Shown here: positions 1 through 64,000 of the stretch, one piece after another
How the letters are laid out: every line of letters begins with the position of its first letter
Numbering within the stretch: the first letter of the stretch is position 1
Source: Sphingomonas horti
GTDB taxonomy: Bacteria > Pseudomonadota > Alphaproteobacteria > Sphingomonadales > Sphingomonadaceae
Length of the DNA stretch: 64,000 bases
Reading direction: 5' to 3'
Assembly (NCBI RefSeq): GCF_009753715.1
Contig: NZ_WQMS01000001.1
Location: forward strand, 124,001 to 188,000
Notes under the pieces: generated by a model
Seen by the model: the letters and a program-made list of their open reading frames with translations, nothing else
Database searches by the model: none
What the model was told of the DNA's origin: nothing
Translations under genes and position numbers: made by a program

Positions 1-2
1 AG

Positions 3-704
<702 letters not shown>

Positions 705-771
705 GGATTAGTTGACCGCTTGGTCGGCTTATCCTAACTTCCACACGAGCCCCCGAGCGAAAGGCTTCGCG

Positions 772-1764
772 ATGTACACCACCGAAATGGGCAAGCCCGA
801 TCCCGCAAAGGTCGCCGCGATCGGCGGCGAGGACCCGGCGCTGCTGGAAGCGTTCGAAGCGCGCGTTGCTGCCGACGAGTTCATCGAGCCCAAGGACTGG
901 ATGCCCGAGGCGTATCGCCGCACGCTCGTCCGCCAGATTTCGCAGCACGCGCATAGCGAGATTGTCGGCATGCTGCCCGAAGGCAATTGGCTGACCCGCG
1001 CGCCGTCGCTCCGGCGCAAGGCAGTGCTGCTCGCCAAGGTGCAGGACGAGGGGGGCCACGGCCTCTACCTCTATTGCGCGGCGGAAACACTTGGCACCAG
1101 CCGCGAGCAGATGATCGAGGCGCTCCATTCCGGCAAAGCGAAATACTCGACGATCTTCAATTATCCGACGCTCACCTGGGCGGACATCGGCGCGATCGGC
1201 TGGCTGGTCGACGGCGCCGCGATCATGAACCAGGTGCCGCTGCAGCGCACCTCCTACGGCCCCTATGCACGCGCGATGGTCCGCGTCTGCAAGGAGGAAA
1301 GCTTCCACCAGCGCCAGGGTTATGAAATCATGATCGCCATGGCGAACGGCACGCCGGAACAGAAAGCAATGGCGCAGGACGCGCTCAATCGCTGGTGGTG
1401 GCCGAGCCTGATGATGTTCGGCCCCTCGGACGAGAATTCGCCGAACACCGCCCAGTCGATGCGCTGGCGGATCAAGCGTGATACCAATGACGAGCTGCGG
1501 CAGAAATTCGTCGACATAACGGTGCCGCAGGCGGAGTTCCTGGGCCTGACCGTGCCCGATCCCGACCTTGTCTGGAACGAGGCCAAGGGCGGCTATGATT
1601 TCGGCGAGGTCGACTGGGAGGAATTCTACGCGGTCGTCCGCGGCGAGGGTCCGGCCGCCAAGGAACGGATGGAAGCGCGCCGCAAGGCCTGGGACGACGG
1701 CGCCTGGGTGCGCGAGGCGGCGCTCGCCCATGAAGCGAAGCGCGCGGCGAGGGCAGCGGCGTGA
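772..1764 (+). CDS. paaA: Phenylacetyl-CoA 1,2-epoxidase catalytic subunit PaaA
   Basis: A 330-residue ferritin-like di-iron subunit that epoxidises the ring of phenylacetyl-CoA in the cytoplasm as part of the PaaABCE multicomponent monooxygenase. The metal-ligand motifs are visible: Glu63, E93-G-G-H96 (in QDEGGH) and E176-S-F-H179 (in KEESFH). I chose the ATG at 772, which gives the usual family length. An in-frame TTG at 712 would add 20 residues that do not look like family sequence. The gene follows the thiolase and is separated from paaB by 163 bases of palindromic repeat, an unusual gap in an otherwise tightly packed operon. Confidence 0.95.
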
Positions 1765-1780
1765 GCGCCGCAATCAGGTC

Positions 1781-1925
1781 CTCCCCGAGCTTGCTCGGGG
1801 CGGGGGACCGCACGAAGTTCGGTGGAGGGGCGCGAGCGGAGCGAGCGTGGCTTTCCGGTGCTGCGCACCGGCCCCTCCACCATGCTTCGCATGGTCCCCC
1901 TCCCCTGCCAAAGCAGGGGAGGATC
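1781..1925. repeat. REP-like block of nested palindromes between paaA and paaB
   Basis: About 145 bases made almost wholly of inverted repeats. There is a 7-bp hairpin at 1783-1800, a pair of 11-base arms at 1821-1831 and 1871-1881 (GGTGGAGGGGC and its complement), and hairpins at 1855-1871, 1879-1895 and 1902-1919. No reading frame is convincing. The structure resembles the extragenic palindromic repeats common in GC-rich alphaproteobacteria. Lying inside an operon, it could stabilise or process the mRNA. The paaB ribosome-binding site (GGGAGGA) overlaps its right edge. Confidence 0.7.
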
Positions 1926-1927
1926 GA

Positions 1928-2209
1928 ATGAAGGACTGGCCGCTCTGGGAAGTCTTCGTCCGCTCGCGTGGCGGGCTCAGCCACAAGCATGTCGGCTCGG
2001 TCCACGCGCCCGACGCTGAGCTGGCCGTGCGCCATGCGCGCGACACCTATACCCGCCGGATGGAAGGCGTCAGCCTGTGGGTGGTCAGGTCGGCCGACAT
2101 CGTCGCGTCCGATCCCGACCAGGCCGGGCCGATGTTCGCGCCCGCCGAGGACAAGGTCTATCGCCACCCGACCTTTTACGAGATCCCGCCGGAAGTGAAG
2201 CACATCTGA
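1928..2209 (+). CDS. paaB: Phenylacetyl-CoA epoxidase subunit PaaB
   Basis: A 93-residue protein of typical PaaB length and sequence, beginning KDWPLWEVFVRSRGGLSHKH after the initiator Met and ending in EIPPEVKHI. PaaB is a small non-catalytic subunit that organises the PaaABC assembly of the phenylacetyl-CoA epoxidase. The ATG at 1928 is preceded by GGGAGGA at good spacing. A longer in-frame ORF begins at 1568, but it overlaps paaA and adds only low-complexity translated repeat. The stop codon overlaps the paaC start as TGATG, which indicates translational coupling. Confidence 0.95.
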   Translation: MKDWPLWEVFVRSRGGLSHKHVGSVHAPDAELAVRHARDTYTRRMEGVSLWVVRSADIVASDPDQAGPMFAPAEDKVYRHPTFYEIPPEVKHI

Positions 2210-3054
2210 TGCCGTCGCTGCCGACCATCCAGCCGGAGGATGTCGCCACGGCCGGGCGCGCCAGCCACGAAGGCGTTTTCGACGCGCCAGCGCTCGACGA
2301 GCACCGCGATGCGATCGCCGACTATGCGCTGCGGCTAGGCGACGATGCCCTGATCCTGGGCCAGCGGCTCACCGAATGGTGCGGGCACGCCCCGCAGCTG
2401 GAAATAGACCTGAGCCTCGCGAACCTGGGCCTCGACCTGATCGGCCAGGCGACGTTGCTGTTGGGCCTTGCCGGCGAACTGGAAGGCAACGGTCGAGACG
2501 CCGACGCCCTCGCCTTTCACCGCGACGTGCTCGCCTTTCGCAATTGCCTGATGGTCGAGCAGCCGAACGGCGATTTCGCGCGCACTATCGCGCGGCAATT
2601 CCTGTTCTCGGCCTACCAGGCGGCGCTTTACGAGGCGTTGCAGCATTCCGCGTCGCCGCGCCTGGCCGAGATCGCCGCCAAGGCGGTCAAGGAAGTCCGC
2701 TACCATGCCGATCTCGCCGCCGACTGGGTGATCCGGCTCGGCGACGGCTCCGAGGAAAGCCGGCAGCGGATGATCGACGGCCTCGACTGGCACTGGCGCT
2801 TCGTCGAGGAGCTGTTCCAGATGGACGCGGTCGAGCAGGCGCTCGCCGATGCCGGGATCGGGGTCGACAAGGCCACGCTCCGTCCCGACTTTGATGCGAC
2901 GGTGGAGCGCGTGCTGACCGAGGCCACACTGCCCCTTCCCGTCTATCCGCGTGCGGTCCTCGGCGGGCGCAAGGGACACCATAGCGAACATCTCGGCCAT
3001 CTGCTGGCCGTGATGCAGTTCCTGCCCCGAACCTATCCTGACGCTGTGTGGTGA
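2209..3054 (+). CDS. paaC: Phenylacetyl-CoA epoxidase structural subunit PaaC
   Basis: A 281-residue ferritin-like helical protein that pairs with PaaA in the epoxidase core. Recognisable stretches include the LGDDALILGQRLTEWCGHAP and DLIGQATLLLG segments near the N-terminus, KEVRYHADLAADWVIRLGDG in the middle and GGRKGHHSEHLG near the C-terminus. The start codon shares one base with the paaB stop, and the C-terminus overlaps the paaD start by 7 bases, so the order paaA-B-C-D-E is tightly coupled. PaaC is structural rather than catalytic in characterised systems; the full di-iron ligand set was not checked here. Confidence 0.95.
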   Translation: MPSLPTIQPEDVATAGRASHEGVFDAPALDEHRDAIADYALRLGDDALILGQRLTEWCGHAPQLEIDLSLANLGLDLIGQATLLLGLAGELEGNGRDADALAFHRDVLAFRNCLMVEQPNGDFARTIARQFLFSAYQAALYEALQHSASPRLAEIAAKAVKEVRYHADLAADWVIRLGDGSEESRQRMIDGLDWHWRFVEELFQMDAVEQALADAGIGVDKATLRPDFDATVERVLTEATLPLPVYPRAVLGGRKGHHSEHLGHLLAVMQFLPRTYPDAVW

Positions 3055-3494
3055 CGGGCGTGGCGTCTCGAGTGTGGGAAGTGCTCAAGGGCGTTCCCGA
3101 TCCTGAAATCCCTGTCGTCTCTGTGGTGGACCTCGGCATCGTTCGCGGCGTCGAGCCGCACCGGGTGACGATCACCCCTACCTATACCGGCTGCCCCGCA
3201 ACGCTCGCGATCGAGGCCTCGATCCGCGCCGCGCTCGACGCCGCCGGCTATCGGGAGGTCGCCGTCGAAACCGTGCTGTCGCCGTCCTGGACCACCGGCT
3301 GGATCACGCCGGAAGGCCATGCCAAGCTCCACGCCTACGGCATCGCCCCGCCCTCCCTCGCCGCGACCGCCACCTGCCCGCAATGCGCCTCGACCGATAC
3401 GGAGGAAGTCAGCCGCTTCGGCTCGACGCCATGCAAGGCGCTGTGGCGTTGCCGCGCCTGCGCCGAGCCGTTCGACCGTTTCAAATGCCATTGA
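3048..3494 (+). CDS. paaD: PaaD, MIP18/DUF59-family maturation factor of the epoxidase
   Basis: A 148-residue protein with an N-terminal DUF59/MIP18 domain (GVPDPEIPVVSVVDLGIVR at about 15-33, conserved Cys49 in YTGCP) and a C-terminal zinc-ribbon-like segment with C110-x2-C113 and C135-x2-C138. PaaD is required for a functional phenylacetyl-CoA epoxidase and is thought to help assemble its iron or Fe-S centres. The start is GTG at 3048, overlapping the end of paaC. The ATG of paaE follows 10 bases after the stop. Function is inferred from family and operon position. Confidence 0.93.
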   Translation: MVTGVASRVWEVLKGVPDPEIPVVSVVDLGIVRGVEPHRVTITPTYTGCPATLAIEASIRAALDAAGYREVAVETVLSPSWTTGWITPEGHAKLHAYGIAPPSLAATATCPQCASTDTEEVSRFGSTPCKALWRCRACAEPFDRFKCH

Positions 3495-3504
3495 CGGAAC
3501 CGCC

Positions 3505-4581
3505 ATGTCCGCCGCTTTCCATCGCCTGACCATCGCCGATGTGCGCCGCGAGATCGACGACGCGGTCTCGCTGCGCTTCCACCTCCCCGATGAGCTGCGC
3601 GAGGCGTTTCGCTTCGCGCCCGGCCAGCATCTGACGTTGCGCACCGAAATCGGCGGCGAGGACGTGCGGCGCAATTACTCGCTCTGTGTCGCACCGCACG
3701 AAGGCGAGCTTCGGATCGCGATCAAGCGGATCGGCAGCGGCATCTTCTCCAATTGGGCGAACGAGACGCTGAAGCCCGGCGACGCCATCGACGTGATGCC
3801 GCCGCACGGCAGTTTCACCTGGGGCTTCGACCCGAATGCAGCGCGCGACTATGTCGGCTTTGCCGGCGGCTCCGGCATCACGCCGGTCTTGTCGCTGCTG
3901 AAGACGGCACTGTCGGTCGAGCCGGACAGCCGCTTCACTCTGCTGTACGGCAACCGCTCCTCCAACACGATCATGTTCCTGGAAGAGCTGGCCGCGCTCA
4001 AGAACCGGTTCATGGAGCGCTTGCAGATCTACCATTTTCTCGAAGAGGAGGATGAGGAGGTCGAGCTGTTCAACGGCCGCCTCGACCAGGCGAAGATCGC
4101 CGAAGTGCTGGCGTCGCTGGTCGAGCCGAATTCGATCGACGCGGCCTTCATCTGCGGCCCTGGCCCTATGATGGATGCGGCCGAGGCGGCCTTGCTCTCG
4201 GCCGGAGTGGCGAAGGATCGCATCCTGATCGAGCGCTTCACGGTCGGCGAGATGACCGCCGAGCAGGCGGCGCGGGTCCGCTCGCTGGAGCAGGACGCGG
4301 CCGGCCGCATGGTGCAGGTGACGCTGGACGGCCGACGGCGGCGCCTAGCCTTCGATGCGGAGAAGGGCAGCATCCTCGAAAACGCCCGCGCAGCCGGCCT
4401 GCCCGCACCGTTCGCCTGCAAGGCGGGCGTCTGCGCGACCTGCCGCGCGAAGCTGGTCTCCGGCAAAGTCGAGATGAAGGCGAATTATGGCCTCAGCCCG
4501 GAGGAAGTGGCGCAGGGTTATGTGCTGACCTGCCAGGCGGTGCCGGCCAGCGACGACGTCGTGCTCGACTACGACGCCTGA
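3505..4581 (+). CDS. paaE: Phenylacetyl-CoA epoxidase reductase PaaE
   Basis: A 358-residue flavin/ferredoxin reductase that passes electrons from NAD(P)H to the di-iron centre of PaaA. In order it has an FAD-binding domain with RRNYS at 55-59, an NAD(P)-binding domain with GGSGITP at 121-127 and CGPGPMM at 217-223, and a plant-type [2Fe-2S] domain with Cys305, Cys310, Cys313 and Cys343. I took the ATG at 3505. The upstream in-frame extension from 3319 overlaps paaD and has no family resemblance. The 3' end overlaps the convergent TetR gene by 13 bases. Confidence 0.96.
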   Translation: MSAAFHRLTIADVRREIDDAVSLRFHLPDELREAFRFAPGQHLTLRTEIGGEDVRRNYSLCVAPHEGELRIAIKRIGSGIFSNWANETLKPGDAIDVMPPHGSFTWGFDPNAARDYVGFAGGSGITPVLSLLKTALSVEPDSRFTLLYGNRSSNTIMFLEELAALKNRFMERLQIYHFLEEEDEEVELFNGRLDQAKIAEVLASLVEPNSIDAAFICGPGPMMDAAEAALLSAGVAKDRILIERFTVGEMTAEQAARVRSLEQDAAGRMVQVTLDGRRRRLAFDAEKGSILENARAAGLPAPFACKAGVCATCRAKLVSGKVEMKANYGLSPEEVAQGYVLTCQAVPASDDVVLDYDA

Positions 4582-5150
4582 ACCATCGCCAGCGCCATGT
4601 CGGCGATCTGCGCAGGCGGGATCGGCCCGTCGGGATCGTACCAGGTGTGGGTCCAGTTGATCATGCCGAACAGCAGCATCGTCTTTGCCCGCGCCCGCGC
4701 GGGATCGAGGCCGAGCTCCGGGTCCAGCGCGACCAGCAGCGCCTGGACCGCATCGACCACGCGCCGCTGCTTGGCCACCACCGTCGCCCGCTGCTCGGGC
4801 GGCAGGCTGTCGAGCTCGTTCAGCAGCACTTTCTGCCGGTCCGCGGCACCGACATAATGGCCCATGAAGGTGTGGATCAGCGCGTCGAGCTGCTCCGCCG
4901 CACCGCCGCCGCGCGCGAGCACTGCCCCGACATCGGCGACCAGCTGGTCGATGTGCGAGGACATGACCGCGTAGAGGATATCCTCTTTCGACGGATAGTA
5001 ATGATAGATCAGCGATTTGGACGTGTCGCACGCGGCCGCCAGGTCGGCGACCGAGCTGCCGTCGAACCCGCGGCGGGCGAACAGCCGCGCGGCCCGGTCG
5101 ACGATCGCTTCGCGCCGCTGCTCGTAATCCGCCGCCTGGGTGCGCGCCAA
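4569..5150 (-). CDS. paaR: TetR-family regulator, probable phenylacetate repressor PaaR
   Basis: A 193-residue TetR regulator with an N-terminal helix-turn-helix (roughly residues 15-60, including GSSVADLAAACDTSKSLIYH followed by YYPSKEDIL) and a variable ligand-binding C-terminal domain. It is convergent with and overlaps the end of paaE. The N-terminus resembles TetR proteins that accompany paa operons, where phenylacetyl-CoA is the inducer. It is also divergent from the RND efflux operon, the classic arrangement of a pump repressor, so the target could be either or both. A palindrome 20 bases upstream of its start (5171-5192) may be its operator. Confidence 0.8.
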   Translation of the reverse strand: MARTQAADYEQRREAIVDRAARLFARRGFDGSSVADLAAACDTSKSLIYHYYPSKEDILYAVMSSHIDQLVADVGAVLARGGGAAEQLDALIHTFMGHYVGAADRQKVLLNELDSLPPEQRATVVAKQRRVVDAVQALLVALDPELGLDPARARAKTMLLFGMINWTHTWYDPDGPIPPAQIADMALAMVQAS

Positions 5151-5170
5151 CGCGTCCCTCCCGCATAGAA

Positions 5171-5192
5171 AGACCGACCGGCCGGTCCGGCT
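5171..5192. promoter_or_regulatory. Candidate TetR operator palindrome
   Basis: A 22-base imperfect palindrome with a perfect 12-base core GACCGGCCGGTC-type symmetry (centre between 5181 and 5182; outer matches at 5171/5192, 5172/5191 and 5174/5189). It lies between the divergent TetR gene and the RND pump operon. GC-rich GACCG...CGGTC palindromes are a common TetR-family operator form. Assignment to this regulator is inference. Confidence 0.5.
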
Positions 5193-5382
5193 TTCGCCTA
5201 TCAGCCGCGCCGGCCCTGGCGCAAATCCTTATGCGGCTCGAGCCGGTTAGGCGTTGCGCTGGCCGGTATAATTGGGGCAAGAACGCCGCCGATCGGGATT
5301 CGGGCAGGGGGTGCTCGCCTTCGGTCGGGGTTTCTTGGGCGAACCGCCCGGTTGGGCGCCGCGGTTCGGGCCGGAGACGTGC

Positions 5383-8300
5383 ATGATCGGCATTGTCGGC
5401 ATCGCCCTCAAGCGACCGCTCACCTTCATCGTGATGGCCATGCTGATCGCGATCGTGGGCGTGCTGGCAGCGATCCGCACGCCGGTCGACATCTTCCCCG
5501 ACATTCCGGTGCCGGTGATCGCGACCGCCTGGAAATATGGCGGCCTTCCGCCGGAGGAGATGTCCAGCCGGATCATCACGCCGTTCGAGCGCACGCTCAC
5601 CACCACCGTCAACGACATCGAGCATGTCGAGAGCCAGTCGCTCGAAGGCATCGCGGTGGTGAAGGTGTTCCTGCAGCCCTGGGCCGATATCCGCACCGCC
5701 ACTGCCCAGGTCACGTCGGTGTCGCAGACGGTGCTGCGGCAGATGCCGCCCGGGGCGACGCCGCCGCTGATCCTCAACTACAATGCCTCGACCGTGCCGA
5801 TCATGCAGCTGGCTCTGTCGGGCAAGGGGCTGACCGAGCAGCAGCTGAACGACATCGCGATGAACCAGGTTCGGATCCAGCTGATCTCCGTCCCCGGCAT
5901 CGCGATGCCCGCGCCCTATGGCGGTAAGTCCCGGCAGATCCAGGTCGATCTCGATCCCGCCGCGCTCCAGTCGAAGGGGCTGGCGGCGCCCGACGTCACG
6001 GCCGCGATCGCCGCGCAGAACCAGATCAATCCAGCCGGCTTCGTCAAGATCGGCACCTATCAGTACAGCGTAAAGCTGAACAACGCGCCGGCGTCGGTCG
6101 AGGAACTGAACGCCCTGCCGGTCAAGGTCGTGAACGGCGCGACCATCTATCTGCGCGATGTGGCGCACGTCCGCGACGGCAGCGCGCCGCAGACCAACAT
6201 CGTCCATGTCGACGGCAACCGCTCGGTGCTGATCACGATCCTGAAGAACGGCGCGACCTCGACGCTGTCGATCGTGCAGGCGGTCAAGGACAAATTGCCG
6301 AAGATCATGGAAGGGCTGCCGGACGCGCTGAAGATCGTGCCGGTCGGGGACCAGTCGCTGTTCGTGCGCGCGGCGGTCAGCGGCGTGGTGCACGAAGGCG
6401 TGATCGCCGCGGCGCTGACCTCGCTGATGATCCTGCTGTTCCTGGGCTCCTGGCGCTCGACCCTGATCATCGCGCTGTCGATCCCGCTTTCGATTCTTGC
6501 CGCCATCGCCGGGCTGGCGGCGGCGGGTCAGACGTTCAACGTGATGACGCTGGGCGGCCTCGCGCTCGCGGTCGGCATCCTGGTCGATGACGCGACGGTC
6601 ACGATCGAGAACATCAACTGGCACCTCGAACAGGGCAAGGGCGTGATCCAGGCGATCCTGGACGGCGCCGCGCAGATCGTGACGCCCGCCTTCGTCTCCC
6701 TGCTCTGCATCTGCATCGTCTTCGTCCCCATGTTTTTCCTGCCAGGCGTCGCCGGTTTCCTGTTCGTGCCGATGGCGCTGGCGGTGGTGTTCGCGATGAT
6801 CGCGTCGTTCGTGCTGTCGCGCACGCTGGTGCCGACCATGGCCATGTACCTGCTGAAGCCGCATGCGCCGGGCGAGGACGTGCACGCAGCGGGCGCCCCG
6901 GGGTCACGCAATCCGCTGGTGCGGTTCCAGCGGGGGTTCGAGGCGCGGTTCGAAAAGGCGCGGACCTTTTATGGCGCGCTGCTCGGCGAGGCGCTCGCCC
7001 GGCGCAAGCCGTTCATGCTGGGTTTTCTCGGTATTGTCCTGGTCTCGTTCGCGCTGCTGCCGTTCCTGGGCCGCAACTTCTTCCCGGACGTGGATTCAGG
7101 ACAAATCATGATCCATGTCCGCGCGCCGGTCGGGTCGCGGGTCGAGGACACGGCGGCGCAGTTCGACCGCATCCAACGCCGCATCCGGGAGCTGATCCCG
7201 CCCAGCGAACTGCTGTCGGCCGCCGACAATATCGGCCTGCCGGTCAGCTCCATCAACACGACCTACAACAACTCAGGCACGATCGGGCCGCAGGACGGCG
7301 ATATCCTGATCGCCCTCACCAAGGGCCATCGCCCGACCAAGGACCATGTCGCGACGCTCAGGCGCGAGCTGCCACGCAGCTTCCCCGGCACGACCTTCTC
7401 GTTCCTGCCGGCGGACATCACCAGCCAGATTTTGAACTTCGGCGCGCCGGCGCCGATCGACGTGCAGATCAGCGGGCGAAAGATGGAGGACAATACCGCC
7501 TATGCGGAAAAACTGCTGCGCCGCATCCGCACCATTCCGGGCCTCGCCGATGCACGCATCCAGCAACCGGCGCGGGCGCCGCAGCTGAACGTCGACATCG
7601 ACCGCTCGCGCATCGGCCAGTACGGACTGACGGAGAAGGACGTGACCGCCAGCCTCGCCACCTCGCTGGCCGGCTCGGGCACGACGGAGCCGGTCTTCTA
7701 TCTCAATCCGGAAAACGGCGTGTCCTATTCGGTGGTGACGCAGGCGCCCGAATATCGCGTCGGATCGATGGCGGCGCTGCAGGGACTTCCCATTTCCGGC
7801 GGCGACGGCAGCGCCGTGCAGACGCTGGGCGGCATCGCCAGGGTCAGCCGCAGCAGCACCGTGCCGGTCGTCAACCACTATGACGTGCAGCCCGTTATCG
7901 ACGTGTACGCCGCGCCGGCGGGCCGCGACCTCGGCGCCGTCTCCGCCGATGTCCAGCGCGCGATCGATGGGCTCAAGAAGGAGCAGCCCAAGGGCGTCAC
8001 GGTCACGATGCGCGGCCAGTACCAGACGATGAACGCAGCTTTTTCAGGTCTCGCCTTCGGCCTGATCGGCGCGATCGTGCTGATCTACCTGCTGATCGTC
8101 GTGAACTTTCAGAGCTGGCTCGATCCGTTCGTCATCATCACCGCCCTTCCCGCGGCGCTCGCCGGGATCGTCTGGACGCTGTTCGCGACCGGGACCACTC
8201 TGTCGGTGCCGGCGCTGACCGGCGCGATCATGTGCATGGGCGTGGCGACCGCCAACTCGATCCTGGTCGTCAGCTTCGCGCGCGAACGGCTGGCCGAGCT

Positions 8301-8574
8301 GGGCGACGCAAGCAAGGCGGCGCTGGAGGCCGGCCTGGTCCGCTTCCGCCCGGTGCTGATGACCGCGCTCGCGATGATCATCGGCATGCTGCCGATGGCG
8401 CTCGGCCTTGGCGAAGGCGGCGAGCAGAACGCGCCGCTCGGCCGCGCGGTGATCGGCGGCCTCGTCGCCGCCACCATCGCGACCCTGTTCTTCGTCCCCA
8501 CCGTCTTCAGCTTCGTCCACCGCCGCGGGCGCGTGGCCGGACCGCCCTCGGAGCTTGAACCCGCCCATGCTTGA
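5383..8574 (+). CDS. RND multidrug efflux pump, inner-membrane transporter (AcrB/MdtB type)
   Basis: A 1063-residue resistance-nodulation-division transporter that uses the proton gradient to export hydrophobic compounds through a tripartite complex. The first membrane helix follows MIGIVGIALKRPLTFIV. The periplasmic porter loops contain the Phe-Pro-Asp-Ile element after helix 1, and helix 4 has the proton-relay signature GILVDDATVTIENI with paired aspartates. The length and the two-fold repeated helix pattern match the HAE1 family. I start at the ATG at 5383, preceded by GGAGAC. An upstream in-frame start at 5272 adds a non-conserved Gly/Arg-rich leader. The adaptor gene overlaps its end by 8 bases. 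Confidence 0.93.
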   Translation: MIGIVGIALKRPLTFIVMAMLIAIVGVLAAIRTPVDIFPDIPVPVIATAWKYGGLPPEEMSSRIITPFERTLTTTVNDIEHVESQSLEGIAVVKVFLQPWADIRTATAQVTSVSQTVLRQMPPGATPPLILNYNASTVPIMQLALSGKGLTEQQLNDIAMNQVRIQLISVPGIAMPAPYGGKSRQIQVDLDPAALQSKGLAAPDVTAAIAAQNQINPAGFVKIGTYQYSVKLNNAPASVEELNALPVKVVNGATIYLRDVAHVRDGSAPQTNIVHVDGNRSVLITILKNGATSTLSIVQAVKDKLPKIMEGLPDALKIVPVGDQSLFVRAAVSGVVHEGVIAAALTSLMILLFLGSWRSTLIIALSIPLSILAAIAGLAAAGQTFNVMTLGGLALAVGILVDDATVTIENINWHLEQGKGVIQAILDGAAQIVTPAFVSLLCICIVFVPMFFLPGVAGFLFVPMALAVVFAMIASFVLSRTLVPTMAMYLLKPHAPGEDVHAAGAPGSRNPLVRFQRGFEARFEKARTFYGALLGEALARRKPFMLGFLGIVLVSFALLPFLGRNFFPDVDSGQIMIHVRAPVGSRVEDTAAQFDRIQRRIRELIPPSELLSAADNIGLPVSSINTTYNNSGTIGPQDGDILIALTKGHRPTKDHVATLRRELPRSFPGTTFSFLPADITSQILNFGAPAPIDVQISGRKMEDNTAYAEKLLRRIRTIPGLADARIQQPARAPQLNVDIDRSRIGQYGLTEKDVTASLATSLAGSGTTEPVFYLNPENGVSYSVVTQAPEYRVGSMAALQGLPISGGDGSAVQTLGGIARVSRSSTVPVVNHYDVQPVIDVYAAPAGRDLGAVSADVQRAIDGLKKEQPKGVTVTMRGQYQTMNAAFSGLAFGLIGAIVLIYLLIVVNFQSWLDPFVIITALPAALAGIVWTLFATGTTLSVPALTGAIMCMGVATANSILVVSFARERLAELGDASKAALEAGLVRFRPVLMTALAMIIGMLPMALGLGEGGEQNAPLGRAVIGGLVAATIATLFFVPTVFSFVHRRGRVAGPPSELEPAHA

Positions 8575-9712
8575 TGAAGCGCAGTCGCGCACCCTGAAAC
8601 GCACCGGGCTGGTCGCAGCATTCACGGCCGCCGCTATCGTCGCGGTCGGCGTGTCGACCCGGATCAGCGCCGGGCACGAGTTGGCGACGGCGGCGCGCGA
8701 AAATGCCGTGCCGATCGTAACCGTCGTCCAGCCCAAACGCGGCGCGAGCACGGCCGAGCTGCAGCTGCCCGGCAACGTCCAGGCGTTCAACAGCGCGCCG
8801 ATCTTCGCGCGCACCAACGGCTATGTGCGGCGATGGCTGGTCGATATCGGCGACAGCGTCGCCGCCGGACAGACGCTCGCCATTCTCGACGCGCCTGAAG
8901 TCGACCAGCAGCTCGCCCAGGCCCAGGCCGACTACCAGACGGCGCTCGCCAACCAGAAGCTCGCGCGTACCACTGCGGAGCGCTGGCAGACGCTGCTGAG
9001 AAAGGATGCGGTCTCGCGCCAGGAAGCTGACGAGAAGGCCGGCGACTATGCGGCAAAGACCGCCGTTGCCAATGCCCAGCTGGCGAACGTCAGTCGGCTG
9101 CGCGCGGTGCAGGGTTTCGAGCGGCTGACGGCGCCCTTCTCCGGCATCGTCACCAGTCGCTCGGCCCAGATCGGCGCGCTGGTTACGTCCGGCAACGCCT
9201 CGGCGCAGCCGCTGTTTACGGTGTCGGACGTCCGTCGGCTGCGCATCTATGTTCGCGTGCCGCAAAGCTTTTCGGCGCAGGTCCACCCGGGGCTCGGGGT
9301 GACGCTCACTGTCCCTGAATATCCAGGCCGAACCTTCAACGCTGTCCTGGTCCGCACGGCCGGCGCGGTCGATCCGCAATCGGGAACGGTGCTGGTCGAG
9401 CTCCAGGCCGACAACAGCGACCGCGCGCTGAAGCCCGGCGCCTATGCGACGGTCACGTTCCCCCTTCCCGCCGCCGCCAATGCCTTGCGGCTGCCGGGCA
9501 GCGCGATCCTGTTCCGCGAGTCGGGGCCGACGGTTGTGATCGTTGACAAGAGCGGCCGCGCGCGCCTGCAAACGGTCCAGATCGGCCGCGACCAGGGCAA
9601 GGAAGTCGAGATCGTCGCCGGCCTGAAGGGCGACGAGCGCGTGGTCGACACGCCGCCCGATGCAATCGAGACTGGCGACCAGCTCAAGGTCGAGGCCCGT
9701 GCGCGCGGCTAG
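8567..9712 (+). CDS. RND efflux periplasmic adaptor (membrane fusion protein)
   Basis: A 381-residue HlyD/AcrA-type adaptor linking the RND pump to the outer-membrane channel. A short cytoplasmic N-terminus precedes a membrane anchor around residues 15-33, then a barrel-sandwich/lipoyl region (NGYVRRWLVDIGDSVAAGQ), a coiled-coil hairpin rich in Ala, Gln and Lys at about 105-165, and a beta-barrel domain. The ATG at 8567 overlaps the transporter stop by 8 bases. A TTG at 8555 is possible but less likely. The last 14 bases overlap the downstream lipoprotein gene, consistent with one translationally coupled operon. Confidence 0.92.
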   Translation: MLDEAQSRTLKRTGLVAAFTAAAIVAVGVSTRISAGHELATAARENAVPIVTVVQPKRGASTAELQLPGNVQAFNSAPIFARTNGYVRRWLVDIGDSVAAGQTLAILDAPEVDQQLAQAQADYQTALANQKLARTTAERWQTLLRKDAVSRQEADEKAGDYAAKTAVANAQLANVSRLRAVQGFERLTAPFSGIVTSRSAQIGALVTSGNASAQPLFTVSDVRRLRIYVRVPQSFSAQVHPGLGVTLTVPEYPGRTFNAVLVRTAGAVDPQSGTVLVELQADNSDRALKPGAYATVTFPLPAAANALRLPGSAILFRESGPTVVIVDKSGRARLQTVQIGRDQGKEVEIVAGLKGDERVVDTPPDAIETGDQLKVEARARG

Positions 9713-11135
9713 CCTCGCCCCCGCGCTGCTGCTGGCCGGCTGCTCGATGGCGCCCGACTACGCGCGCCCGGCGATCGCCGCGCCCGCGGCCTACAAGGAA
9801 GCGCCGGCCGGCTGGGTCGCCGCAGCGCCGCTCGACGCCGCCCCGCGCGGCGCCTGGTGGTCGATGTTCGGCGACCCCATGCTCGACGATCTCGAGGCGC
9901 GAATCGAAGGGGCGAGCCCGACTCTCGCCGCCGCCGTCGCCCGCTACGACGCCGCGCGCGCGGCGGCCGGCGAAGCTGCTGCGGACTTGTACCCGACCGT
10001 CACCGCCTCGGCCGATCTGACCCGCGAGTTGACCTCCGCGCGCAGGCCCGGGGCGAGCGCCGCCGGCCGCTTCACTGATGCGAGCCTCGGCGCTGCGCTG
10101 AGCTATGAGTTCGACCTGTGGGGCCGCGTGCGCAACTCGGTCCGCGCCGCACGCGCCGAGGCGGATGCGAGCGGAGCCGATCTCGCCGCCGTCCGCCTGA
10201 GCCTGCACGCCGCGCTGGCCGACGCCTATCTGCGCCTTCGCGGCCTCGATGCCGAGGCGGCGCTGCTCCGCGCGACGGTCGATGCCTATGCGAAGGCGCT
10301 GGAGCTTACCGAGGCACGGCATGATGGCGGGGCGGCATCCGGTCTTGACGTCAATCGCGCCCAGACCCTGCTGTCGGACGCGCGCGCGCAGATCTCCGCC
10401 GTCGCCAATCGCCGCGCCGCGACCGAGCACGAGATCGCGGCGCTGGTCGGCACCACGCCGTCGGCGCTGTCGATCGCGCCGACCGCGGCTGGCGTCCTCG
10501 CCCCGCCTCCCGTTCCGGCCGAGGCGCCCGCCGCCTTGGTGCAGCGCCGACCGGACGTCGCCGCGGCGGAACGCCGGATCGCGGCGACGAACGCGCGGAT
10601 CGGCGTCGCCCGTGCCGCCTTCTTCCCCGACCTGACGCTGGGCCTCGCCGGCGGTTTCGAAAGCAGCCATGGCAGCCTGTTGAGCGCGCCGGCCGGCTTC
10701 TGGGCGCTGGGACCGATTTCGGCCGCGCTCGACCTGTTCGACGGTGGACGGCGTCAAGCCCGCGTGCGGCTGACGCGCGCGCAATATGACGAGGCGGCAG
10801 CAAGCTACCGCGAGGCGGTGCTCACCGCCTTCCGTGAAGTCGAGGACGCGCTCGCGGCGTCGCGTCTGCTCGCGGCGCAGGCCGTGGACCAGAACGCGGC
10901 GGCAACCGCGGCGGCACGGACGAGCGAACTCGCCCTCACTCGCTACCGCGAAGGCGCCGCCGACTATCTCGAAGTTGTGACCGCCCAGACGGCCGCGCTC
11001 GATGCCGAGCGCGCGGCGATCGGGGTGGGCACGGAGCGGATGCGCACCGCGGTGGCCCTCGTCCGCGCCCTGGGCGGCGGCTACGCAGACGCGTTGCCGG
11101 CAGACACGGCTATGTTACAGGCCAACAGCAAATAA
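9699..11135 (+). CDS. NodT-family outer-membrane efflux lipoprotein
   Basis: A 478-residue TolC/OprM-like outer-membrane factor forming the exit duct of the adjacent RND pump. From the GTG at 9699 it has a lipoprotein signal ending in LLLAGC with acylated Cys15, followed by two homologous helical repeats of the outer-membrane efflux domain (for example the Ala-rich segment around RPDVAAAERRIAATNARIGV). An ATG at 9660 would bury the lipobox behind 13 extra polar residues, so the GTG start is preferred. The family name rests on the lipobox and repeat pattern. Confidence 0.9.
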   Translation: MRAASLAPALLLAGCSMAPDYARPAIAAPAAYKEAPAGWVAAAPLDAAPRGAWWSMFGDPMLDDLEARIEGASPTLAAAVARYDAARAAAGEAAADLYPTVTASADLTRELTSARRPGASAAGRFTDASLGAALSYEFDLWGRVRNSVRAARAEADASGADLAAVRLSLHAALADAYLRLRGLDAEAALLRATVDAYAKALELTEARHDGGAASGLDVNRAQTLLSDARAQISAVANRRAATEHEIAALVGTTPSALSIAPTAAGVLAPPPVPAEAPAALVQRRPDVAAAERRIAATNARIGVARAAFFPDLTLGLAGGFESSHGSLLSAPAGFWALGPISAALDLFDGGRRQARVRLTRAQYDEAAASYREAVLTAFREVEDALAASRLLAAQAVDQNAAATAAARTSELALTRYREGAADYLEVVTAQTAALDAERAAIGVGTERMRTAVALVRALGGGYADALPADTAMLQANSK

Positions 11136-11148
11136 AGGGGAGCGATCG

Positions 11149-14100
11149 ATGCGGCGTCTGGGATTTTGGTTCGTCTGTGTTTCCGCGCTGGCGCTGTCGG
11201 TGGGCACCGCCCATGCGGCGGACAGCGACAAGCCGGCCGCGAAAGCCGAAGCGGCACCGCCACCGAAGGGCGAGGAAGCCTTCTTCACTGGGCTCAAGTG
11301 GCGAAACATCGGCCCCAATCGCGGCGGCCGCTCGATCGCGGTGGCCGGCAGCGTTGCCCGCCCGAACGAATATTATTTCGGCGCGGTCGGCGGCGGGCTG
11401 TGGAAGACGACCGACGGCGGCACGACCTGGAAGCCGGTCACCGACGGTCAGCTCGACAATTCCGCAGTCGGCGGCGTCGCGGTGTGCGAGGCCAATCCCG
11501 ACGTGGTTTACTTGACCACCGGCGAGACCGAGTTGCGCGGCAACATCATGCCCGGCGACGGCGTCTGGAAATCGACGGACGCCGGCAAAACTTGGAAGAA
11601 GATCGGCCTCACTGACGTCCAGAATTTCTCCCGCGTCCGCATCCATCCGAAGGATTGCGACACCGCCTATGTCGGCGGCTTCGGTCCCTATGGGACCGAG
11701 AGCGAGGCGCGCGGCGTCTACAAGACGACCGACGGCGGCAAGAGCTGGAAGAAGATCCTGTACCGCGATCCCCGCACCGGCGCGGTCGACATCTCGATTG
11801 ATCCCAACCATCCCGACACGCTCTATGCCGCTCTGTGGGAAGCTTGGCGCAAGCCCTGGGCGATGAGCTCGGGCGGGCCGGGCAGCGGCTTGTTCAAGAG
11901 CAGCGACGGCGGCGCGACCTGGACCGAGCTGACCCGCGCTCCGGGCATGCCGCAGAGCGGACCGATCGGGAAGATCGGCGTCAGCGTCTCGCCGGCCGAT
12001 GCCAACCGCGTGTACGCGATCGTCGAGCATGCCGATGGCGGCGTGTTCGTCTCCAGCGATGGCGGCGCGCATTGGGCGCGGACCAACGACAGCCGCGACC
12101 TGCGTCAGCGCGCATTCTATTATTCGCGCATCATCGCCGATCCGAAGCTGAAGGACCGCGTCTATGTGCTGAACGTCCAGTTCTTCCGCTCCGACGATGG
12201 CGGCAAGACGTTCAAGAAAAAGATCAAGGTGCCGCACGGCGACAATCACGACCTGTGGATCGCCGGCAACGACAACCAGCGGATGGTCCAGGGCAATGAC
12301 GGCGGCGCCAATGTCAGCGTCAATGCCGGCGAGAGCTGGACCGAGCAGGATTTCCCGACCGCCCAGATTTACCGGGTCACGATCAGCCACCACTTCCCTT
12401 ATTTCGTCTGCGGCGCGCAGCAGGACAACACGACCATCTGCGTCCCCTCGCGAGACTGGAAGTTCAAGAACGTGCTGGGCGGCCAATATGGCTTCGAAGT
12501 CGGCGGCGGCGAGAGCGGCTACATCGCGAACGACCCGCGCAACCCGAACATCTTCTACGCCGGCAGCTACGGCGGCCAGCTCGACCGCTTCGATTACGCG
12601 ACCGGCCAGACGCGCAGCATCAATGTTCGGCCGGACAATCCGATGGGCTATTCCGCGGGCGACATCGCCGAGCGGTTCCAATGGACCTATCCGATCGTGT
12701 TCGATCCGAAGGACCCGCAGACGCTCTACGTCGCCTCGCAGCATGTCTGGCGTACACGCAACGAAGGCCAGAGCTGGGAGCGGATCAGCCCCGACCTCAC
12801 CCGTCACGATCCGTCGACGCTGGGCCCGTCCGGCGGGCCGATCACGCTCGACCAGACCGGCGTCGAGACCTACGGCACGGTGTTCGCGCTCGCGCCGTCG
12901 CGCCTCGAAAAAGGCGTGATCTGGGCCGGCTCCGACGACGGCATGGTTCATGTCACGCGTGACGGCGGCGCGAACTGGGTCGACGTCACGCCGGCCGGGC
13001 TGCCGCCTTACCTGAAGATCACGACGATCGAGGATTCGCCGCACAAGCCCGGCACCGCCTATCTGACCGGCCACCGCTTCCTGCTGGGCGACTTCAAGCC
13101 CTATGTGCTGAAGACCAGCGACTATGGCCGCAGCTGGACTCCGATCAGCAAAGGCATTCCGGACGACGAGATCGCCCGCAGCATCCGCGAGGATCTGGTC
13201 CGCCCGGGCCTGCTCTATCTCGGCACCGAGCGGGGCGTCTGGGTGTCGCTCGACAATGGCGACCGTTGGCACAAATTGCAGCGCAACCTGCCCGCCGTGC
13301 AGGTCGCCGACCTGGCCGTCACCGATCACGACCTGGTGATCGGCACCCATGGCCGCTCCTTCTGGGTCATGGACAACATCGACGTGCTGCGTCAGGTCGA
13401 GCCCGGCAGCGACAAGCATGTGACGCTGTTCAAGCCGGCGCCCGCGGTGCGCGGCGTCGATGCCGGCGTCGCGGTCGACTATTTCCTGCCCAAGGCGCCG
13501 AAGAAGCTGAGCCTCGACATCATCGGCCCCGACGGCAAGCTCGTGCAGAGCTTCGCCGGCGGCGTGAAGGAGGAAACGAAGAAGGACGAGGGAGAAGACG
13601 AGGACGATAACGGGCCGAAGCCGGTCCCGACCGCGGACATGAAGCAGGGCCTCAATCGTTTCACCTGGAACATGCACTATCCGGGCTTCACCGAGTTTCC
13701 CGACATGATCCTGTGGACCAGCCGCAATCGCGGCATCCAGGCGGTGCCCGGCCGCTATACCGCCCGGCTGACCGTCGACGGCAAGGTGCAGGAGCAGGCG
13801 TTCGACATCCGCTCCGACCCGCGCGCCAAGGCCGATCCCGCCGACCTGCAGCGCCGGTTCGATTTCGCCAGCCGCATCTCGGCCCGCGTCAGCCAAGCGA
13901 ACCAGGCCGTGCTGCTGATCCGCGGCATCAAGCAGCAGACTGAGGTGGCAGCGAAGAAAGCGACCGACCCGGCGGTCAAGGGCGCGCTCTCGAGCTTCGA
14001 CGAGAAATTGAGCGCGGTCGAGGGCCGGATTTACCAGGTCCGCAATCGCAGCCGGCAGGACCCGCTCAATTACCCGATCATGCTCAACGACAAATTGGCC

Positions 14101-14357
14101 GGGCTGATCGGCACGGTCGAAAGCGCCGACGCGCCGCCGACCGAGCAGAGCGAACTGGTCTTCGCGGACCTCTCCGCCCGGCTCGACACCCAGCTGAAGG
14201 CGCTCGACCAGCTGCTCGATGCCGAGCTCGCGCCGCTGAACGCCCAGCTGAAGCGCGCCGGACTGAAGCCGGTCGAGCGCAAGGCGCTGCCTGCCCAGCC
14301 GGCGGGTACGTCGAAGCAGAGCGGGGGCGAGGAAGCCGAAGAGGAAGAGGCCGAACA

Positions 14358-14361
<4 letters not shown>
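11149..14361 (+). CDS. Secreted BNR/VPS10-like beta-propeller protein (annotated glycosyl hydrolase type)
   Basis: A 1070-residue exported protein. It has a signal peptide (residues 1-23, ending AHA) and many BNR/Asp-box repeats of the S-x-D-x-G-x-x-W type (TTDGGTTW, STDAGKTW, TTDGGKSW, SSDGGATW), which fold as beta-propellers as in sortilin-like and photosystem-assembly-like families. After about residue 780 there is a non-propeller domain with a very acidic linker near 810 and a Glu-rich tail. Such proteins are often named glycosyl hydrolases, but I see no catalytic signature. It has a clear ribosome-binding site (AAAGGGGAG), and its stop overlaps the M28 peptidase start by 4 bases (ATGA), suggesting a shared role in extracellular peptide handling. 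Confidence 0.85.
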
Positions 14362-16001
<1,640 letters not shown>

Positions 16002-16013
16002 CTTCGGCGCGGT

Positions 16014-16628
16014 TCAGCCGGGAAGGCGCGCGATCGTCACCATCCTGACCAGCTCCGACAGGCTGCGGGCGTGCATCTTCGCCATCACGTTCGCCCGATA
16101 GACCTCGACCGTGCGCGCGCTGATGTCGAGGTCGAACGCGATCACCTTGTTCGCATGTCCCTCGACCAGCCCGTCGAGCACTTCGCGCTCGCGCTGCGAC
16201 AGCGTCGCCAGCCGCTCGTTGACCAGCGCCCGCTCCTCGTCGGCCTGGGCGCGGTCGCTCTGCCGCGCCAGCGCCGTGCGGATCGCCGTCAGGATCGCGT
16301 CGTCGCTGAACGGCTTCTCGATGAAATCGGCGACGCCTTCCTTCATCGCCTGGATCGCCATCGGCACATCCGCGTGGCCGGTGATGACGATGATCGGGTC
16401 GCGCACGCCCAGTGCCTTCAATCGCCCGAGCAGCTCGATCCCGCTCATCTCCGGCATGCGGACATCGGTGACGATGCAGCCATGCGCCATGTCCGGCACA
16501 GCTTCCAGGAACTCCACGGCAGACGCGTAGGATCGGACCTGGAGGCCGGCGCAATCGATCAGGAACGCCAGCGACTGCCGCGCCGAATCGTCATCGTCGA
16601 TCACATGCACCACCGGCTCATTCGCCAT
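16014..16628 (-). CDS. fixJ: FixJ-type response regulator
   Basis: A 204-residue two-domain regulator. It has an N-terminal receiver domain (acidic cluster IDDDD at 10-14, phospho-acceptor Asp55 in VTDVRMPE, conserved Lys in EKPF) and a LuxR/FixJ helix-turn-helix at the C-terminus ([19 protein letters not shown] ... [17 protein letters not shown]). The ATG at 16628 is the natural start; an upstream extension reads through kinase-gene sequence. It overlaps the end of the fixL-like gene by 11 bases, so the two are co-translated. In rhizobia FixJ activates microaerobic genes; here the most obvious target is the divergent alternative oxidase. Confidence 0.9.
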
Positions 16629-18126
16629 CGAAAAGTTCCTCCTTGCCCACGCTCGGCAGGGTGAAGCGAAACACCGCGCCCCCGCCCTTGTTTGGCTCGA
16701 CCCAGATCCGGCCGCCATGCGCTTCAATGATCGTGCGCGAAATGGAAAGCCCCACGCCCATGCCGGTGCGCTTCGTCGTCACGAACGGCTGGAACAACTG
16801 GTCGGCGACCTTCGGGCTGATCCCCGGCCCGGTATCGGCGACGCTGACCAGCGCCATCTCGTCGTCGGCCGGTGCGATCGTCACGATCAGGTCGCGCTGC
16901 GGGCAGCCGGCCATCGCATCGACGGCGTTGCGCATCAGGTTCAGCGCCACCTGCTGGATCTGCACCTTGTCGGCGAGCACGAGGTCGACGTCGGGGCTGA
17001 AGTCGAAGCGGACGCGGATGCCGTGCTCCTTCGCGCCGACCAGGGCGAGAGCGCTTGCTTCCTCGACCAGCTTGGGCAGGCTTTCGATGCTGCGTTCCGT
17101 TTCGCCGCGGGCGACGAAATCGCGCAGGCGGCGAATGATCTGCCCGGCCCGGAGCGCTTCGTCCGCGGCCTTGTCCACGGCATCGGCGATGCGCGCGTGC
17201 GGCGGCGCGTCGCGGTCGAGCAGCATCTTGCTGCCCTTCAGGTAATTGGCGATCGCGGACAAGGGCTGGTTCAGCTCGTGCGCCAGCGCCGAGGCCATTT
17301 CGCCGAGTGCCGTCAGCCGTGAGACATGGACCAGCTCCGACTGCAGTTCCTGCATCCGGGTCTCGGTCTGCTGCCGCTCGGTCAGGTCGCGCACGAACCC
17401 TGTGAAGAAACGCCCGTCCGCGCCACTCATCTCGCCGACCGCCAGTTCCATCGGGAAGGTCGAGCCGTCCTTGCGCTCGCCCACCACGACGCGTCCGATA
17501 CCGATGATCCGCCGCTCGCCGGTGCGATAGTAACGCTGCAGATAGCCGTCATGCGCCTCGCGATAAGGCGACGGCATCAGCATCTTGACGTTCCGCCCGG
17601 CCACTTCCTCGGCGGACCAGCCGAACAGCCGCTCGGCGGCATGGCTGAAGTCGCGGATCAACCCGGCTTCGTCGATCACGACCATCGCGTCGGGCACCGT
17701 CTCCAGGATCGAGCGGAGATGCGCCTCACGCTGGGCGATGCCGGCGTTCACCTCCTCGGTATATTGGCGCGCGCCGTGATAGCCCTCGCCGCCGACGGTC
17801 ACGGCGGTCCCGACCAGCAGGAAGACGGCGCCGCCGACCCAATTCCCGGTGCTGATCTGGCCGGACAGGGAGTCGATATATAGGCCGGCGCCCGCGCCCA
17901 GCGCCGTCGCGAACAGGCCGGGCCAGAGCCCCGACAGCGCCGCCGCGATCACCACTGCCGGCACGAAGAAGATATAGGTCGTGCTTTGTCCCAGCAGCCG
18001 TTCCAGCCCAAGTCGCGCCGCGAACCCGGCCGCAACGGCCGCGGCGGCGATCGCGCAGCCGAGCCACGGATCGATCCGGATCAGCAGCTTCGCAAGCAGG
18101 TCTCGTCGGGCCAGGCGCCAGTCCAT
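16618..18126 (-). CDS. fixL: FixL-type oxygen-sensing histidine kinase
   Basis: A 502-residue membrane kinase. An N-terminal DUF4118-like region with several membrane helices is followed by a PAS domain and a HisKA/HATPase core. The PAS domain keeps the FixL haem signature: the proximal His in YREAHDGYL and the distal-pocket Arg in RIIGIGRVV, then [16 protein letters not shown]. The H-box is [13 protein letters not shown] and the ATP domain has NAVDAM, DTGPGIS and GMGVGLS. I prefer the ATG at 18126, preceded by GAGGCGGGC. An upstream ATG at 18174 adds 16 residues and lacks a ribosome-binding site. Haem-bound oxygen should switch off kinase activity toward FixJ. Confidence 0.88.
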
Positions 18127-18174
18127 GCCCGCCTCATAGGGAGGCCGCACGGAAAGCGCGACCTCCGTGAACAT

Positions 18175-18278
18175 ACTTAGGGTGAAGACCCGAATTCCGG
18201 CTCCGCCCGCCCCCTCCTAATTCCGTGCCCAAGGCCCCGGGAGCGCTCGAAAAGCGCTGCCAGCACAGGAGTTAGGCC
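18175..18278. promoter_or_regulatory. Divergent control region between fixL and the alternative oxidase
   Basis: About 100 non-coding bases shared by two divergent units. TACTTAG at 18174-18180 differs at one position from the TACGTAG core reported for rhizobial FixJ sites. The heptamer AATTCCG occurs twice, about 30 bases apart. AGCGCT occurs twice at about 18243-18258. AGGAG precedes the oxidase ATG. No confident -35/-10 pair or FixK-type palindrome is visible. Control by FixJ is inferred from gene arrangement. Confidence 0.4.
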
Positions 18279-18968
18279 ATGACTGCACCGTTCATCGACG
18301 TGAGCATCCACCACGCGCCCAAGGGTCTGTCGGACCGCATCGCGTTCGGCTTCACCAAGGCGCTGCGCTGGTGCGCCGACACCTTCTTTGCGGAGCGCTA
18401 TGGGCACCGCGCGGTTGTGCTCGAAACCGTCGCGGCCGTGCCCGGCATGGTCGGCGCGACCATCAACCACCTTCACAGCCTCCGCCGGATGAAGGACGAT
18501 CGCGGCTGGATCCGTACGCTGATGGACGAAGCCGAAAACGAGCGAATGCACCTGATGACGTTCATCGAGGTCGCGCAACCGACCTGGTTCGAGCGCGCGG
18601 TGATCATCGGCGTGCAATGGGTCTTCTACCTGTTCTTCTTCGCCCTTTACCTGATCAGCCCGAAGACCGCGCACCGCGTCGTCGGCTATTTCGAGGAAGA
18701 GGCGGTGATCAGCTACACCCATTACCTTGCCGAGATCGACGAGGGGCGCTCGCCGAACGTGCCGGCGCCGTCGATCGCCAGGCGCTACTGGAACCTGCCG
18801 GATACGGCGACGCTGCGCGACGTGGTGCTGGTGGTGCGCGCCGACGAGGCCCATCACCGCGATGTCAATCACGGCTTCGCCAACGAGCTTGCCGGCCTGC
18901 CGCAGCGCGCAGTGGCGCCCTGCCCGCCGCACAACGAGCTCGCGCCGATGTGGCGCAAGGCCGCCTGA
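18279..18968 (+). CDS. aox: Alternative oxidase (cyanide-insensitive ubiquinol oxidase)
   Basis: A 229-residue di-iron membrane-associated quinol oxidase that reduces oxygen to water without pumping protons. The AOX signatures are present: [11 protein letters not shown] with Glu49, NERMHLMTF with Glu88 and His91, [13 protein letters not shown] with Glu139-141, and [12 protein letters not shown] with Glu190 and His193. The hydrophobic helix around 107-127 is the monotopic membrane contact. AOX is mainly known from plants, fungi and protists, with a limited set of alphaproteobacterial members. The gene is divergent from fixL/fixJ, followed by a strong hairpin and a receiver-only protein, suggesting oxygen-regulated respiration. 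Confidence 0.95.
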
Positions 18969-18977
18969 ACCAAAACC

Positions 18978-19003
18978 GGGGCGGCGCCTGCCTGCGCCGC
19001 CCC
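18978..19003. other. Strong GC hairpin between the oxidase and receiver genes
   Basis: A perfect 10-bp inverted repeat (GGGGCGGCGC at 18978-18987 and its complement at 18994-19003) with a 6-base loop. No T-run follows on the plus strand, so it is not a standard terminator for the oxidase. It may stabilise the mRNA 3' end or attenuate expression of the downstream receiver gene. Confidence 0.6.
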
Positions 19004-19023
19004 TCCTGGTGCCGGGGACGACG

Positions 19024-19404
19024 ATGAGCGACGCACGACGGATATTGTTGGTGGACGATGATCCGGCGGTCCGCGCAGCGCTGGCGTTTTCCCTCGAGCT
19101 GGACGGGTTCGTCGTCGAAAGCTTCGAGGACGGAGAGGCCTTGGCGCGGCGCCCGCCTCATCCGGACGATGCGTGCCTGGTGCTCGACTACCGGCTGCCC
19201 GGCATGAATGGTCTGGCGCTGCTGGGCCTGCTGCGCTCGCGCGGCGTTCGCCTCCCCGCCGTCCTCATCACCAGCAATCCCACCCGCAGCATCTGCAAGG
19301 CGGTCGCCGAGGCGGGGGCGGAGTTGATCGAAAAGCCGCTGCTCTGCGACGGTCTCAATCGTCGGATCAAGGCGCTGGTCGCCGGGGCCGCCTCCGCCGG
19401 ATAA
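19024..19404 (+). CDS. Single-domain receiver protein (FixJ/CheY-like)
   Basis: A 126-residue stand-alone receiver domain: acidic pocket LVDDDPAVR (Asp11-13), phospho-acceptor Asp55 in LVLDYRLPGMNG, Thr/Ser switch in VLITSN and conserved Lys in EKPLL. There is no output domain. It lies 55 bases after the alternative oxidase on the same strand and two genes from FixL/FixJ. It could act as a phosphate sink or modulator of the FixL-like kinase, as known for single-domain receivers such as FixT-like proteins. That role is inference; only the fold is visible. Confidence 0.85.
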   Translation: MSDARRILLVDDDPAVRAALAFSLELDGFVVESFEDGEALARRPPHPDDACLVLDYRLPGMNGLALLGLLRSRGVRLPAVLITSNPTRSICKAVAEAGAELIEKPLLCDGLNRRIKALVAGAASAG

Positions 19405-19548
19405 GCGCCGAACCGGCGACAGCCGGGCGCCGCGCACGCGCCTTCCAAGGCGCCATAGCTTGCCTCTATGGTTGGCCAAGTGCTTGTGATGGGACGCGCG
19501 GCGGCTGCGAGGGCTAGCCTGCGGCGTCACAACCGGGGATGATGGCTG

Positions 19549-21936
19549 ATGCTCGACCGCCGCTCGTTTCTGCTTGGCTCGGCCGCGACCCTGGCGGCTT
19601 TGTCGGCCGCCGGCGGCGCCGCAGCCGCGCTGCCCCCCGCCCGGCTCCGCCGCGTGGACGCGGCCGCGCTGTCGGCGCCGATCGAGATCGTCGACGATCC
19701 CTATGGCGTTCCCCACATCCGCGCCGGATCGATCCCGGACGCTTTTTTCGGCCAGGGCTATGTTGTCGCGCGCGACAGGCTGTTCCAGATCGACCTGTCG
19801 CATCGGCGTGAGATGGGCCGGCTGGCGGAAGCGTTCGGGCCCGAATTCGCGCCGCATGACGCGGTCGCGCGGCTGTTCCACTATCGCGGCGATCTGAAGG
19901 CGGAGCTCGCCGCCGTCCCGCCTAACATCCTGGCCTGCGCGCGCGCCTATGTCGCCGGCATCAACGCCCGCATCGACGAGGTGATGGACGATCCCGCTCA
20001 GCTACCGCTGGAATACCACATCCTGGGGGTGAGCCCGCTCAAATGGGACGTCGAGGACCTGGTGCTGGCGCGCAACGCCTCGATCGGCAACATGGACGAC
20101 GAGGTTCGGCGCGCGCGGCTTGCCGGCATGGGCTTGCTGGAGCTTGACGAAGTGGTCGCGCCGTTGCGGCCGGCCTGGCCGCTCGCCGTGCCGGACGGCC
20201 TCGACGCCGCCGCGGTGACCGAGACCGACCTGGGCGTGCTGCGGCTGGGGCGGCTGCCGTTCGGCGCGCTGGTTCCGAAGGACGATCCCGACGGTCCGCG
20301 CACCGACGCGACCGAGCGCGCCAACGCGGGCAGCAACGCCTGGACGGTCGGGCCACGGCGCACCGCGACCGGGCGGCCGATCCTCGCCAACGATCCGCAT
20401 CTGGGCATCGGCGGCTTCGGCCCGCGCCACGTCGCCCATCTTAGCGCGCCCGGCCTGGACGTGATCGGCGGCGGCGCGCCGGGCCTGCCGGGCATCATGC
20501 AGGGCCATACCGACCGCTTCGCGTTCGGCCGCACCAATTTCCATATCGACCAGGAAGACCTGTTCATCCTGGAGCTGCATCCGGAGGACCCGGAGCGCTA
20601 TCGCCACGACGGCGGATGGAAGCGCTTCGAACGCGTCGAGCTCTCCATTCCGGTCAAGGACGCCCCGCCCAAGGCCGTTACGCTGCGCTACGCGGTGCAG
20701 GGTCCGGTGGTCGCGCACGATCCCGCGAAGCGCCGGGCCAGTGCGGTCGCCACCATCGAGCTGCAGCCCGGCGGCAGCGGCGCCTTCGCGATGATCGCGA
20801 TCAACCTGGCGCGCGACTGGGCCAGCCTGCACGGGGCCGCGTTCCGCTTTCACCCGTCGCCGACCAATTTCCACTATGCCGATGTGGACGGCAACCATGG
20901 CTGGCAGGTGATCGGCTATGTTCCGGTGCGGCGCCGGGGCGAAGGGCTGATGCCGGTGCCCGGCGACGGCCGCTACGACTGGACCGGCATGCGCGACTTC
21001 CGCGCGCTGCCCAGCGAGTACAACCCGGCCAAGGGCTGGTTCGCCTCGGCCAACCAGAACAACCTGCCGCCGGACTGGCCGCGCGACCGCATCCCCGCTT
21101 TCTCGTTCCGCGATCCCTATCGTTACGAACGGGTCGCCAGCGTGCTGGCGGCACAGCCGAAGCACCGGCTGGCGGACAGTATCGCGCTCCAGCACGACAC
21201 CTTCTCCGAACCCGCGCGGCAGTTGATCGCGCTGCTTCCGAAAGGCGGATCGGCCGGCGCGGAACAGGCCATCGCGATGCTCCGCGGCTGGGACGCACGG
21301 CTGGACCGCGACAGCGGACCGGCGGCGCTGTTCGAGATCCTATGGCGCGAGCTCGGCACGCGCATGCTGGCGGCGATCGTGCCCGAGCGTGCCAAGGCGC
21401 TGGTCACGGAGATCGCGCCTTCCGTGCTGCTGGGGCTGCTGGAGCGGCCCGACGCCCGGCTCGGAGCCGCCCCGGCCAAGGCGCGCGACGCCCTGTTCGA
21501 CGCCGCCCTCGCCGCGGCCTGGCAGAGCGCGTCCGCGCAGCTCGGGCCCGATCCCGCCGCGTGGCGCTGGGGGGCGCTGCACCAGGTCCGTATCACCCAC
21601 CCGCTGGCGCGCATCCCGGCGATCGCCGCTGCCTTTCCGCCGATCGAGAGCGAGGGATCGGGCGGCGACTCCTACACCGTCATGGCGCGCTGGCTCCGCG
21701 ACGCGCCGGGCTGGCAGGTCAGCGGCGGCGCCAGCTATCTTCAGGTGATCGATGTCGGCGCCTGGGACAATTCGGTGATGCTGAACCTGCCGGGCCAGTC
21801 GAACGACCCGCGGTCGCCGCATTACAGCGACTTCTACCGGCCCTGGATTCGGGGCGAGATGCAGCCGATGCTGTTCAGCCGCGCCGCCGTCGACGCGCAC
21901 GTAACCGCCCGGACCGTCCTCCGCCCCGGACGCTGA
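19549..21936 (+). CDS. Penicillin acylase-family Ntn hydrolase
   Basis: A 795-residue precursor of the S45 family, which hydrolyses amide bonds of acylated amines such as beta-lactams or acyl-homoserine lactones. A twin-arginine leader (RRSFLLGSAATLAAL) predicts periplasmic export. The alpha-chain region is followed by the autocleavage site at Gly261/Ser262 (NAGSNAWTVGP), where Ser262 becomes the N-terminal nucleophile of the beta chain. Downstream residues such as NDPHL and FGRTNFHIDQEDLF fit the family. The true substrate cannot be read from the sequence; quorum-signal acylase activity is possible. It ends directly against the convergent serine hydrolase gene. Confidence 0.9.
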   Translation: MLDRRSFLLGSAATLAALSAAGGAAAALPPARLRRVDAAALSAPIEIVDDPYGVPHIRAGSIPDAFFGQGYVVARDRLFQIDLSHRREMGRLAEAFGPEFAPHDAVARLFHYRGDLKAELAAVPPNILACARAYVAGINARIDEVMDDPAQLPLEYHILGVSPLKWDVEDLVLARNASIGNMDDEVRRARLAGMGLLELDEVVAPLRPAWPLAVPDGLDAAAVTETDLGVLRLGRLPFGALVPKDDPDGPRTDATERANAGSNAWTVGPRRTATGRPILANDPHLGIGGFGPRHVAHLSAPGLDVIGGGAPGLPGIMQGHTDRFAFGRTNFHIDQEDLFILELHPEDPERYRHDGGWKRFERVELSIPVKDAPPKAVTLRYAVQGPVVAHDPAKRRASAVATIELQPGGSGAFAMIAINLARDWASLHGAAFRFHPSPTNFHYADVDGNHGWQVIGYVPVRRRGEGLMPVPGDGRYDWTGMRDFRALPSEYNPAKGWFASANQNNLPPDWPRDRIPAFSFRDPYRYERVASVLAAQPKHRLADSIALQHDTFSEPARQLIALLPKGGSAGAEQAIAMLRGWDARLDRDSGPAALFEILWRELGTRMLAAIVPERAKALVTEIAPSVLLGLLERPDARLGAAPAKARDALFDAALAAAWQSASAQLGPDPAAWRWGALHQVRITHPLARIPAIAAAFPPIESEGSGGDSYTVMARWLRDAPGWQVSGGASYLQVIDVGAWDNSVMLNLPGQSNDPRSPHYSDFYRPWIRGEMQPMLFSRAAVDAHVTARTVLRPGR

Positions 21937-23127
21937 TCAGCCGTCCGGCGCGATCGCCTCGCACAGCTTGCCCGCCGCAAGCGCGATGCGCGATTCCGCC
22001 GTGTCCCGGTTCGACGGATCGTTCGCGACCGGCCGCGTCTCGGTGTTGAAGGCCAGCAGGCTGCCGGCGCGCCGGTCGGGGCACAGGCTCAGATAGGCGC
22101 GGAAGCCGTTCTGGTCGCCATTATGCCCGATGAAGCGCAGACCGGGGCTATCGTCGATGAAGAAGGACAGGCCGGCCTGGGTGGTCTCCGCCATCCGGCC
22201 TTGGGTGAAATCGTCGCCCGCCGCGATTTGCGGCCGCCACATTTCCTCGAGCGACGCGCGCTTCAGGACCAGATCGTACTCGGCCTGGCGCTCTGGATCG
22301 CCGATCAGGAAAGCGACGTAGCGCGCCATGTCCGGCAGCGGCGCGTTGAGGCCGCCGTTCGATACGGTCACGCCGGTATCGACGTCGAACGGCGCGGCCG
22401 TGCGTGCCCCGCCCCGGACATAATAGCTGTGCGACCGGTGCGGCAGCAGGTGCGGCGGCGTCGTGTCGAAATAGCTGGCATGCATGCCGAGCGGCTTCAG
22501 GATATGCTTGTCGACATAGACTTCATAGTCCTCGCCCGACAGCCGCTCGATCACCTGGCCGAGATAGACGATGCCGGGATTGGAGTAGCTGAACCGGGTG
22601 CCCGGCTTGAACCGCACCTCGGTATAGGGAAGCATCGCCGCCAGCTGCGCCCAGCTTTTGGGCTCAAACGGCTGCCAGTCATGCTCGCGCCAAGGCCAGG
22701 TCGCGCCGCCGAAGCCGGCGCTGTGGCTCATCAGCTGGCGCAGCGTGATCCGGTCGGTGTCGCCGAACCGGTTGTGCACCGCCGCCAGTTCCGGCACGTA
22801 GCGGACGATCGGATCGTCGAGCGTCAGCAGCCCGCGATCGCGCAGCTGCATGATCGCGATCCCGGTCATCGTCTTGGTGATCGAGGCCCAGTGGTAGATC
22901 GTCTGCGCGTCGACCGGAATGTGCGCATCCGCATCCTGCTCCCCCAGGTGATCGGCGACCACGGTCCGGCCATCCCGGATGAAGTAGAAGCTGCTGCCGA
23001 CGATGCCCGCCCGCCGTACTTCCTCGCGATGGAGCTGGCGGAATTCCTCCACCGCGGCCTTGAAGGCGGGCTGGCCGGCCTCAATCGGCGCAGCGGCCAG
23101 AAAAGAAGCGGCAGCGACTTGCGACAT
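21937..23127 (-). CDS. Class C beta-lactamase-like serine hydrolase
   Basis: A 396-residue penicillin-binding-protein-like esterase or peptidase. The SxxK catalytic motif is Ser82-Ile-Thr-Lys85 (WASITKTMTG), and a YSN motif follows (RFSYSNPGIVYLGQVIERLSG); the KTG-like element is replaced by a HNGDQNG motif. The ATG at 23127 gives no clear signal peptide. A TTG at 23154 would add MRIVLRSFA and create a plausible export signal ending AAAPIEA, so the start is uncertain. True beta-lactamase activity is doubtful. The gene is tail-to-tail with the acylase and about 75 bases after lysA on the same strand. Confidence 0.85.
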   Translation of the reverse strand: MSQVAAASFLAAAPIEAGQPAFKAAVEEFRQLHREEVRRAGIVGSSFYFIRDGRTVVADHLGEQDADAHIPVDAQTIYHWASITKTMTGIAIMQLRDRGLLTLDDPIVRYVPELAAVHNRFGDTDRITLRQLMSHSAGFGGATWPWREHDWQPFEPKSWAQLAAMLPYTEVRFKPGTRFSYSNPGIVYLGQVIERLSGEDYEVYVDKHILKPLGMHASYFDTTPPHLLPHRSHSYYVRGGARTAAPFDVDTGVTVSNGGLNAPLPDMARYVAFLIGDPERQAEYDLVLKRASLEEMWRPQIAAGDDFTQGRMAETTQAGLSFFIDDSPGLRFIGHNGDQNGFRAYLSLCPDRRAGSLLAFNTETRPVANDPSNRDTAESRIALAAGKLCEAIAPDG

Positions 23128-23201
23128 GGCGAACGACCTCAGTACGATGCGCAATAATGTAGGACGCGAAGCGCCGCGCGGGCAACGGGCGGCCACGGCC
23201 G

Positions 23202-24479
23202 CTACCCGACCAGCTCCCGGCCGACCCAGGCCGGGACATGTTCCTCGCGCAGGAACGCCTCGGTGTCGCGCCGTTCGCGCACCACTTCCCATTCCGCGCC
23301 GTTGACCAGTACTTCGGGGACGAGCGCGCGCGAATTGTAGGTGCTGGCCATGGTCGCGCCATAGGCGCCGGCGGTGCGGATAATCATCAGCTCCCCGGCC
23401 GCGACGCGGTCGATGAGCCTTGCGGTCGCGAACGTGTCCCCGGACTCGCAGACGGGCCCGACAATGTCCGCGATCATCGTTTCGCCGTCCGGCCTGACTG
23501 CCTCGATCCCATGCCACGCATCATAGAGGCTGGGCCGCATCAGGTCGTTCATCGCCGCGTCGAGGACGACGAAAGGTTGGGCAGCCCCCGCCTTCACGCG
23601 GATCACCTCGGTCAGCAGCACGCCCGCATCGCCGACGATCAGCCGGCCGGGCTCGAAGATCAGCCGGACGTCCCAACCGCGCGTGACCCGAGCGACCATC
23701 GCGCCATAGTCCTCGATGCTGGGCGGCTCCGGCGCCGACGGATCGTAACGGAGCCCCAAGCCTCCGCCCAGGTCGGCCGTACGGATATCATGTCCGGCGG
23801 CACGCAATTCGGCGATCAGCGCGCCGAGCTTGCCGAACGCGCGTTCCAGCGGCGCCAGGCTGGTCAGCTGGCTGCCGATGTGCACGGCAACCCCGGCAAG
23901 GTCGAGGCCGGGCAGCGCCTTCACCCGCGCCGCGGCGTCGATCGCATCGGCGATCGGGATGCCGAATTTGCTGTGCGCGGCGCCGGTCGAGATCTTGGCG
24001 TGCGTGCCGGCCTCGACATCCGGGTTGACCCGGATCGCGACCGGCGCGACGCGGCCCATCGCCGATGCGACCGCGGACAGCATTTCCGCCTCCTCGGCGG
24101 ATTCCAGGTTGAACTGGCGCAGCCCGCCTTCCAGCGCGCGCCGCATTTCCGCCGCCGTCTTGCCGACGCCTGAAAAGACAATCTTGCCGGCGGGCACGCC
24201 GGAAGCGCGGGCGCGGGCATATTCGCCGCCCGAGACGACGTCGGCGCCCAGGCCCGCCGCCGCCATCGTCGCCAGCACGGCGGCATTGGGATTGGCCTTG
24301 ACCGCGTAGGCGATCAGCGGATCGCCGAGAGGGGCAAGCGCCGCCCGCAAGCGCTGCGCCTGCGCGAGCATCGCCCCGCTCGAATAGACGAAGACCGGCG
24401 TGCCGACCGCGCGCGCGAGCTGCGGCAGCGGCACGTCTTCGCAATGAACGATGCCGTCGCGGGGCGGGAAGTGATTCAT
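23202..24479 (-). CDS. lysA: Diaminopimelate decarboxylase
   Basis: A 425-residue PLP-dependent fold-III decarboxylase converting meso-diaminopimelate to L-lysine, the last step of lysine synthesis, in the cytoplasm. The PLP-binding lysine is in AYAVKANPN (near residue 61). Other family elements are HIGSQ, the glycine loop DLGGGLG, FEPGR, and the active-site Cys in GPVCESGD contributed across the dimer. Length and start match the family. No argininosuccinate lyase or small lipoprotein gene accompanies it here, although both are frequent neighbours elsewhere. Confidence 0.96.
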   Translation of the reverse strand: MNHFPPRDGIVHCEDVPLPQLARAVGTPVFVYSSGAMLAQAQRLRAALAPLGDPLIAYAVKANPNAAVLATMAAAGLGADVVSGGEYARARASGVPAGKIVFSGVGKTAAEMRRALEGGLRQFNLESAEEAEMLSAVASAMGRVAPVAIRVNPDVEAGTHAKISTGAAHSKFGIPIADAIDAAARVKALPGLDLAGVAVHIGSQLTSLAPLERAFGKLGALIAELRAAGHDIRTADLGGGLGLRYDPSAPEPPSIEDYGAMVARVTRGWDVRLIFEPGRLIVGDAGVLLTEVIRVKAGAAQPFVVLDAAMNDLMRPSLYDAWHGIEAVRPDGETMIADIVGPVCESGDTFATARLIDRVAAGELMIIRTAGAYGATMASTYNSRALVPEVLVNGAEWEVVRERRDTEAFLREEHVPAWVGRELVG

Positions 24480-24509
24480 CGGCTCATCCCCGCGTTGCGC
24501 CGGAACAAG

Positions 24510-24541
24510 GCAAAGCCGCGGTTGCGAGACCGCGGCTTTGC
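24510..24541 (-). terminator. Hairpin terminator downstream of the TonB-dependent receptor
   Basis: A perfect 13-bp stem (GCAAAGCCGCGGT at 24510-24522 with its complement at 24529-24541) and a 6-base loop. It lies 56 bases beyond the receptor stop on the minus strand and just upstream of lysA. Only a short CTTGTT follows on the minus strand, so it is a strong hairpin with a weak U-tract. Confidence 0.65.
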
Positions 24542-24596
24542 GTGCGGCCGGGATTCAAGCGGCCTTGGGAAGGGGACCGCCGGAATCCCGCCCGGC

Positions 24597-27596
24597 TTAT
24601 CGTACCTTCACCCTGAATCCGACGCGGACGGCTTGCCCGAGCAGATCGCTGTAGGTGCTGTTCGCGGCCAGTCCCGTTTCCGGGAGCAGCAGAGGCTTGG
24701 CATCGAACAGGTTAGTCACGTTCACGAAAACCTCTGAGTCCCCTGCTTCCCAGATGCCCAGCTTGGCCGTCAGATTGAAGTCGACATAGAATGTCCCGTC
24801 GACGTGATTGTTGTCATAGGTCCGGTGCTGAGTTGTCGAGACCGGGCAAGCGGACCGGCACTCGATGGCCCCGGCTTCATACAGGCCGGCGCTCACGCCG
24901 CGCGCCACCCAGGTGACTGACCAGCGGGGCGTGTCATAGGTTGCGTTGAAGCGGTAGAGCCAATTTGGCGTGCTCGCCTGGCCGCCATTCACGCCGACGG
25001 TGTCGATAACCTCGACTCCGGCGATACCCTGGTCGGTGAGGTTGTCGATATAGCGCGTCGCCACGCCACGCAGGGCCAGAGTATCGCCATTCGCGAGCGT
25101 CCGGCGGAAGGAGGCGTCGAAGTCGATGCCGCGCACCACCTGGCTGACGAAGTTGAACGGCTGGGCACGGAACAGCAGACGCCCGGGGCTGTTCGGGTCC
25201 GGCGTCATGGCGTCGCAATATTGCTGCACGCCTTCGAAGCAGCGGTTGATGATCTCCTGCGCGCTGAGCGTCCCGATCGCTTCTTTCATTTTGATGCGGA
25301 AATAGTCGATCGAGAGGTTGAAGCCCGGCAGGAACCCAGGCGTGAAGACCGCGCCGATGTTCCAGGTATCCGCCTTTTCTGGCTTCAGGTCCGGGTTGCC
25401 GACCGCAGTCGCGGAATAGGAAATGCTCGCCGGATAGACGATGTTCCCGGGCCCCGGATTGTTCTGGTTCTGCACGAAGAAGGGGTTGCGCACCGCGTCG
25501 CTGTTCGAGGATCCCGCCTGGAACAGTTCGGCAAGATTGGGCGCGCGAATGTCTCGCGAGCGGGTCACGCGGAGGCGGAAGGCATCGAGCGGCTGCCACG
25601 TCGCGCCCGCTTTCCATGTCGTGACATAGCCCGAGGTCGAATAATCGGTCGCGCGCACCGCGCCGTTGAACTCGAGGCCGAGGCCGAGCGGTACGACGGT
25701 TTCGAGATAGGCCTCCTTGACGTTGAAGCCGCCGTTCGAGGGCAGATAGTTGCCGACCGACCAAAGGTTGGTCGTGCTGAGCGCCCCCGTGGTCGCGTTC
25801 CGCGTAATGAGCGGCTGAAACTCCTGAGGCACGAAGCCCCTGATCTTCTCCTCGCGATATTCGCCGCCGACCGCGAGGCTGACGTCGCCGGCCCAGGTGG
25901 CGAACGGGGTGAGCGACAGGTTCGCGCCCACAACCTTCTGGGTCACCGTCTCGTCACGATAGGGGTCGCCGAGCGCGTAGGCGATCGCCGCCGGATCGGC
26001 GACGCCGATGCCCAGCCGGTTGAGCGGCACGCAGGCCGGATCGTTGTTGGTCGGGTCGGCGTCGGCATTCACCCGGCAGACGATCTGGCTGGACGTATCG
26101 CCGGGCACCGAGAACACGGCATCGACCGCTTTCGACATTCGCGGGAACTGCATGATATTGCGCAGCTGCTCGCGCAGATCCGCGCGGCCATATTGCGCGT
26201 ACACGTCCCAATGCGCCGACTTGCCGAACGCGGTGAACTCGCCCTCGGCCCCGACCACGTAGCGCTGCACCTCGCGCTTGTTGTTCGCGGCGCGGAAAGG
26301 AAGATCGACCGCGGTGGTGCCGATCCCCACCGCGGTGATGCCCGCAAGCTGCGTCGGCCCAAGTGCCTTGATCAGGTAGGCGTTTTCTCCCCGCAGCGTG
26401 CAGAGCCCGTTGGCGCCGGGGATACCGGCATTGTTGACACTGGCACTGCCGCAAGACGAGAGGTTGGGACCGGCGTTGAAGAAGACTTCCTGCCAATTGT
26501 ACGAGCCTTCCGCGAACAGCTCGACTCCGTCGGCGATCTCATAGCTGAGCCGGCCGAAGACGCCGTAGCGGTCGTCGCGTGGATCAAGGCCGATGCGGCG
26601 GCCCGAATCATTGACCTGCCAGTCGCCACCTTGCGTCAGAGACGGTGCGGAGGACCCTGTGGGCGAAGGAAAGGTCAGAGCCCCATATTGGAACTGGTTT
26701 ACCGAGCCGCCCGGGCCGAAATAGGTGCCGCGCAGCCTGTTGGCGGTGCCGCCCGAGGAATAAAGAATGAGGCCGCCCGGCGTCGAGTTGGCCGCACCGA
26801 TCTGGCGCCGGACCAGAAATTGCGGCTCCGTGGTGCTGCTCGGCGTCCAATTCGGATTCTGGATCCGAACAAAGCCGGTGGCGTTCCAGGCGCGATCGAC
26901 CTTGAAGATGCCGTCATTGTGCGCCACTTCGGCGTTCAGCACGACATGGCCGCGCCCATCGGCGAACGACATGCCACCGGTCACGCTGCCCGAATAATTG
27001 AACCCGTCGCCACGCTTTGTGATGCCCGCGTCGGCGGACACCTTCAGGCCTTCATATTTCTTGTTGAGCACGAAGTTGACGACGCCCGCCACCGCGTCCG
27101 AGCCGTAGGCGGCCGACGCACCGCCGGTGACGACCTCGACGCGCTCCACGAGTGCCTGCGGGATCGTATTAACGTCGACCAGTCCTGTTATGGTCGACGC
27201 GACCGAGCGGCGGCCATCGATCAGGACGAGCGTGCGGGTCTCACCAAGGTTGCGCAGATTGAGCGCGTTGATGCCGGCCTGGCCGCTGCTGAGGTTAAGG
27301 CGCGAGTTTGCCGGCTTGGTCGATCCCGCGAGGGAAGGCAGCTGGTTGACGAAATCCGCGACGTTGTTGGTCGGCGAGGAGTTCTGGATGTCCTCCAGCG
27401 ACATTACCGTCAGCGGCGTCGGCGCCTCAAATCCGTCGCGGACGATGCGGGTGCCGGTGACGACGATGTCTTCCGACCGGGCATCCGCGGCCTGAGCCGA
27501 CGGCGCGGTCTGCGCCGATGCGGCAGCGGCGGTGACAAGAACTGCGCAGGCGGTCCCGGAAAGGAGAACCCTTTTCAGCGAGATGGAAGCCAACAT
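24597..27596 (-). CDS. TonB-dependent outer-membrane receptor
   Basis: A 999-residue receptor. The signal peptide (about 1-28, ending ASAQ) precedes a TonB-box-like DIVVTGTRI, the plug domain (PTPLTVMSLEDIQ, VEVVTGGASAAYGSDAVAGVVNFVL) and a large beta-barrel ending in an aromatic-poor VGFRVKVR strand. Large receptors with this VTGTR/GASAAYG pattern are abundant in sphingomonads and often import peptides, glycans or other large nutrients; the substrate is not apparent. The ATG at 27596 has a strong AAGGGGGA ribosome-binding site; upstream in-frame codons are discounted. Confidence 0.92.
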   Translation of the reverse strand: MLASISLKRVLLSGTACAVLVTAAAASAQTAPSAQAADARSEDIVVTGTRIVRDGFEAPTPLTVMSLEDIQNSSPTNNVADFVNQLPSLAGSTKPANSRLNLSSGQAGINALNLRNLGETRTLVLIDGRRSVASTITGLVDVNTIPQALVERVEVVTGGASAAYGSDAVAGVVNFVLNKKYEGLKVSADAGITKRGDGFNYSGSVTGGMSFADGRGHVVLNAEVAHNDGIFKVDRAWNATGFVRIQNPNWTPSSTTEPQFLVRRQIGAANSTPGGLILYSSGGTANRLRGTYFGPGGSVNQFQYGALTFPSPTGSSAPSLTQGGDWQVNDSGRRIGLDPRDDRYGVFGRLSYEIADGVELFAEGSYNWQEVFFNAGPNLSSCGSASVNNAGIPGANGLCTLRGENAYLIKALGPTQLAGITAVGIGTTAVDLPFRAANNKREVQRYVVGAEGEFTAFGKSAHWDVYAQYGRADLREQLRNIMQFPRMSKAVDAVFSVPGDTSSQIVCRVNADADPTNNDPACVPLNRLGIGVADPAAIAYALGDPYRDETVTQKVVGANLSLTPFATWAGDVSLAVGGEYREEKIRGFVPQEFQPLITRNATTGALSTTNLWSVGNYLPSNGGFNVKEAYLETVVPLGLGLEFNGAVRATDYSTSGYVTTWKAGATWQPLDAFRLRVTRSRDIRAPNLAELFQAGSSNSDAVRNPFFVQNQNNPGPGNIVYPASISYSATAVGNPDLKPEKADTWNIGAVFTPGFLPGFNLSIDYFRIKMKEAIGTLSAQEIINRCFEGVQQYCDAMTPDPNSPGRLLFRAQPFNFVSQVVRGIDFDASFRRTLANGDTLALRGVATRYIDNLTDQGIAGVEVIDTVGVNGGQASTPNWLYRFNATYDTPRWSVTWVARGVSAGLYEAGAIECRSACPVSTTQHRTYDNNHVDGTFYVDFNLTAKLGIWEAGDSEVFVNVTNLFDAKPLLLPETGLAANSTYSDLLGQAVRVGFRVKVR

Positions 27597-27800
27597 TTGC
27601 AATAATCCCCCTTGGCGAAACCCCTGCGGACAATAAGTAACAGGACCACCCGGAAGCGCCATAGTTTCTGTTGGCTCGCATATAACCTTCGGTCATTTCA
27701 CGCGCGAACCGGACGTTTTTCGGTAGGTTGCCGGGCGCGAAGCCCGTTGACGGATCGGCCCCGCCGGTCGAGCGTGTGCGGGTGATCGAGGGACATTCCT

Positions 27801-29306
27801 ATGTCGACCGCGGCTGAGGCGGTGCTGCCTTCGCCCCGGGCCCATCCGCGGGGAATCGGGCTCAGCGCGCTCTACCTGCTGCTCGGCTTCTGCGCCGGGC
27901 TGCCTTTCTACATGTTCTCGACCGTGCTCGCGCTGCGGCTGACGCAGCACGGCGTCGGCATCGTGATGATCGGCTTCTTCGCCTGGGTGACCTTGCTGCC
28001 TACCTTCAAATTCCTGTGGGCGCCGCTGCTCGACCGCTATTCGGTGCCCGGCTTCGGCCGCTTCTGGGGCAAGCGTCGCGGCTGGATCATCCTGTCGCAG
28101 CTGGGGATCGTCAGCGCGATGGTGGCGATGGCGCTGACCTCCAGCGACGCCAGCCTGGCCGTGACGGCGCTCTGGGCGGTGCTGCTGGCCTTCTGGACGA
28201 CGACGCTCGAGGTCGCGGCGGACGCATGGCGCATCGAACTGGCGCCGACCGAGCAAGAACAGGGGCCGATCGTCGCCGCGAACCTGTGGGGCTACCGGAC
28301 CGCGATGGTGGCGGCGGGCAGCGGCGCGCTGATCGTCGCCGACAGCAGCGGCTGGACAGCGGCCTATCTGGTGATCGCCGCCGCGGCCTTCCTGCCCTTC
28401 CCCATCCTCGTCACGATGCGCGGCGAGCCGGACGCGAGTGCCGGCCGCACGACGGCGCTGATCCAGGGACTGGTCGCCAGCGCCGCGATCCTGCTCGCGG
28501 CGGCGGCGGCGACCGCCCTGGTCGGCTGGCTGCTGCTCGACCTGGCGACGAGCGCCGGCATCGGCCCGAAGACCGACGCCCGGCTCGCGGTGCTGCTGCT
28601 GGCAATGCTGCCGTTCGTCGCAATGGCGCTGGTGCTGCCGAAGATCCGCCGCGCGCCGCCCGATGCGCCGATCCGGCGCTCGGCCGCGATCGGGCCCTAT
28701 GTCGACGTATTCTGGCGCTATGGTTACGCGACGCTGGTCATCCTCGCGTTCGTCTCGCTCTACCGGATGGGCGACGTGCTGGCGCTGACGCTGTCGAAGC
28801 CGCTGGTCGCCTCGCTCGGCTATACGCTGACCCAGATCGGCATCGCCGACGGCGCGGTGGCGCTGCTGTCGAGCATGATCGGGGTCGCCCTGGGCGGCTG
28901 GCTGGTGACGCGCTGGCCGCAGGCGTGGACGCTGGCGCTCGGCGCACTGGCGGCGGCGATCGGCAATTGGGCGTTTGTGTGGCTGGCCCACCAGGCGGCC
29001 GGCCCCGTCGTGCTCTACATCGCGACCGCGCTTGACCAATTCGGCAACGGCCTCGCCGGCGCCGTGTTCGTCGTCTATCTATCGATGCTGGTGAACCCGC
29101 GCCATCCGGGCGCCCAATATGCCTTCCTGTCCGGCTTCGCCTTCCTGCTGCCGCGGCTGCTCGCGGGGGCATCGGGATCGATGCAGCAGGCGATCGGCTA
29201 TGACGGCTTCTTCGTCCTGTCGGGTGCGCTCAGCCTCGCGTCGGTGCTGTTCCTGCCGGTGATCGGCCGCCTCCGCCCCCGCGCGCCGGATGACGAGGCG
29301 GTCTGA
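27801..29306 (+). CDS. ampG: AmpG-like MFS permease (muropeptide transporter)
   Basis: A 501-residue, roughly 12-helix inner-membrane transporter of the PAT/AmpG family, which imports anhydromuropeptides released during wall turnover. The N-terminal half has GLSALYLLLGFCAGLPFYMF and the loop FLWAPLLDRYSVP followed by GKRRGWI, typical of AmpG. The C-terminal half includes YRMGDVLALTLSKPLV. It is coupled to a serine hydrolase by a one-base overlap and lies near dacB and murQ, which supports a wall-recycling role. Other MFS members of the same family cannot be excluded. Confidence 0.8.
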   Translation: MSTAAEAVLPSPRAHPRGIGLSALYLLLGFCAGLPFYMFSTVLALRLTQHGVGIVMIGFFAWVTLLPTFKFLWAPLLDRYSVPGFGRFWGKRRGWIILSQLGIVSAMVAMALTSSDASLAVTALWAVLLAFWTTTLEVAADAWRIELAPTEQEQGPIVAANLWGYRTAMVAAGSGALIVADSSGWTAAYLVIAAAAFLPFPILVTMRGEPDASAGRTTALIQGLVASAAILLAAAAATALVGWLLLDLATSAGIGPKTDARLAVLLLAMLPFVAMALVLPKIRRAPPDAPIRRSAAIGPYVDVFWRYGYATLVILAFVSLYRMGDVLALTLSKPLVASLGYTLTQIGIADGAVALLSSMIGVALGGWLVTRWPQAWTLALGALAAAIGNWAFVWLAHQAAGPVVLYIATALDQFGNGLAGAVFVVYLSMLVNPRHPGAQYAFLSGFAFLLPRLLAGASGSMQQAIGYDGFFVLSGALSLASVLFLPVIGRLRPRAPDDEAV

Positions 29307-30319
29307 TGGATGCGCTGCTGGACCAGGCCTTCGCGCCCACGGCCGCGGCGATCGCGGACGGGCGGATTCCCGGCGCGACGCTCGGCCTTGTGACGGCTGA
29401 CGGCCGTCGCGCCGTTCGCGTCGCCGGCATGGCGGCACTGGTGCCCGAGCGGGAGGAGCTGACCGAAGGCCATTGGTTCGATCTCGCGTCGGTCTCCAAG
29501 GTGATCGCCACCACGACGATGATCCTGAGCCTTGCGGACCAGGGCCGGATCGATGTCGACCGGCCGCTGACCGACGCGATTCCCGATCTCCGCCAATATG
29601 ACATAGCTGGCGCGGCGGAGCGCAAGCTGACCTTCCGCGACTGCCTCGCCCACCGCACCCACCTGCCGGCGGTCGAGCCGATCTACACCTATGGCGACGA
29701 TCCGGCGCGCCTGCGCGCGTTCGTGCTGCAGCGCGAGTGGCGGGCGGGGCCGCCGGTCTATTCCGACATCAACTTCATCCTGCTCGGGATCGCGATCGAG
29801 CGGATCACCGGCAGGCCGCTTTCCGACTGGCCGCTGGGTCCGGGGCTGAGCTTCGGGCCGCCTCCGGGGCCAGCGGTCGCGACCGAGGCATGTTCCTGGC
29901 GCGGCCGCGTGATGAAGGGCGAGGTTCACGACGAGAACGCGTTCGCGCTGGGCGGCGCGCCTGGTCATGCCGGCCTGTTCGGCACCGTCGCCGGCGTGCT
30001 CGATTTCGCGCGCGGCCTGCTCGACGGAAGCGGCGCCTCGCCGGCCATGCTCGAAGCGATCCGCACACCGGTCCACGGCCACCGCACCTGCGGGTGGGAG
30101 CGGCGCTTCGACGGCTGGCCGGGCGGCGACGCCTGCTCGGCCGAGACGATCGGCCATACAGGCTTCACCGGTACCGGGCTCTGGGTCGATTTCGATCGCG
30201 GGCTGGCCTGGACCCTGCTCACCAACCGCGTCCACCCGACGCGGCACAGCGACAACCGCATCATGGAACTCCGCCGCGCGACCGGCGATGCGGTCATCGC
30301 CGCCTGGGCTTCCGCCTAG
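29306..30319 (+). CDS. Beta-lactamase-fold serine hydrolase coupled to AmpG
   Basis: A 337-residue penicillin-binding-protein-like hydrolase with catalytic Ser62-Val-Ser-Lys65 (LASVSKVIATT), a Tyr-containing second motif (PPVYSDINFILLG) and a third motif HTGFTG in place of KTG. No signal peptide is visible, so it is probably cytoplasmic. It shares one base with the ampG stop, which suggests it acts on imported wall fragments. Similar beta-lactamase-like genes occur in MurNAc/muropeptide recycling operons. It overlaps the convergent dacB gene by 4 bases. Confidence 0.85.
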   Translation: MDALLDQAFAPTAAAIADGRIPGATLGLVTADGRRAVRVAGMAALVPEREELTEGHWFDLASVSKVIATTTMILSLADQGRIDVDRPLTDAIPDLRQYDIAGAAERKLTFRDCLAHRTHLPAVEPIYTYGDDPARLRAFVLQREWRAGPPVYSDINFILLGIAIERITGRPLSDWPLGPGLSFGPPPGPAVATEACSWRGRVMKGEVHDENAFALGGAPGHAGLFGTVAGVLDFARGLLDGSGASPAMLEAIRTPVHGHRTCGWERRFDGWPGGDACSAETIGHTGFTGTGLWVDFDRGLAWTLLTNRVHPTRHSDNRIMELRRATGDAVIAAWASA

Positions 30320-31779
30320 TTCTCGTTCGCGACCAGCTCCAGCGCCGCGTCCATCGCCTTGAGCGCACTCGCGTCCGAGGGCACGTCATTGGCGAAGGCG
30401 GAGAAGGTCAGCGTCTGCCCGCTTTTCGCGGTCAGATAGCCTGACAGCGCATTGGTCGCGTTCAGCGACCCGGTCTTGGCAGTCAGCCGGCCTTCGAGCG
30501 CGGTGCCCTTGAAGCGGTTGCGGAGCGTACCGTCGACGCCCGCGATCGGCAGCGTCGCGCGCCAGGCCGCGCCCCAGGGCTGCGCCGCGACCCAGCGCAG
30601 GAACGTCACCACCGCGCGCGGCGCAAGCCGGTTGTAGGTCGACATGCCCGAGCCGTCGGAGAAGTCGAAGCCCGCGCGCGGCACGCCCGCCTGCTCGAGC
30701 ATCGCCCGCACGACGGCCTCGCCGTCCTCGATCGAGCCGGTCCCGGCGATCAGCCCGAGCCGGCGGAGGAAAAGTTCGGCATGCAGGTTCTGGCTGACCT
30801 TGTTGGTGTGCGTCAGGTCCTCGATCAGCGGAGGCGGGATGAGCCGCGTCAGCGCCTCGGGCTGGGGCGGGCGGACCGGCGGCGTCCCGGCGCGCAGCTT
30901 CGGATCGTCGGCGGGCATGAACGCCCGGTGGCGCGTCCGGATGTCGCCCGAGACCTTGACGCCGCGCGCCTCAAGCAATGCCTTCAGCCGCCACGCCGCG
31001 TAATGCGCGGGATCGTCGATGCCGAGCCGGACGACCTCCGGCGCCGCGCCCGCGCCGATGGTGCCGGTCAGCAGCATCGTGCGCTGCCCCGGCAGCCGCT
31101 CGACGTTCAGCTCGGTCTTGCCCGCCGCGACCGTCACCGCCCGGTTCTCGACCGTGTAGTAAGGCAGCTGCTCGACGCGCGGCTGGCCGCCCGCGGCGCC
31201 AGGCATCACCCGCAGCGCCACCTCGTTGTCGTCGAGCGTCAGCGCGGAGATCGCGGTGCCGTAGGCGGAGGGGATGTTGTTCCAGCTCATGCCCGGGCTC
31301 CAGCGCTGGTCCGGGAACAGGCTGTCGTCGCCGACCACGTCGCGCACATGGCGGGTCTTCGCCGCGACCGCGTCGGCAAGCGTCGCGAGGCAGTCGACCG
31401 TGCAGTCGTCCGCGCTCGACAGGCGCGCATCGCCATGGCCGGTCAGGATCACGTCGGGCGCGCCGCGGCCGCTCTGCTCCAGCCGCACCGCCGCGCCGCC
31501 GCTCGCATCCGGCTGGTCCAGCCCCGCCACCGACGCGAAGGTCGCCGCGGTCGGGAACATCTTGGTGTTCGATGCGGGGATGAAGCGGTCGTCCGGCGCG
31601 ACGGCGACCAGCTCGCGCCCGTCCGCCGTCGTCACCACCAGGCCGAAGCGCGTCCCCGGCCCCGCCTCGGCCAACGCGGCTTCGACGCGCTGCTGCAGCG
31701 GCTCCCGCGCGACGGCCGGCTGGGCGAACCCAAGGGCCGCGACGAGCAGCACGGCGCTGCGGACTGACATTCGCTGCAT
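30316..31779 (-). CDS. dacB: D-alanyl-D-alanine carboxypeptidase/endopeptidase (PBP4 type)
   Basis: A 487-residue periplasmic peptidase of family S13. The signal peptide (about 1-24, ending AVA) is followed by Ser70-Asn-Thr-Lys73 (PASNTKMFPT), the SxN element SDGSGMS and the KTG element TAKTGSLNA near the C-terminus. The usual PBP4 insert is present. The enzyme trims D-Ala and cleaves cross-links in peptidoglycan. The ATG at 31779 has GGGGAG upstream; a TTG two codons earlier is less likely. It is separated from the symporter gene by only 16 bases and may be the last gene of that operon. Confidence 0.93.
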   Translation of the reverse strand: MQRMSVRSAVLLVAALGFAQPAVAREPLQQRVEAALAEAGPGTRFGLVVTTADGRELVAVAPDDRFIPASNTKMFPTAATFASVAGLDQPDASGGAAVRLEQSGRGAPDVILTGHGDARLSSADDCTVDCLATLADAVAAKTRHVRDVVGDDSLFPDQRWSPGMSWNNIPSAYGTAISALTLDDNEVALRVMPGAAGGQPRVEQLPYYTVENRAVTVAAGKTELNVERLPGQRTMLLTGTIGAGAAPEVVRLGIDDPAHYAAWRLKALLEARGVKVSGDIRTRHRAFMPADDPKLRAGTPPVRPPQPEALTRLIPPPLIEDLTHTNKVSQNLHAELFLRRLGLIAGTGSIEDGEAVVRAMLEQAGVPRAGFDFSDGSGMSTYNRLAPRAVVTFLRWVAAQPWGAAWRATLPIAGVDGTLRNRFKGTALEGRLTAKTGSLNATNALSGYLTAKSGQTLTFSAFANDVPSDASALKAMDAALELVANEN

Positions 31780-31795
31780 GGCCAATCTCCCCCGT

Positions 31796-33046
31796 TCAGG
31801 CGGTCGCTGCCGCCCGGTAGACTCTTTCGTCCAATTCCCCTTCCCAGCGCGCCACGGTCGTCGCGACGGTCAGGTTGGCGCTGGCGCTCGGCACCGTGCG
31901 CGTCATGTCGAGCAACCGGTCGAACGGCAGCACGAAGCCGACCACCAGCGCGGTCTGCTCCGGCGCGACGCCGACCGCCGACAGCACGGCCGCCAGCATG
32001 AACAGCGAAGCCGACGGCACCGGCGCCGTCCCGAACGCGGCGAGCGCCCCGGTCAGCAGCACCAGCCCATAGACGGCCGGCGACAGCTCCACGCCGAACG
32101 CCTGCAGGCTGAACATGCTCAGCAGGCCGACATACATGGCGGTGCCGTCCTTGCCGATGCTCGCGCCCAGCGGCAGCGTCGTCGAAAAGACCGGGCGGCC
32201 GATGCCCAGGTTCTTTTCGGCCACGCGCATCGCGACCGGCAGCGTCGCCGAGCTGGACGCGGTCGAAAAGGCGACCACCAGCGCGTCGATGATGCCGCGA
32301 AAGAACGGCAGCACCGGCACGCGCGCGAGCAGCCGCAGGATCAGGCTGTGTACCAGCACGATCTGCACCAGCGAGCCGATCAGCACCGCGAGCGCCAGCC
32401 AGCCGACATTGACGAACACCGCCGCGCCGTTCGCCGCCACCGCATTGGCGATCAGCGCGAACACGCCGAACGGCGTCGCTTCCATGACGATGCCGACGAT
32501 CCTGAGCAGCACGGCCGATGCGGACTGGAGCAGCGCCGCGAAGGGCTTGCCCGCTTCGCCCGCCACCAGCGTACCGACGCCGGTCAGGATCGCGACGAAG
32601 ATCAGCGCCAGCATGTCGCCCTTGGCGAGCGCGTCGAAGATATTGAGCGGGACGATGCCGATCAGCTGGTCATAGGGTGTCACCGCCGGTCCCAGCGCAT
32701 GCGGTGCGGCGGTGCCCAGCGGCGCGTCCACGCCCGGCCGGATCAGCGCCGCCACCGCCATGCCGACCGAGACGGCGATGGCGGTGGTGAGCGCGAACAG
32801 CCCGATCGTGCGGCCGCCCAGCCCGCCGATCCGCTTCGGGTCGCCCAGCGCGGTGATGCCGGCGGCGATCGTCACCAGCACGATCGGCGCGACCAGCATC
32901 CGGATCGCGCGGACGAACAATTCGCCCATGAATGCGACGGCGGGCGTCCCTTCCGGCCATACAAGGGCGAACAGCAGCCCGAGCAGCAGCGCGCCGAGCA
33001 CGCGCTTCCACAGCGGGATCGCGAACCAGCCCCTCAGCAGCCCCAT
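31796..33046 (-). CDS. Dicarboxylate/amino acid:cation symporter (glutamate type)
   Basis: A 416-residue DAACS-family transporter with about eight membrane helices and two re-entrant loops. The serine-rich hairpin STASSSATLP, the motif GKDGTAMY and the C-terminal binding helix DRLLDMTRTVPSASAN match glutamate/aspartate carriers. Its ATG shares a base with the stop of the D-aminoacylase gene (TGATG), so it is translationally coupled to a D-glutamate-type catabolic cluster. That context suggests uptake of glutamate, possibly the D isomer, or N-acyl-glutamate. Substrate stereochemistry cannot be judged from sequence. Confidence 0.92.
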   Translation of the reverse strand: MGLLRGWFAIPLWKRVLGALLLGLLFALVWPEGTPAVAFMGELFVRAIRMLVAPIVLVTIAAGITALGDPKRIGGLGGRTIGLFALTTAIAVSVGMAVAALIRPGVDAPLGTAAPHALGPAVTPYDQLIGIVPLNIFDALAKGDMLALIFVAILTGVGTLVAGEAGKPFAALLQSASAVLLRIVGIVMEATPFGVFALIANAVAANGAAVFVNVGWLALAVLIGSLVQIVLVHSLILRLLARVPVLPFFRGIIDALVVAFSTASSSATLPVAMRVAEKNLGIGRPVFSTTLPLGASIGKDGTAMYVGLLSMFSLQAFGVELSPAVYGLVLLTGALAAFGTAPVPSASLFMLAAVLSAVGVAPEQTALVVGFVLPFDRLLDMTRTVPSASANLTVATTVARWEGELDERVYRAAATA

Positions 33047-34596
33047 CAGCAGCTGCCCGGCCGCGGTGTCTTCCTGAGCGCGCGCCCCGCGGCCGCGCCG
33101 GTCAGCTTGCCCTGGTCGACCGCGACCGCGCCATTGACCACCACCGTCCGCACGCCCTGCGCCAGCAGCGTCGGCTGCTCATAGGTCGCGCGTTCGGCAT
33201 AATGCTTCGGGTCGAACACGACGATGTCGGCAAAGGCGCCCCGCTTCAGCCGGCCGCGTTCGCTCAGCCCCAGCGTGTCGGCGGTCAGGGAGCTGCTCCG
33301 CTCGATGAAGTCGCGCAGGCTGATCGTGTGGCGCTCCACGACGTAGCGGGCATATTTGCGCGCGAAGCTGCCATAGCTGCGCGGATGGCCGGTCGACGCG
33401 TCGGAGCTGGTCATGACCCAGGGTTGGCGCATGAACGCCTCGATATCGGCCTCGGTCTGGTTGAACGACGCGACCGCCGGATCATGTTTGCGGATCACCG
33501 CGATCGCGGCCGACACCGGGTCGGTGCCCTGCGCTTTCGCGATCGCGTCGAGCCGCTGGCCGCGAAACTCGCCTTCGGTGACCAGCAACGCGCCCGGTCC
33601 ACCGCGCCTGCGCAGGTTGTCCGTCATGTCGGCGCGCAATTTCTGCTGCAGCGATGGATCGTCGAAGCGGGCCAGCAATGCCTTGCGCCCGCCGTCCTGC
33701 GCCCAGCGCGGCACCAGCGAGGCGGCAAGGCTCGTGCCCGATGCCGACCAGGGATATTGGTCGGCGGTCACGTCCTGCCCGGCCCTGCGCGCCGCCTCGA
33801 TCTTCGCGATGATCGCCGGCGCCTGCCCGTGCACATCGACGCCCAGCGCCTTGATATGCGAGATGTGCGCCGGCAGATGGCCCAGGCGTCCAATATCGAT
33901 CGCCTCACCGATCGCCGCGGCAAGCCCCATATTGTAGCTCGATTCGTCGCGGATATGGCTGTCGTAGAAGCCGCCGCGCCTGCCCGCCTCTGCGGCGAGC
34001 GCCGCAACCTCTTCGGTCTTCGCGAAGCTCTGCGGCGCATAGAAGAGGCCGCTCGAGAAGCCGATCGCGCCCTGGCACATCGCGCCTGCGACCAGCTGCT
34101 TCATCCGCGCCAGCTCGTCGTTGGTGGGCGCGCGATCCGCCTCGCCGATCACCGCCCTGCGCACGGCACCGAAGCCGACATGGGCGGCGTAGTTGATGCC
34201 GGTCTGCCGGTGGGCGAACACCTTCGTCATGTCGTACGATCCGCCACCATCGCTGCCGATCACCGCGGTCGTCACGCCCTGCATCAGGAAGCCCGGCACC
34301 AGCCGCTCTTGCGCGTCCTTCGACGCGAGGTGCCCTTCCACATGGGTGTGCGGGTCGATGAACCCGGGCGCGACGATCATGCCCTTGGCGTCAATCACGC
34401 GGGCCGCGCCCATCGCTAGATGCGGCCCGACCGCGACGATGCGGTTCCCTTTCACGGCGACGTCGCCGGTGAACGGCGCGTCCGATCCGGGATAGACGGT
34501 GCCGCCCCGGATCAGCAGGTCGATCGGTGGCACGGGCGCCGCTCCCATGCCGAAGGCCGAGGTCACGCAGAGCAGCGCCAGTCGCAGAGTCTTCAC
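33046..34596 (-). CDS. N-acyl-D-amino-acid deacylase (D-aminoacylase family amidohydrolase)
   Basis: A 516-residue amidohydrolase. The N-terminal beta-sandwich is followed by the metal-binding H83-T-H85 (GFIDPHTHVEGH), then SSGLFYAP, SHIRDES, PAHISHIK and a late SSDAS with the conserved Asp. A GTG at 34596 gives a signal peptide (LRLALLCVTSAFGMGAA), predicting export. That start overlaps the dgcA stop as GTGA, which fixes it. The enzyme would release free amino acid from N-acyl-D-amino acids such as N-acetyl-D-glutamate. The exported location contrasts with cytoplasmic DgcN/DgcA and is worth noting. Confidence 0.9.
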   Translation of the reverse strand: MKTLRLALLCVTSAFGMGAAPVPPIDLLIRGGTVYPGSDAPFTGDVAVKGNRIVAVGPHLAMGAARVIDAKGMIVAPGFIDPHTHVEGHLASKDAQERLVPGFLMQGVTTAVIGSDGGGSYDMTKVFAHRQTGINYAAHVGFGAVRRAVIGEADRAPTNDELARMKQLVAGAMCQGAIGFSSGLFYAPQSFAKTEEVAALAAEAGRRGGFYDSHIRDESSYNMGLAAAIGEAIDIGRLGHLPAHISHIKALGVDVHGQAPAIIAKIEAARRAGQDVTADQYPWSASGTSLAASLVPRWAQDGGRKALLARFDDPSLQQKLRADMTDNLRRRGGPGALLVTEGEFRGQRLDAIAKAQGTDPVSAAIAVIRKHDPAVASFNQTEADIEAFMRQPWVMTSSDASTGHPRSYGSFARKYARYVVERHTISLRDFIERSSSLTADTLGLSERGRLKRGAFADIVVFDPKHYAERATYEQPTLLAQGVRTVVVNGAVAVDQGKLTGAAAGRALRKTPRPGSC

Positions 34597-35582
34597 ACCG
34601 TTCCCCAAAAGCCCTTCTCCGGAGGCACGAGCAGCCCCCATTCATCCCGGACGCCGCCGGGATAATCCTGCTTGAGCCACACCGGCCCGTCCAGATCAAC
34701 GAAGTCAGACATGCGCGCGATGTGCAGCGCCGGCGCGATCGACAGCGAGGAGCTCACCATGCAGCCGGTCATCAGGCCCAGGGCCGCCGCGCGCGCGGCA
34801 TCGGCAAGCTCCAGCGCCGCCGTCAGCCCGCCCGACTTGTCGAGCTTGACGTTGACGACCTGGTACCGCCGTGCGACCCGCTCCAGGTCCGCCGCCACAT
34901 GCACCGCCTCGTCGGCGCAGATCGGCACGACCGGCTCGAACCCTTGCAGCCAGTCATCCGCGTCCGCCGGGATCGGCTGCTCCAGCAGCGCCACCCGCGC
35001 CGCTTCGAGCACCGGCTGCATCGCCTCGACCAGCGGCTGGTCCCAGCTTTCGTTGGGGTCGACGATCAGCGCCGCCTCGGGCGCCGCGTCCCGCACCGCA
35101 CGGATCTGCGCGGCCGGATCGTCGGCATTGACCTTGACCTTCAGCAGCGGCGCCCGCGCCACCGCAGCGGCGGCACGTGCCATCGCGTCGGGCGCGTCGA
35201 TGACGATCGTCAGCGCGCTCGCCAGCCGCGCGGGCTCGGGCGCGCCGATCGTCGCCGCGACGCTGACGCCGGAGCGCCGCGCCTCGAGGTCCCAGAGCGC
35301 GCAGTCGATCGCGTTGCGCGCGGCGCCGGCAGGAAGTTCCGCCAGCAGCTCGCGCCGGCCACCGCCCCGTTCGATCAAGTCCCGCGCCGCCTCGACTTGC
35401 GCCAAGGCGCTGTCGATGCTCTCGCCGTACCGGGCATAGGGAACGCCCTCGCCGCGCCCGACCGCATCGCCTTCGCCAATCGTCACCGTCACCACATCCG
35501 CGACGGTCTTCACTCCGCGCGAGATGCGGAAGGGCTGCGTCAGCGCGAAGCGATCGTGGCGGGCGTTGAGGGTTCGACGCAT
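34593..35582 (-). CDS. dgcA: Dipeptide epimerase/N-acetyl-D-glutamate racemase DgcA
   Basis: A 329-residue enolase-superfamily enzyme of the muconate-lactonising subgroup. The Lys148-x-Lys150 base, metal ligands Asp175, Glu201 and Asp224, and the opposite-face base in KLDKSGG (Lys246/Lys249) are all present. The family includes L-Ala-D/L-Glu epimerases of muropeptide recycling and DgcA, which racemises N-acetyl-D-glutamate. The adjacent DUF1611 gene and LysR regulator match the dgcN-dgcA arrangement, so I favour DgcA. Its start overlaps the end of dgcN by 43 bases. Confidence 0.85.
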   Translation of the reverse strand: MRRTLNARHDRFALTQPFRISRGVKTVADVVTVTIGEGDAVGRGEGVPYARYGESIDSALAQVEAARDLIERGGGRRELLAELPAGAARNAIDCALWDLEARRSGVSVAATIGAPEPARLASALTIVIDAPDAMARAAAAVARAPLLKVKVNADDPAAQIRAVRDAAPEAALIVDPNESWDQPLVEAMQPVLEAARVALLEQPIPADADDWLQGFEPVVPICADEAVHVAADLERVARRYQVVNVKLDKSGGLTAALELADAARAAALGLMTGCMVSSSLSIAPALHIARMSDFVDLDGPVWLKQDYPGGVRDEWGLLVPPEKGFWGTV

Positions 35583-36574
35583 AGCAGCCTGTCGATAATG
35601 GCTTCGACACCGAAAGCGACCGGATCGGTGCAGGGCAGTCCAAGCTCGTCTTCCGTCCGCGCGCACAGGCGCAGCGCCTCGTCGCGATCCAGCTTCGATG
35701 TGTTCAGGCAGATTCCGACCGCGCGGACTTGGGGACTCGTCACGCGCGCTGCCTCGAGATTGCGCTCCAGCGTATCGGCCAGCCCCGGCGTCGGGCGGCC
35801 GGGAATGCCGCGCATATGCGCCCGCCCCGGCTCGTCGCACAGCACCAGCGCTTCGGGCTGCGCGCCGTGCAGCAGGCCAAGCGAAACCCCGGCGAAGGAG
35901 GGATGGAACAGCGATCCCTGACCCTCGATCAGGTCCCAGCCATTGTCGTCGCGCGCCGGCGCGAGCCGCTCGATCGCGCCCGAGATGAAGTCGGAGACGA
36001 CAGCATCGACCGGCACGCCCTCGCCCGCGATCAGTATGCCGGTCTGGCCGGTCGCGCGGAAATCGGCGGCGACGCCTCGGGCCTGCAAAGCGCGGGTCAA
36101 CGCCAGCGTCGAATACATCTTGCCCACCGAGCAATCGGTGCCGACGGTCAGCAGCCGCCGCCCGGCGCGCGGATAGCCCTTGCCGACGCTCAGATCCTCC
36201 GGAGGGTCGCGCACGTCGAACAATTGCAGCCCGCGCTCGGCCGCCAGCGCGACAAGGCGCGACTCCTTGCGCAGCCGCTCGTGCAGCCCGGCCGCGACGT
36301 TCATCCCCGATTCGAGCGCCGCCGCCGCGTCTGCGACCAGGTCGGGCCCAAGCCGGCCGCCGGCGCTGGCGATGCCGAGCACCAAGGTGCGTGCGCCAGC
36401 CGCGGCCGCCTCGTCCATCCCCATCCGCGGCAGGCCCAGCGTCAGCGGGCAATCGTCATGCCGGAATTCGCCGATGCAATCCACCCGCCGGAATTCGGCG
36501 AGCCCGCGCGACGTCTTGATCGCGACGGGATCGTCGCTGTGGCCGAGATAGAGGAGGAAGGGACCTGGGATCAT
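35540..36574 (-). CDS. dgcN: DgcN, DUF1611 protein (D-glutamate N-acetyltransferase type)
   Basis: A 344-residue DUF1611 protein with an N-terminal domain, then a P-loop-like GTDCSVGKMYST at about 145-156 and a C-terminal domain containing IEGQGSLFHPSFAGVSLG. Members of this family paired with DgcA were described as N-acetylating D-glutamate in a D-glutamate degradation route. The gene overlaps dgcA by 43 bases and follows the LysR gene after 70 bases on the same strand. The assignment rests on family plus gene order; the actual acyl donor and substrate are unproven here. Confidence 0.83.
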   Translation of the reverse strand: MIPGPFLLYLGHSDDPVAIKTSRGLAEFRRVDCIGEFRHDDCPLTLGLPRMGMDEAAAAGARTLVLGIASAGGRLGPDLVADAAAALESGMNVAAGLHERLRKESRLVALAAERGLQLFDVRDPPEDLSVGKGYPRAGRRLLTVGTDCSVGKMYSTLALTRALQARGVAADFRATGQTGILIAGEGVPVDAVVSDFISGAIERLAPARDDNGWDLIEGQGSLFHPSFAGVSLGLLHGAQPEALVLCDEPGRAHMRGIPGRPTPGLADTLERNLEAARVTSPQVRAVGICLNTSKLDRDEALRLCARTEDELGLPCTDPVAFGVEAIIDRLLCVEPSTPATIASR

Positions 36575-36644
36575 CCCGCGCAGGCGTATCCCGCGCGACC
36601 GGAAGCCGGCGCATAGCGAGTGCGGCGCTCGGCATAGCTTGTCG

Positions 36645-37529
36645 TTATAGATCGTCGATAACGCTGCCGAGCGTCTTCAGGAAATCGCAGGCGAGCGCGC
36701 CAGGCGGCCGATTGGTCAGGAACATTGCCTGCACATCGAAGGTCAGCCGCGGCTTCAGCGGCCGCATCGACAGCCCCGGGGTCAGCGACGCCTGCGCGGT
36801 GAAATTGTCGACGACGGTCATGCCCACGCCCTGCCGAACCAGTGAGCAGGCGATATAGAAGGTCCGCGCCGAGACGACTTCGTCGAGCTGAAGGTCGCGC
36901 CGTTGCAGCTCCTGGCTGAACAGCGCGCCGATCGGGCCGCTCGCCGCCAGGCTGATGAACGGCTTGCCCCGCAGCACGTCGAGCTCCAGCGACGGCGCCG
37001 CGTCGGGCATGTCCTCCTCGCGGTACAGCAGCACCAGCTCGCCCTCGCCCAGCCAGCGATTGCCGATCGGCGTCGCCGGCGGCACCTGATAGGCGATGGC
37101 GACGTCGGTCTCGCGCTCGTACAGCTTTCTGAGCAGGTCGTCGTGATGGACAGTCTGCAGGTCGAACTTCACATTCTCGTGATTCCGCATGAACCGCGCG
37201 ACCGCGGTCGGCAGCGCCCCCAGCGCCAGCGACGGCAAGGCGGAGATGCGCAGCACGCCGCCCGCGCCCCGCTTCAGGTTCCGCCCCGCCTCGCGCAGCG
37301 CATAGACGCGGTCCTGGATCTCGCTGACCTCGGTGAACAGCGTGTGCGCGTCCTCGGTCGGCACCAGCCCGCCGTTGGTGCGCTGAAACAGGTTGAAGCC
37401 GAGCAGCGATTCGGCGTGGCGCAGCATCTTCGAAACCGATGGCTGCGAAACGTTGAGCGCACGGGCCGCGGCGCTGACCGAGCCGTTCACATAGACGGCG
37501 TGGAAAATCTCGATGTGACGCAGATTCAT
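36645..37529 (-). CDS. dgcR: LysR-family regulator (DgcR type)
   Basis: A 294-residue LysR protein. The winged helix-turn-helix is at residues 1-60 (MNLRHIEIFHAVYVNGSVSA, then ARALNVSQPSVSKMLRHAE), followed by a periplasmic-binding-like effector domain. It lies directly upstream of, and in the same direction as, dgcN-dgcA-deacylase-symporter, with a 70-base gap. LysR genes at this position regulate the D-glutamate pathway in other proteobacteria. Regulation of the downstream operon and self-regulation are inferred. No obvious T-N11-A palindrome could be picked with confidence in the short gap. Confidence 0.85.
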   Translation of the reverse strand: MNLRHIEIFHAVYVNGSVSAAARALNVSQPSVSKMLRHAESLLGFNLFQRTNGGLVPTEDAHTLFTEVSEIQDRVYALREAGRNLKRGAGGVLRISALPSLALGALPTAVARFMRNHENVKFDLQTVHHDDLLRKLYERETDVAIAYQVPPATPIGNRWLGEGELVLLYREEDMPDAAPSLELDVLRGKPFISLAASGPIGALFSQELQRRDLQLDEVVSARTFYIACSLVRQGVGMTVVDNFTAQASLTPGLSMRPLKPRLTFDVQAMFLTNRPPGALACDFLKTLGSVIDDL

Positions 37530-37593
37530 GTCGATCAGGGCTTAACCGCTGAATTGCCGGAGTTGAAGGCTGTCGGCGCCCCGTCCTGCCCGC

Positions 37594-38472
37594 CTAAGCG
37601 GTTTCCTTTTCCACCGCGCGGGTGCGGGCCAGCAGGATCGCGCCCTCCAGCGCGTCGCCCAGCGGCTCGGTGAGCCGCTCGCGGATGCTCGCGGCCAGCC
37701 AGTCGCGCATCCGCGCGGCGACGCCGCCCATCAGGCAGCAGCTCGGCGCGCCGCGGTCGAGCAGCACGCGGATCAGCCGGTCGATCCTGAGCGCCGCTTC
37801 CTGCACGATCGCCTCGGCCACCGGATCGCCCTCGCCTGCATGGTCCATAACCAGCGGCGCGAACGCGGCATAATCCGCGGGGGTCGCGCGTCCCGTCCAG
37901 GCGACGATCTCGCTCGGCTTGCCGTGGAAATGGCCGAGCACCGCCTCGGTCATCGCGCTGTGCGGGATGCGGCCGTCGCGCGCCCAGAGCGACTGGCGGA
38001 TCGCGCGCAGCCCCAGGTCGGCGCCGCTGCCCTCATCCGAGATGGGAAAGCCATAGCCGCCGATCGTGTGCACCTGGTCGCCGACGCGCGCGAAGCCGAT
38101 GCTGCCGGTCCCGACGATCACGATGGCGCCGTCGCCGCCGGCATGCGCGCCCAGGTTGGCGATCGCGGCGTCGCTGGCGAAGGCGATCGAGCGGAACGGG
38201 AAATCATGTTCCTGCAGGCCGGGCAGCACGCCGCGCCGGTTGAGGCCGGCGATGCCGAGCCCGGCGCGGATCTGGTGGAAATGGCTCTCGTCAAGGCCCG
38301 CTTCCTCCAGCGCCTGCATATAGGCGTGGGCCACGGCATCGAGCGCGTTCGGAAGGCCGATGCGCGTGTTCGCGGGGCCGCCCTCGCCGCTGCCGACGAT
38401 CGTGCCGTCCGCCGTGACGAGGCGCGCGCGTGTGTGCGTGCCGCCGGCGTCGATGCCCAGATAATAGTCCAT
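37594..38472 (-). CDS. BadF/BadG-family N-acetylhexosamine kinase
   Basis: A 292-residue ASKHA-fold sugar kinase. The phosphate-1 loop is LGIDAGGTHTRARLV at the N-terminus, followed by GLGIAGLNRRG, the phosphate-2 element IVGTGSIGF, and the adenosine loop MGGVAARM. Such kinases phosphorylate glucosamine, N-acetylglucosamine or N-acetylmuramic acid. It is divergent from murQ with about 100 bases between, so it most likely supplies MurNAc-6-phosphate or GlcNAc-6-phosphate in wall-sugar salvage. It lies 64 bases upstream of dgcR on the same strand. Confidence 0.85.
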   Translation of the reverse strand: MDYYLGIDAGGTHTRARLVTADGTIVGSGEGGPANTRIGLPNALDAVAHAYMQALEEAGLDESHFHQIRAGLGIAGLNRRGVLPGLQEHDFPFRSIAFASDAAIANLGAHAGGDGAIVIVGTGSIGFARVGDQVHTIGGYGFPISDEGSGADLGLRAIRQSLWARDGRIPHSAMTEAVLGHFHGKPSEIVAWTGRATPADYAAFAPLVMDHAGEGDPVAEAIVQEAALRIDRLIRVLLDRGAPSCCLMGGVAARMRDWLAASIRERLTEPLGDALEGAILLARTRAVEKETA

Positions 38473-38576
38473 CGTCGGTCCACGACCTTAGGCCAATGGC
38501 ATGAAGGTCCGACTAAGAAGATATGGCATCGCTATGACATTAGGGAATAGAGCCGTCGGCGAAGGGAGTGTCCGCC

Positions 38577-39434
38577 TTGTCGACCGAATGGATCAGCCCG
38601 CGCTACGCCGATCTCGACCTGTGGCCGACGCACGAAGCGGTGGCGGCGATGCTGGAAGGGCAGCTCGCCGCGGCGGCGGCGGCGCATGCCCAGTCCCGGG
38701 CGATCGCCGACGCGGCGGACGCGGCGGCGCACCGGCTGCGCCAGGACGGGCGGCTGATCTATGCCGGCGCCGGGACGTCCGGCCGGCTGGCCGTGCTCGA
38801 CGGCGTGGAGCTTGGCCCGACCTTTGACTGGGACCGCACCGTCTATGCCCTGGCCGGCGGCATGGGGGCGCTGCTGGACAGCGTCGAGGGCGCCGAGGAC
38901 GATGCCGCCGCGGGCGAGGCCGCGATCCGCGAGGCTTCGCCGACCCCGGCCGACGTGATGATCGGCGTCGCCGCGAGCGGGCGCACGCCGTTCACGCTTG
39001 GCGCCCTGCGTGCCGCGGCGGCGGCGGGCGCGCTGACGATCGGCCTCGCGAGCAATGCGGGAACCCCGCTGCTCGCGCTTGCGGATCATGCGATCCTACT
39101 GGAGACCGGGCCCGAAGTGGTCGCCGGCTCGACCCGCATGAAGGCGGGCACCGCGCAGAAGATCGCGCTGAACATCCTCTCCACCGCCATCATGCTGCGA
39201 CTTGACCGTATTCATGCCGGCCTGATGGTCGACATGCGCGTCTCCAACGCAAAGCTTCGCGTCCGCGCGGCGACGATCGTGTCGAAGATCGCGGAAACCG
39301 ACCTCGGCACGGCCGAAGCCGCGCTCGTGGCGTCCCGCGGCAGCATCAAGCGCGCAGTCCTGATCGCGCGCGGTATCGATGAAGGGGCGATCGAAACGGC
39401 CGACGGCAATCTGCGCCAGGCCCTCCGCCGATAG
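38577..39434 (+). CDS. murQ: N-acetylmuramic acid 6-phosphate etherase
   Basis: A 285-residue SIS-domain lyase that removes D-lactate from MurNAc-6-phosphate to give GlcNAc-6-phosphate in the cytoplasm. The signature YAGAGTSGRLAVLDGVELGPTF and the later VVAGSTRMKAGTAQK are characteristic. I prefer the TTG at 38577, nine bases after AGGGAG; a GTG at 38568 is possible but its ribosome-binding site would be too close. Together with the divergent sugar kinase and the AmpG-like permease it completes a MurNAc salvage set. Confidence 0.93.
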   Translation: MSTEWISPRYADLDLWPTHEAVAAMLEGQLAAAAAAHAQSRAIADAADAAAHRLRQDGRLIYAGAGTSGRLAVLDGVELGPTFDWDRTVYALAGGMGALLDSVEGAEDDAAAGEAAIREASPTPADVMIGVAASGRTPFTLGALRAAAAAGALTIGLASNAGTPLLALADHAILLETGPEVVAGSTRMKAGTAQKIALNILSTAIMLRLDRIHAGLMVDMRVSNAKLRVRAATIVSKIAETDLGTAEAALVASRGSIKRAVLIARGIDEGAIETADGNLRQALRR

Positions 39435-39468
39435 CTGGCGCGGTGGTGCCGGATGACCATGTCAGGGT

Positions 39469-39544
39469 TGGTGCCGCTTGCAGGACTCGAACCTGCGACC
39501 CCCGCATTACGAATGCGATGCTCTACCAACTGAGCTAAAGCGGC
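39469..39544 (-). tRNA. tRNA-Thr (CGT anticodon)
   Basis: A 76-base cloverleaf on the minus strand with encoded CCA. The acceptor stem GCCGCTT pairs with AAGCGGC, the D-arm has GCTC/GAGC, and the anticodon stem TCGCA/TGCGG closes a loop TTCGTAA with anticodon CGT (Thr, ACG codon). The T-arm is GCAGG-TTCGAGT-CCTGC. All stems are complete. It lies alone between murQ and the MpaB-like gene. Confidence 0.97.
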
Positions 39545-39616
39545 CAAGGGCGAGGCGGGCGCTTATCAGCGCGAATCGGCGCTGGCAAGCGGGCCGTTCG
39601 CGCTTATGTTGACACC

Positions 39617-40486
39617 ATGTCCGCGCGCTACCCCGATGCCGGCGCTGCCGCCCTTCCCTTTGCCGGACTGGTGAAGCGGCGGATCGCGTCGGAAGTGGTG
39701 GCGATCTTCAACGATCGCGCCAGGGGCCAGAAGCCGGTCGTGCGGCGACCCGATGGGCTGTTCGGCCCCCGCTCGGTCGTCTGGCGCGTGCATGGCGACG
39801 TCACCGCTATGATGGTCGGTGGCGTCTCCGGCCTGCTGCTGCAGATGCTGCACCCGGCCGTGCTCGCCGGCGTCTGGGATCATTCGCGTTTCCGCGAAGA
39901 CCTGCTCGGCCGCCTGCGCCGCACCGCGCGTTTCATCGCGCTGACCAGCTATGGCGGCCGCGAGGAAGCGGAAGCGGCGATCGCGCGGGTGCGTGCGATC
40001 CACGCCCGCGTCTCCGGCACGCTGCCGGACGGCACGCGCTACCGCGCCGACGATCCGCGCCTGCTCGCCTGGGTGCACGTGACCGAGACGGTCAGCGCGC
40101 TGGCCGGCTGGATCCGCTATGCAGAGCCGCGGATGAACGCGGCCGATCGCGATCGCTACGTCGCCGAAATGGCGCGGATCGGGGAAGCGCTCGGCGCCGA
40201 TCCCGTGCCGCGCAGCCTGGCCGAGGCGTGGCGCCTGATCGAGGCGACGCGCGGCGAGCTGAAGGTCGATTCCCGGACTCGCGAAGTGGCCGCCCTGGTG
40301 CTGGGCTCGCCCGCGCACAAGCCCAGCGCGGAGCCGCTGCATCGGCTGACGATGTGGGCCGCGGTCGACCTGCTGCCCGATTGGGCGCGGCGGATGCATG
40401 GGCTGCGCGGCGCCGGGCCGCTGACCCCGCTGGTGCGCAGCGGCACGATCGGCATCGCCCGCACGCTGCGCTGGGCGTTCGGCTAG
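39617..40486 (+). CDS. DUF2236/MpaB-like oxygenase-family protein
   Basis: A 289-residue protein of the MpaB/rubber-oxygenase (DUF2236) family. Recognisable stretches are VVWRVHGDVTAMMVGGVSGL, LLQMLHPAVLAGVWDHS, RFREDLLGRL and LLAWVHVTETVSALAGW, with conserved histidines that in latex-clearing protein relatives bind haem. Family members include fungal oxygenases and many uncharacterised bacterial proteins. No signal peptide is seen. There is no informative operon partner; the PAS protein follows after about 60 bases. Function is unknown beyond the family. Confidence 0.85.
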   Translation: MSARYPDAGAAALPFAGLVKRRIASEVVAIFNDRARGQKPVVRRPDGLFGPRSVVWRVHGDVTAMMVGGVSGLLLQMLHPAVLAGVWDHSRFREDLLGRLRRTARFIALTSYGGREEAEAAIARVRAIHARVSGTLPDGTRYRADDPRLLAWVHVTETVSALAGWIRYAEPRMNAADRDRYVAEMARIGEALGADPVPRSLAEAWRLIEATRGELKVDSRTREVAALVLGSPAHKPSAEPLHRLTMWAAVDLLPDWARRMHGLRGAGPLTPLVRSGTIGIARTLRWAFG

Positions 40487-40547
40487 GGCCTTTACGCGGC
40501 GTTAACCTTGCTTGCGGCAAATCGTGGCGATCAAGTGGGGCACGGCT

Positions 40548-41759
40548 ATGGACACCGCGTACGACTTCAATCGCGACGAGTACGAGGACGATATCGGCTG
40601 GGATTCGCCGCCGCCGGTGATCGGCGGCAGCGAGCGGCGCATGCACGTCCGCGCCTATGATTACTGGGCGTCGCTGCTGAACGGCCGCCCCTGCCCGTCG
40701 ATCCAGGATCTCGACCCGGCCAGCATCGCCGATTTCGGCCCGCACAGCGTGCTGCTCGATTTCAGCCGATCGCTCGACAACCCGACCGTCACCTATCTGG
40801 GCCGCGCGTTGCGCGAGGAGTGCGACATGCTCTACGGCATCCGCACCGTCGCAGACGTACCCCCGCGCTCGCTGGTGTCGCGGCTGACCGATCCGTGCAT
40901 GCAGATCATCGCCAACCGGGCGCCGATCGGCTTCGAGGCGGAGTTCACCAACCATCGCGGGCTGCCGACGCTGTATCGCGGCATCCTGATGCCCTTTTCG
41001 TCGGACGGCGAGACCATCGATTACGTCTATGGCGTCATCAACTGGAAGCACGCCGCGTCGGATGCGATGAGCGAGGAGCTGGAGCGCGAGGTCGCCGGCG
41101 CGCTCGGCACCGTCGCCGCGTCCCCGGATGCCGCGCCGGTCTGGCCGGAAGCGGACGCCCCGGCCGAGGCCGCCAGCCATTCGCTGCATGACTGGCTCGC
41201 CGCCGCCCGGCTGAGCGCCGAAGGCGCTGCGCAGTCGGAAGGCCGCGCCCATTCCGCTCTCTACGCAGCGATCGGCCGCGCCTGGGACTTCGCGCTCGCA
41301 GCCGACGAGCAGCCGGACGCCTATACGGCGCTGCTGGAGCAGGAAGGGCTGAGCGTCCAGGCGCGCGCGCCGATGACGCCGATCGTCAAGCTCGTCTTCG
41401 GCGCCGGCTATGACAAGACGCGGCTGACCGAATATGCGGCGGCGCTGAGCTACGCCCGGCGCGAAGGCGTCGAGCGGGGCGCGCTGGCCCGGTATCTGGA
41501 CAGGTTCGAAGGCGGCCTGAAGGCCGTGGTTCGCGCCGAGCGCGCGCACCGCGCCCCGGCGGCGAAGCCGGACCATGGCGAAGCGGCACGTTCGGCGCTT
41601 CGCGTTGCGCCCGCCAGGGCCGAGATCGAGATCGAGGCCGGGGACGAGGAATTCGTGATCCTGGTCGCGCGCCGCAGCGGCCCCGGCCAGCTGGCGATCC
41701 TCGCCCCCGTCACTGATCCGGCGCTGGTCGACAAGGCTATTCGCAAGGCAGCCGCCTAA
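40548..41759 (+). CDS. PAS-domain protein of unknown function
   Basis: A 403-residue protein. Residues about 30-175 form a PAS_5-type domain common in alphaproteobacteria (RAYDYWASLLNGRPCPSIQD, DFSRSLDNPTVTYLGRAL and later YRGILMPFSS). The rest is Ala-rich and helical with no recognisable kinase or DNA-binding module. The ATG at 40548 is preceded by GTGGGGC; the upstream TTG at 40512 is disfavoured. It lies immediately before the NAD-glutamate dehydrogenase gene, separated by 92 bases, and may be a ligand-sensing or regulatory protein. No function is claimed. Confidence 0.75.
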   Translation: MDTAYDFNRDEYEDDIGWDSPPPVIGGSERRMHVRAYDYWASLLNGRPCPSIQDLDPASIADFGPHSVLLDFSRSLDNPTVTYLGRALREECDMLYGIRTVADVPPRSLVSRLTDPCMQIIANRAPIGFEAEFTNHRGLPTLYRGILMPFSSDGETIDYVYGVINWKHAASDAMSEELEREVAGALGTVAASPDAAPVWPEADAPAEAASHSLHDWLAAARLSAEGAAQSEGRAHSALYAAIGRAWDFALAADEQPDAYTALLEQEGLSVQARAPMTPIVKLVFGAGYDKTRLTEYAAALSYARREGVERGALARYLDRFEGGLKAVVRAERAHRAPAAKPDHGEAARSALRVAPARAEIEIEAGDEEFVILVARRSGPGQLAILAPVTDPALVDKAIRKAAA

Positions 41760-41851
41760 GGGACCTTCCGGGGTTGAGATCGTAACCCGCCCGGCGCATA
41801 GCGACCGGATGTCAGGCCCGCGAGGACGGGCTCAAACCTAGGCGGAGTTAC

Positions 41852-44800
41852 ATGGCGACGGCCACGCGCGACCGGCAGGAAACGCCGGATCAACAGCTTA
41901 TCAGCGACATTTCCAAGGCTCTGGTCAAGGGCGCGCTGCCCGGGGAGCTTGATGGCTTCGACGGCGATGCGGTGGCGGAAGCCGCCCGGTTCATGGCGGA
42001 GGCCGCCGCGCAGCGCGCGCCCGGCACCCCGTCGGTCCGGCTGGAATCAGTCGGCCATGGCCGCCGTTACATGCGGCTTGCGATCGTCAACGACGACATG
42101 CCCTTCCTGGTCGACTCGGTCGCGGGCACAGTCACCGCGCAGGAATTGTCGATCGATCGCGTGCTTCACCCCGTGGTCAGCGTCCGCCGCGACGCCGACG
42201 GCAGATTGATCGCGCTGGACGGTGGCGACGGCGCCCGGCGCGAATCGATGATCTATCTGGAGGTCGAGCGCGCCGACGCGCGCGTCCGGCGGGCGATCTG
42301 CGACGAGATCGAGGCGGTGCTGGGCGATGTCCGCGCCGCGGTCCAGGACTGGCGCGCGATGCAGCAGGCGATGAAGGCGGACGCCGATCGCATGCCGGAA
42401 GGCGAAGGCGCCGAATTGCTGCGCTGGTTCCTCGACAATCATTTCACCCAGCTCGGCCATGAAGTGCGGGACCGCGGCAACGCGAAGTCCGACGCGCTCG
42501 GCATTTCCCGGGTCGGTGGACGCGAGCACCTGCTCGCCCCCACCTCGCTGAAACGCGCTTTCGAATGGTTCGAAAAGGGCGGCGAAGCGCCGTTGCTGAT
42601 CAAGTCGAACCTGGTCGCCACCGTCCATCGGCGCACGCCGCTCGACCTGATCCTGCTGCCCGTGCACGAAGGGGGCCAGGTCAAGGCTCTGTCGATTCAC
42701 GCCGGCCTCTGGACCAGCGCCGCGCTGGCAACGCCGCCGAACAAGGTGCCGGTGCTGCGTTCGCGGCTCGCGGCGCTGCAGGACAGATACGGCTTCGACC
42801 CGGCCGGCCATGCCGGCAAGGCGCTGACGCACGCGATCGCCACCCTTCCCCACGACCTGCTGATCGCGTTCACGCCGAATGACCTGGAGCGGCTGGCGCT
42901 GACCTTCATGTCCCTGTCGGACCGCCCGCGGCCCAAGCTGGTGACGGTGTCGGGCGCGCTCGACCGCCACGTCTTCGCCTTTGTCTGGCTGCCGCGCGAG
43001 GAGCTGACGACGGCGCGGCGCGTGACGATCGGCCGCATGCTCGCGCAATCCGCCGACGCGAAGATCCTGAACTGGGCTATGGCGCTGGAAAGCGGCGACC
43101 TTGCGCTGATCCGCTACACGCTGGACATCCGCGAAGGCCATGTGCCCGATACCGACGCGCTCGACCGGCGCGTGGGCGAAATGGTCCGCGGTTGGGCCCC
43201 GGCGATCGAATCGACGCTGGCCGAGCATGTCGACAGCGGCCGGGCTGCGCGGCTGCGGCTGAAATATGCGAACCACTTCCCGGCTTATTATCGCGGCCGC
43301 TACACCCCCGCCGAAGCGGCGCTGGACGTGCTGCGGCTCGCCGAGCTCGAATCGCCGGGGACCCGTGCGGTGCGCCTGCACCGGCTGGATCGGGACGGCC
43401 CGCGCCAGCTTCGGCTGAAGATCTTCAACCGGGGCGGCATGGTCCCCTTGTCCTCGGCCGTCCCGGCGCTCGAGAATTTCGGCTTCCGCGTGATGGAGGA
43501 AGTGCCCGCGACCCTCGACGAAGGGCTGGGCGACATTTCCGACTTTCTGCTGGAACTGGACGAGGGTCAGGTCGCCGAGACGCTGCTCGCCCGCGCCGAC
43601 GTGATCGAGCCGGCGATCGCCGCTGTGCTGTCGGGCGCTGCGGAGAACGACCAGTTCAACCGGCTGGTCGTCACCAACTCGATGCTCCCGCACGAGGCGG
43701 TGCTGTTCCGCGCCTGGTTCCGTTACCTGCGCCAGACCGGCCTGTCCTACGGCCTGCAGACCGTCGTCGACGCGCTGCGCCGCGCGCCGGCCGTGGCCCG
43801 GGGCATCATCGACCTGTTCGACGCGCGCCATAATCCGGACAATTGCTTCGAGGGCGCGGCCGACGCGGCGCTCGCCTGCATCGAAACCGGCCTGGCCGGG
43901 GTGCAGGCGGCGGACGACGACCGTATCCTCCGGATGATCCGCGGCGTCGTCACGGCGACGCTGCGTACCAACGCCTATTCCCCGGCTGCGGCCGAGGCGC
44001 TTGCCTTCAAGCTCGACAGCCACCAGGTCCCCGGCCTTCCGGCGCCGGTGCCGTGGCGCGAGATCTGGGTCTATTCCCCGCGCGTCGAAGGCATCCACCT
44101 GCGCGCCGGCCCGGTCGCGCGCGGCGGCCTGCGCTGGTCCGACCGGCGCGACGATTTCCGCACCGAGATTCTGGGCCTGATGAAGGCGCAGCGGGTCAAG
44201 AACGCGGTGATCGTGCCCACCGGCGCCAAGGGCGGCTTCTTCGCCAAGCAGCTGCCGAACCCGGCCACCAACCGGGACGCCTGGCTGGCGGAAGGCACCG
44301 AGTCCTACCGCATCTTCATTCGCTCGCTGCTGTCCGTCACGGACAACATCGTCGCGGGCGAGGTCGTGCATCCGGACCGCGTCGTCTCGCGGGACGGCGA
44401 CGATCCGTATTTCGTCGTCGCGGCGGACAAGGGCACGGCCAGCTTCTCCGACGTCGCCAACGCGATCGCGCTGGAGCGCAATTTCTGGCTCGGCGACGCC
44501 TTCGCGTCCGGCGGCAGCCACGGCTATGACCATAAGGCGATGGGCATCACCGCCCGCGGCGGCTGGGTCTCGGTCCGGCGCCATTTCGCCGAAATGGGCA
44601 TCGACGTGCAGACCGAGTCCGTCCGGGTGGTCGGCTGCGGCGACATGTCGGGCGACGTGTTCGGCAACGGCATGTTGCTGTCGAAGGCGACCAAGCTGGT
44701 CGCGGCGTTCGATCACCGCCACATCTTCATCGACCCCGATCCCGACCCGGCAAAGAGCTGGGCGGAGCGGGACCGGCTGTTCAACCTGCCGCGCTCCAGC

Positions 44801-46498
44801 TGGGCCGATTATGACGAAAAGCTGATCTCCAGGGGCGGCGGCGTCTTCCCGCGCACCGCCAAGACGATCACCCTTTCGCCGGAAGCGCAGGAAGTGCTGG
44901 GGATCAGCACGGCCGAGATCGAGCCGGCGGCGCTGATCTCGGCGATCCTGAAGAGCCCGGTCGACCTGATCTGGTTCGGCGGCATCGGCACCTATGTGAA
45001 GGCGCGCGCGGAATCGAACCAGGAAGTCGGCGATCCGGCCAACGACGCGCTCCGCGTCAATGGCGAGGACATCCGCGCCCGCGTGATCGGCGAAGGCGCG
45101 AACCTGGGCGTCACCCAGGCCGGCCGCATCGCGTTCGCGTCGCATGGCGGGCGGATCAACACCGATTTCATCGATAACTCGGCCGGCGTCGATTGCTCGG
45201 ACAATGAGGTCAACATCAAGATCGCGCTCAATCGCGAGATGAACGAAGGCCGGCTGTCGTTCGAGGACCGCAACGCGCTGCTCGCGCGGATGACGGACGA
45301 CGTCGCCGAGCTGGTGCTGGACGACAACCGCCACCAGACGCTCGCTCTGTCGATCGCCGAAGCCGGCGCGACCGAGGAGCTGCCGGCCTATGTCCGGCTG
45401 ATCGAGACGTTCGAGGCGGCCGGCCGGCTCGATCGCGCCGTCGAGGGCATCGCTGCCAATGACGAGCTGATGCGGCGCGCGCAGGAAAATCGCGGCCTCA
45501 CCCGGCCCGAGCTCGCGGTGCTGCTGTCGACGGCCAAGCTGTCGCTGCAGGATGCGATCGAAACGGTGCGGCTGGGCGACGATCCCAGCCTCGTCCCTGC
45601 CCTGCTCGCCGCCTTCCCGCCGGAAATGCGGGCCGGCTTCGCGACCGCGGTCGAGCAGCACCAGCTGCGCAACGAGATCCTGGCGACCAAGATCGCCAAC
45701 CGGCTGATCAACCGGCTGGGCGTGATCCACCCGTTCGAGCTGGCGGAGGAGGAAGGCGCGGCGCTGGGCGACCTCGCCGCCGCATTCGTCGCCGCCGAGC
45801 AGCTCTACGGGCTGCGCGCGCTGTGGGAAGCAATCGACGTCGCGCCGATGACCGAGGCGGCGCGCATCGCGCTGCTGGATGCGCTCGCGCTCGGCGTGCG
45901 CGCGCAGATGGCGGACCTGCTGCGCTCGACCGATCCGGGCACGCGCCCGGGCGACATCGTCGCGCGGCTCGGGCCGGGCATCGCACGGCTCGACGCCAAG
46001 CTCGAGGGCTTGCTGGAGGAGGAAGCGCAGGCCTCGTCTGCGGCGCTCACCCAGCGGCTGGTCGGTGCCGGCGCGCCGGGCGATCTCGTCCGCCAGGTCG
46101 CGCGGCTCTACGAGATGGACGGCGCGGTCGGCCTCGCCACATTGGGCGTCGAGACGAACACCGACGAGGTCGTGCTGACCCGCGCCTTCACCAGCCTCGG
46201 CGAAGCCCTGGGGCTGGACTGGGCGCAGGCGACCGCGAACCGGCTGAGCCCCAGCGATCCGTGGGAGCGGCTGCTCGCGGCCGGCCTCGCGCGCGATTTC
46301 CAGCAGATGCGGCTCGACTTCCTCGCCCGGGCCGGCGGCAAGGACCCACAGGCCTATGCGCAGGACTGGCTGTCGCGCCAGGCCGGCCGCGTCGCCCAGT
46401 TCCGCGACCTGATCCACCGTGCGCGGGCGACGACCTCTCCCAACGCCGCGATGCTGGCCCAGGTCGCGGGGCAGGCCCGGGTGCTGCTGGGACGGTAA
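41852..46498 (+). CDS. gdhB: NAD-specific glutamate dehydrogenase, 180-kDa class
   Basis: A 1548-residue large NAD-GDH that oxidatively deaminates L-glutamate to 2-oxoglutarate and ammonia. It has N-terminal ACT-like regulatory regions (MRLAIVNDDMPFLVDSV), a catalytic domain from about residue 700 with RGGLRWSDR, PTGAKGGF and GDMSGDVFGNGM, and an alpha-helical C-terminal extension. The length is normal for the class. The ATG has AGGCGGAG upstream. It is followed by a strong terminator. With the nearby dgc cluster it could feed D-glutamate-derived L-glutamate into central metabolism. Confidence 0.96.
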   Translation: MATATRDRQETPDQQLISDISKALVKGALPGELDGFDGDAVAEAARFMAEAAAQRAPGTPSVRLESVGHGRRYMRLAIVNDDMPFLVDSVAGTVTAQELSIDRVLHPVVSVRRDADGRLIALDGGDGARRESMIYLEVERADARVRRAICDEIEAVLGDVRAAVQDWRAMQQAMKADADRMPEGEGAELLRWFLDNHFTQLGHEVRDRGNAKSDALGISRVGGREHLLAPTSLKRAFEWFEKGGEAPLLIKSNLVATVHRRTPLDLILLPVHEGGQVKALSIHAGLWTSAALATPPNKVPVLRSRLAALQDRYGFDPAGHAGKALTHAIATLPHDLLIAFTPNDLERLALTFMSLSDRPRPKLVTVSGALDRHVFAFVWLPREELTTARRVTIGRMLAQSADAKILNWAMALESGDLALIRYTLDIREGHVPDTDALDRRVGEMVRGWAPAIESTLAEHVDSGRAARLRLKYANHFPAYYRGRYTPAEAALDVLRLAELESPGTRAVRLHRLDRDGPRQLRLKIFNRGGMVPLSSAVPALENFGFRVMEEVPATLDEGLGDISDFLLELDEGQVAETLLARADVIEPAIAAVLSGAAENDQFNRLVVTNSMLPHEAVLFRAWFRYLRQTGLSYGLQTVVDALRRAPAVARGIIDLFDARHNPDNCFEGAADAALACIETGLAGVQAADDDRILRMIRGVVTATLRTNAYSPAAAEALAFKLDSHQVPGLPAPVPWREIWVYSPRVEGIHLRAGPVARGGLRWSDRRDDFRTEILGLMKAQRVKNAVIVPTGAKGGFFAKQLPNPATNRDAWLAEGTESYRIFIRSLLSVTDNIVAGEVVHPDRVVSRDGDDPYFVVAADKGTASFSDVANAIALERNFWLGDAFASGGSHGYDHKAMGITARGGWVSVRRHFAEMGIDVQTESVRVVGCGDMSGDVFGNGMLLSKATKLVAAFDHRHIFIDPDPDPAKSWAERDRLFNLPRSSWADYDEKLISRGGGVFPRTAKTITLSPEAQEVLGISTAEIEPAALISAILKSPVDLIWFGGIGTYVKARAESNQEVGDPANDALRVNGEDIRARVIGEGANLGVTQAGRIAFASHGGRINTDFIDNSAGVDCSDNEVNIKIALNREMNEGRLSFEDRNALLARMTDDVAELVLDDNRHQTLALSIAEAGATEELPAYVRLIETFEAAGRLDRAVEGIAANDELMRRAQENRGLTRPELAVLLSTAKLSLQDAIETVRLGDDPSLVPALLAAFPPEMRAGFATAVEQHQLRNEILATKIANRLINRLGVIHPFELAEEEGAALGDLAAAFVAAEQLYGLRALWEAIDVAPMTEAARIALLDALALGVRAQMADLLRSTDPGTRPGDIVARLGPGIARLDAKLEGLLEEEAQASSAALTQRLVGAGAPGDLVRQVARLYEMDGAVGLATLGVETNTDEVVLTRAFTSLGEALGLDWAQATANRLSPSDPWERLLAAGLARDFQQMRLDFLARAGGKDPQAYAQDWLSRQAGRVAQFRDLIHRARATTSPNAAMLAQVAGQARVLLGR

Positions 46499-46506
46499 GG
46501 CAAGCA

Positions 46507-46534
46507 GCCCTCCCCCGACGGGGGGAGGGCTTTT
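46507..46534 (+). terminator. Rho-independent terminator after NAD-GDH
   Basis: A perfect 10-bp stem (GCCCTCCCCC at 46507-46516 with GGGGGAGGGC at 46521-46530), a 4-base loop and TTTT at 46531-46534, starting 9 bases after the glutamate dehydrogenase stop. It also lies just beyond the stop of the convergent PepSY gene. Confidence 0.9.
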
Positions 46535-46537
46535 GCT

Positions 46538-47602
46538 CTATTCCGCCGGCGCCAGCTTGCGCGCCGGCCGCCTCCGCCAGCGGCGCGTCCCGACCCACAT
46601 GGTCACGCCGGTCACCGCCAGCACGGCGGGGATGATCCCGCCAAGGAAAATCACGACCTGCCAGACCGCTCCCATGCCGGTGCCGTCATGCCAGCGCCGC
46701 ATCGTGCGCGCGATCGTCTCCGGGCGGGGCGGGCGCGTGGTGACGGCGCCGCTCGCGTCCGCGATCTCGGCTTCGCCCTGCGCCAGCGTCAGCTTCCAGG
46801 CCGGGCTCTTGCCGGTCGGCCAGGTGATCGCGACCGCTTGCCCGCCGGCGCCGCGCACCACGTCGTCGATGCGCTGCACCGTCTCCGTCAGCGGCGCGGC
46901 AGGCGCCGGGCGCTGCGGCGGCCTGGCGCCGGACAGCTGACCGAAAATGGCCGGAAAGCTGATCCACGCGCCGGTCAGGCTCAGCATCGCCAGCGGAATG
47001 CACACCCAGAAGCCGAGCTGGTGGTGCAGGTTGGCGTCGAGCTGCGGCCGCCGCTTCCAGCGAAAGCCCCGCTTCACGCTGCCGGTCAGCGGCCACCAGA
47101 GCCACAGGCCGGTCAGCGACGAGACCAGCATCGCCACGCCGATCCAGCCGACGATCTGCCGGCCCATGCCCGGCACCATCAGGGTTCCGTGCAGCCGGTG
47201 CAGCACGCGCACGACGCCGTCGTTCGATCCGACCTTGTCGAGGACGCGCGCGCTCGCGCCGTCCAGATAGACGTTGACGCGCTCCCGCGCTCCCGGCTTG
47301 GCCGGCGCGGCGCTGACCACGACCGGGCCTTCGCCCCCTTCGGGATAGCGCAGCGACGCGATCCGCTCGCCCGGCGCCAGCACCGCCTGGGCGGCCGCGA
47401 CATAGCGGCTCGGCGGCAGGACGGCCGGCCCGCTGACCGCATAGCGGCCCGGGTTCACCTGCGCGTCCAGCCAGTCGTGCCACACCAGCGCCGATCCGCT
47501 AAGGCTCACCGGGATGATCAGGATCGCGAGCAGCAGCCCGATCCATTTGTGCACGCTGAACCAGAGGTTCCGAAGCTCGATCTTGCTCAATTGTTCGCCC
47601 AC
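46538..47602 (-). CDS. PepSY-associated membrane protein (iron-uptake reductase type)
   Basis: A 354-residue inner-membrane protein with four predicted helices: [20 protein letters not shown], the [21 protein letters not shown] region, [20 protein letters not shown] and the [20 protein letters not shown] region. Conserved histidines ([18 protein letters not shown]) suggest haem coordination, as in PepSY_TM proteins thought to reduce ferric siderophores. It overlaps the end of piuC by 16 bases and is the last gene of the siderophore receptor-piuC operon. The redox role is inferred from family and context. Confidence 0.88.
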
Positions 47603-48264
47603 CGTCTCAAAAGGTTGTGGTACACGCCGGTCAGCTGCACGATCGCGGCATCGCCCTGCCCGACGCGCGCGCCGAGCGACTGGATCGCGCCGTCCAGCTC
47701 GAACAGGCTGCGCCGCGCCGCGTCGTCGCGGACCATGCTCTCGATCCAGAAGAAGCTCGCGGTGCGCGCGCCCCGCGTCACGGGTTCGACCCGGTGCAGG
47801 CTGGATGACGGATACAGCACCATGTGCCCGGCCGGCAGCTTGATGCGCTGCTCCCCGAACGTGCCTTCGATCGCCAGCTCGCCGCCGTCATAGGCGTCCG
47901 GGTCGTCCAGAAACAGCGTCGCCGACAGATCCGCGCGCATCCGGAAATCGCCGCGGATGCGGATCGCATTGTCGATATGCGCGCCGAATGCCTGGCCCCC
48001 GGCATAGCGGTTGAACATCGGCGGCAGCACCTTGGCCGGCAACGCCGCGGCGATGAACAGCGCGCAGCGCCCCAGCGCATCGAGCACGATGCCGCCCGCC
48101 TCGCGCGCGACGGGGCTGTCGTCTGCCAATTGCCGGTTGTTCTTGGTCAGCGCCGCCTGGCGGCCGGACGTCACATTCCCGTCCACCCACTCCGCCGCGT
48201 CGATGATCGCGCGCACCCGCGCGAGCTGCTCGGCGTTCAGCACGTCGGGAATCGCGATCATCAT
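47587..48264 (-). CDS. piuC: Fe(II)/2-oxoglutarate-dependent dioxygenase PiuC (PKHD type)
   Basis: A 225-residue PKHD-type hydroxylase. The iron-binding triad is His96-x-Asp98 (FGAHIDNA) and His157 (SLHRVEPV), with Arg167 for 2-oxoglutarate (TRGARTAS). PiuC-family genes sit beside TonB-dependent siderophore receptors and are iron-repressed. The gene follows the siderophore receptor on the same strand after a palindromic element and overlaps the PepSY gene. Its role in iron acquisition is established only by association. Confidence 0.92.
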
Positions 48265-48285
48265 GGGCCAAACACCTCCGCCGCG

Positions 48286-48356
48286 CCCGACTTGATCCGG
48301 GGCCGACCTTCCTTCCTCGCCTTGTTTGAAGAAGGCGGGTGCTGGATCAAGTCCCG
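48286..48356. repeat. Palindromic intergenic element between the siderophore receptor and piuC
   Basis: Outer arms contain the 10-base inverted match GACTTGATCC (within 48286-48298 and 48344-48356), and an inner CGCCTT/AAGGCG stem lies near 48319-48338. This nested form resembles the dispersed palindromic elements seen between genes in many alphaproteobacteria. It lies inside the operon and could act as an mRNA processing or stability element. A single copy of this form was noticed in the window. Confidence 0.6.
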
Positions 48357-48382
48357 CATGACGGCTGGAGAGGGCCCGCGCG

Positions 48383-50791
48383 TCAAAAACTGTACACCAG
48401 GCTGAACACGGCCGATCGCGCCTCGCCCGGCGCGGCCCAGCCGCCGGTGATGACGCCGGAGGTCGCGTTCACATTGTTGCGGATCGCCGTGAAGTAATGC
48501 TCGTCGGTCACATTCTGCACGTTCAGCTGCGCGGTCAGGCCCGGCGCGAACGGATAGGCGACGTACAGCCGGTGCACCAGATAGTCGTCGGACCGGTATT
48601 GTATCCGCTGCAGCAGCGTCCGCTGGTTGAGCGCAAAGCTGCCCTGATAGGTCAGGCCGTAGCCGAGCTCGAGCCCGAACGGGAAACGGTAGCTGGTGAA
48701 CAGGCTGCCGGAATGCTCCGGCGTCTGGACCAGCTCGTCGCCTCGCTGCGGGTCCGGGATCGCCGCGCTGTTCCGGCAATCCGCGCTCGGGCTGGCGAGA
48801 CATGTGTCGGAGACGCTCTGCAGCACCTTGCTGTCGAGATAGGTGTAGTTGGCGAAGATCGTCCAACCCTCGGCGATCGTTCCGGTCAGCCCCAGCGCCA
48901 CGCCATCGACGCGCGAGCGCCCGTCGAGCACCTGCAGCCCGGCCGGCTGCGCCGGGTCGTTGGAGGGCACGCGGAAATTGGTCCGCTCGTTGCGGAACAG
49001 CGCCGCCGTGGCCTGCACTCCGTGCAGCAGGTCGGCCTTGACGCCCACTTCGTAGGTGCGGGCCTTTTCGGGCGCGACGTCGCAGAAATTGACGAAGTTC
49101 GCGCCCGATCCGCTGCTGCAGCCGAGCCGCACCGTCGCCGATGACGGCGTCTTCGAATTGCCGAAGGCGGCATACAGGCTGACCGTCTCGACCGGCTTGA
49201 ACACCGCGCCGAGGCGATAGGAAAAGAGGTTCTCGCGGCTCCGCTGCACGGCCAGCTCCGCGGGGGTCGGCACCCGGTCGCCGGGCGCGTGGAAGGGCAG
49301 CGGAATCGGCCGGAACTGCGCCCGGTCCTGCTCGTAGCGGACGGCGCCGTTCAGCTCGAACCGCCCGATCTCGAGATTGTCGAACAGATAGACGGCTCGA
49401 TTGCGGCTTTCGCTCTTCGACTGCGCGGTGACGGTATAATTGATCGGGCCGGAATAGACCGTCACCGGATCGATGACCCGCTCGATCGGCAGCGTCACGG
49501 CGGACCCGTCGGGGTTCCGCGGCAGCGACGCGGTCTCGATCCGATAATCCTCCCAGGTGAAGGAGGCGCCGACCACCAGCGTGTTGCGCAGCCCGCCCTT
49601 CTCGCCCGCCACCCAGCGCAGGTCGGTCTGGTTGTAGAGCAGCTGGTTTTCCTGATCGCGCACCAGCCCGCGCGGGCCGGACGGCTGCCAGAAGCCGGGT
49701 GCCAGCCCCGCCGGACACGCCGCGCCGACCGCGTCGTTCGCGCTCGCCGACACCGGCTGCCGCCCGGTTTCGGCCAGGCAGAAAGTCCCCTGCGGCGCGC
49801 TGGTCTGGCTGTATTGCTTCACCCGCTGCCAGCGCGTCAGGTTCCGCACCTCGGCGCCGCCGCCGAAATCGTGGCGGAACGTCGCCGTCAGCCGATCGAC
49901 CCGGATGTCCTGCTCGTCCAGGTTGCGATAGCCGTAATAGTCGCTCGGGCTGGTCCCCGGCAGCGGCCCGTCGTTCAGCTGGTTCCTGAAATAAGGCACG
50001 CCATAGATCGGCGTGTTGTCATCCTGCTGGTGCAGATAGGCGAGGGTCAGGCTGGTCGGGCCGTCCATGCCGATCGTCGCCGACGGCGCGATGCCCCAGC
50101 GCCGGTACCGCTCCACGTCGCGGCCCGGCACGTCGTTGCGGTGGGCCATCGCGTTCAGCCGGACCGCGATCAGGTCGCTCGCCCGCCAGTTCGAATCCAC
50201 CGTCGCGCGGTAATAATCGTCGGTGCCGGCGCTGCCCTGCACGATCGTCAGGTCGTTCGGCTGCGGCGCCTTGGACACGAGGTTGATCGTGCCGCCGACC
50301 GATCCGGCGCCGTTGAATACCGAATTGGCGCCGTTATAGACCTCGACCTGCTGCAGGTTGAAAGGATCGGTGCGGCTGTATTGCGCGCTGTCGCGCACGC
50401 CGTCCTGGGTCAGGTCGTTATTGGCCGAAAAGCCGCGCAGGTTGATGCTGTCGCCATAGCCGCCCCCGCCCTCCCCGGCGCCGAAGGTGATGCCTGGGAT
50501 GGTGGAGAGCGCGTCGCGCAGGCTCAGCAGGTTCTGCTTGCGGATGACCTGGTCGCTGATGACGGTGACGGTCTGCGGCGTGTCGAGCAGCGGCGCAACT
50601 GCCTTGGGACTCTCCAGCTCGCCAGACGACGATCCGTTGACGATGATCGCCTGCATGTCGGCGGCGCTCGCCAGCATGACCTGCGCGTCGGCGGCATCGG
50701 CTGCCGCGGCTGGCGCGGCTGGCGCGGTCGCCAGAAAGCCGATGCACCCCAAGGCGAGGTAGGCACCGTTTGCGGCGGTGGAATGAGACAC
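48383..50791 (-). CDS. TonB-dependent siderophore receptor (Fiu/catecholate type)
   Basis: An 802-residue outer-membrane receptor. A signal peptide (about 1-30) leads to a plug domain with [38 protein letters not shown] and [21 protein letters not shown] 22-strand barrel follows, ending VFSLVYSF with the C-terminal Phe needed for outer-membrane assembly. The start is GTG at 50791 with AAGGGG eight bases upstream. A Fur-box-like palindrome lies 43 bases upstream. With PiuC and the PepSY protein it forms an iron-repressed uptake operon for ferric-siderophore import; the exact siderophore is unknown. Confidence 0.93.
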
Positions 50792-50833
50792 GAGCTGAAC
50801 CCCTTCACGCGCTGTTGCGCTTTGTTGAGGTCG

Positions 50834-50856
50834 CTATTGCTAATCATTCGCAATAG
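50834..50856 (-). promoter_or_regulatory. Fur-box-like operator upstream of the siderophore receptor
   Basis: A 23-base inverted repeat with arms CTATTGC and GCAATAG around TAATCATTC. The minus strand reads GCGAATGATTAGC, matching the 7-1-7 pattern of ferric-uptake-regulator sites. It lies 43-65 bases upstream of the GTG start of the receptor, so Fur binding would block the promoter in iron-replete cells. Confidence 0.8.
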
Positions 50857-51071
50857 AGTCAAGTCGCGCGGCGCGAAAAAAGCCTGTCCTACATCGCGCC
50901 GGCTATGCTAACTGTTCCCTATATGTTCCCGCTCGCGCCTCTCCTGATCGTTCCACTCGATCAAACGCGCGGGATTGATCGAGCGGATTCTTTCCGCACG
51001 CCGAACTTTCCTAACCTTCCGCCGCTCACGCCCGGCCGCCGCCGGCGGCTCGGGCTGGCCGGGGCGCCTCG

Positions 51072-51425
51072 CTACTTGGGCGCGGTCAGCGACTTGCCGA
51101 GCGTCTGGATCGCCATTGCCGATCCCTGAACCCGTTTGGCGCAGCTGGTCATGGTCGGGCCTGCATTCTCGGCAGTGATCGTCGGCGCCTGCGCCTTGAG
51201 CGCGGCCGATAGCTGCGCGCCGGACAGGCGTGCGTCGACGCGGCCGAGATAATAATAGGAGGAGAGCACCGCGACCTGGTGCTTGCCCGGGTCCTTTTCC
51301 GCTTTCACGAACAGGTTCGCGGCCAGCAGGCACTTCACGTCGTCGCTGGCGGTCTGCGCCGCCGCGGGCGCACTCGTCAAAGCCAGGGCCAGTCCCGCCG
51401 CGGCGAACGCATCACGCAATTCCAT
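51072..51425 (-). CDS. Small exported protein of unknown function
   Basis: A 117-residue protein with a signal peptide (residues about 1-24, ending AAAQ). The mature part has two cysteines (KCLLAANLF and TSCAKRV) that could form a disulphide, and a helical YYYLGRVDARLSGAQL stretch. I do not recognise the family; similar short exported proteins occur in sphingomonads. The ATG at 51425 is chosen because a longer TTG start would spoil the signal peptide. It is divergent from the DUF885 peptidase gene with 138 bases between. Confidence 0.7.
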   Translation of the reverse strand: MELRDAFAAAGLALALTSAPAAAQTASDDVKCLLAANLFVKAEKDPGKHQVAVLSSYYYLGRVDARLSGAQLSAALKAQAPTITAENAGPTMTSCAKRVQGSAMAIQTLGKSLTAPK

Positions 51426-51563
51426 CGATACTCTCCCGTCCATCGGCAAGGCCAAGCGCTTGCGCCGCCATCCCGTTCCGCGGCTGTAGCGAAACCGCGC
51501 TTGCGTGTCGCGCCCGCTCTGGGCAGGAAGGCCGGACCCCCTTCATCAACGGAGTTAAGCTTC

Positions 51564-53363
51564 ATGGATCGTCGCGCATTTCTTCTGTCGGGCGGAGCGG
51601 TCGCGGCGATCGGCCTGATGCCGGAGGCGCTGGCGCAGACGGCGCCGGGCGCAGCCGATACGGAGCTGCGCGCGCTGCTCGACCGCTTCTTCTACGACCG
51701 GCTGCAGGACAGTCCGGAACAGGCGACCAGCCTCGGCCTCGACAAGGGCGAGCGCGCGGCGCTTCGCGCGCGCCTCAGCGACAATTCGGCCGCCGGCCAG
51801 GCGCGCCACCTCGCCCGCACCCGAGCGGAACGCGCGGCGCTCGGCAAGATCGACCGGACCGGCCTCAGCTTTAACGGTCAGGTCGATTACGACGTCGTCC
51901 AGTATCAGCTCGATCGCACCATCGCGGGCGCGCGCTTTCCCTATGGCGACGGCTTTTCGCCCTATATCCTCAGCCAGCAGAACGGCGCCTATCAGGACGT
52001 TCCGGACTTCCTCGACAACGCGCACCGGGTGACGAACGCCGCCGATGCGGACGCCTATCTGGCGCGCCTGTCGCAGATGGCGAAGGCAGTGGACAACGAC
52101 ACCGACCGCCAGCGCGCCGATACCGCCAAGGGCGTGTTCGCGCCTGACTATATCCTCGACACGACGCTGAAGCTGCTGGGCGATGTGCGCGATGTCGAGC
52201 CGACCAAGACGGTGATGGTCGCCTCGTTCGCGAAGAAGCTGGCCGACGCCAAGCTGCCGCCCGCCCGCGCCGCGGAGGCGGAGAAGATCGTGCGCGAGCA
52301 GGTCTTCCCCGCGCTCGACCGGCAGCGCGCGCTGGTGCGGGAGCTGCGGGCGAAGGCGACGCACGATGCCGGCGTGTGGCGCCTGCCGGAAGGCGAAGCC
52401 TATTACGCGGTCGCTGCCGAGGGCTATACGACCGTGTCGATGACCGGCGACGAGATCCACAAGCTCGGGCTCGAGCAGGTCGCCGAGATCGAGGGCCGCA
52501 TCGACGCGATCCTGAAGGCCGAGGGGATGAGCCAGGGCACGGTCGGCGAGCGGCTGGTTGCGCTCAACAAGCGGCCGGACCAGCTCTACCCGAACACCGA
52601 CGAAGGCAAGGAAGCGCTGCTGAACCAGCTCCGCGCCCAGGTCGCGGCGATGTACAAGCGGCTGCCGGAAGCGTTCGCGACGCTGCCCAAGGCGCCGGTC
52701 GAGGTGCGCCGCGTGCCGCCGTCGATCCAGGCGGGCGCGCCGGGCGGCTATTACCAGAACGCCACGCTCGACGGCTCGCGGCCCGGCATCTATTTCATCA
52801 ACCTGCGCGACACGTTCGACCGGCCCAAATTCGGCCTCGCCACCCTGTCGCACCATGAGGCGGTGCCGGGTCATCACATGCAGGTGATGCTGGCGATGGA
52901 ATCGACCGAAATCCCGCTGATCCGCCGCCGCGGCTTTTTCTCCGGCTATGGCGAGGGCTGGGCGCTCTACACCGAGCAGCTGGCCGACGAGATGGGCATG
53001 TTCGATGGCGATCCGCTGGGCCGCGTCGGCTATCTCCAGTCCTTCCTGTTCCGCGCGACTCGCCTGGTGGTCGACTCCGGCATGCACGTGAAGCGCTGGA
53101 GCCGGGAGCAGGCGACCGACTGGTTCATGGCGCATACCGGCATTGCCCGCGGCCGCAGCCAGGGCGAGATCGACCGCTATACGATCCGTCCCGGCCAGGC
53201 GTGCAGCTACAAGATCGGACACACCGTCTGGGCCCGCCTGCGCGACGAGACCAGGGCACGGCAGGGCGACCGCTTCGATCTGAAGCAGTTCCACGACGTG
53301 CTGAAACTGGGCGCGATGCCGCTCAGCGTGCTGGAGCGGGTGGTACGCGAACGCTACGTGTGA
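51564..53363 (+). CDS. DUF885 metallo-hydrolase with Tat signal
   Basis: A 599-residue exported protein of the DUF885 family, related to M32-like zinc carboxypeptidases. A twin-arginine leader (DRRAFLLSGGAVAAIG) is followed by a long helical domain. The zinc motif is His431-Glu432 and the following histidines in HEAVPGHHMQ, with GYGEGWALYTE providing a downstream Glu ligand. Such proteins are probably peptidases acting in the periplasm. The start at 51564 follows ACGGAG. A longer in-frame ORF from 51279 overlaps the antisense small gene and is not believed. Confidence 0.88.
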   Translation: MDRRAFLLSGGAVAAIGLMPEALAQTAPGAADTELRALLDRFFYDRLQDSPEQATSLGLDKGERAALRARLSDNSAAGQARHLARTRAERAALGKIDRTGLSFNGQVDYDVVQYQLDRTIAGARFPYGDGFSPYILSQQNGAYQDVPDFLDNAHRVTNAADADAYLARLSQMAKAVDNDTDRQRADTAKGVFAPDYILDTTLKLLGDVRDVEPTKTVMVASFAKKLADAKLPPARAAEAEKIVREQVFPALDRQRALVRELRAKATHDAGVWRLPEGEAYYAVAAEGYTTVSMTGDEIHKLGLEQVAEIEGRIDAILKAEGMSQGTVGERLVALNKRPDQLYPNTDEGKEALLNQLRAQVAAMYKRLPEAFATLPKAPVEVRRVPPSIQAGAPGGYYQNATLDGSRPGIYFINLRDTFDRPKFGLATLSHHEAVPGHHMQVMLAMESTEIPLIRRRGFFSGYGEGWALYTEQLADEMGMFDGDPLGRVGYLQSFLFRATRLVVDSGMHVKRWSREQATDWFMAHTGIARGRSQGEIDRYTIRPGQACSYKIGHTVWARLRDETRARQGDRFDLKQFHDVLKLGAMPLSVLERVVRERYV

Positions 53364-53443
53364 CGCGTTCCCCTCCCCAAAAGGGAAGGGAATAGCTTCG
53401 CCCGCTTGCAATCGCGTTCCCCATTCCGCAATTGCGAAGGGCT

Positions 53444-54817
53444 ATGGCGCAGAAATGGACTCCCGACAGCTGGCGCCGGCACGAAGCCCGCCAGCTCCCG
53501 ACCTATCCCGACGCGGCGGCGCTGGCCGCCGCCGAGGAGGAGCTGCGCCACTATCCGCCGCTAGTCTTCGCCGGGGAGGCGCGCGAGCTGAAGCGCGACC
53601 TGGCCGAGGTTGCGGAGGGCAAGGCGTTCCTGCTCCAGGGCGGCGACTGCGCCGAAAGCTTCGCCGAGTTCCACCCCAACAACATCCGGGACACGTTCCG
53701 CGTGATCCTGCAGATGGCGGTGGTCCTCACCTTCGCCTCGAAGCTGCCGGTGGTGAAGGTCGGCCGGATGGCGGGCCAGTTCGCGAAACCGCGCTCGGCC
53801 GATACCGAGGAACAGGGCGGCGTCGCCCTCCCCTCCTATCGCGGCGACAATGTCAACGACATCGCATTCACGCCGGAGGCGCGCCGCCCCGACCCGCAGC
53901 GAATGGTCAAGGCTTACAGCCAGTCGGCGGCGACGCTGAACCTGCTCCGCGCCTTCGCCCAGGGCGGCTATGCGAACCTGCACCAGGTCCATCGCTGGAC
54001 CCACGACTTCATGGGCCGCAGCCCTTGGACCCGGAAATATACAGACCTTGCCGACCGCATCGGCGAGGCGCTGGACTTCATGGCCGCCTGCGGCATCAAC
54101 CCGGACACGGTGCCACAGCTGAAGGGCACGACCTTCTACACCAGCCACGAGGCGCTGCTGCTTCCCTACGAGCAGGCGCTGACCCGGCAGGACAGCCTGA
54201 CCGGCGATTGGTACGACACGTCGGCGCACTTCCTCTGGATCGGCGACCGCACCCGTTTCGACGGCTCGGCCCATGTCGAGTTCATGCGCGGGATCGGCAA
54301 TCCGATCGGCATCAAGTGCGGACCGAGCCTCGAGCCCGACGCGCTGCTGCGCCTGCTCGACGCGCTCAATCCGGCGCGCGAGGCCGGGCGCGTCACGCTG
54401 ATCAGCCGCTACGGCTATGACAAGATCGAGGCGGGCCTACCGCCGCTGGTCCGCGCCGTGCGCCGCGAAGGCCATCCGGTCGTCTGGAGCTGCGACCCGA
54501 TGCACGGCAACGTCGTCAAGGCCGCCAACGGCTACAAGACGCGGCCGTTCGAGCGGATCCTGGCGGAAGTGCGCGGCTTCTTCGCCGTCCACCGCGCCGA
54601 AGGCAGCTTCGGCGGCGGCATCCATTGCGAGATGACCGGCCAGAACGTGACCGAATGCACCGGCGGCGCGGTCGCCGTGACCGAGCAGGCGCTGGCCGAC
54701 CGCTACCACACCCATTGCGACCCGCGTCTCAATGCGGCGCAGAGCTTGGAGCTGGCCTTCCTGCTCGCCGAAATGCTGAACCAGGAACTGGCCGAGCGGC
54801 GCAAGGCCGCGGCCTGA
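53444..54817 (+). CDS. 3-Deoxy-7-phosphoheptulonate synthase, class II (DAHP synthase)
   Basis: A 457-residue plant/type II DAHP synthase catalysing the first step of the shikimate pathway from phosphoenolpyruvate and erythrose-4-phosphate. Family hallmarks are [11 protein letters not shown] with the metal-binding Cys, [31 protein letters not shown] with metal His, [15 protein letters not shown] and HCDPRLN with Asp. The ATG at 53444 gives normal length; the TTG at 53432 adds only four residues. It is encoded alone, without other aro genes nearby. It converges with the small proline-rich ORF at 54821. Confidence 0.96.
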
Positions 54818-54820
54818 CGG

Positions 54821-54949
54821 TCAGGCGGCGCTGGGCGGCGGGGGCTCCGGCCCTCTCTCGTCCCGGACCGGCAGCGGCCGGCGAGGGAACGGGATCACGC
54901 GTGCCGGCCGCCGCGGCTCCGGTCGCTGTGCTCGGTCGTCATCGGCCAT
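54821..54949 (-). CDS. Possible small Pro/Arg-rich protein
   Basis: A 42-residue ORF whose ATG overlaps the end of the GreA/GreB-like gene by 11 bases, as in a coupled operon. The peptide is rich in Arg and Pro, contains ARVIPFPRRPL and has no signal peptide or domain. Short VIPFP-containing proteins occur in sphingomonads, which is the main reason to list it. It may be non-coding. Confidence 0.35.
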   Translation of the reverse strand: MADDDRAQRPEPRRPARVIPFPRRPLPVRDERGPEPPPPSAA

Positions 54950-55379
54950 CGGCTTCTCCATTCTCGACCGCCAGCACTTCCAGGGTTGCGAGACGGCCGT
55001 CGTCGCCCGGCCAGAGCACGGCCTGCCCCGCCTCCAGCCCGATCAGCCCGGCGCCGAGCAGGCTGGTCACGTCCAGCCCCTCGCATCCGGTCGCGGACGG
55101 GTGGCAGAGCCGGGCCTGGCCCGCCGCTCCCCGGCCGTGCCGATAGGCGACGCGGCTTTCGAGCCGGGCGACCCGCGGCGGCAGCCCGGGACGATCGGTG
55201 ACCCGCGCCAGCCGCACCTTCTTCAGCAGCAGGTGCGCGGCGACATCGTCCTCGGCCGAGAGGGCAAGCGCGATCAGGCAGTGCCGCTCGCATTCAGCCA
55301 GGTGGAACGGCGTGTCCTTGTGCAGGGCCGCCCAGAGCTCGGCCTGGCCATGCGCGGCGAGCGCAACGCTCTCCAGCAT
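54939..55379 (-). CDS. GreA/GreB C-terminal-domain protein (Rnk-like)
   Basis: A 146-residue protein. The C-terminal half matches the GreA/GreB FKBP-like domain (VTSLLGAGLIGLEAGQAVLW), as in Rnk-type nucleoside diphosphate kinase regulators that bind RNA polymerase. The N-terminal half is helical and contains HKDTPFHLAECERHCL, unlike the long coiled coil of true Gre factors. It follows a small gene by 13 bases on the same strand. Anti-Gre or polymerase-binding function is inferred from the domain only. Confidence 0.7.
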   Translation of the reverse strand: MLESVALAAHGQAELWAALHKDTPFHLAECERHCLIALALSAEDDVAAHLLLKKVRLARVTDRPGLPPRVARLESRVAYRHGRGAAGQARLCHPSATGCEGLDVTSLLGAGLIGLEAGQAVLWPGDDGRLATLEVLAVENGEADGR

Positions 55380-55392
55380 CGCAACTCTCCTC

Positions 55393-55614
55393 TCAACAAG
55401 GCCGGGGCCTGAGGCCGCGGCGGATCGGGACGCGGCGGCGCGTCTTGCGCCCGGTTCGCGTCACTTGCCCCATCAGCCCGCGGACGCGCGGGAACACGCG
55501 CCCTTCCAGCGCGCCGAAATCGGGGTCCGAGGCGAAGAAGCGAAAGCCGCCCTCGCCACGCACGGCGACGCCCACGGGCCGACGCTCGAACTCGACCAGG
55601 AAACGATCTGACAC
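55393..55614 (-). CDS. Small conserved hypothetical protein
   Basis: A 73-residue basic protein beginning MSDRFLVEFERRPVGVAVRG and continuing GGFRFFASDPDFGALEGR, with an Arg-rich tail. The GTG at 55614 has GGAGG upstream at good spacing. The N-terminal pattern recalls short hypothetical proteins of sphingomonads, although I cannot name the family. It precedes the GreA/GreB-like gene by 13 bases in the same direction, so the two probably form an operon. Possible nucleic-acid binding is suggested only by its charge. Confidence 0.6.
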   Translation of the reverse strand: MSDRFLVEFERRPVGVAVRGEGGFRFFASDPDFGALEGRVFPRVRGLMGQVTRTGRKTRRRVPIRRGLRPRPC

Positions 55615-55927
55615 ATTGCCTCCATCACCACGCCCTCGGGGAGACGGCGGCACCGGGCCGCCCGTCGGGCTCCGCGAGGGAAAAGAGCGACCCGATCGGG
55701 CCGCATCACGGCGAGCCTTGGCCCGCCCGGCGATCGACCCCGGGCCGCGTCCGGCTCAGCGCGCCGCGCGGCCCGGGGCAGGCAGGCGTGCCGTGCTGCT
55801 CCCGGCATGCAATTCGTTGCGAAAAGGGCAGAAATTGCGGGTCATCGTTGATCCAACATGGCTGCTTCCCGGGGGAAGTCAAGCAGCCGGCCGGGAGCCG
55901 AAATGCCGCCGGCGAGTTGCTCTTGCC
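55615..55927. other. Non-coding interval of about 310 bases
   Basis: This region separates a minus-strand small-gene operon from a plus-strand lipoprotein gene, so it should hold two divergent promoters. I see no convincing -35/-10 pair, RNA gene or palindrome. Open frames across it are GC-driven and lack start signals. Confidence 0.5.
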
Positions 55928-56488
55928 ATGAAGCCTCTCGCCCCGCTTTTGCTGGCCGTTCTGGCCGCCTGCAGCGCCCCCGCGCCCTCCGAACAGAACG
56001 AAGCCGATCCGCTCGCCGCGCTGGCTTCGCCGGCCGCCAGCCCGACACCACCATCGAGCCCGACGCCCGCCGCTCAGCCGGTGCCCCTCCCCGAAGGCGC
56101 GATCGACAAGGACAGCGCGCAAGGCGCCGCCCAGGTCGTCCAGACCTATTTCGCGCTGATCGAGTCCGGCCGCTACGACCAGGCCTTGGCGCTCTGGTCC
56201 GATGGCGGGCGCGCCAGCGGCATGGCCGCGGACGCATTCGCCCGAAGCTTCGCCAAATATGCCGAATATCATGCCGAGACCGGCGCGCCGGGCCGCATCG
56301 AAGGCGCTGCCGGCTCGCTCTATGTCGACGTGCCGGTGGTCGCCTATGGCCGGCTCAAGTCGGGCGAGCCGTTCCGGATGAAAGGGCCGGTGACGCTGCG
56401 CCGCTGCAACGACGTGCCCGGCTGCACCGCAGAGCAGCGCGCATGGCACATCGCCTCGACCGGATTGAAACCGGCCCCGAACGAGTGA
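55928..56488 (+). CDS. Putative lipoprotein
   Basis: A 186-residue exported protein with a lipobox LAAC (Cys15) after a hydrophobic leader. A Pro/Ser/Ala-rich linker (about 20-55) follows, then a globular domain containing VVQTYFALIESGRYDQALALW, a fold reminiscent of NTF2-like or DUF4878-type domains, and two late cysteines (RRCNDVPGC). Membrane anchoring in the periplasm is predicted. The gene precedes a convergent TonB-like gene by 6 bases. Its function is unknown. Confidence 0.8.
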   Translation: MKPLAPLLLAVLAACSAPAPSEQNEADPLAALASPAASPTPPSSPTPAAQPVPLPEGAIDKDSAQGAAQVVQTYFALIESGRYDQALALWSDGGRASGMAADAFARSFAKYAEYHAETGAPGRIEGAAGSLYVDVPVVAYGRLKSGEPFRMKGPVTLRRCNDVPGCTAEQRAWHIASTGLKPAPNE

Positions 56489-56494
56489 CGCCGC

Positions 56495-57229
56495 TCAGTG
56501 CTGCGCGGCGCTGCTGATTCCACCCTCTTCGGTGAACTCGATGCGGATGCGCACCCAGGCGCCGATCACCGGCTTGCCGTCGATCCGCGGCGGGCGGACC
56601 AGGAATTGCCACGCGGCCTGCCGGATTGCCCGCGCGAGGCCCGAGCCTGGCGGAGAGTCGCCGAGCGTCCGGCAATTGTCGACATGGTAGCGTTCGACCG
56701 TCTGGCAGGCGATCATGGCCCAGCCAACGACGCGGCCCGGCGGCAGATAATAGGAAAGTTCCGCCGAAGTCGGTTCGCGATACCATTCGGCGGCGTAGAG
56801 GCGGGCGCCGCCTGGACCTTCGCCGGGTCCATAGGCAGCGGCACTGTCGCGACCTTGATCCGCGGCCGCGGTATCGGTCGCGCTCGAGCGTACCTGGCGA
56901 AGATCGAAATGCTCCAACCCCGGGACGAGGTACGGCATTGCCGGTGCAGGCAGCGGGGGCGGCTTCTCGGGCGACGCAGGCGGCGCCTTGCCGGCGCGCT
57001 TTACCTCGCCGGCGGCGCGCCGGGGCCGCTCCCCCTTCGGCAGATCGGGCGAGAGCTGGAACGTGATCGGGCCGATCTCCTGCCTGCGGCGCACCCAGTC
57101 CGGCGGCGACAACTTCAGCAGCATCAGCAACAGCAGCAGGTGGACGAGCAGCGTCAGCAGGAGCGCAGGCGCGCGCCGTCGATCAAGCGAGCGATCCGGG
57201 GCCGGCGGAAAGGCATACGCGGAACGCAT
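56495..57229 (-). CDS. TonB-like energy-transducer-type protein
   Basis: A 244-residue protein with one N-terminal membrane helix (about 20-40, ALLLTLLVHLLLLLMLLKL), a proline-rich periplasmic linker (SPEKPPPLPAPAMP) and a C-terminal domain (RQAAWQFLVRPPRIDGKPVI followed by GAWVRIRIEFTEEGG) that resembles the TonB C-terminal fold. TonB couples inner-membrane energy to outer-membrane receptors, two of which occur in this window. No exbB/exbD genes are adjacent, so the protein may be an orphan TonB homologue. The gene runs toward the lipoprotein gene. Confidence 0.65.
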   Translation of the reverse strand: MRSAYAFPPAPDRSLDRRRAPALLLTLLVHLLLLLMLLKLSPPDWVRRRQEIGPITFQLSPDLPKGERPRRAAGEVKRAGKAPPASPEKPPPLPAPAMPYLVPGLEHFDLRQVRSSATDTAAADQGRDSAAAYGPGEGPGGARLYAAEWYREPTSAELSYYLPPGRVVGWAMIACQTVERYHVDNCRTLGDSPPGSGLARAIRQAAWQFLVRPPRIDGKPVIGAWVRIRIEFTEEGGISSAAQH

Positions 57230-57321
57230 CGCGCCTCTCGCCTAGCCGAGCCGCGACGGTGCGACAACCGGACGGCTTTCGTTCATCCGCGCTTCATCGC
57301 GCGGGGCACAGGCCTTGGCGC

Positions 57322-57690
57322 GTGACCCAGTTTCTCCCCGCGCTCGCGCTCGCCCTGATCGCCACCGCCGCATCGGCCCAGACCGCGGAACCGTTCGATT
57401 CCTCCCAGGTCCGTCGCCTCTCTCCGGAGGAGAAGGAGCGCATCCTCGCCGACAACGAGCGCCGCGCGAAGGAGGCGGAGTTCGACGCCGCCCTCGGCAA
57501 CGCAAACCCGCGCCCGAGCGGCATCCACGGCGAGATCGGCGGAGTGATCGGCACCGGCGGCACGCGCGGCATCTTCGGCACCGCACTCGTCCCGCTCGGC
57601 GACAGCGGCTCGGCGATCTTCTCGTTCGAGGACTTCCGCACCGGCACGCTCGACCGCCCTAACGCAAGGCGCCGCGCCGCGCCCAAATGA
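57322..57690 (+). CDS. Small exported protein of unknown function
   Basis: A 122-residue protein. From the GTG at 57322 it begins with a signal peptide (TQFLPALALALIATAASAQ), then a charged helix (SPEEKERILADNERRAKEAE) and a glycine-rich segment (HGEIGGVIGTGGTRGIFGTA). A longer ORF from 57259 would hide the signal. The C-terminus is basic. The stop codon at 57688-57690 abuts the U-tract of the oppositely oriented tracrRNA terminator, so the two transcripts end face to face. No family recognised. Confidence 0.65.
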   Translation: MTQFLPALALALIATAASAQTAEPFDSSQVRRLSPEEKERILADNERRAKEAEFDAALGNANPRPSGIHGEIGGVIGTGGTRGIFGTALVPLGDSGSAIFSFEDFRTGTLDRPNARRRAAPK

Positions 57691-57713
57691 AAAGCGGGGG
57701 CCGTAGCCCCCGC
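57690..57713 (-). terminator. Rho-independent terminator of the tracrRNA
   Basis: In the RNA sense, an 8-bp GC stem (GCGGGGGC and GCCCCCGC, 57694-57713) with a 4-base loop is followed by TTTT (57690-57693). On the plus strand no T-run follows the hairpin, so the terminator serves minus-strand transcription, which fixes the tracrRNA direction. Confidence 0.92.
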
Positions 57714-57766
57714 CTGATTTGGTGCAGTTCAGACTGCTTGTTAACAGCCGGCCTGCGATTTCTGAG
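57690..57766 (-). ncRNA. tracrRNA: tracrRNA of the type II-C CRISPR system
   Basis: A predicted RNA of about 77 nt on the minus strand. Its 5' part (57750-57766) is an exact 17-nt copy of plus-strand repeat bases 11-27 (CTCAGAAATCGCAGGCC), so it pairs with minus-strand crRNA. The next bases (57740-57749, GGCTGTTAAC in RNA sense) pair with crRNA repeat bases 1-9 through four G.U wobbles and one bulged U, making the duplex continuous over repeat bases 1-26. A perfect nexus hairpin follows (GCAGT-CTGA-ACTGC, 57724-57737), then the terminator. A promoter lies at the right distance upstream. The 5' end is predicted, not measured. Confidence 0.9.
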
Positions 57767-57772
57767 GCGCAC

Positions 57773-57801
57773 AGGTTCGTTCGGCCGGCCGCGATTGTCA
57801 A
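57773..57801 (-). promoter_or_regulatory. tracrRNA promoter
   Basis: A consensus -35 TTGACA (57796-57801, minus strand), a 17-base spacer and a weak -10 GAACCT (57773-57778) that keeps the key A2 and T6. Initiation about 7 bases downstream would fall near 57766, exactly where the anti-repeat core begins. Confidence 0.7.
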
Positions 57802-57895
57802 TACGCCGTGCGTTCACACCAACGCGCCCACGCGATTTGCCTCGCGTGCGGTTTGGGGCTAATTGCCCTGCCTTTTCGGCACCGAAACGAAAGCA

Positions 57896-58291
57896 ATGCT
57901 TACCCTTCGCCCAACCCGACGCAAGCTGCTCGGCCTGCTTGGCGCAGCGCCGATCGCGGCGACGGCCAAGCCGGCCCGGGCCGCGCGGCCACCGGTGCTG
58001 CTGCTCAAGACGCGCGTGAATGGCGAATGCTATTACGACGCGGCGCTGGCTATCGGCGGCTTGGCAGTGGGCGATCCCGTCCAGCTTCGGCGCGAGCCGA
58101 CCAATCGCTATGACAGCCGTGCAATCGAGGTGCTCGACCGAAAAGGTCGTAAGCTCGGCTACATTGCGCGCGTCGACAACTCCGCGGCTGCGCGTCTGAT
58201 CGACGCTGGCGAGGCACTCCGCGCGACCGTCGCTCGGCTGGACAAGCCGTCGCTCGATATCCGTATCGACGTGGAATGGCTGCCGGGCTGA
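57896..58291 (+). CDS. HIRAN-domain protein with twin-arginine leader, upstream of cas9
   Basis: A 131-residue protein. Residues 7-30 form a Tat-like leader (PTRRKLLGLLGAAPIAATAK). Residues about 37-127 form a HIRAN domain, with the core RREPTNRYDSRAIEVL at 65-80 and LGYIARVDNSAAARL at 87-101. HIRAN domains of HLTF/Rad5 bind 3' ends of single-stranded DNA; stand-alone bacterial versions are uncharacterised. The gene lies between the divergent tracrRNA promoter and cas9, is co-oriented with the cas genes and ends 112 bases before cas9. I use the ATG at 57896; a TTG at 57863 would add 11 residues. Export of a DNA-binding domain is odd. Confidence 0.8.
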   Translation: MLTLRPTRRKLLGLLGAAPIAATAKPARAARPPVLLLKTRVNGECYYDAALAIGGLAVGDPVQLRREPTNRYDSRAIEVLDRKGRKLGYIARVDNSAAARLIDAGEALRATVARLDKPSLDIRIDVEWLPG

Positions 58292-58403
58292 AAACCCGCG
58301 CTTGGTAATGGCAGACCCCGGACTGCGGTTCGACCGAATCGGCGACTTTGCCGATTGCCTCCGCCTCCCTTCGCTGCAAACATGAGCGTGAGGGGGTAAG
58401 CAC

Positions 58404-61400
58404 ATGAGGAGGCTTGGACTCGATATCGGCACCAACAGCATCGGCTGGTGCCTGATCGAAGACGACGCGCGGATCGTCGACATCGGCGTCCGCATCTTCA
58501 GCGACGGGCGCGATCCGAAGTCCGGCGCTTCGCTCGCGGTCGACCGTCGGGCGGCGCGAGCCATGCGGCGGCGGCGGGATCGGTATCTCGGGCGGCGCGC
58601 GGCCTTCCTGAAGGCACTGAAGCGCCACGGCCTGATGCCGGCGGACGAGAGCGCGGCGAAGTTGCTCGCCGATCGCGACCCCTATGAGCTCCGCGCCCGC
58701 GCGCTCTACGAGCGGCTGGAGCCGTACGAGATCGGGCGCGCGCTGTTTCACCTGAACCAGCGCCGCGGGTTCAAATCGAACCGCAAAGCGGAGCGCAAGA
58801 CCAAGGATGCCGAGGACGGCAAGATCGCCAGCGGAGCGAAGGCGCTCGACCAGGCCATGGCCGAAGAGGGCGCCGAAACGCTGGGCCAGTTTCTCGCCGG
58901 CCGCGACACCAAGCGTGTTCGCATGGGCAGCGATGCGCAGGGCTATGATTTCTATCCGCAGCGCCGGCATGTCGGATATGAGTTCGAGACAATCTGGGAG
59001 CGTCAGAAGCCGCACCACCCGGCCCTGCTCACCGACGAAGCGCACAAGCAACTCCACGACACCCTGTTCTTCCAGCGACCGCTGAAGGAACAGGAAGTCG
59101 GCGTCTGCACCTTCGTGCACAACGAACGCCGGCTACCGAAGGCACATCCGCTGTTCCAGGAACGCCGCCTCTACGAAGAGGTCAACCAGCTGGAGATCAC
59201 CACGCCCGGTGCGCCCAATCGCAAGCTGAGGATGGGCGAACGCGACGCGCTGATCCTCGAACTGCGCAGCCGCAGGGAACGGAGCTTCGATGCGCTTGCC
59301 AAGCGGCTGAAGCTGGAGCCGGGGCAGAGCTTCAACAAGGCGAGCGAGAGCCGAACCGATCTGAAGGGCGATGAAGTCTATGCCGTGATGGCGGACAAGA
59401 AGCGCTTCGGCGGTCGCTGGCCGCACCTCGACCGCGACCGACAATGGTCGATCATCGAGCGGATCATCGACGAGGAAGACCCGGACAAGCTCCACGCTTT
59501 CCTGACCGGCGAATGCGGACTGACGCACGACCAAGCCGTCGCAACTGCCAGGGCGCCGCTACCGGAGCTTTACGGGCGGCTCGGCCCAACCGCCACCGCA
59601 CGGATTCTGGATGAGCTGAAGAAAGGCGTCGTCACCTATGACGAGGCGGTGAAGCGGGCCGGATGGCATCATTCCGACGATCGCACCGGCGAAATCCTGC
59701 CCCAGCTCCCCTATTATGGCGAGCTGCTGACCCGCGAGATTCCGCCCGGCACGCAGGACCCGAACGACCCGCCCGAACAGCGCTGGGGCAAGATCACCAA
59801 CCCCACCGTCCATATCGGCCTCCGCCAGCTCGAAAAGCTGGTGAACGCGATCATCAAGGTCTACGGCCGCCCGGACCAGATCGTTGTCGAACTCGCCCGC
59901 GAACTGAAGCTGAACGAGAAGGACAAGGAAGAGCATAACCGCCGCATCCGCCGAGACACCGCGGCGGCGCAGCTCCGCTCCTCCAAGCTGCAGAGCGAAG
60001 GCATCCCTGACACGGGCGCCAACCGCATGCTGCTGCGCATGTGGGAAGAGCTGAACCCGAACGAAGTGCTCGACCGCCGCTGCCCCTATTGCGGCGAGCA
60101 GGTAGGCATGCGGATGCTGTTCACCGGCGAGGCGGATATCGACCACATCATTCCCTATTCCCGCTCGCTCGACGACAGCACCGGCAACAAGGTGGTCGCG
60201 CATCGCAACTGCAACCGCGTCAAGGGCAACCGTACGCCTTACGAGAAATGGGGCCACGATCCCGGCCGATGGGAGATCATCTCCACTCAGGTCGCGCGGC
60301 TGCACAAATCGAAGCAATGGCGCTTCGGGCCGGACGCAATGGCGCGGGTGGAAAAGGATGGCGGCTTCATCGCCCGCCAGCTCACCGACACGCAATATCT
60401 GTCGCGACTGGCTGGGCGTTATCTGTCCAGCCTCTATCCGACCAAGGACGACGGCAGCGTCTATGTGATCCCCGGCCGGATGACGGCCATGCTGCGCCGC
60501 CTTTGGGGACTCAACAGCCTGTTGCCGGACCATAACTTCGTCGAGAACCAGCATAGCAACGCGCCGAAGAATCGGCTCGATCATCGCCACCATGCGATCG
60601 ACGCAGCAGTGGTGGCAGTCACGACGCGCGGCCTGCTGCAGGAAATCGCCCACGTGGCCGGCAGGGCCGAGGACAAGGACCTCGATCGCCTGTTCGAGGA
60701 CTTGCCGCAGCCGTGGGACGGCTTCCGCGAAGAACTTGGGGAACGCCTCGCCCGCGTGACCGTCAGCCATAAGCCCGATCACGGACGCAAAGGCGTGCCG
60801 CCCAAGGATCGCGATGTGACGGCCGGCCGGCTCCACAACGACACCGCCTATGGCCTGACTGGCGATGTTGCGACCGACGGGAGGACACCGATCGTCGTGC
60901 ACCGCGTCCCATTGATGAGCATCAAGCCCGCCGATATCTCCGATCCGGATCGGATTCCCGATCCCACCCTTCGCGCAGCACTGCATCGGGCCACCGATGG
61001 TCTGAGCGGCAAGGCCTATGAAGCGGCCCTCGCTGGCTTCGCGAAAACCCATCCGCAATTCGCCGGCATCCGTCGCGTTCGCGTTCGCGAACCTCTTAAC
61101 GTGATCCGGATCCACGATAGGAACGGCAAGCCGTACAAGGCCTACAAAGGCGATGCGAATGCCCGCTACGATGTCTGGCAAATGCCGAACGGCAAGTGGA
61201 TGCACGACATCGTCTCGATGTTCGACGCGCATCAGCGGCCGCATGAGCTCACGGAAGAGGAGAAGGCGGCAGGCAAAAAGGTGCAACCGAAGCGACCGCA
61301 TCCTGCCGCCAAGAAGGTCTTGAGCCTTCGTCAGAACGATATGCTTGCGATCGAGCGTAACGGCGGCGCGCCGGAGATCGTGCGCGTGGTCAAGTTCTCG

Positions 61401-61586
61401 ACCATCGGAGCGATCGCACTGGCCCTCCACCAGGAAGGCGGCGCGCTCAAGGCCCGCGATGCCGCCCCATCAGAGGTGGACCCGTTCAAATATATCTATT
61501 CCTCTGGCGGCGGACTGAAGAACCTGAAAGCCCGTCAAGTGCGGATTGATCCATTAGGGAGGATTTTCGATCCCGGCCCGCGCTGA
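58404..61586 (+). CDS. cas9: Cas9 endonuclease, type II-C
   Basis: A 1060-residue RNA-guided nuclease, a size typical of subtype II-C. RuvC-I has Asp7 (LGLDIGTNSIGW). An Arg-rich bridge helix follows (RRAARAMRRRRDRYLGRRA, about 48-66), then the recognition lobe to about 460. RuvC-II has Glu496 (IVVELARE). The HNH domain has Asp580-His581 (DIDHIIPYS) and Asn604, preceded by C560-x2-C563 (CPYCG), a possible zinc knuckle. RuvC-III has His730 and Asp733 (HHAIDAAVVA), and the C-terminal PAM-interacting region completes the protein. All catalytic residues are intact. The start has GAGGGGG upstream. cas1 follows after 41 bases, and there is no csn2 or cas4. Confidence 0.98.
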   Translation: MRRLGLDIGTNSIGWCLIEDDARIVDIGVRIFSDGRDPKSGASLAVDRRAARAMRRRRDRYLGRRAAFLKALKRHGLMPADESAAKLLADRDPYELRARALYERLEPYEIGRALFHLNQRRGFKSNRKAERKTKDAEDGKIASGAKALDQAMAEEGAETLGQFLAGRDTKRVRMGSDAQGYDFYPQRRHVGYEFETIWERQKPHHPALLTDEAHKQLHDTLFFQRPLKEQEVGVCTFVHNERRLPKAHPLFQERRLYEEVNQLEITTPGAPNRKLRMGERDALILELRSRRERSFDALAKRLKLEPGQSFNKASESRTDLKGDEVYAVMADKKRFGGRWPHLDRDRQWSIIERIIDEEDPDKLHAFLTGECGLTHDQAVATARAPLPELYGRLGPTATARILDELKKGVVTYDEAVKRAGWHHSDDRTGEILPQLPYYGELLTREIPPGTQDPNDPPEQRWGKITNPTVHIGLRQLEKLVNAIIKVYGRPDQIVVELARELKLNEKDKEEHNRRIRRDTAAAQLRSSKLQSEGIPDTGANRMLLRMWEELNPNEVLDRRCPYCGEQVGMRMLFTGEADIDHIIPYSRSLDDSTGNKVVAHRNCNRVKGNRTPYEKWGHDPGRWEIISTQVARLHKSKQWRFGPDAMARVEKDGGFIARQLTDTQYLSRLAGRYLSSLYPTKDDGSVYVIPGRMTAMLRRLWGLNSLLPDHNFVENQHSNAPKNRLDHRHHAIDAAVVAVTTRGLLQEIAHVAGRAEDKDLDRLFEDLPQPWDGFREELGERLARVTVSHKPDHGRKGVPPKDRDVTAGRLHNDTAYGLTGDVATDGRTPIVVHRVPLMSIKPADISDPDRIPDPTLRAALHRATDGLSGKAYEAALAGFAKTHPQFAGIRRVRVREPLNVIRIHDRNGKPYKAYKGDANARYDVWQMPNGKWMHDIVSMFDAHQRPHELTEEEKAAGKKVQPKRPHPAAKKVLSLRQNDMLAIERNGGAPEIVRVVKFSTIGAIALALHQEGGALKARDAAPSEVDPFKYIYSSGGGLKNLKARQVRIDPLGRIFDPGPR

Positions 61587-61627
61587 CAAAGGGCGCTGAT
61601 TTCCATAGCTTCCCCAGAAGGGGGAGC

Positions 61628-62563
61628 ATGGACCGCATCGTCGACATCGCCACCGACGGCCGGCATCTGGCGCTGTTTCGCGGCTTCATGGTTGTGAAGC
61701 AGGACGGCGAGGAAATCGGCCGCGTCGCGCTCGACGATATCCACGCGCTGATCGTCCACGCGCACGGCACCACCTGGAGCGCGAACCTGGTCGCCGCCCT
61801 CGCCGAGCGCGGCGCGCCAATCGTCTTTTGCGGCACGAACCACAGCCCGGTCGCGGTTACGCTGCCGCTGGAAGGGCACCATGCGCAGGGCGCCCGAATC
61901 CAGGCGCAGTGGAACGCCTCGCGCCCGCTCGCCAAGCAGTTGTGGCGGCTGGTGGTGGTCGCGAAGGTCCGAACCCAGGCGTCGCTGCTGGAAGCGCGCG
62001 GCGTGCGCGAGGCCGAGGCGCTGCAATTCCTCGCCCGCCGCGTCCGCTCCGGCGACCCGGACAATATCGAGGCGCAGGCCGCGAAGCGCTATTGGCCGCT
62101 GCTGATGGGGCGGGATTTCCGGCGCGATCGCGACCAGGACGGCGCGAACGCCCTGCTGAACTATGGCTATGCCGTCATGCGCGCGTCCGTCGCTCGCGCC
62201 GTCGTCGCGGCCGGTCTGCACCCGACGATCGGCGTTCACCACGCCAATCGCGGCAACGCCTTCGCGCTCGCGGACGACCTGGTCGAGCCGTTTCGGCCGC
62301 TGGTCGACGCGCTGGTTTGCGGCATGGTGCAGGACGGCGTGACGGCCCTCGATCCCGCCGCCAAGCGCCGTTTCGCGCGCCTGATCGCTTTCGATCTGCG
62401 CGTCGAGGGCGAGGCCTCGCCCGTCTCCATGGCGGCGGCACGACTCGCCCAGTCGCTCGCCCGCAGCTTCGAAACCGGCGCGCCCGCGCTGGCACTGTTC
62501 GACCCGCCAAGCCCGATCGAATGGGGGAGCCTCCCGCGCTCGACCCTGGCCGAGGCCGCATGA
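61628..62563 (+). CDS. cas1: Cas1 integrase, type II
   Basis: A 311-residue metal-dependent integrase that, with Cas2, inserts new spacers at the leader-proximal repeat. The metal ligands are Glu148 (DPDNIEAQAAKRYWP), His204/His205 (IGVHHANRGN) and Asp217/Glu220 (ALADDLVEPFRP). The N-terminal beta-sandwich contains the DDIHALIVHAHGTTWS and GAPIVFCG elements. The ATG has GGGGGAG upstream. The gene ends in an ATGA overlap with cas2, so the two are translated together. All active-site positions are intact, so adaptation should be functional. Confidence 0.97.
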   Translation: MDRIVDIATDGRHLALFRGFMVVKQDGEEIGRVALDDIHALIVHAHGTTWSANLVAALAERGAPIVFCGTNHSPVAVTLPLEGHHAQGARIQAQWNASRPLAKQLWRLVVVAKVRTQASLLEARGVREAEALQFLARRVRSGDPDNIEAQAAKRYWPLLMGRDFRRDRDQDGANALLNYGYAVMRASVARAVVAAGLHPTIGVHHANRGNAFALADDLVEPFRPLVDALVCGMVQDGVTALDPAAKRRFARLIAFDLRVEGEASPVSMAAARLAQSLARSFETGAPALALFDPPSPIEWGSLPRSTLAEAA

Positions 62564-62907
62564 ATGCCCGGCCGGCCAGCTATCTCAGCGGGTACCGGCT
62601 GATGTGGATTTTCGTGATGTTCGACCTGCCGGTCGGCACCAAGAAACAGATGCGGGAAGCCACCAAATTCCGTGAGTTCCTGCTCGACGAGGGCTTCGAA
62701 ATGAGCCAGTTTTCCGTCTATGCCCGCTTCTGCAACGGCCAGGACAGCTTTCAGGCGCACCTCAAGCGCATCGAACGCAACCTACCCGAAAAGGGCGACA
62801 TCCACGTCCTCACCTTCACCGACCGGCAGTATGAGAATATCGTCCGATTCTCGAGCCAGCGCCGCAGGAAGCAGCGCAAAAACCCTGATCAGCTGGCGAT
62901 GTTTTGA
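62560..62907 (+). CDS. cas2: Cas2, type II
   Basis: A 115-residue ferredoxin-fold protein that bridges two Cas1 dimers in the spacer-acquisition complex. The first beta strand and conserved Asp are in MWIFVMFDLPVGTKKQMREA. The middle has FEMSQFSVYARFC and the later strand GDIHVLTFTDRQYENI; the tail is basic. The ATG at 62560 overlaps the cas1 stop by 4 bases; an internal Met15 is a less likely start. A longer ORF from 61828 that ends here is mostly out-of-frame cas1 sequence. The CRISPR leader begins directly after the stop. Confidence 0.97.
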   Translation: MNARPASYLSGYRLMWIFVMFDLPVGTKKQMREATKFREFLLDEGFEMSQFSVYARFCNGQDSFQAHLKRIERNLPEKGDIHVLTFTDRQYENIVRFSSQRRRKQRKNPDQLAMF

Positions 62908-62979
62908 AATGGGGGGGCATTTTTGCTGGACCGGATGTGTCGCTTTGTCATTCCAGAAGAACGACTTAGCGACACACCC
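62908..62979. promoter_or_regulatory. CRISPR leader (cas2-proximal) with inverted repeat
   Basis: The 72 bases between cas2 and the first repeat. They contain a run of seven G, then an inverted repeat with perfect 9-base arms (TGTGTCGCT at 62936-62944 and AGCGACACA at 62968-62976) ending 3 bases before repeat 1. The leader role is inferred because the degenerate repeat is at the far end. Since the array is read leftward, this is also where the precursor crRNA ends. Confidence 0.6.
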
Positions 62980-63740
62980 GGCCTAGCAGCTCAGAAATCG
63001 CAGGCCAACCGCAACCGTAGGTGGCCGTTCCCATCGCTCCCCAAAGGCCTAGCAGCTCAGAAATCGCAGGCCAACCGCAACGCAATCGAGGTCGCCCGCG
63101 TCGAGGTCGAGGGCCTAGCAGCTCAGAAATCGCAGGCCAACCGCAACGGCTCGAGCGATGACGAGAAATCGCCATCGGGCCTAGCAGCTCAGAAATCGCA
63201 GGCCAACCGCAACTGCCGCAGCCGTCGTGGCTGCGCTGGCTCTGGCCTAGCAGCTCAGAAATCGCAGGCCAACCGCAACCCGGCGGAGAAGAAGACGCGC
63301 CCTCGCAGGGGCCTAGCAGCTCAGAAATCGCAGGCCAACCGCAACACAGGCATCTGGCACGCGAAGCGCGGGAAGGGCCTAGCAGCTCAGAAATCGCAGG
63401 CCAACCGCAACCGCCCGCCGCACTGGCAATCGCCGACCTGCGGCCTAGCAGCTCAGAAATCGCAGGCCAACCGCAACTCGCCGTGGGTATAGTCGTACAC
63501 CTCGATCGGCCTAGCAGCTCAGAAATCGCAGGCCAACCGCAACGATTGGCTGGTTGACGCCTTCCGCGACGACGGCCTAGCAGCTCAGAAATCGCAGGCC
63601 AACCGCAACCGATACGCTCGGCAGCATGCCCGACCCGATGGCCTAGCAGCTCAGAAATCGCAGGCCAACCGCAACGTGCGCGTCTCACGGCTCTGGTCCA
63701 CATAGGCCTAGCAGCCCAGAAATCGCAGGCCAACCGCAAC
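62980..63740 (-). CRISPR. CRISPR array, 12 repeats and 11 spacers
   Basis: Repeats of 36 bases start at 62980, 63046, 63112, 63178, 63244, 63310, 63376, 63442, 63508, 63574, 63640 and 63705. The first eleven are identical on reading. The last has a T-to-C change at its twelfth plus-strand base, which marks the leader-distal end. Spacers are 30 bases each except the final one (63676-63704, 29 bases). In crRNA sense (minus strand) the repeat begins GTTGCGGTTGGCC, the GTTG start typical of type II repeats. Complementarity with the tracrRNA requires minus-strand transcription, opposite to cas9-cas1-cas2. All spacers differ, so the array has been built by repeated acquisition. Confidence 0.98.
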
Positions 63741-63777
63741 GGGTTCTTCGGCCCGGGCGAGCCGGGACGAAGAACCC
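63741..63777. other. Hairpin abutting the last CRISPR repeat
   Basis: A perfect 10-bp stem (GGGTTCTTCG at 63741-63750 with CGAAGAACCC at 63768-63777). After one mismatch it extends by five more GC pairs around a 5-base loop. It begins at the base after the terminal repeat. No T-run follows on either strand. On the minus strand it lies between the upstream receiver gene and the array, so it could end that transcript or shape precursor crRNA. Confidence 0.7.
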
Positions 63778-63824
63778 GTGGCGCTGCCGCGCCGGCTCGG
63801 CATGGGCTTGGTCGCCGCTTCGGG

Positions 63825-64000
63825 TCAGCCGAGGATTGCCGTGAGCATCGCTGCCAGATCGGCGTGGCGGAAGGGCTTTGCGAGGCGGGGCAGGTCGGCG
63901 TCGATGCCGCCCGCGTCGGCATAGCCGGAAATGATCAGCACCGGGGTGCCTGCACCGCGCGCGCGGATCGTCCGTGCGAGTTCGGCGCCCGTCATGCCCG
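63825..64000 (-). CDS. Receiver-domain protein (C-terminal fragment, cut by window edge)
   Basis: The last 57 residues of a protein ending in a receiver domain: GMTGAELARTIRARGAGTPV, LIISGYADAGG, then LAKPFRHADLAAML with the conserved Lys. The phospho-acceptor Asp and everything before it lie beyond base 64000. This sequence style is frequent in receivers at the end of hybrid histidine kinases. It ends 84 bases from the CRISPR array, reading toward it. Confidence 0.75.
   Translation of the reverse strand, partial: GMTGAELARTIRARGAGTPVLIISGYADAGGIDADLPRLAKPFRHADLAAMLTAILG

Follow-up and report, generated by a model that had tools for sequence, protein, structure and literature searches.

A leader-bearing HIRAN gene ahead of cas9 resembles an optional, exported, defense-linked gene that precedes cas operons of several types

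The eukaryotic enzyme HLTF uses its HIRAN domain and a freed 3′ end in taking Cas9 off cut DNA. According to the same source, removal of Cas9 after cutting requires both the HIRAN domain and the motor, and the N90A-N91A double substitution disrupts the function of the HLTF HIRAN domain (PMC11237066). In bacteria, HIRAN domains are already known from candidate defense genes of the HipN/HipL kind (excerpts of PMC8262856) and from the vicinity of defense genes in diDNase clusters (excerpts of PMC11706625), and a 2024 paper termed prokaryotic HIRAN domains uncharacterized (PMC11090510). None of the open-literature matches listed, a set that excludes subscription papers and supplements, reported a bacterial HIRAN gene in or leading a cas operon.

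We analyzed a stretch of 64,000 nucleotides from Sphingomonas horti (hereafter the window) that carries an intact gene for a stand-alone HIRAN protein of 131 amino acids at 57896-58291 on the plus strand. The assignment draws on the open reading frame, its match to Pfam PF08797 (E=6.5e-16; 58.4 bits against a curated cut-off of 24.7), dN/dS, and predicted structure. An alternative TTG start at 57863 would extend the protein to 142 amino acids. Comparison with the copy in a strain of the same genus (G149) gave a dN of 0.371, a dS of 1.078, and a dN/dS of 0.34, and the intact HIRAN pairs compared are, judging from such rates, under purifying selection. The AlphaFold model (pLDDT 78.4, with the leader region below 55) matched PDB 3k2y with Z 15.4 and 34% identity over 100 residues, the HLTF HIRAN domain with Z ~10 (rmsd 2.1-2.5 over 93-99 residues), and Rad5 with Z 9.8. 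The window protein thus has a HIRAN sequence and a predicted HIRAN fold. Structure matches below Z 8, namely HamB of Hachiman (7.3), Cas12f (~6), and SmpB (~5), were not taken as kinship. Alignment to the HLTF chains placed N70-x-Y72-D73 (58103-58114, plus strand) opposite N91, Y93, and D94 of HLTF, numbered from the N90/N91 given in the excerpts of PMC11237066. N70 was kept in all 11 aligned proteins, the window protein among them, and Y72 and D73 in 10 of 11 each.

The protein starts with a twin-arginine-type leader (57896-57982, plus strand, boundary approximate; MLTLRPTRRKLLGLLGAAPIAATAKPARA) composed of RRKLL, a hydrophobic stretch, and an AxA-type end. The NCBIfam Tat model scored this leader at 12.9 bits, below its cut-off of 16.7, so that, judged from the window sequence by itself, a Tat assignment is no more than plausible. 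RR or KR leaders recur in relatives only ~30% identical. In an alignment of 11 rows, picked partly for their leaders, RR was present in nine and KR in two. Full-length relatives outside the window's class had leaders such as MNRRGFLQALFQGVAYLPLLPVVALA or MNLSKRRFLKAGAGLAALLF, and one protein found after the alignment was made (L189) had a leader with RRRFL. An RR/KR leader is common to the window protein and its distant relatives, as far as their sequences tell. Relatives in one order (that of G862) mostly had Sec-type leaders. Leader types were assigned by eye; scripted counts were dropped because the script read codons 5′ of the likely start (L134, L192, L195, and L203) and missed L131.

As the earlier note had described, the HIRAN gene lies between the promoter region of a divergent tracrRNA and cas9, on the same strand as cas9 and with no gene in the 112-nt gap between the two. 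The tracrRNA and its terminator (57692-57795, minus strand, 5′ end approximate) were recognized by an anti-repeat core, a hairpin, and the predicted fold; the region had no Rfam match. The anti-repeat core (GGCCTGCGATTTCTGAG, 57750-57766) runs in the opposite sense to 11 exact copies in the array, and a terminator-like hairpin is found at 57715-57692 (minus strand). One such hairpin was observed in 1.2 kb against a shuffle mean of 1.1, so it is the position of the hairpin that counts. The minus strand from 57795 to 57690 folded better than shuffled sequences (z −4.8). The inverted anti-repeat and the minus-strand hairpin together indicate that transcription of the tracrRNA runs leftwards and so points away from the HIRAN gene. 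By eye, TTGACA at 57796-57801 (minus strand) is a possible −35 element of the tracrRNA promoter, and another strain of the genus (G200) has TTGACT at a similar place; a promoter scan detected none for the tracrRNA. Downstream on the plus strand are cas9 (58404-61586; NCBIfam TIGR01865, 600 bits), cas1 (61628-62563; TIGR03639, 249 bits), both of type II, and cas2 (62557-62907, start approximate; TIGR01573, 73 bits), followed by a CRISPR array of 12 repeats of 36 nt with a period of ~66 (62980-63740, minus strand as implied by the anti-repeat). With cas9, cas1, cas2, tracrRNA, and array present, and neither csn2 nor cas4 among the ORFs between cas9 and the array, the locus is of type II-C. There was no WYL gene among the ORFs identified at this locus. 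Elsewhere in the same genome, a Cas9 N-terminal-like fragment with one internal stop (G000:C23:186579-187028, minus strand; L065/L070) shares 34% identity with the Cas9 of the window across 129 residues.

The most serious rival to a functional tie is that the protein is an exported envelope HIRAN of general function that became an unrelated neighbor by chance insertion between tracrRNA and cas9, with linkage elsewhere reflecting the regulator-HIRAN-cas cassette of a single family plus hitch-hiking in defense islands. We regard this as quite possible, though short of an even chance. Within the window's family alone, the placement looks like that of a chance neighbor. Strain G200 shares the tonB-like gene, p57322, tracrRNA, cas9 (86% identical), cas1, and cas2 and has no HIRAN gene, and its anti-repeat core lies 84 nt from cas9 versus 637 nt in the window. 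Compared with this HIRAN-less congener, the window therefore has an extra ~550 nt separating tracrRNA from cas9. A scan of genome contigs with two short patterns found two relatives, the closest found, at 59% and 57% identity, and their neighbors were named by eye from the translations: in G149 the gene follows rpoD (L072), and its counterpart in SKS1.bin48 is flanked by nusG and rplK (L073). The cas9 locus of G149 is on a different contig from its HIRAN gene, and no HIRAN was seen in its slot between tracrRNA and cas9. That slot (L062, G149:C103) holds, by eye, a stray repeat-like stretch and, after it, a possible spacer sequence, perhaps a guide with an autoregulatory role or a remnant of an array. 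Among 249 genomes of the family, any HIRAN was present in 36 and cas9 over cut-off in 23, and HIRAN adjoined cas9 only in the window's own genome (1/23). HIRAN occurred in 5 of the 23 genomes with cas9 and in 31 of the 226 others (p=0.35). With a looser cas9 list, longer by seven genomes whose matches are weak or fragmentary, the figures were 8/30 versus 28/219 (p=0.05). The idea that HIRAN in general marks cas9 genomes in this family was rejected on these figures. Six genomes of the window's genus were covered, with HIRAN in three and cas9 in three.

Wider sampling points away from a chance neighbor. A profile of three proteins (the window protein and two relatives) matched in 31 of 398 genomes across the phylum; in one order, 32 of 100 genomes have a match. 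With the HIRAN part of the 11-protein alignment, 52 loci scored at least 80 bits; the window protein sits in this profile, and its own score is not independent. Two of the 52 (L222 and L224) are leaderless and without cas, and setting them aside left the 50 contexts of the exported clade, which include three leaderless fusions and four partial or broken copies. Among other HIRANs, L221 reached 77.6 bits, the viral L187 73.6, and the rest at most 64. Contexts were fetched for 36 of 37 places in the one order and for 19 of 32 from the phylum-wide search, where the 13 places without context are mostly longer, leaderless HIRANs. Genes for Cas proteins were sought with II-C, V-A, I-C, and I-F seeds only, so other cas types would be missed.

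In nine of the 50 contexts the first cas gene came directly next on the same strand, and the relatives of the window protein stand in this position before operons of three types other than II-C. HIRAN is followed by cas9 of type II-C in the window, by cas12a-cas4-cas1-cas2 of type V-A in L136 (Cas12a, 1314 bits), and by cas3-cas5-cas8c of type I-C in L135. It leads into type I-C cas3 at a contig end in L139 and into cas3 with further type I-C-like genes in L219, into cas1 and cas3 of type I-F in L134, L140, and L223, and into type I-F cas1 at a contig end in L132; the assignments of L139, L219, L223, and L132 rest partly on likeness to typed proteins. At a tenth locus (L190), a type I-C operon is ~1.26 kb away, with two small genes intervening. 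Three members follow the type I restriction genes hsdR-hsdM-hsdS, one typed by PADLOC (L131, which also adjoins GajA/GajB of Gabija) and two by likeness to it (L130 and L138). Five members (L133, L189, L142, L214, and L218) had a WYL gene near and no cas found. In the remaining 32 contexts, none of the cas, hsd, or WYL neighbors was seen.

Most relatives with Sec-type leaders sit among non-defense genes, in contexts that recur within one order. Several follow a DinG-like helicase gene (our label; Pfam Helicase_C_2) or share other recurring neighbors. In L188, L190, L196, L198, and L202, from several families of one order, a Sec-leader HIRAN comes directly after cluster c5 genes, and the c5 neighbor is DinG-like by Pfam in L190. 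The proteins of L142, L214, and L218 are ~690-710 amino acids long and end in a HIRAN-like domain, with a WYL regulator close by (by Pfam in L142 only). A plasmid or phage gene was considered and rejected: plasmid searches returned 4, 4, and 1 records and a phage search 30, none covering 80% of the query, and an IMG/VR scan returned two distant matches, leaderless by eye. On plasmid NZ_CP101830.1 of Pelagibacterium sp. H642, the gene for a manganese catalase is immediately followed by one for a HIRAN protein (L256).

One family, f188, shows the same front end before different cas operons. HIRAN matched in 11 of its 74 genomes, the same 11 as in G924's class (78 genomes). Seven of these carry a member of the exported clade; what matched in the remaining four was a leaderless or longer HIRAN or a fragment. 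Six of the seven members directly precede cas genes, of three types. For six members the contig extends upstream of the gene, and all six have a WYL gene in front, with a WYL-WCX-HTH make-up according to Pfam in L136 and L133. In L135 and L139 the stop codon of HIRAN overlaps the start of cas3, and in L134 that of cas1, the first cas gene in each case. Across 1,444 nt, the WYL-HIRAN segments of L133 and L135 have 93.9% identity, and the likeness ends 9 nt short of the end of HIRAN; L135 continues into a type I-C operon, and L133 has no cas. HIRANs L136 and L223 group as sisters (100/96), and their DNA is 87.7% identical along 195 nt that stop 6 nt short of where the L136 gene ends; one leads into cas12a and the other into cas1 of type I-F. 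The front end is thus retained where the operon behind it differs. PADLOC models of CRISPR-associated WYL proteins match the WYL proteins of L136 and L140. They also match the first ~320 positions of PADLOC PDLC01766 (named Cas3c, 1009 positions), which suggests that WYL-Cas3 fusions may exist. Two leaderless HIRANs of the family (L221 and L222) are, by eye, near UmuC- and LexA-like genes.

The gene is optional in this family, since cas1 over cut-off was found in 18 of 57 genomes without the gene (57 of 67 were searched); L244, L249, and L251 have WYL-cas1 without HIRAN. Presence of cas in 6 of 7 genomes with the gene versus 18 of 57 without (p=0.009) mixes two criteria: the seven were read from contexts, and the 57 were searched with a cas1 model. 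Possible remnants of HIRAN between WYL and cas1 in G829, G832, and G839 were rejected and not counted. A leader-like ORF in the G829 gap is convincing by eye, but neither the profile (E 0.076) nor a DNA comparison (31.0 bits versus 30.1 in shuffles) sets it apart from chance. In G862 (one contig) and G1151, cas-linked copies have leader and HIRAN part in different frames, and in G823 a copy beside RM genes has a leader that runs into a shortened domain. Sequencing errors are a possible cause of all three.

Control HIRANs outside the exported clade had cas within 1.5 kb at none of 36 loci. Linkage at 9 of 50 exported contexts versus 0 of 36 other HIRANs gave p=0.009, with flanks of up to 8 kb for the former and 1.5 kb for the latter. 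The fairer test counts the six cas-linked f188 loci once; 4/45 versus 0/36 is not significant (p=0.12). Parsimony required at least four changes of the cas label (five with L190), on a poorly resolved tree in which 28 of 59 inner branches are open and which omits some of the distant HIRANs. Compared with a random gene position, we estimate that the chance of such linkage is far smaller.

Weighing against a functional tie are the gene's frequent absence or breakage, the Sec-leader members in recurring non-defense contexts of one order, and the p of 0.12; the last two also count for the chance neighbor. Against the chance neighbor, HIRAN immediately precedes the leading cas gene at loci of four CRISPR types, in places with its stop overlapping the start of cas3 or cas1, which is a very small target. 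We tentatively favor, at close to an even chance, that the window protein is an exported, optional, defense-associated accessory, and from its sequence and that of its relatives the gene looks like one that is optional, exported, and defense-linked. The earlier note, which left open a type II-C accessory or an unrelated neighbor, is borne out in part: the exported subfamily precedes V-A, I-C, and I-F operons in other families, so that its role would not be tied to type II-C in particular. The expectation that would speak for mere coincidence, HIRAN being equally common in genomes without cas9, holds for HIRAN in general in the window's family, but the exported subfamily recurs before cas operons in other families.

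Another rival has the leader unused, or serving as a mere anchor, and HIRAN acting within the cytoplasm, either on spacer precursors or on 3′ ends that Cas nucleases have freed. The use of HIRAN and a freed 3′ end by HLTF on Cas9-cut DNA (excerpts of PMC11237066) lends it some appeal, but HLTF also needs its motor, which the window protein lacks. The recurrence of RR/KR leaders in distant relatives (in rows partly leader-picked) and in L189, and their replacement by mostly Sec-type leaders, judged by eye, in relatives of the G862 order, make it improbable. As the earlier note had remarked, the leader is at odds with a cytoplasmic role, and it makes direct work on breaks left by Cas9 in that compartment less likely. 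A periplasmic DNA-end binder that aids DNA uptake or retention in often-exchanged loci would suit the leader, the DNA-end-binding type of fold, and the differing cas operons behind WYL-HIRAN in near relatives, but we know of no link between this HIRAN subfamily and competence genes and consider it very improbable.

The window protein has no motor, and its leader argues for work outside the cytoplasm. The likeliest mechanism, itself rather doubtful, is a DNA-end step in the periplasm. The Tat pathway would export the HIRAN protein, which would bind 3′ ends of phage-injected or taken-up DNA; DNA so bound might be slowed or held at the envelope, with Cas proteins made at the same time doing their work inside. 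In relatives, the WYL regulator in front may switch the WYL-HIRAN pair together with cas. More broadly, and again with considerable doubt, several CRISPR-Cas types may have in common an envelope arm, a Tat-exported periplasmic 3′-end binder made with Cas proteins, often behind a WYL switch, that persists as a plug-in front end during cas exchange. Exported HIRANs before cas genes hint that some CRISPR systems have a part outside the inner membrane. If this is true, a leader-bearing HIRAN before operons of types II-C, V-A, I-C, and I-F would mean that one component of DNA-targeting immunity works outside the cytoplasm, where DNA arrives. The WYL-HIRAN-cas loci offer a simple testable set, with the same front end and different effectors.

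The candidate defense genes of the PADLOC PDC-M03B model, which we take from its match to be the HipN/HipL group, share a HIRAN domain with the window protein (best E 6.9e-13). The window protein differs from HipN in having a leader and no Hip kinase beside it, its neighbors being tracrRNA and cas9. Antitoxins of the HipN type are two-part proteins with an additional N-terminal portion ahead of HIRAN and a Hip kinase partner. A HipN-type antitoxin was rejected, since the match is confined to positions 134-216 of the 250 in the profile, the HIRAN part only, and the Hip kinase partner is missing. WYL regulators of CRISPR loci (PADLOC PDLC01457 and PDLC01652) have counterparts as partner genes in f188 and G862 and none among the ORFs identified at the window locus. 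The Lactobacillus plantarum protein lp_0118 (PDB 3k2y; ~109 amino acids; Z 15.4), deposited as "uncharacterized protein," is bacterial like the window protein, and its matched part, unlike the window protein, is without a leader. The HIRAN domains of HLTF (PDB 4xzg, 4s0n, 6kcs, 5bnh, and 4xzf) and Rad5 (6l8n) resemble the window protein in predicted fold and in the N-x-Y-D motif, whereas the window protein is bacterial, has a leader, and is without a motor or RING part.
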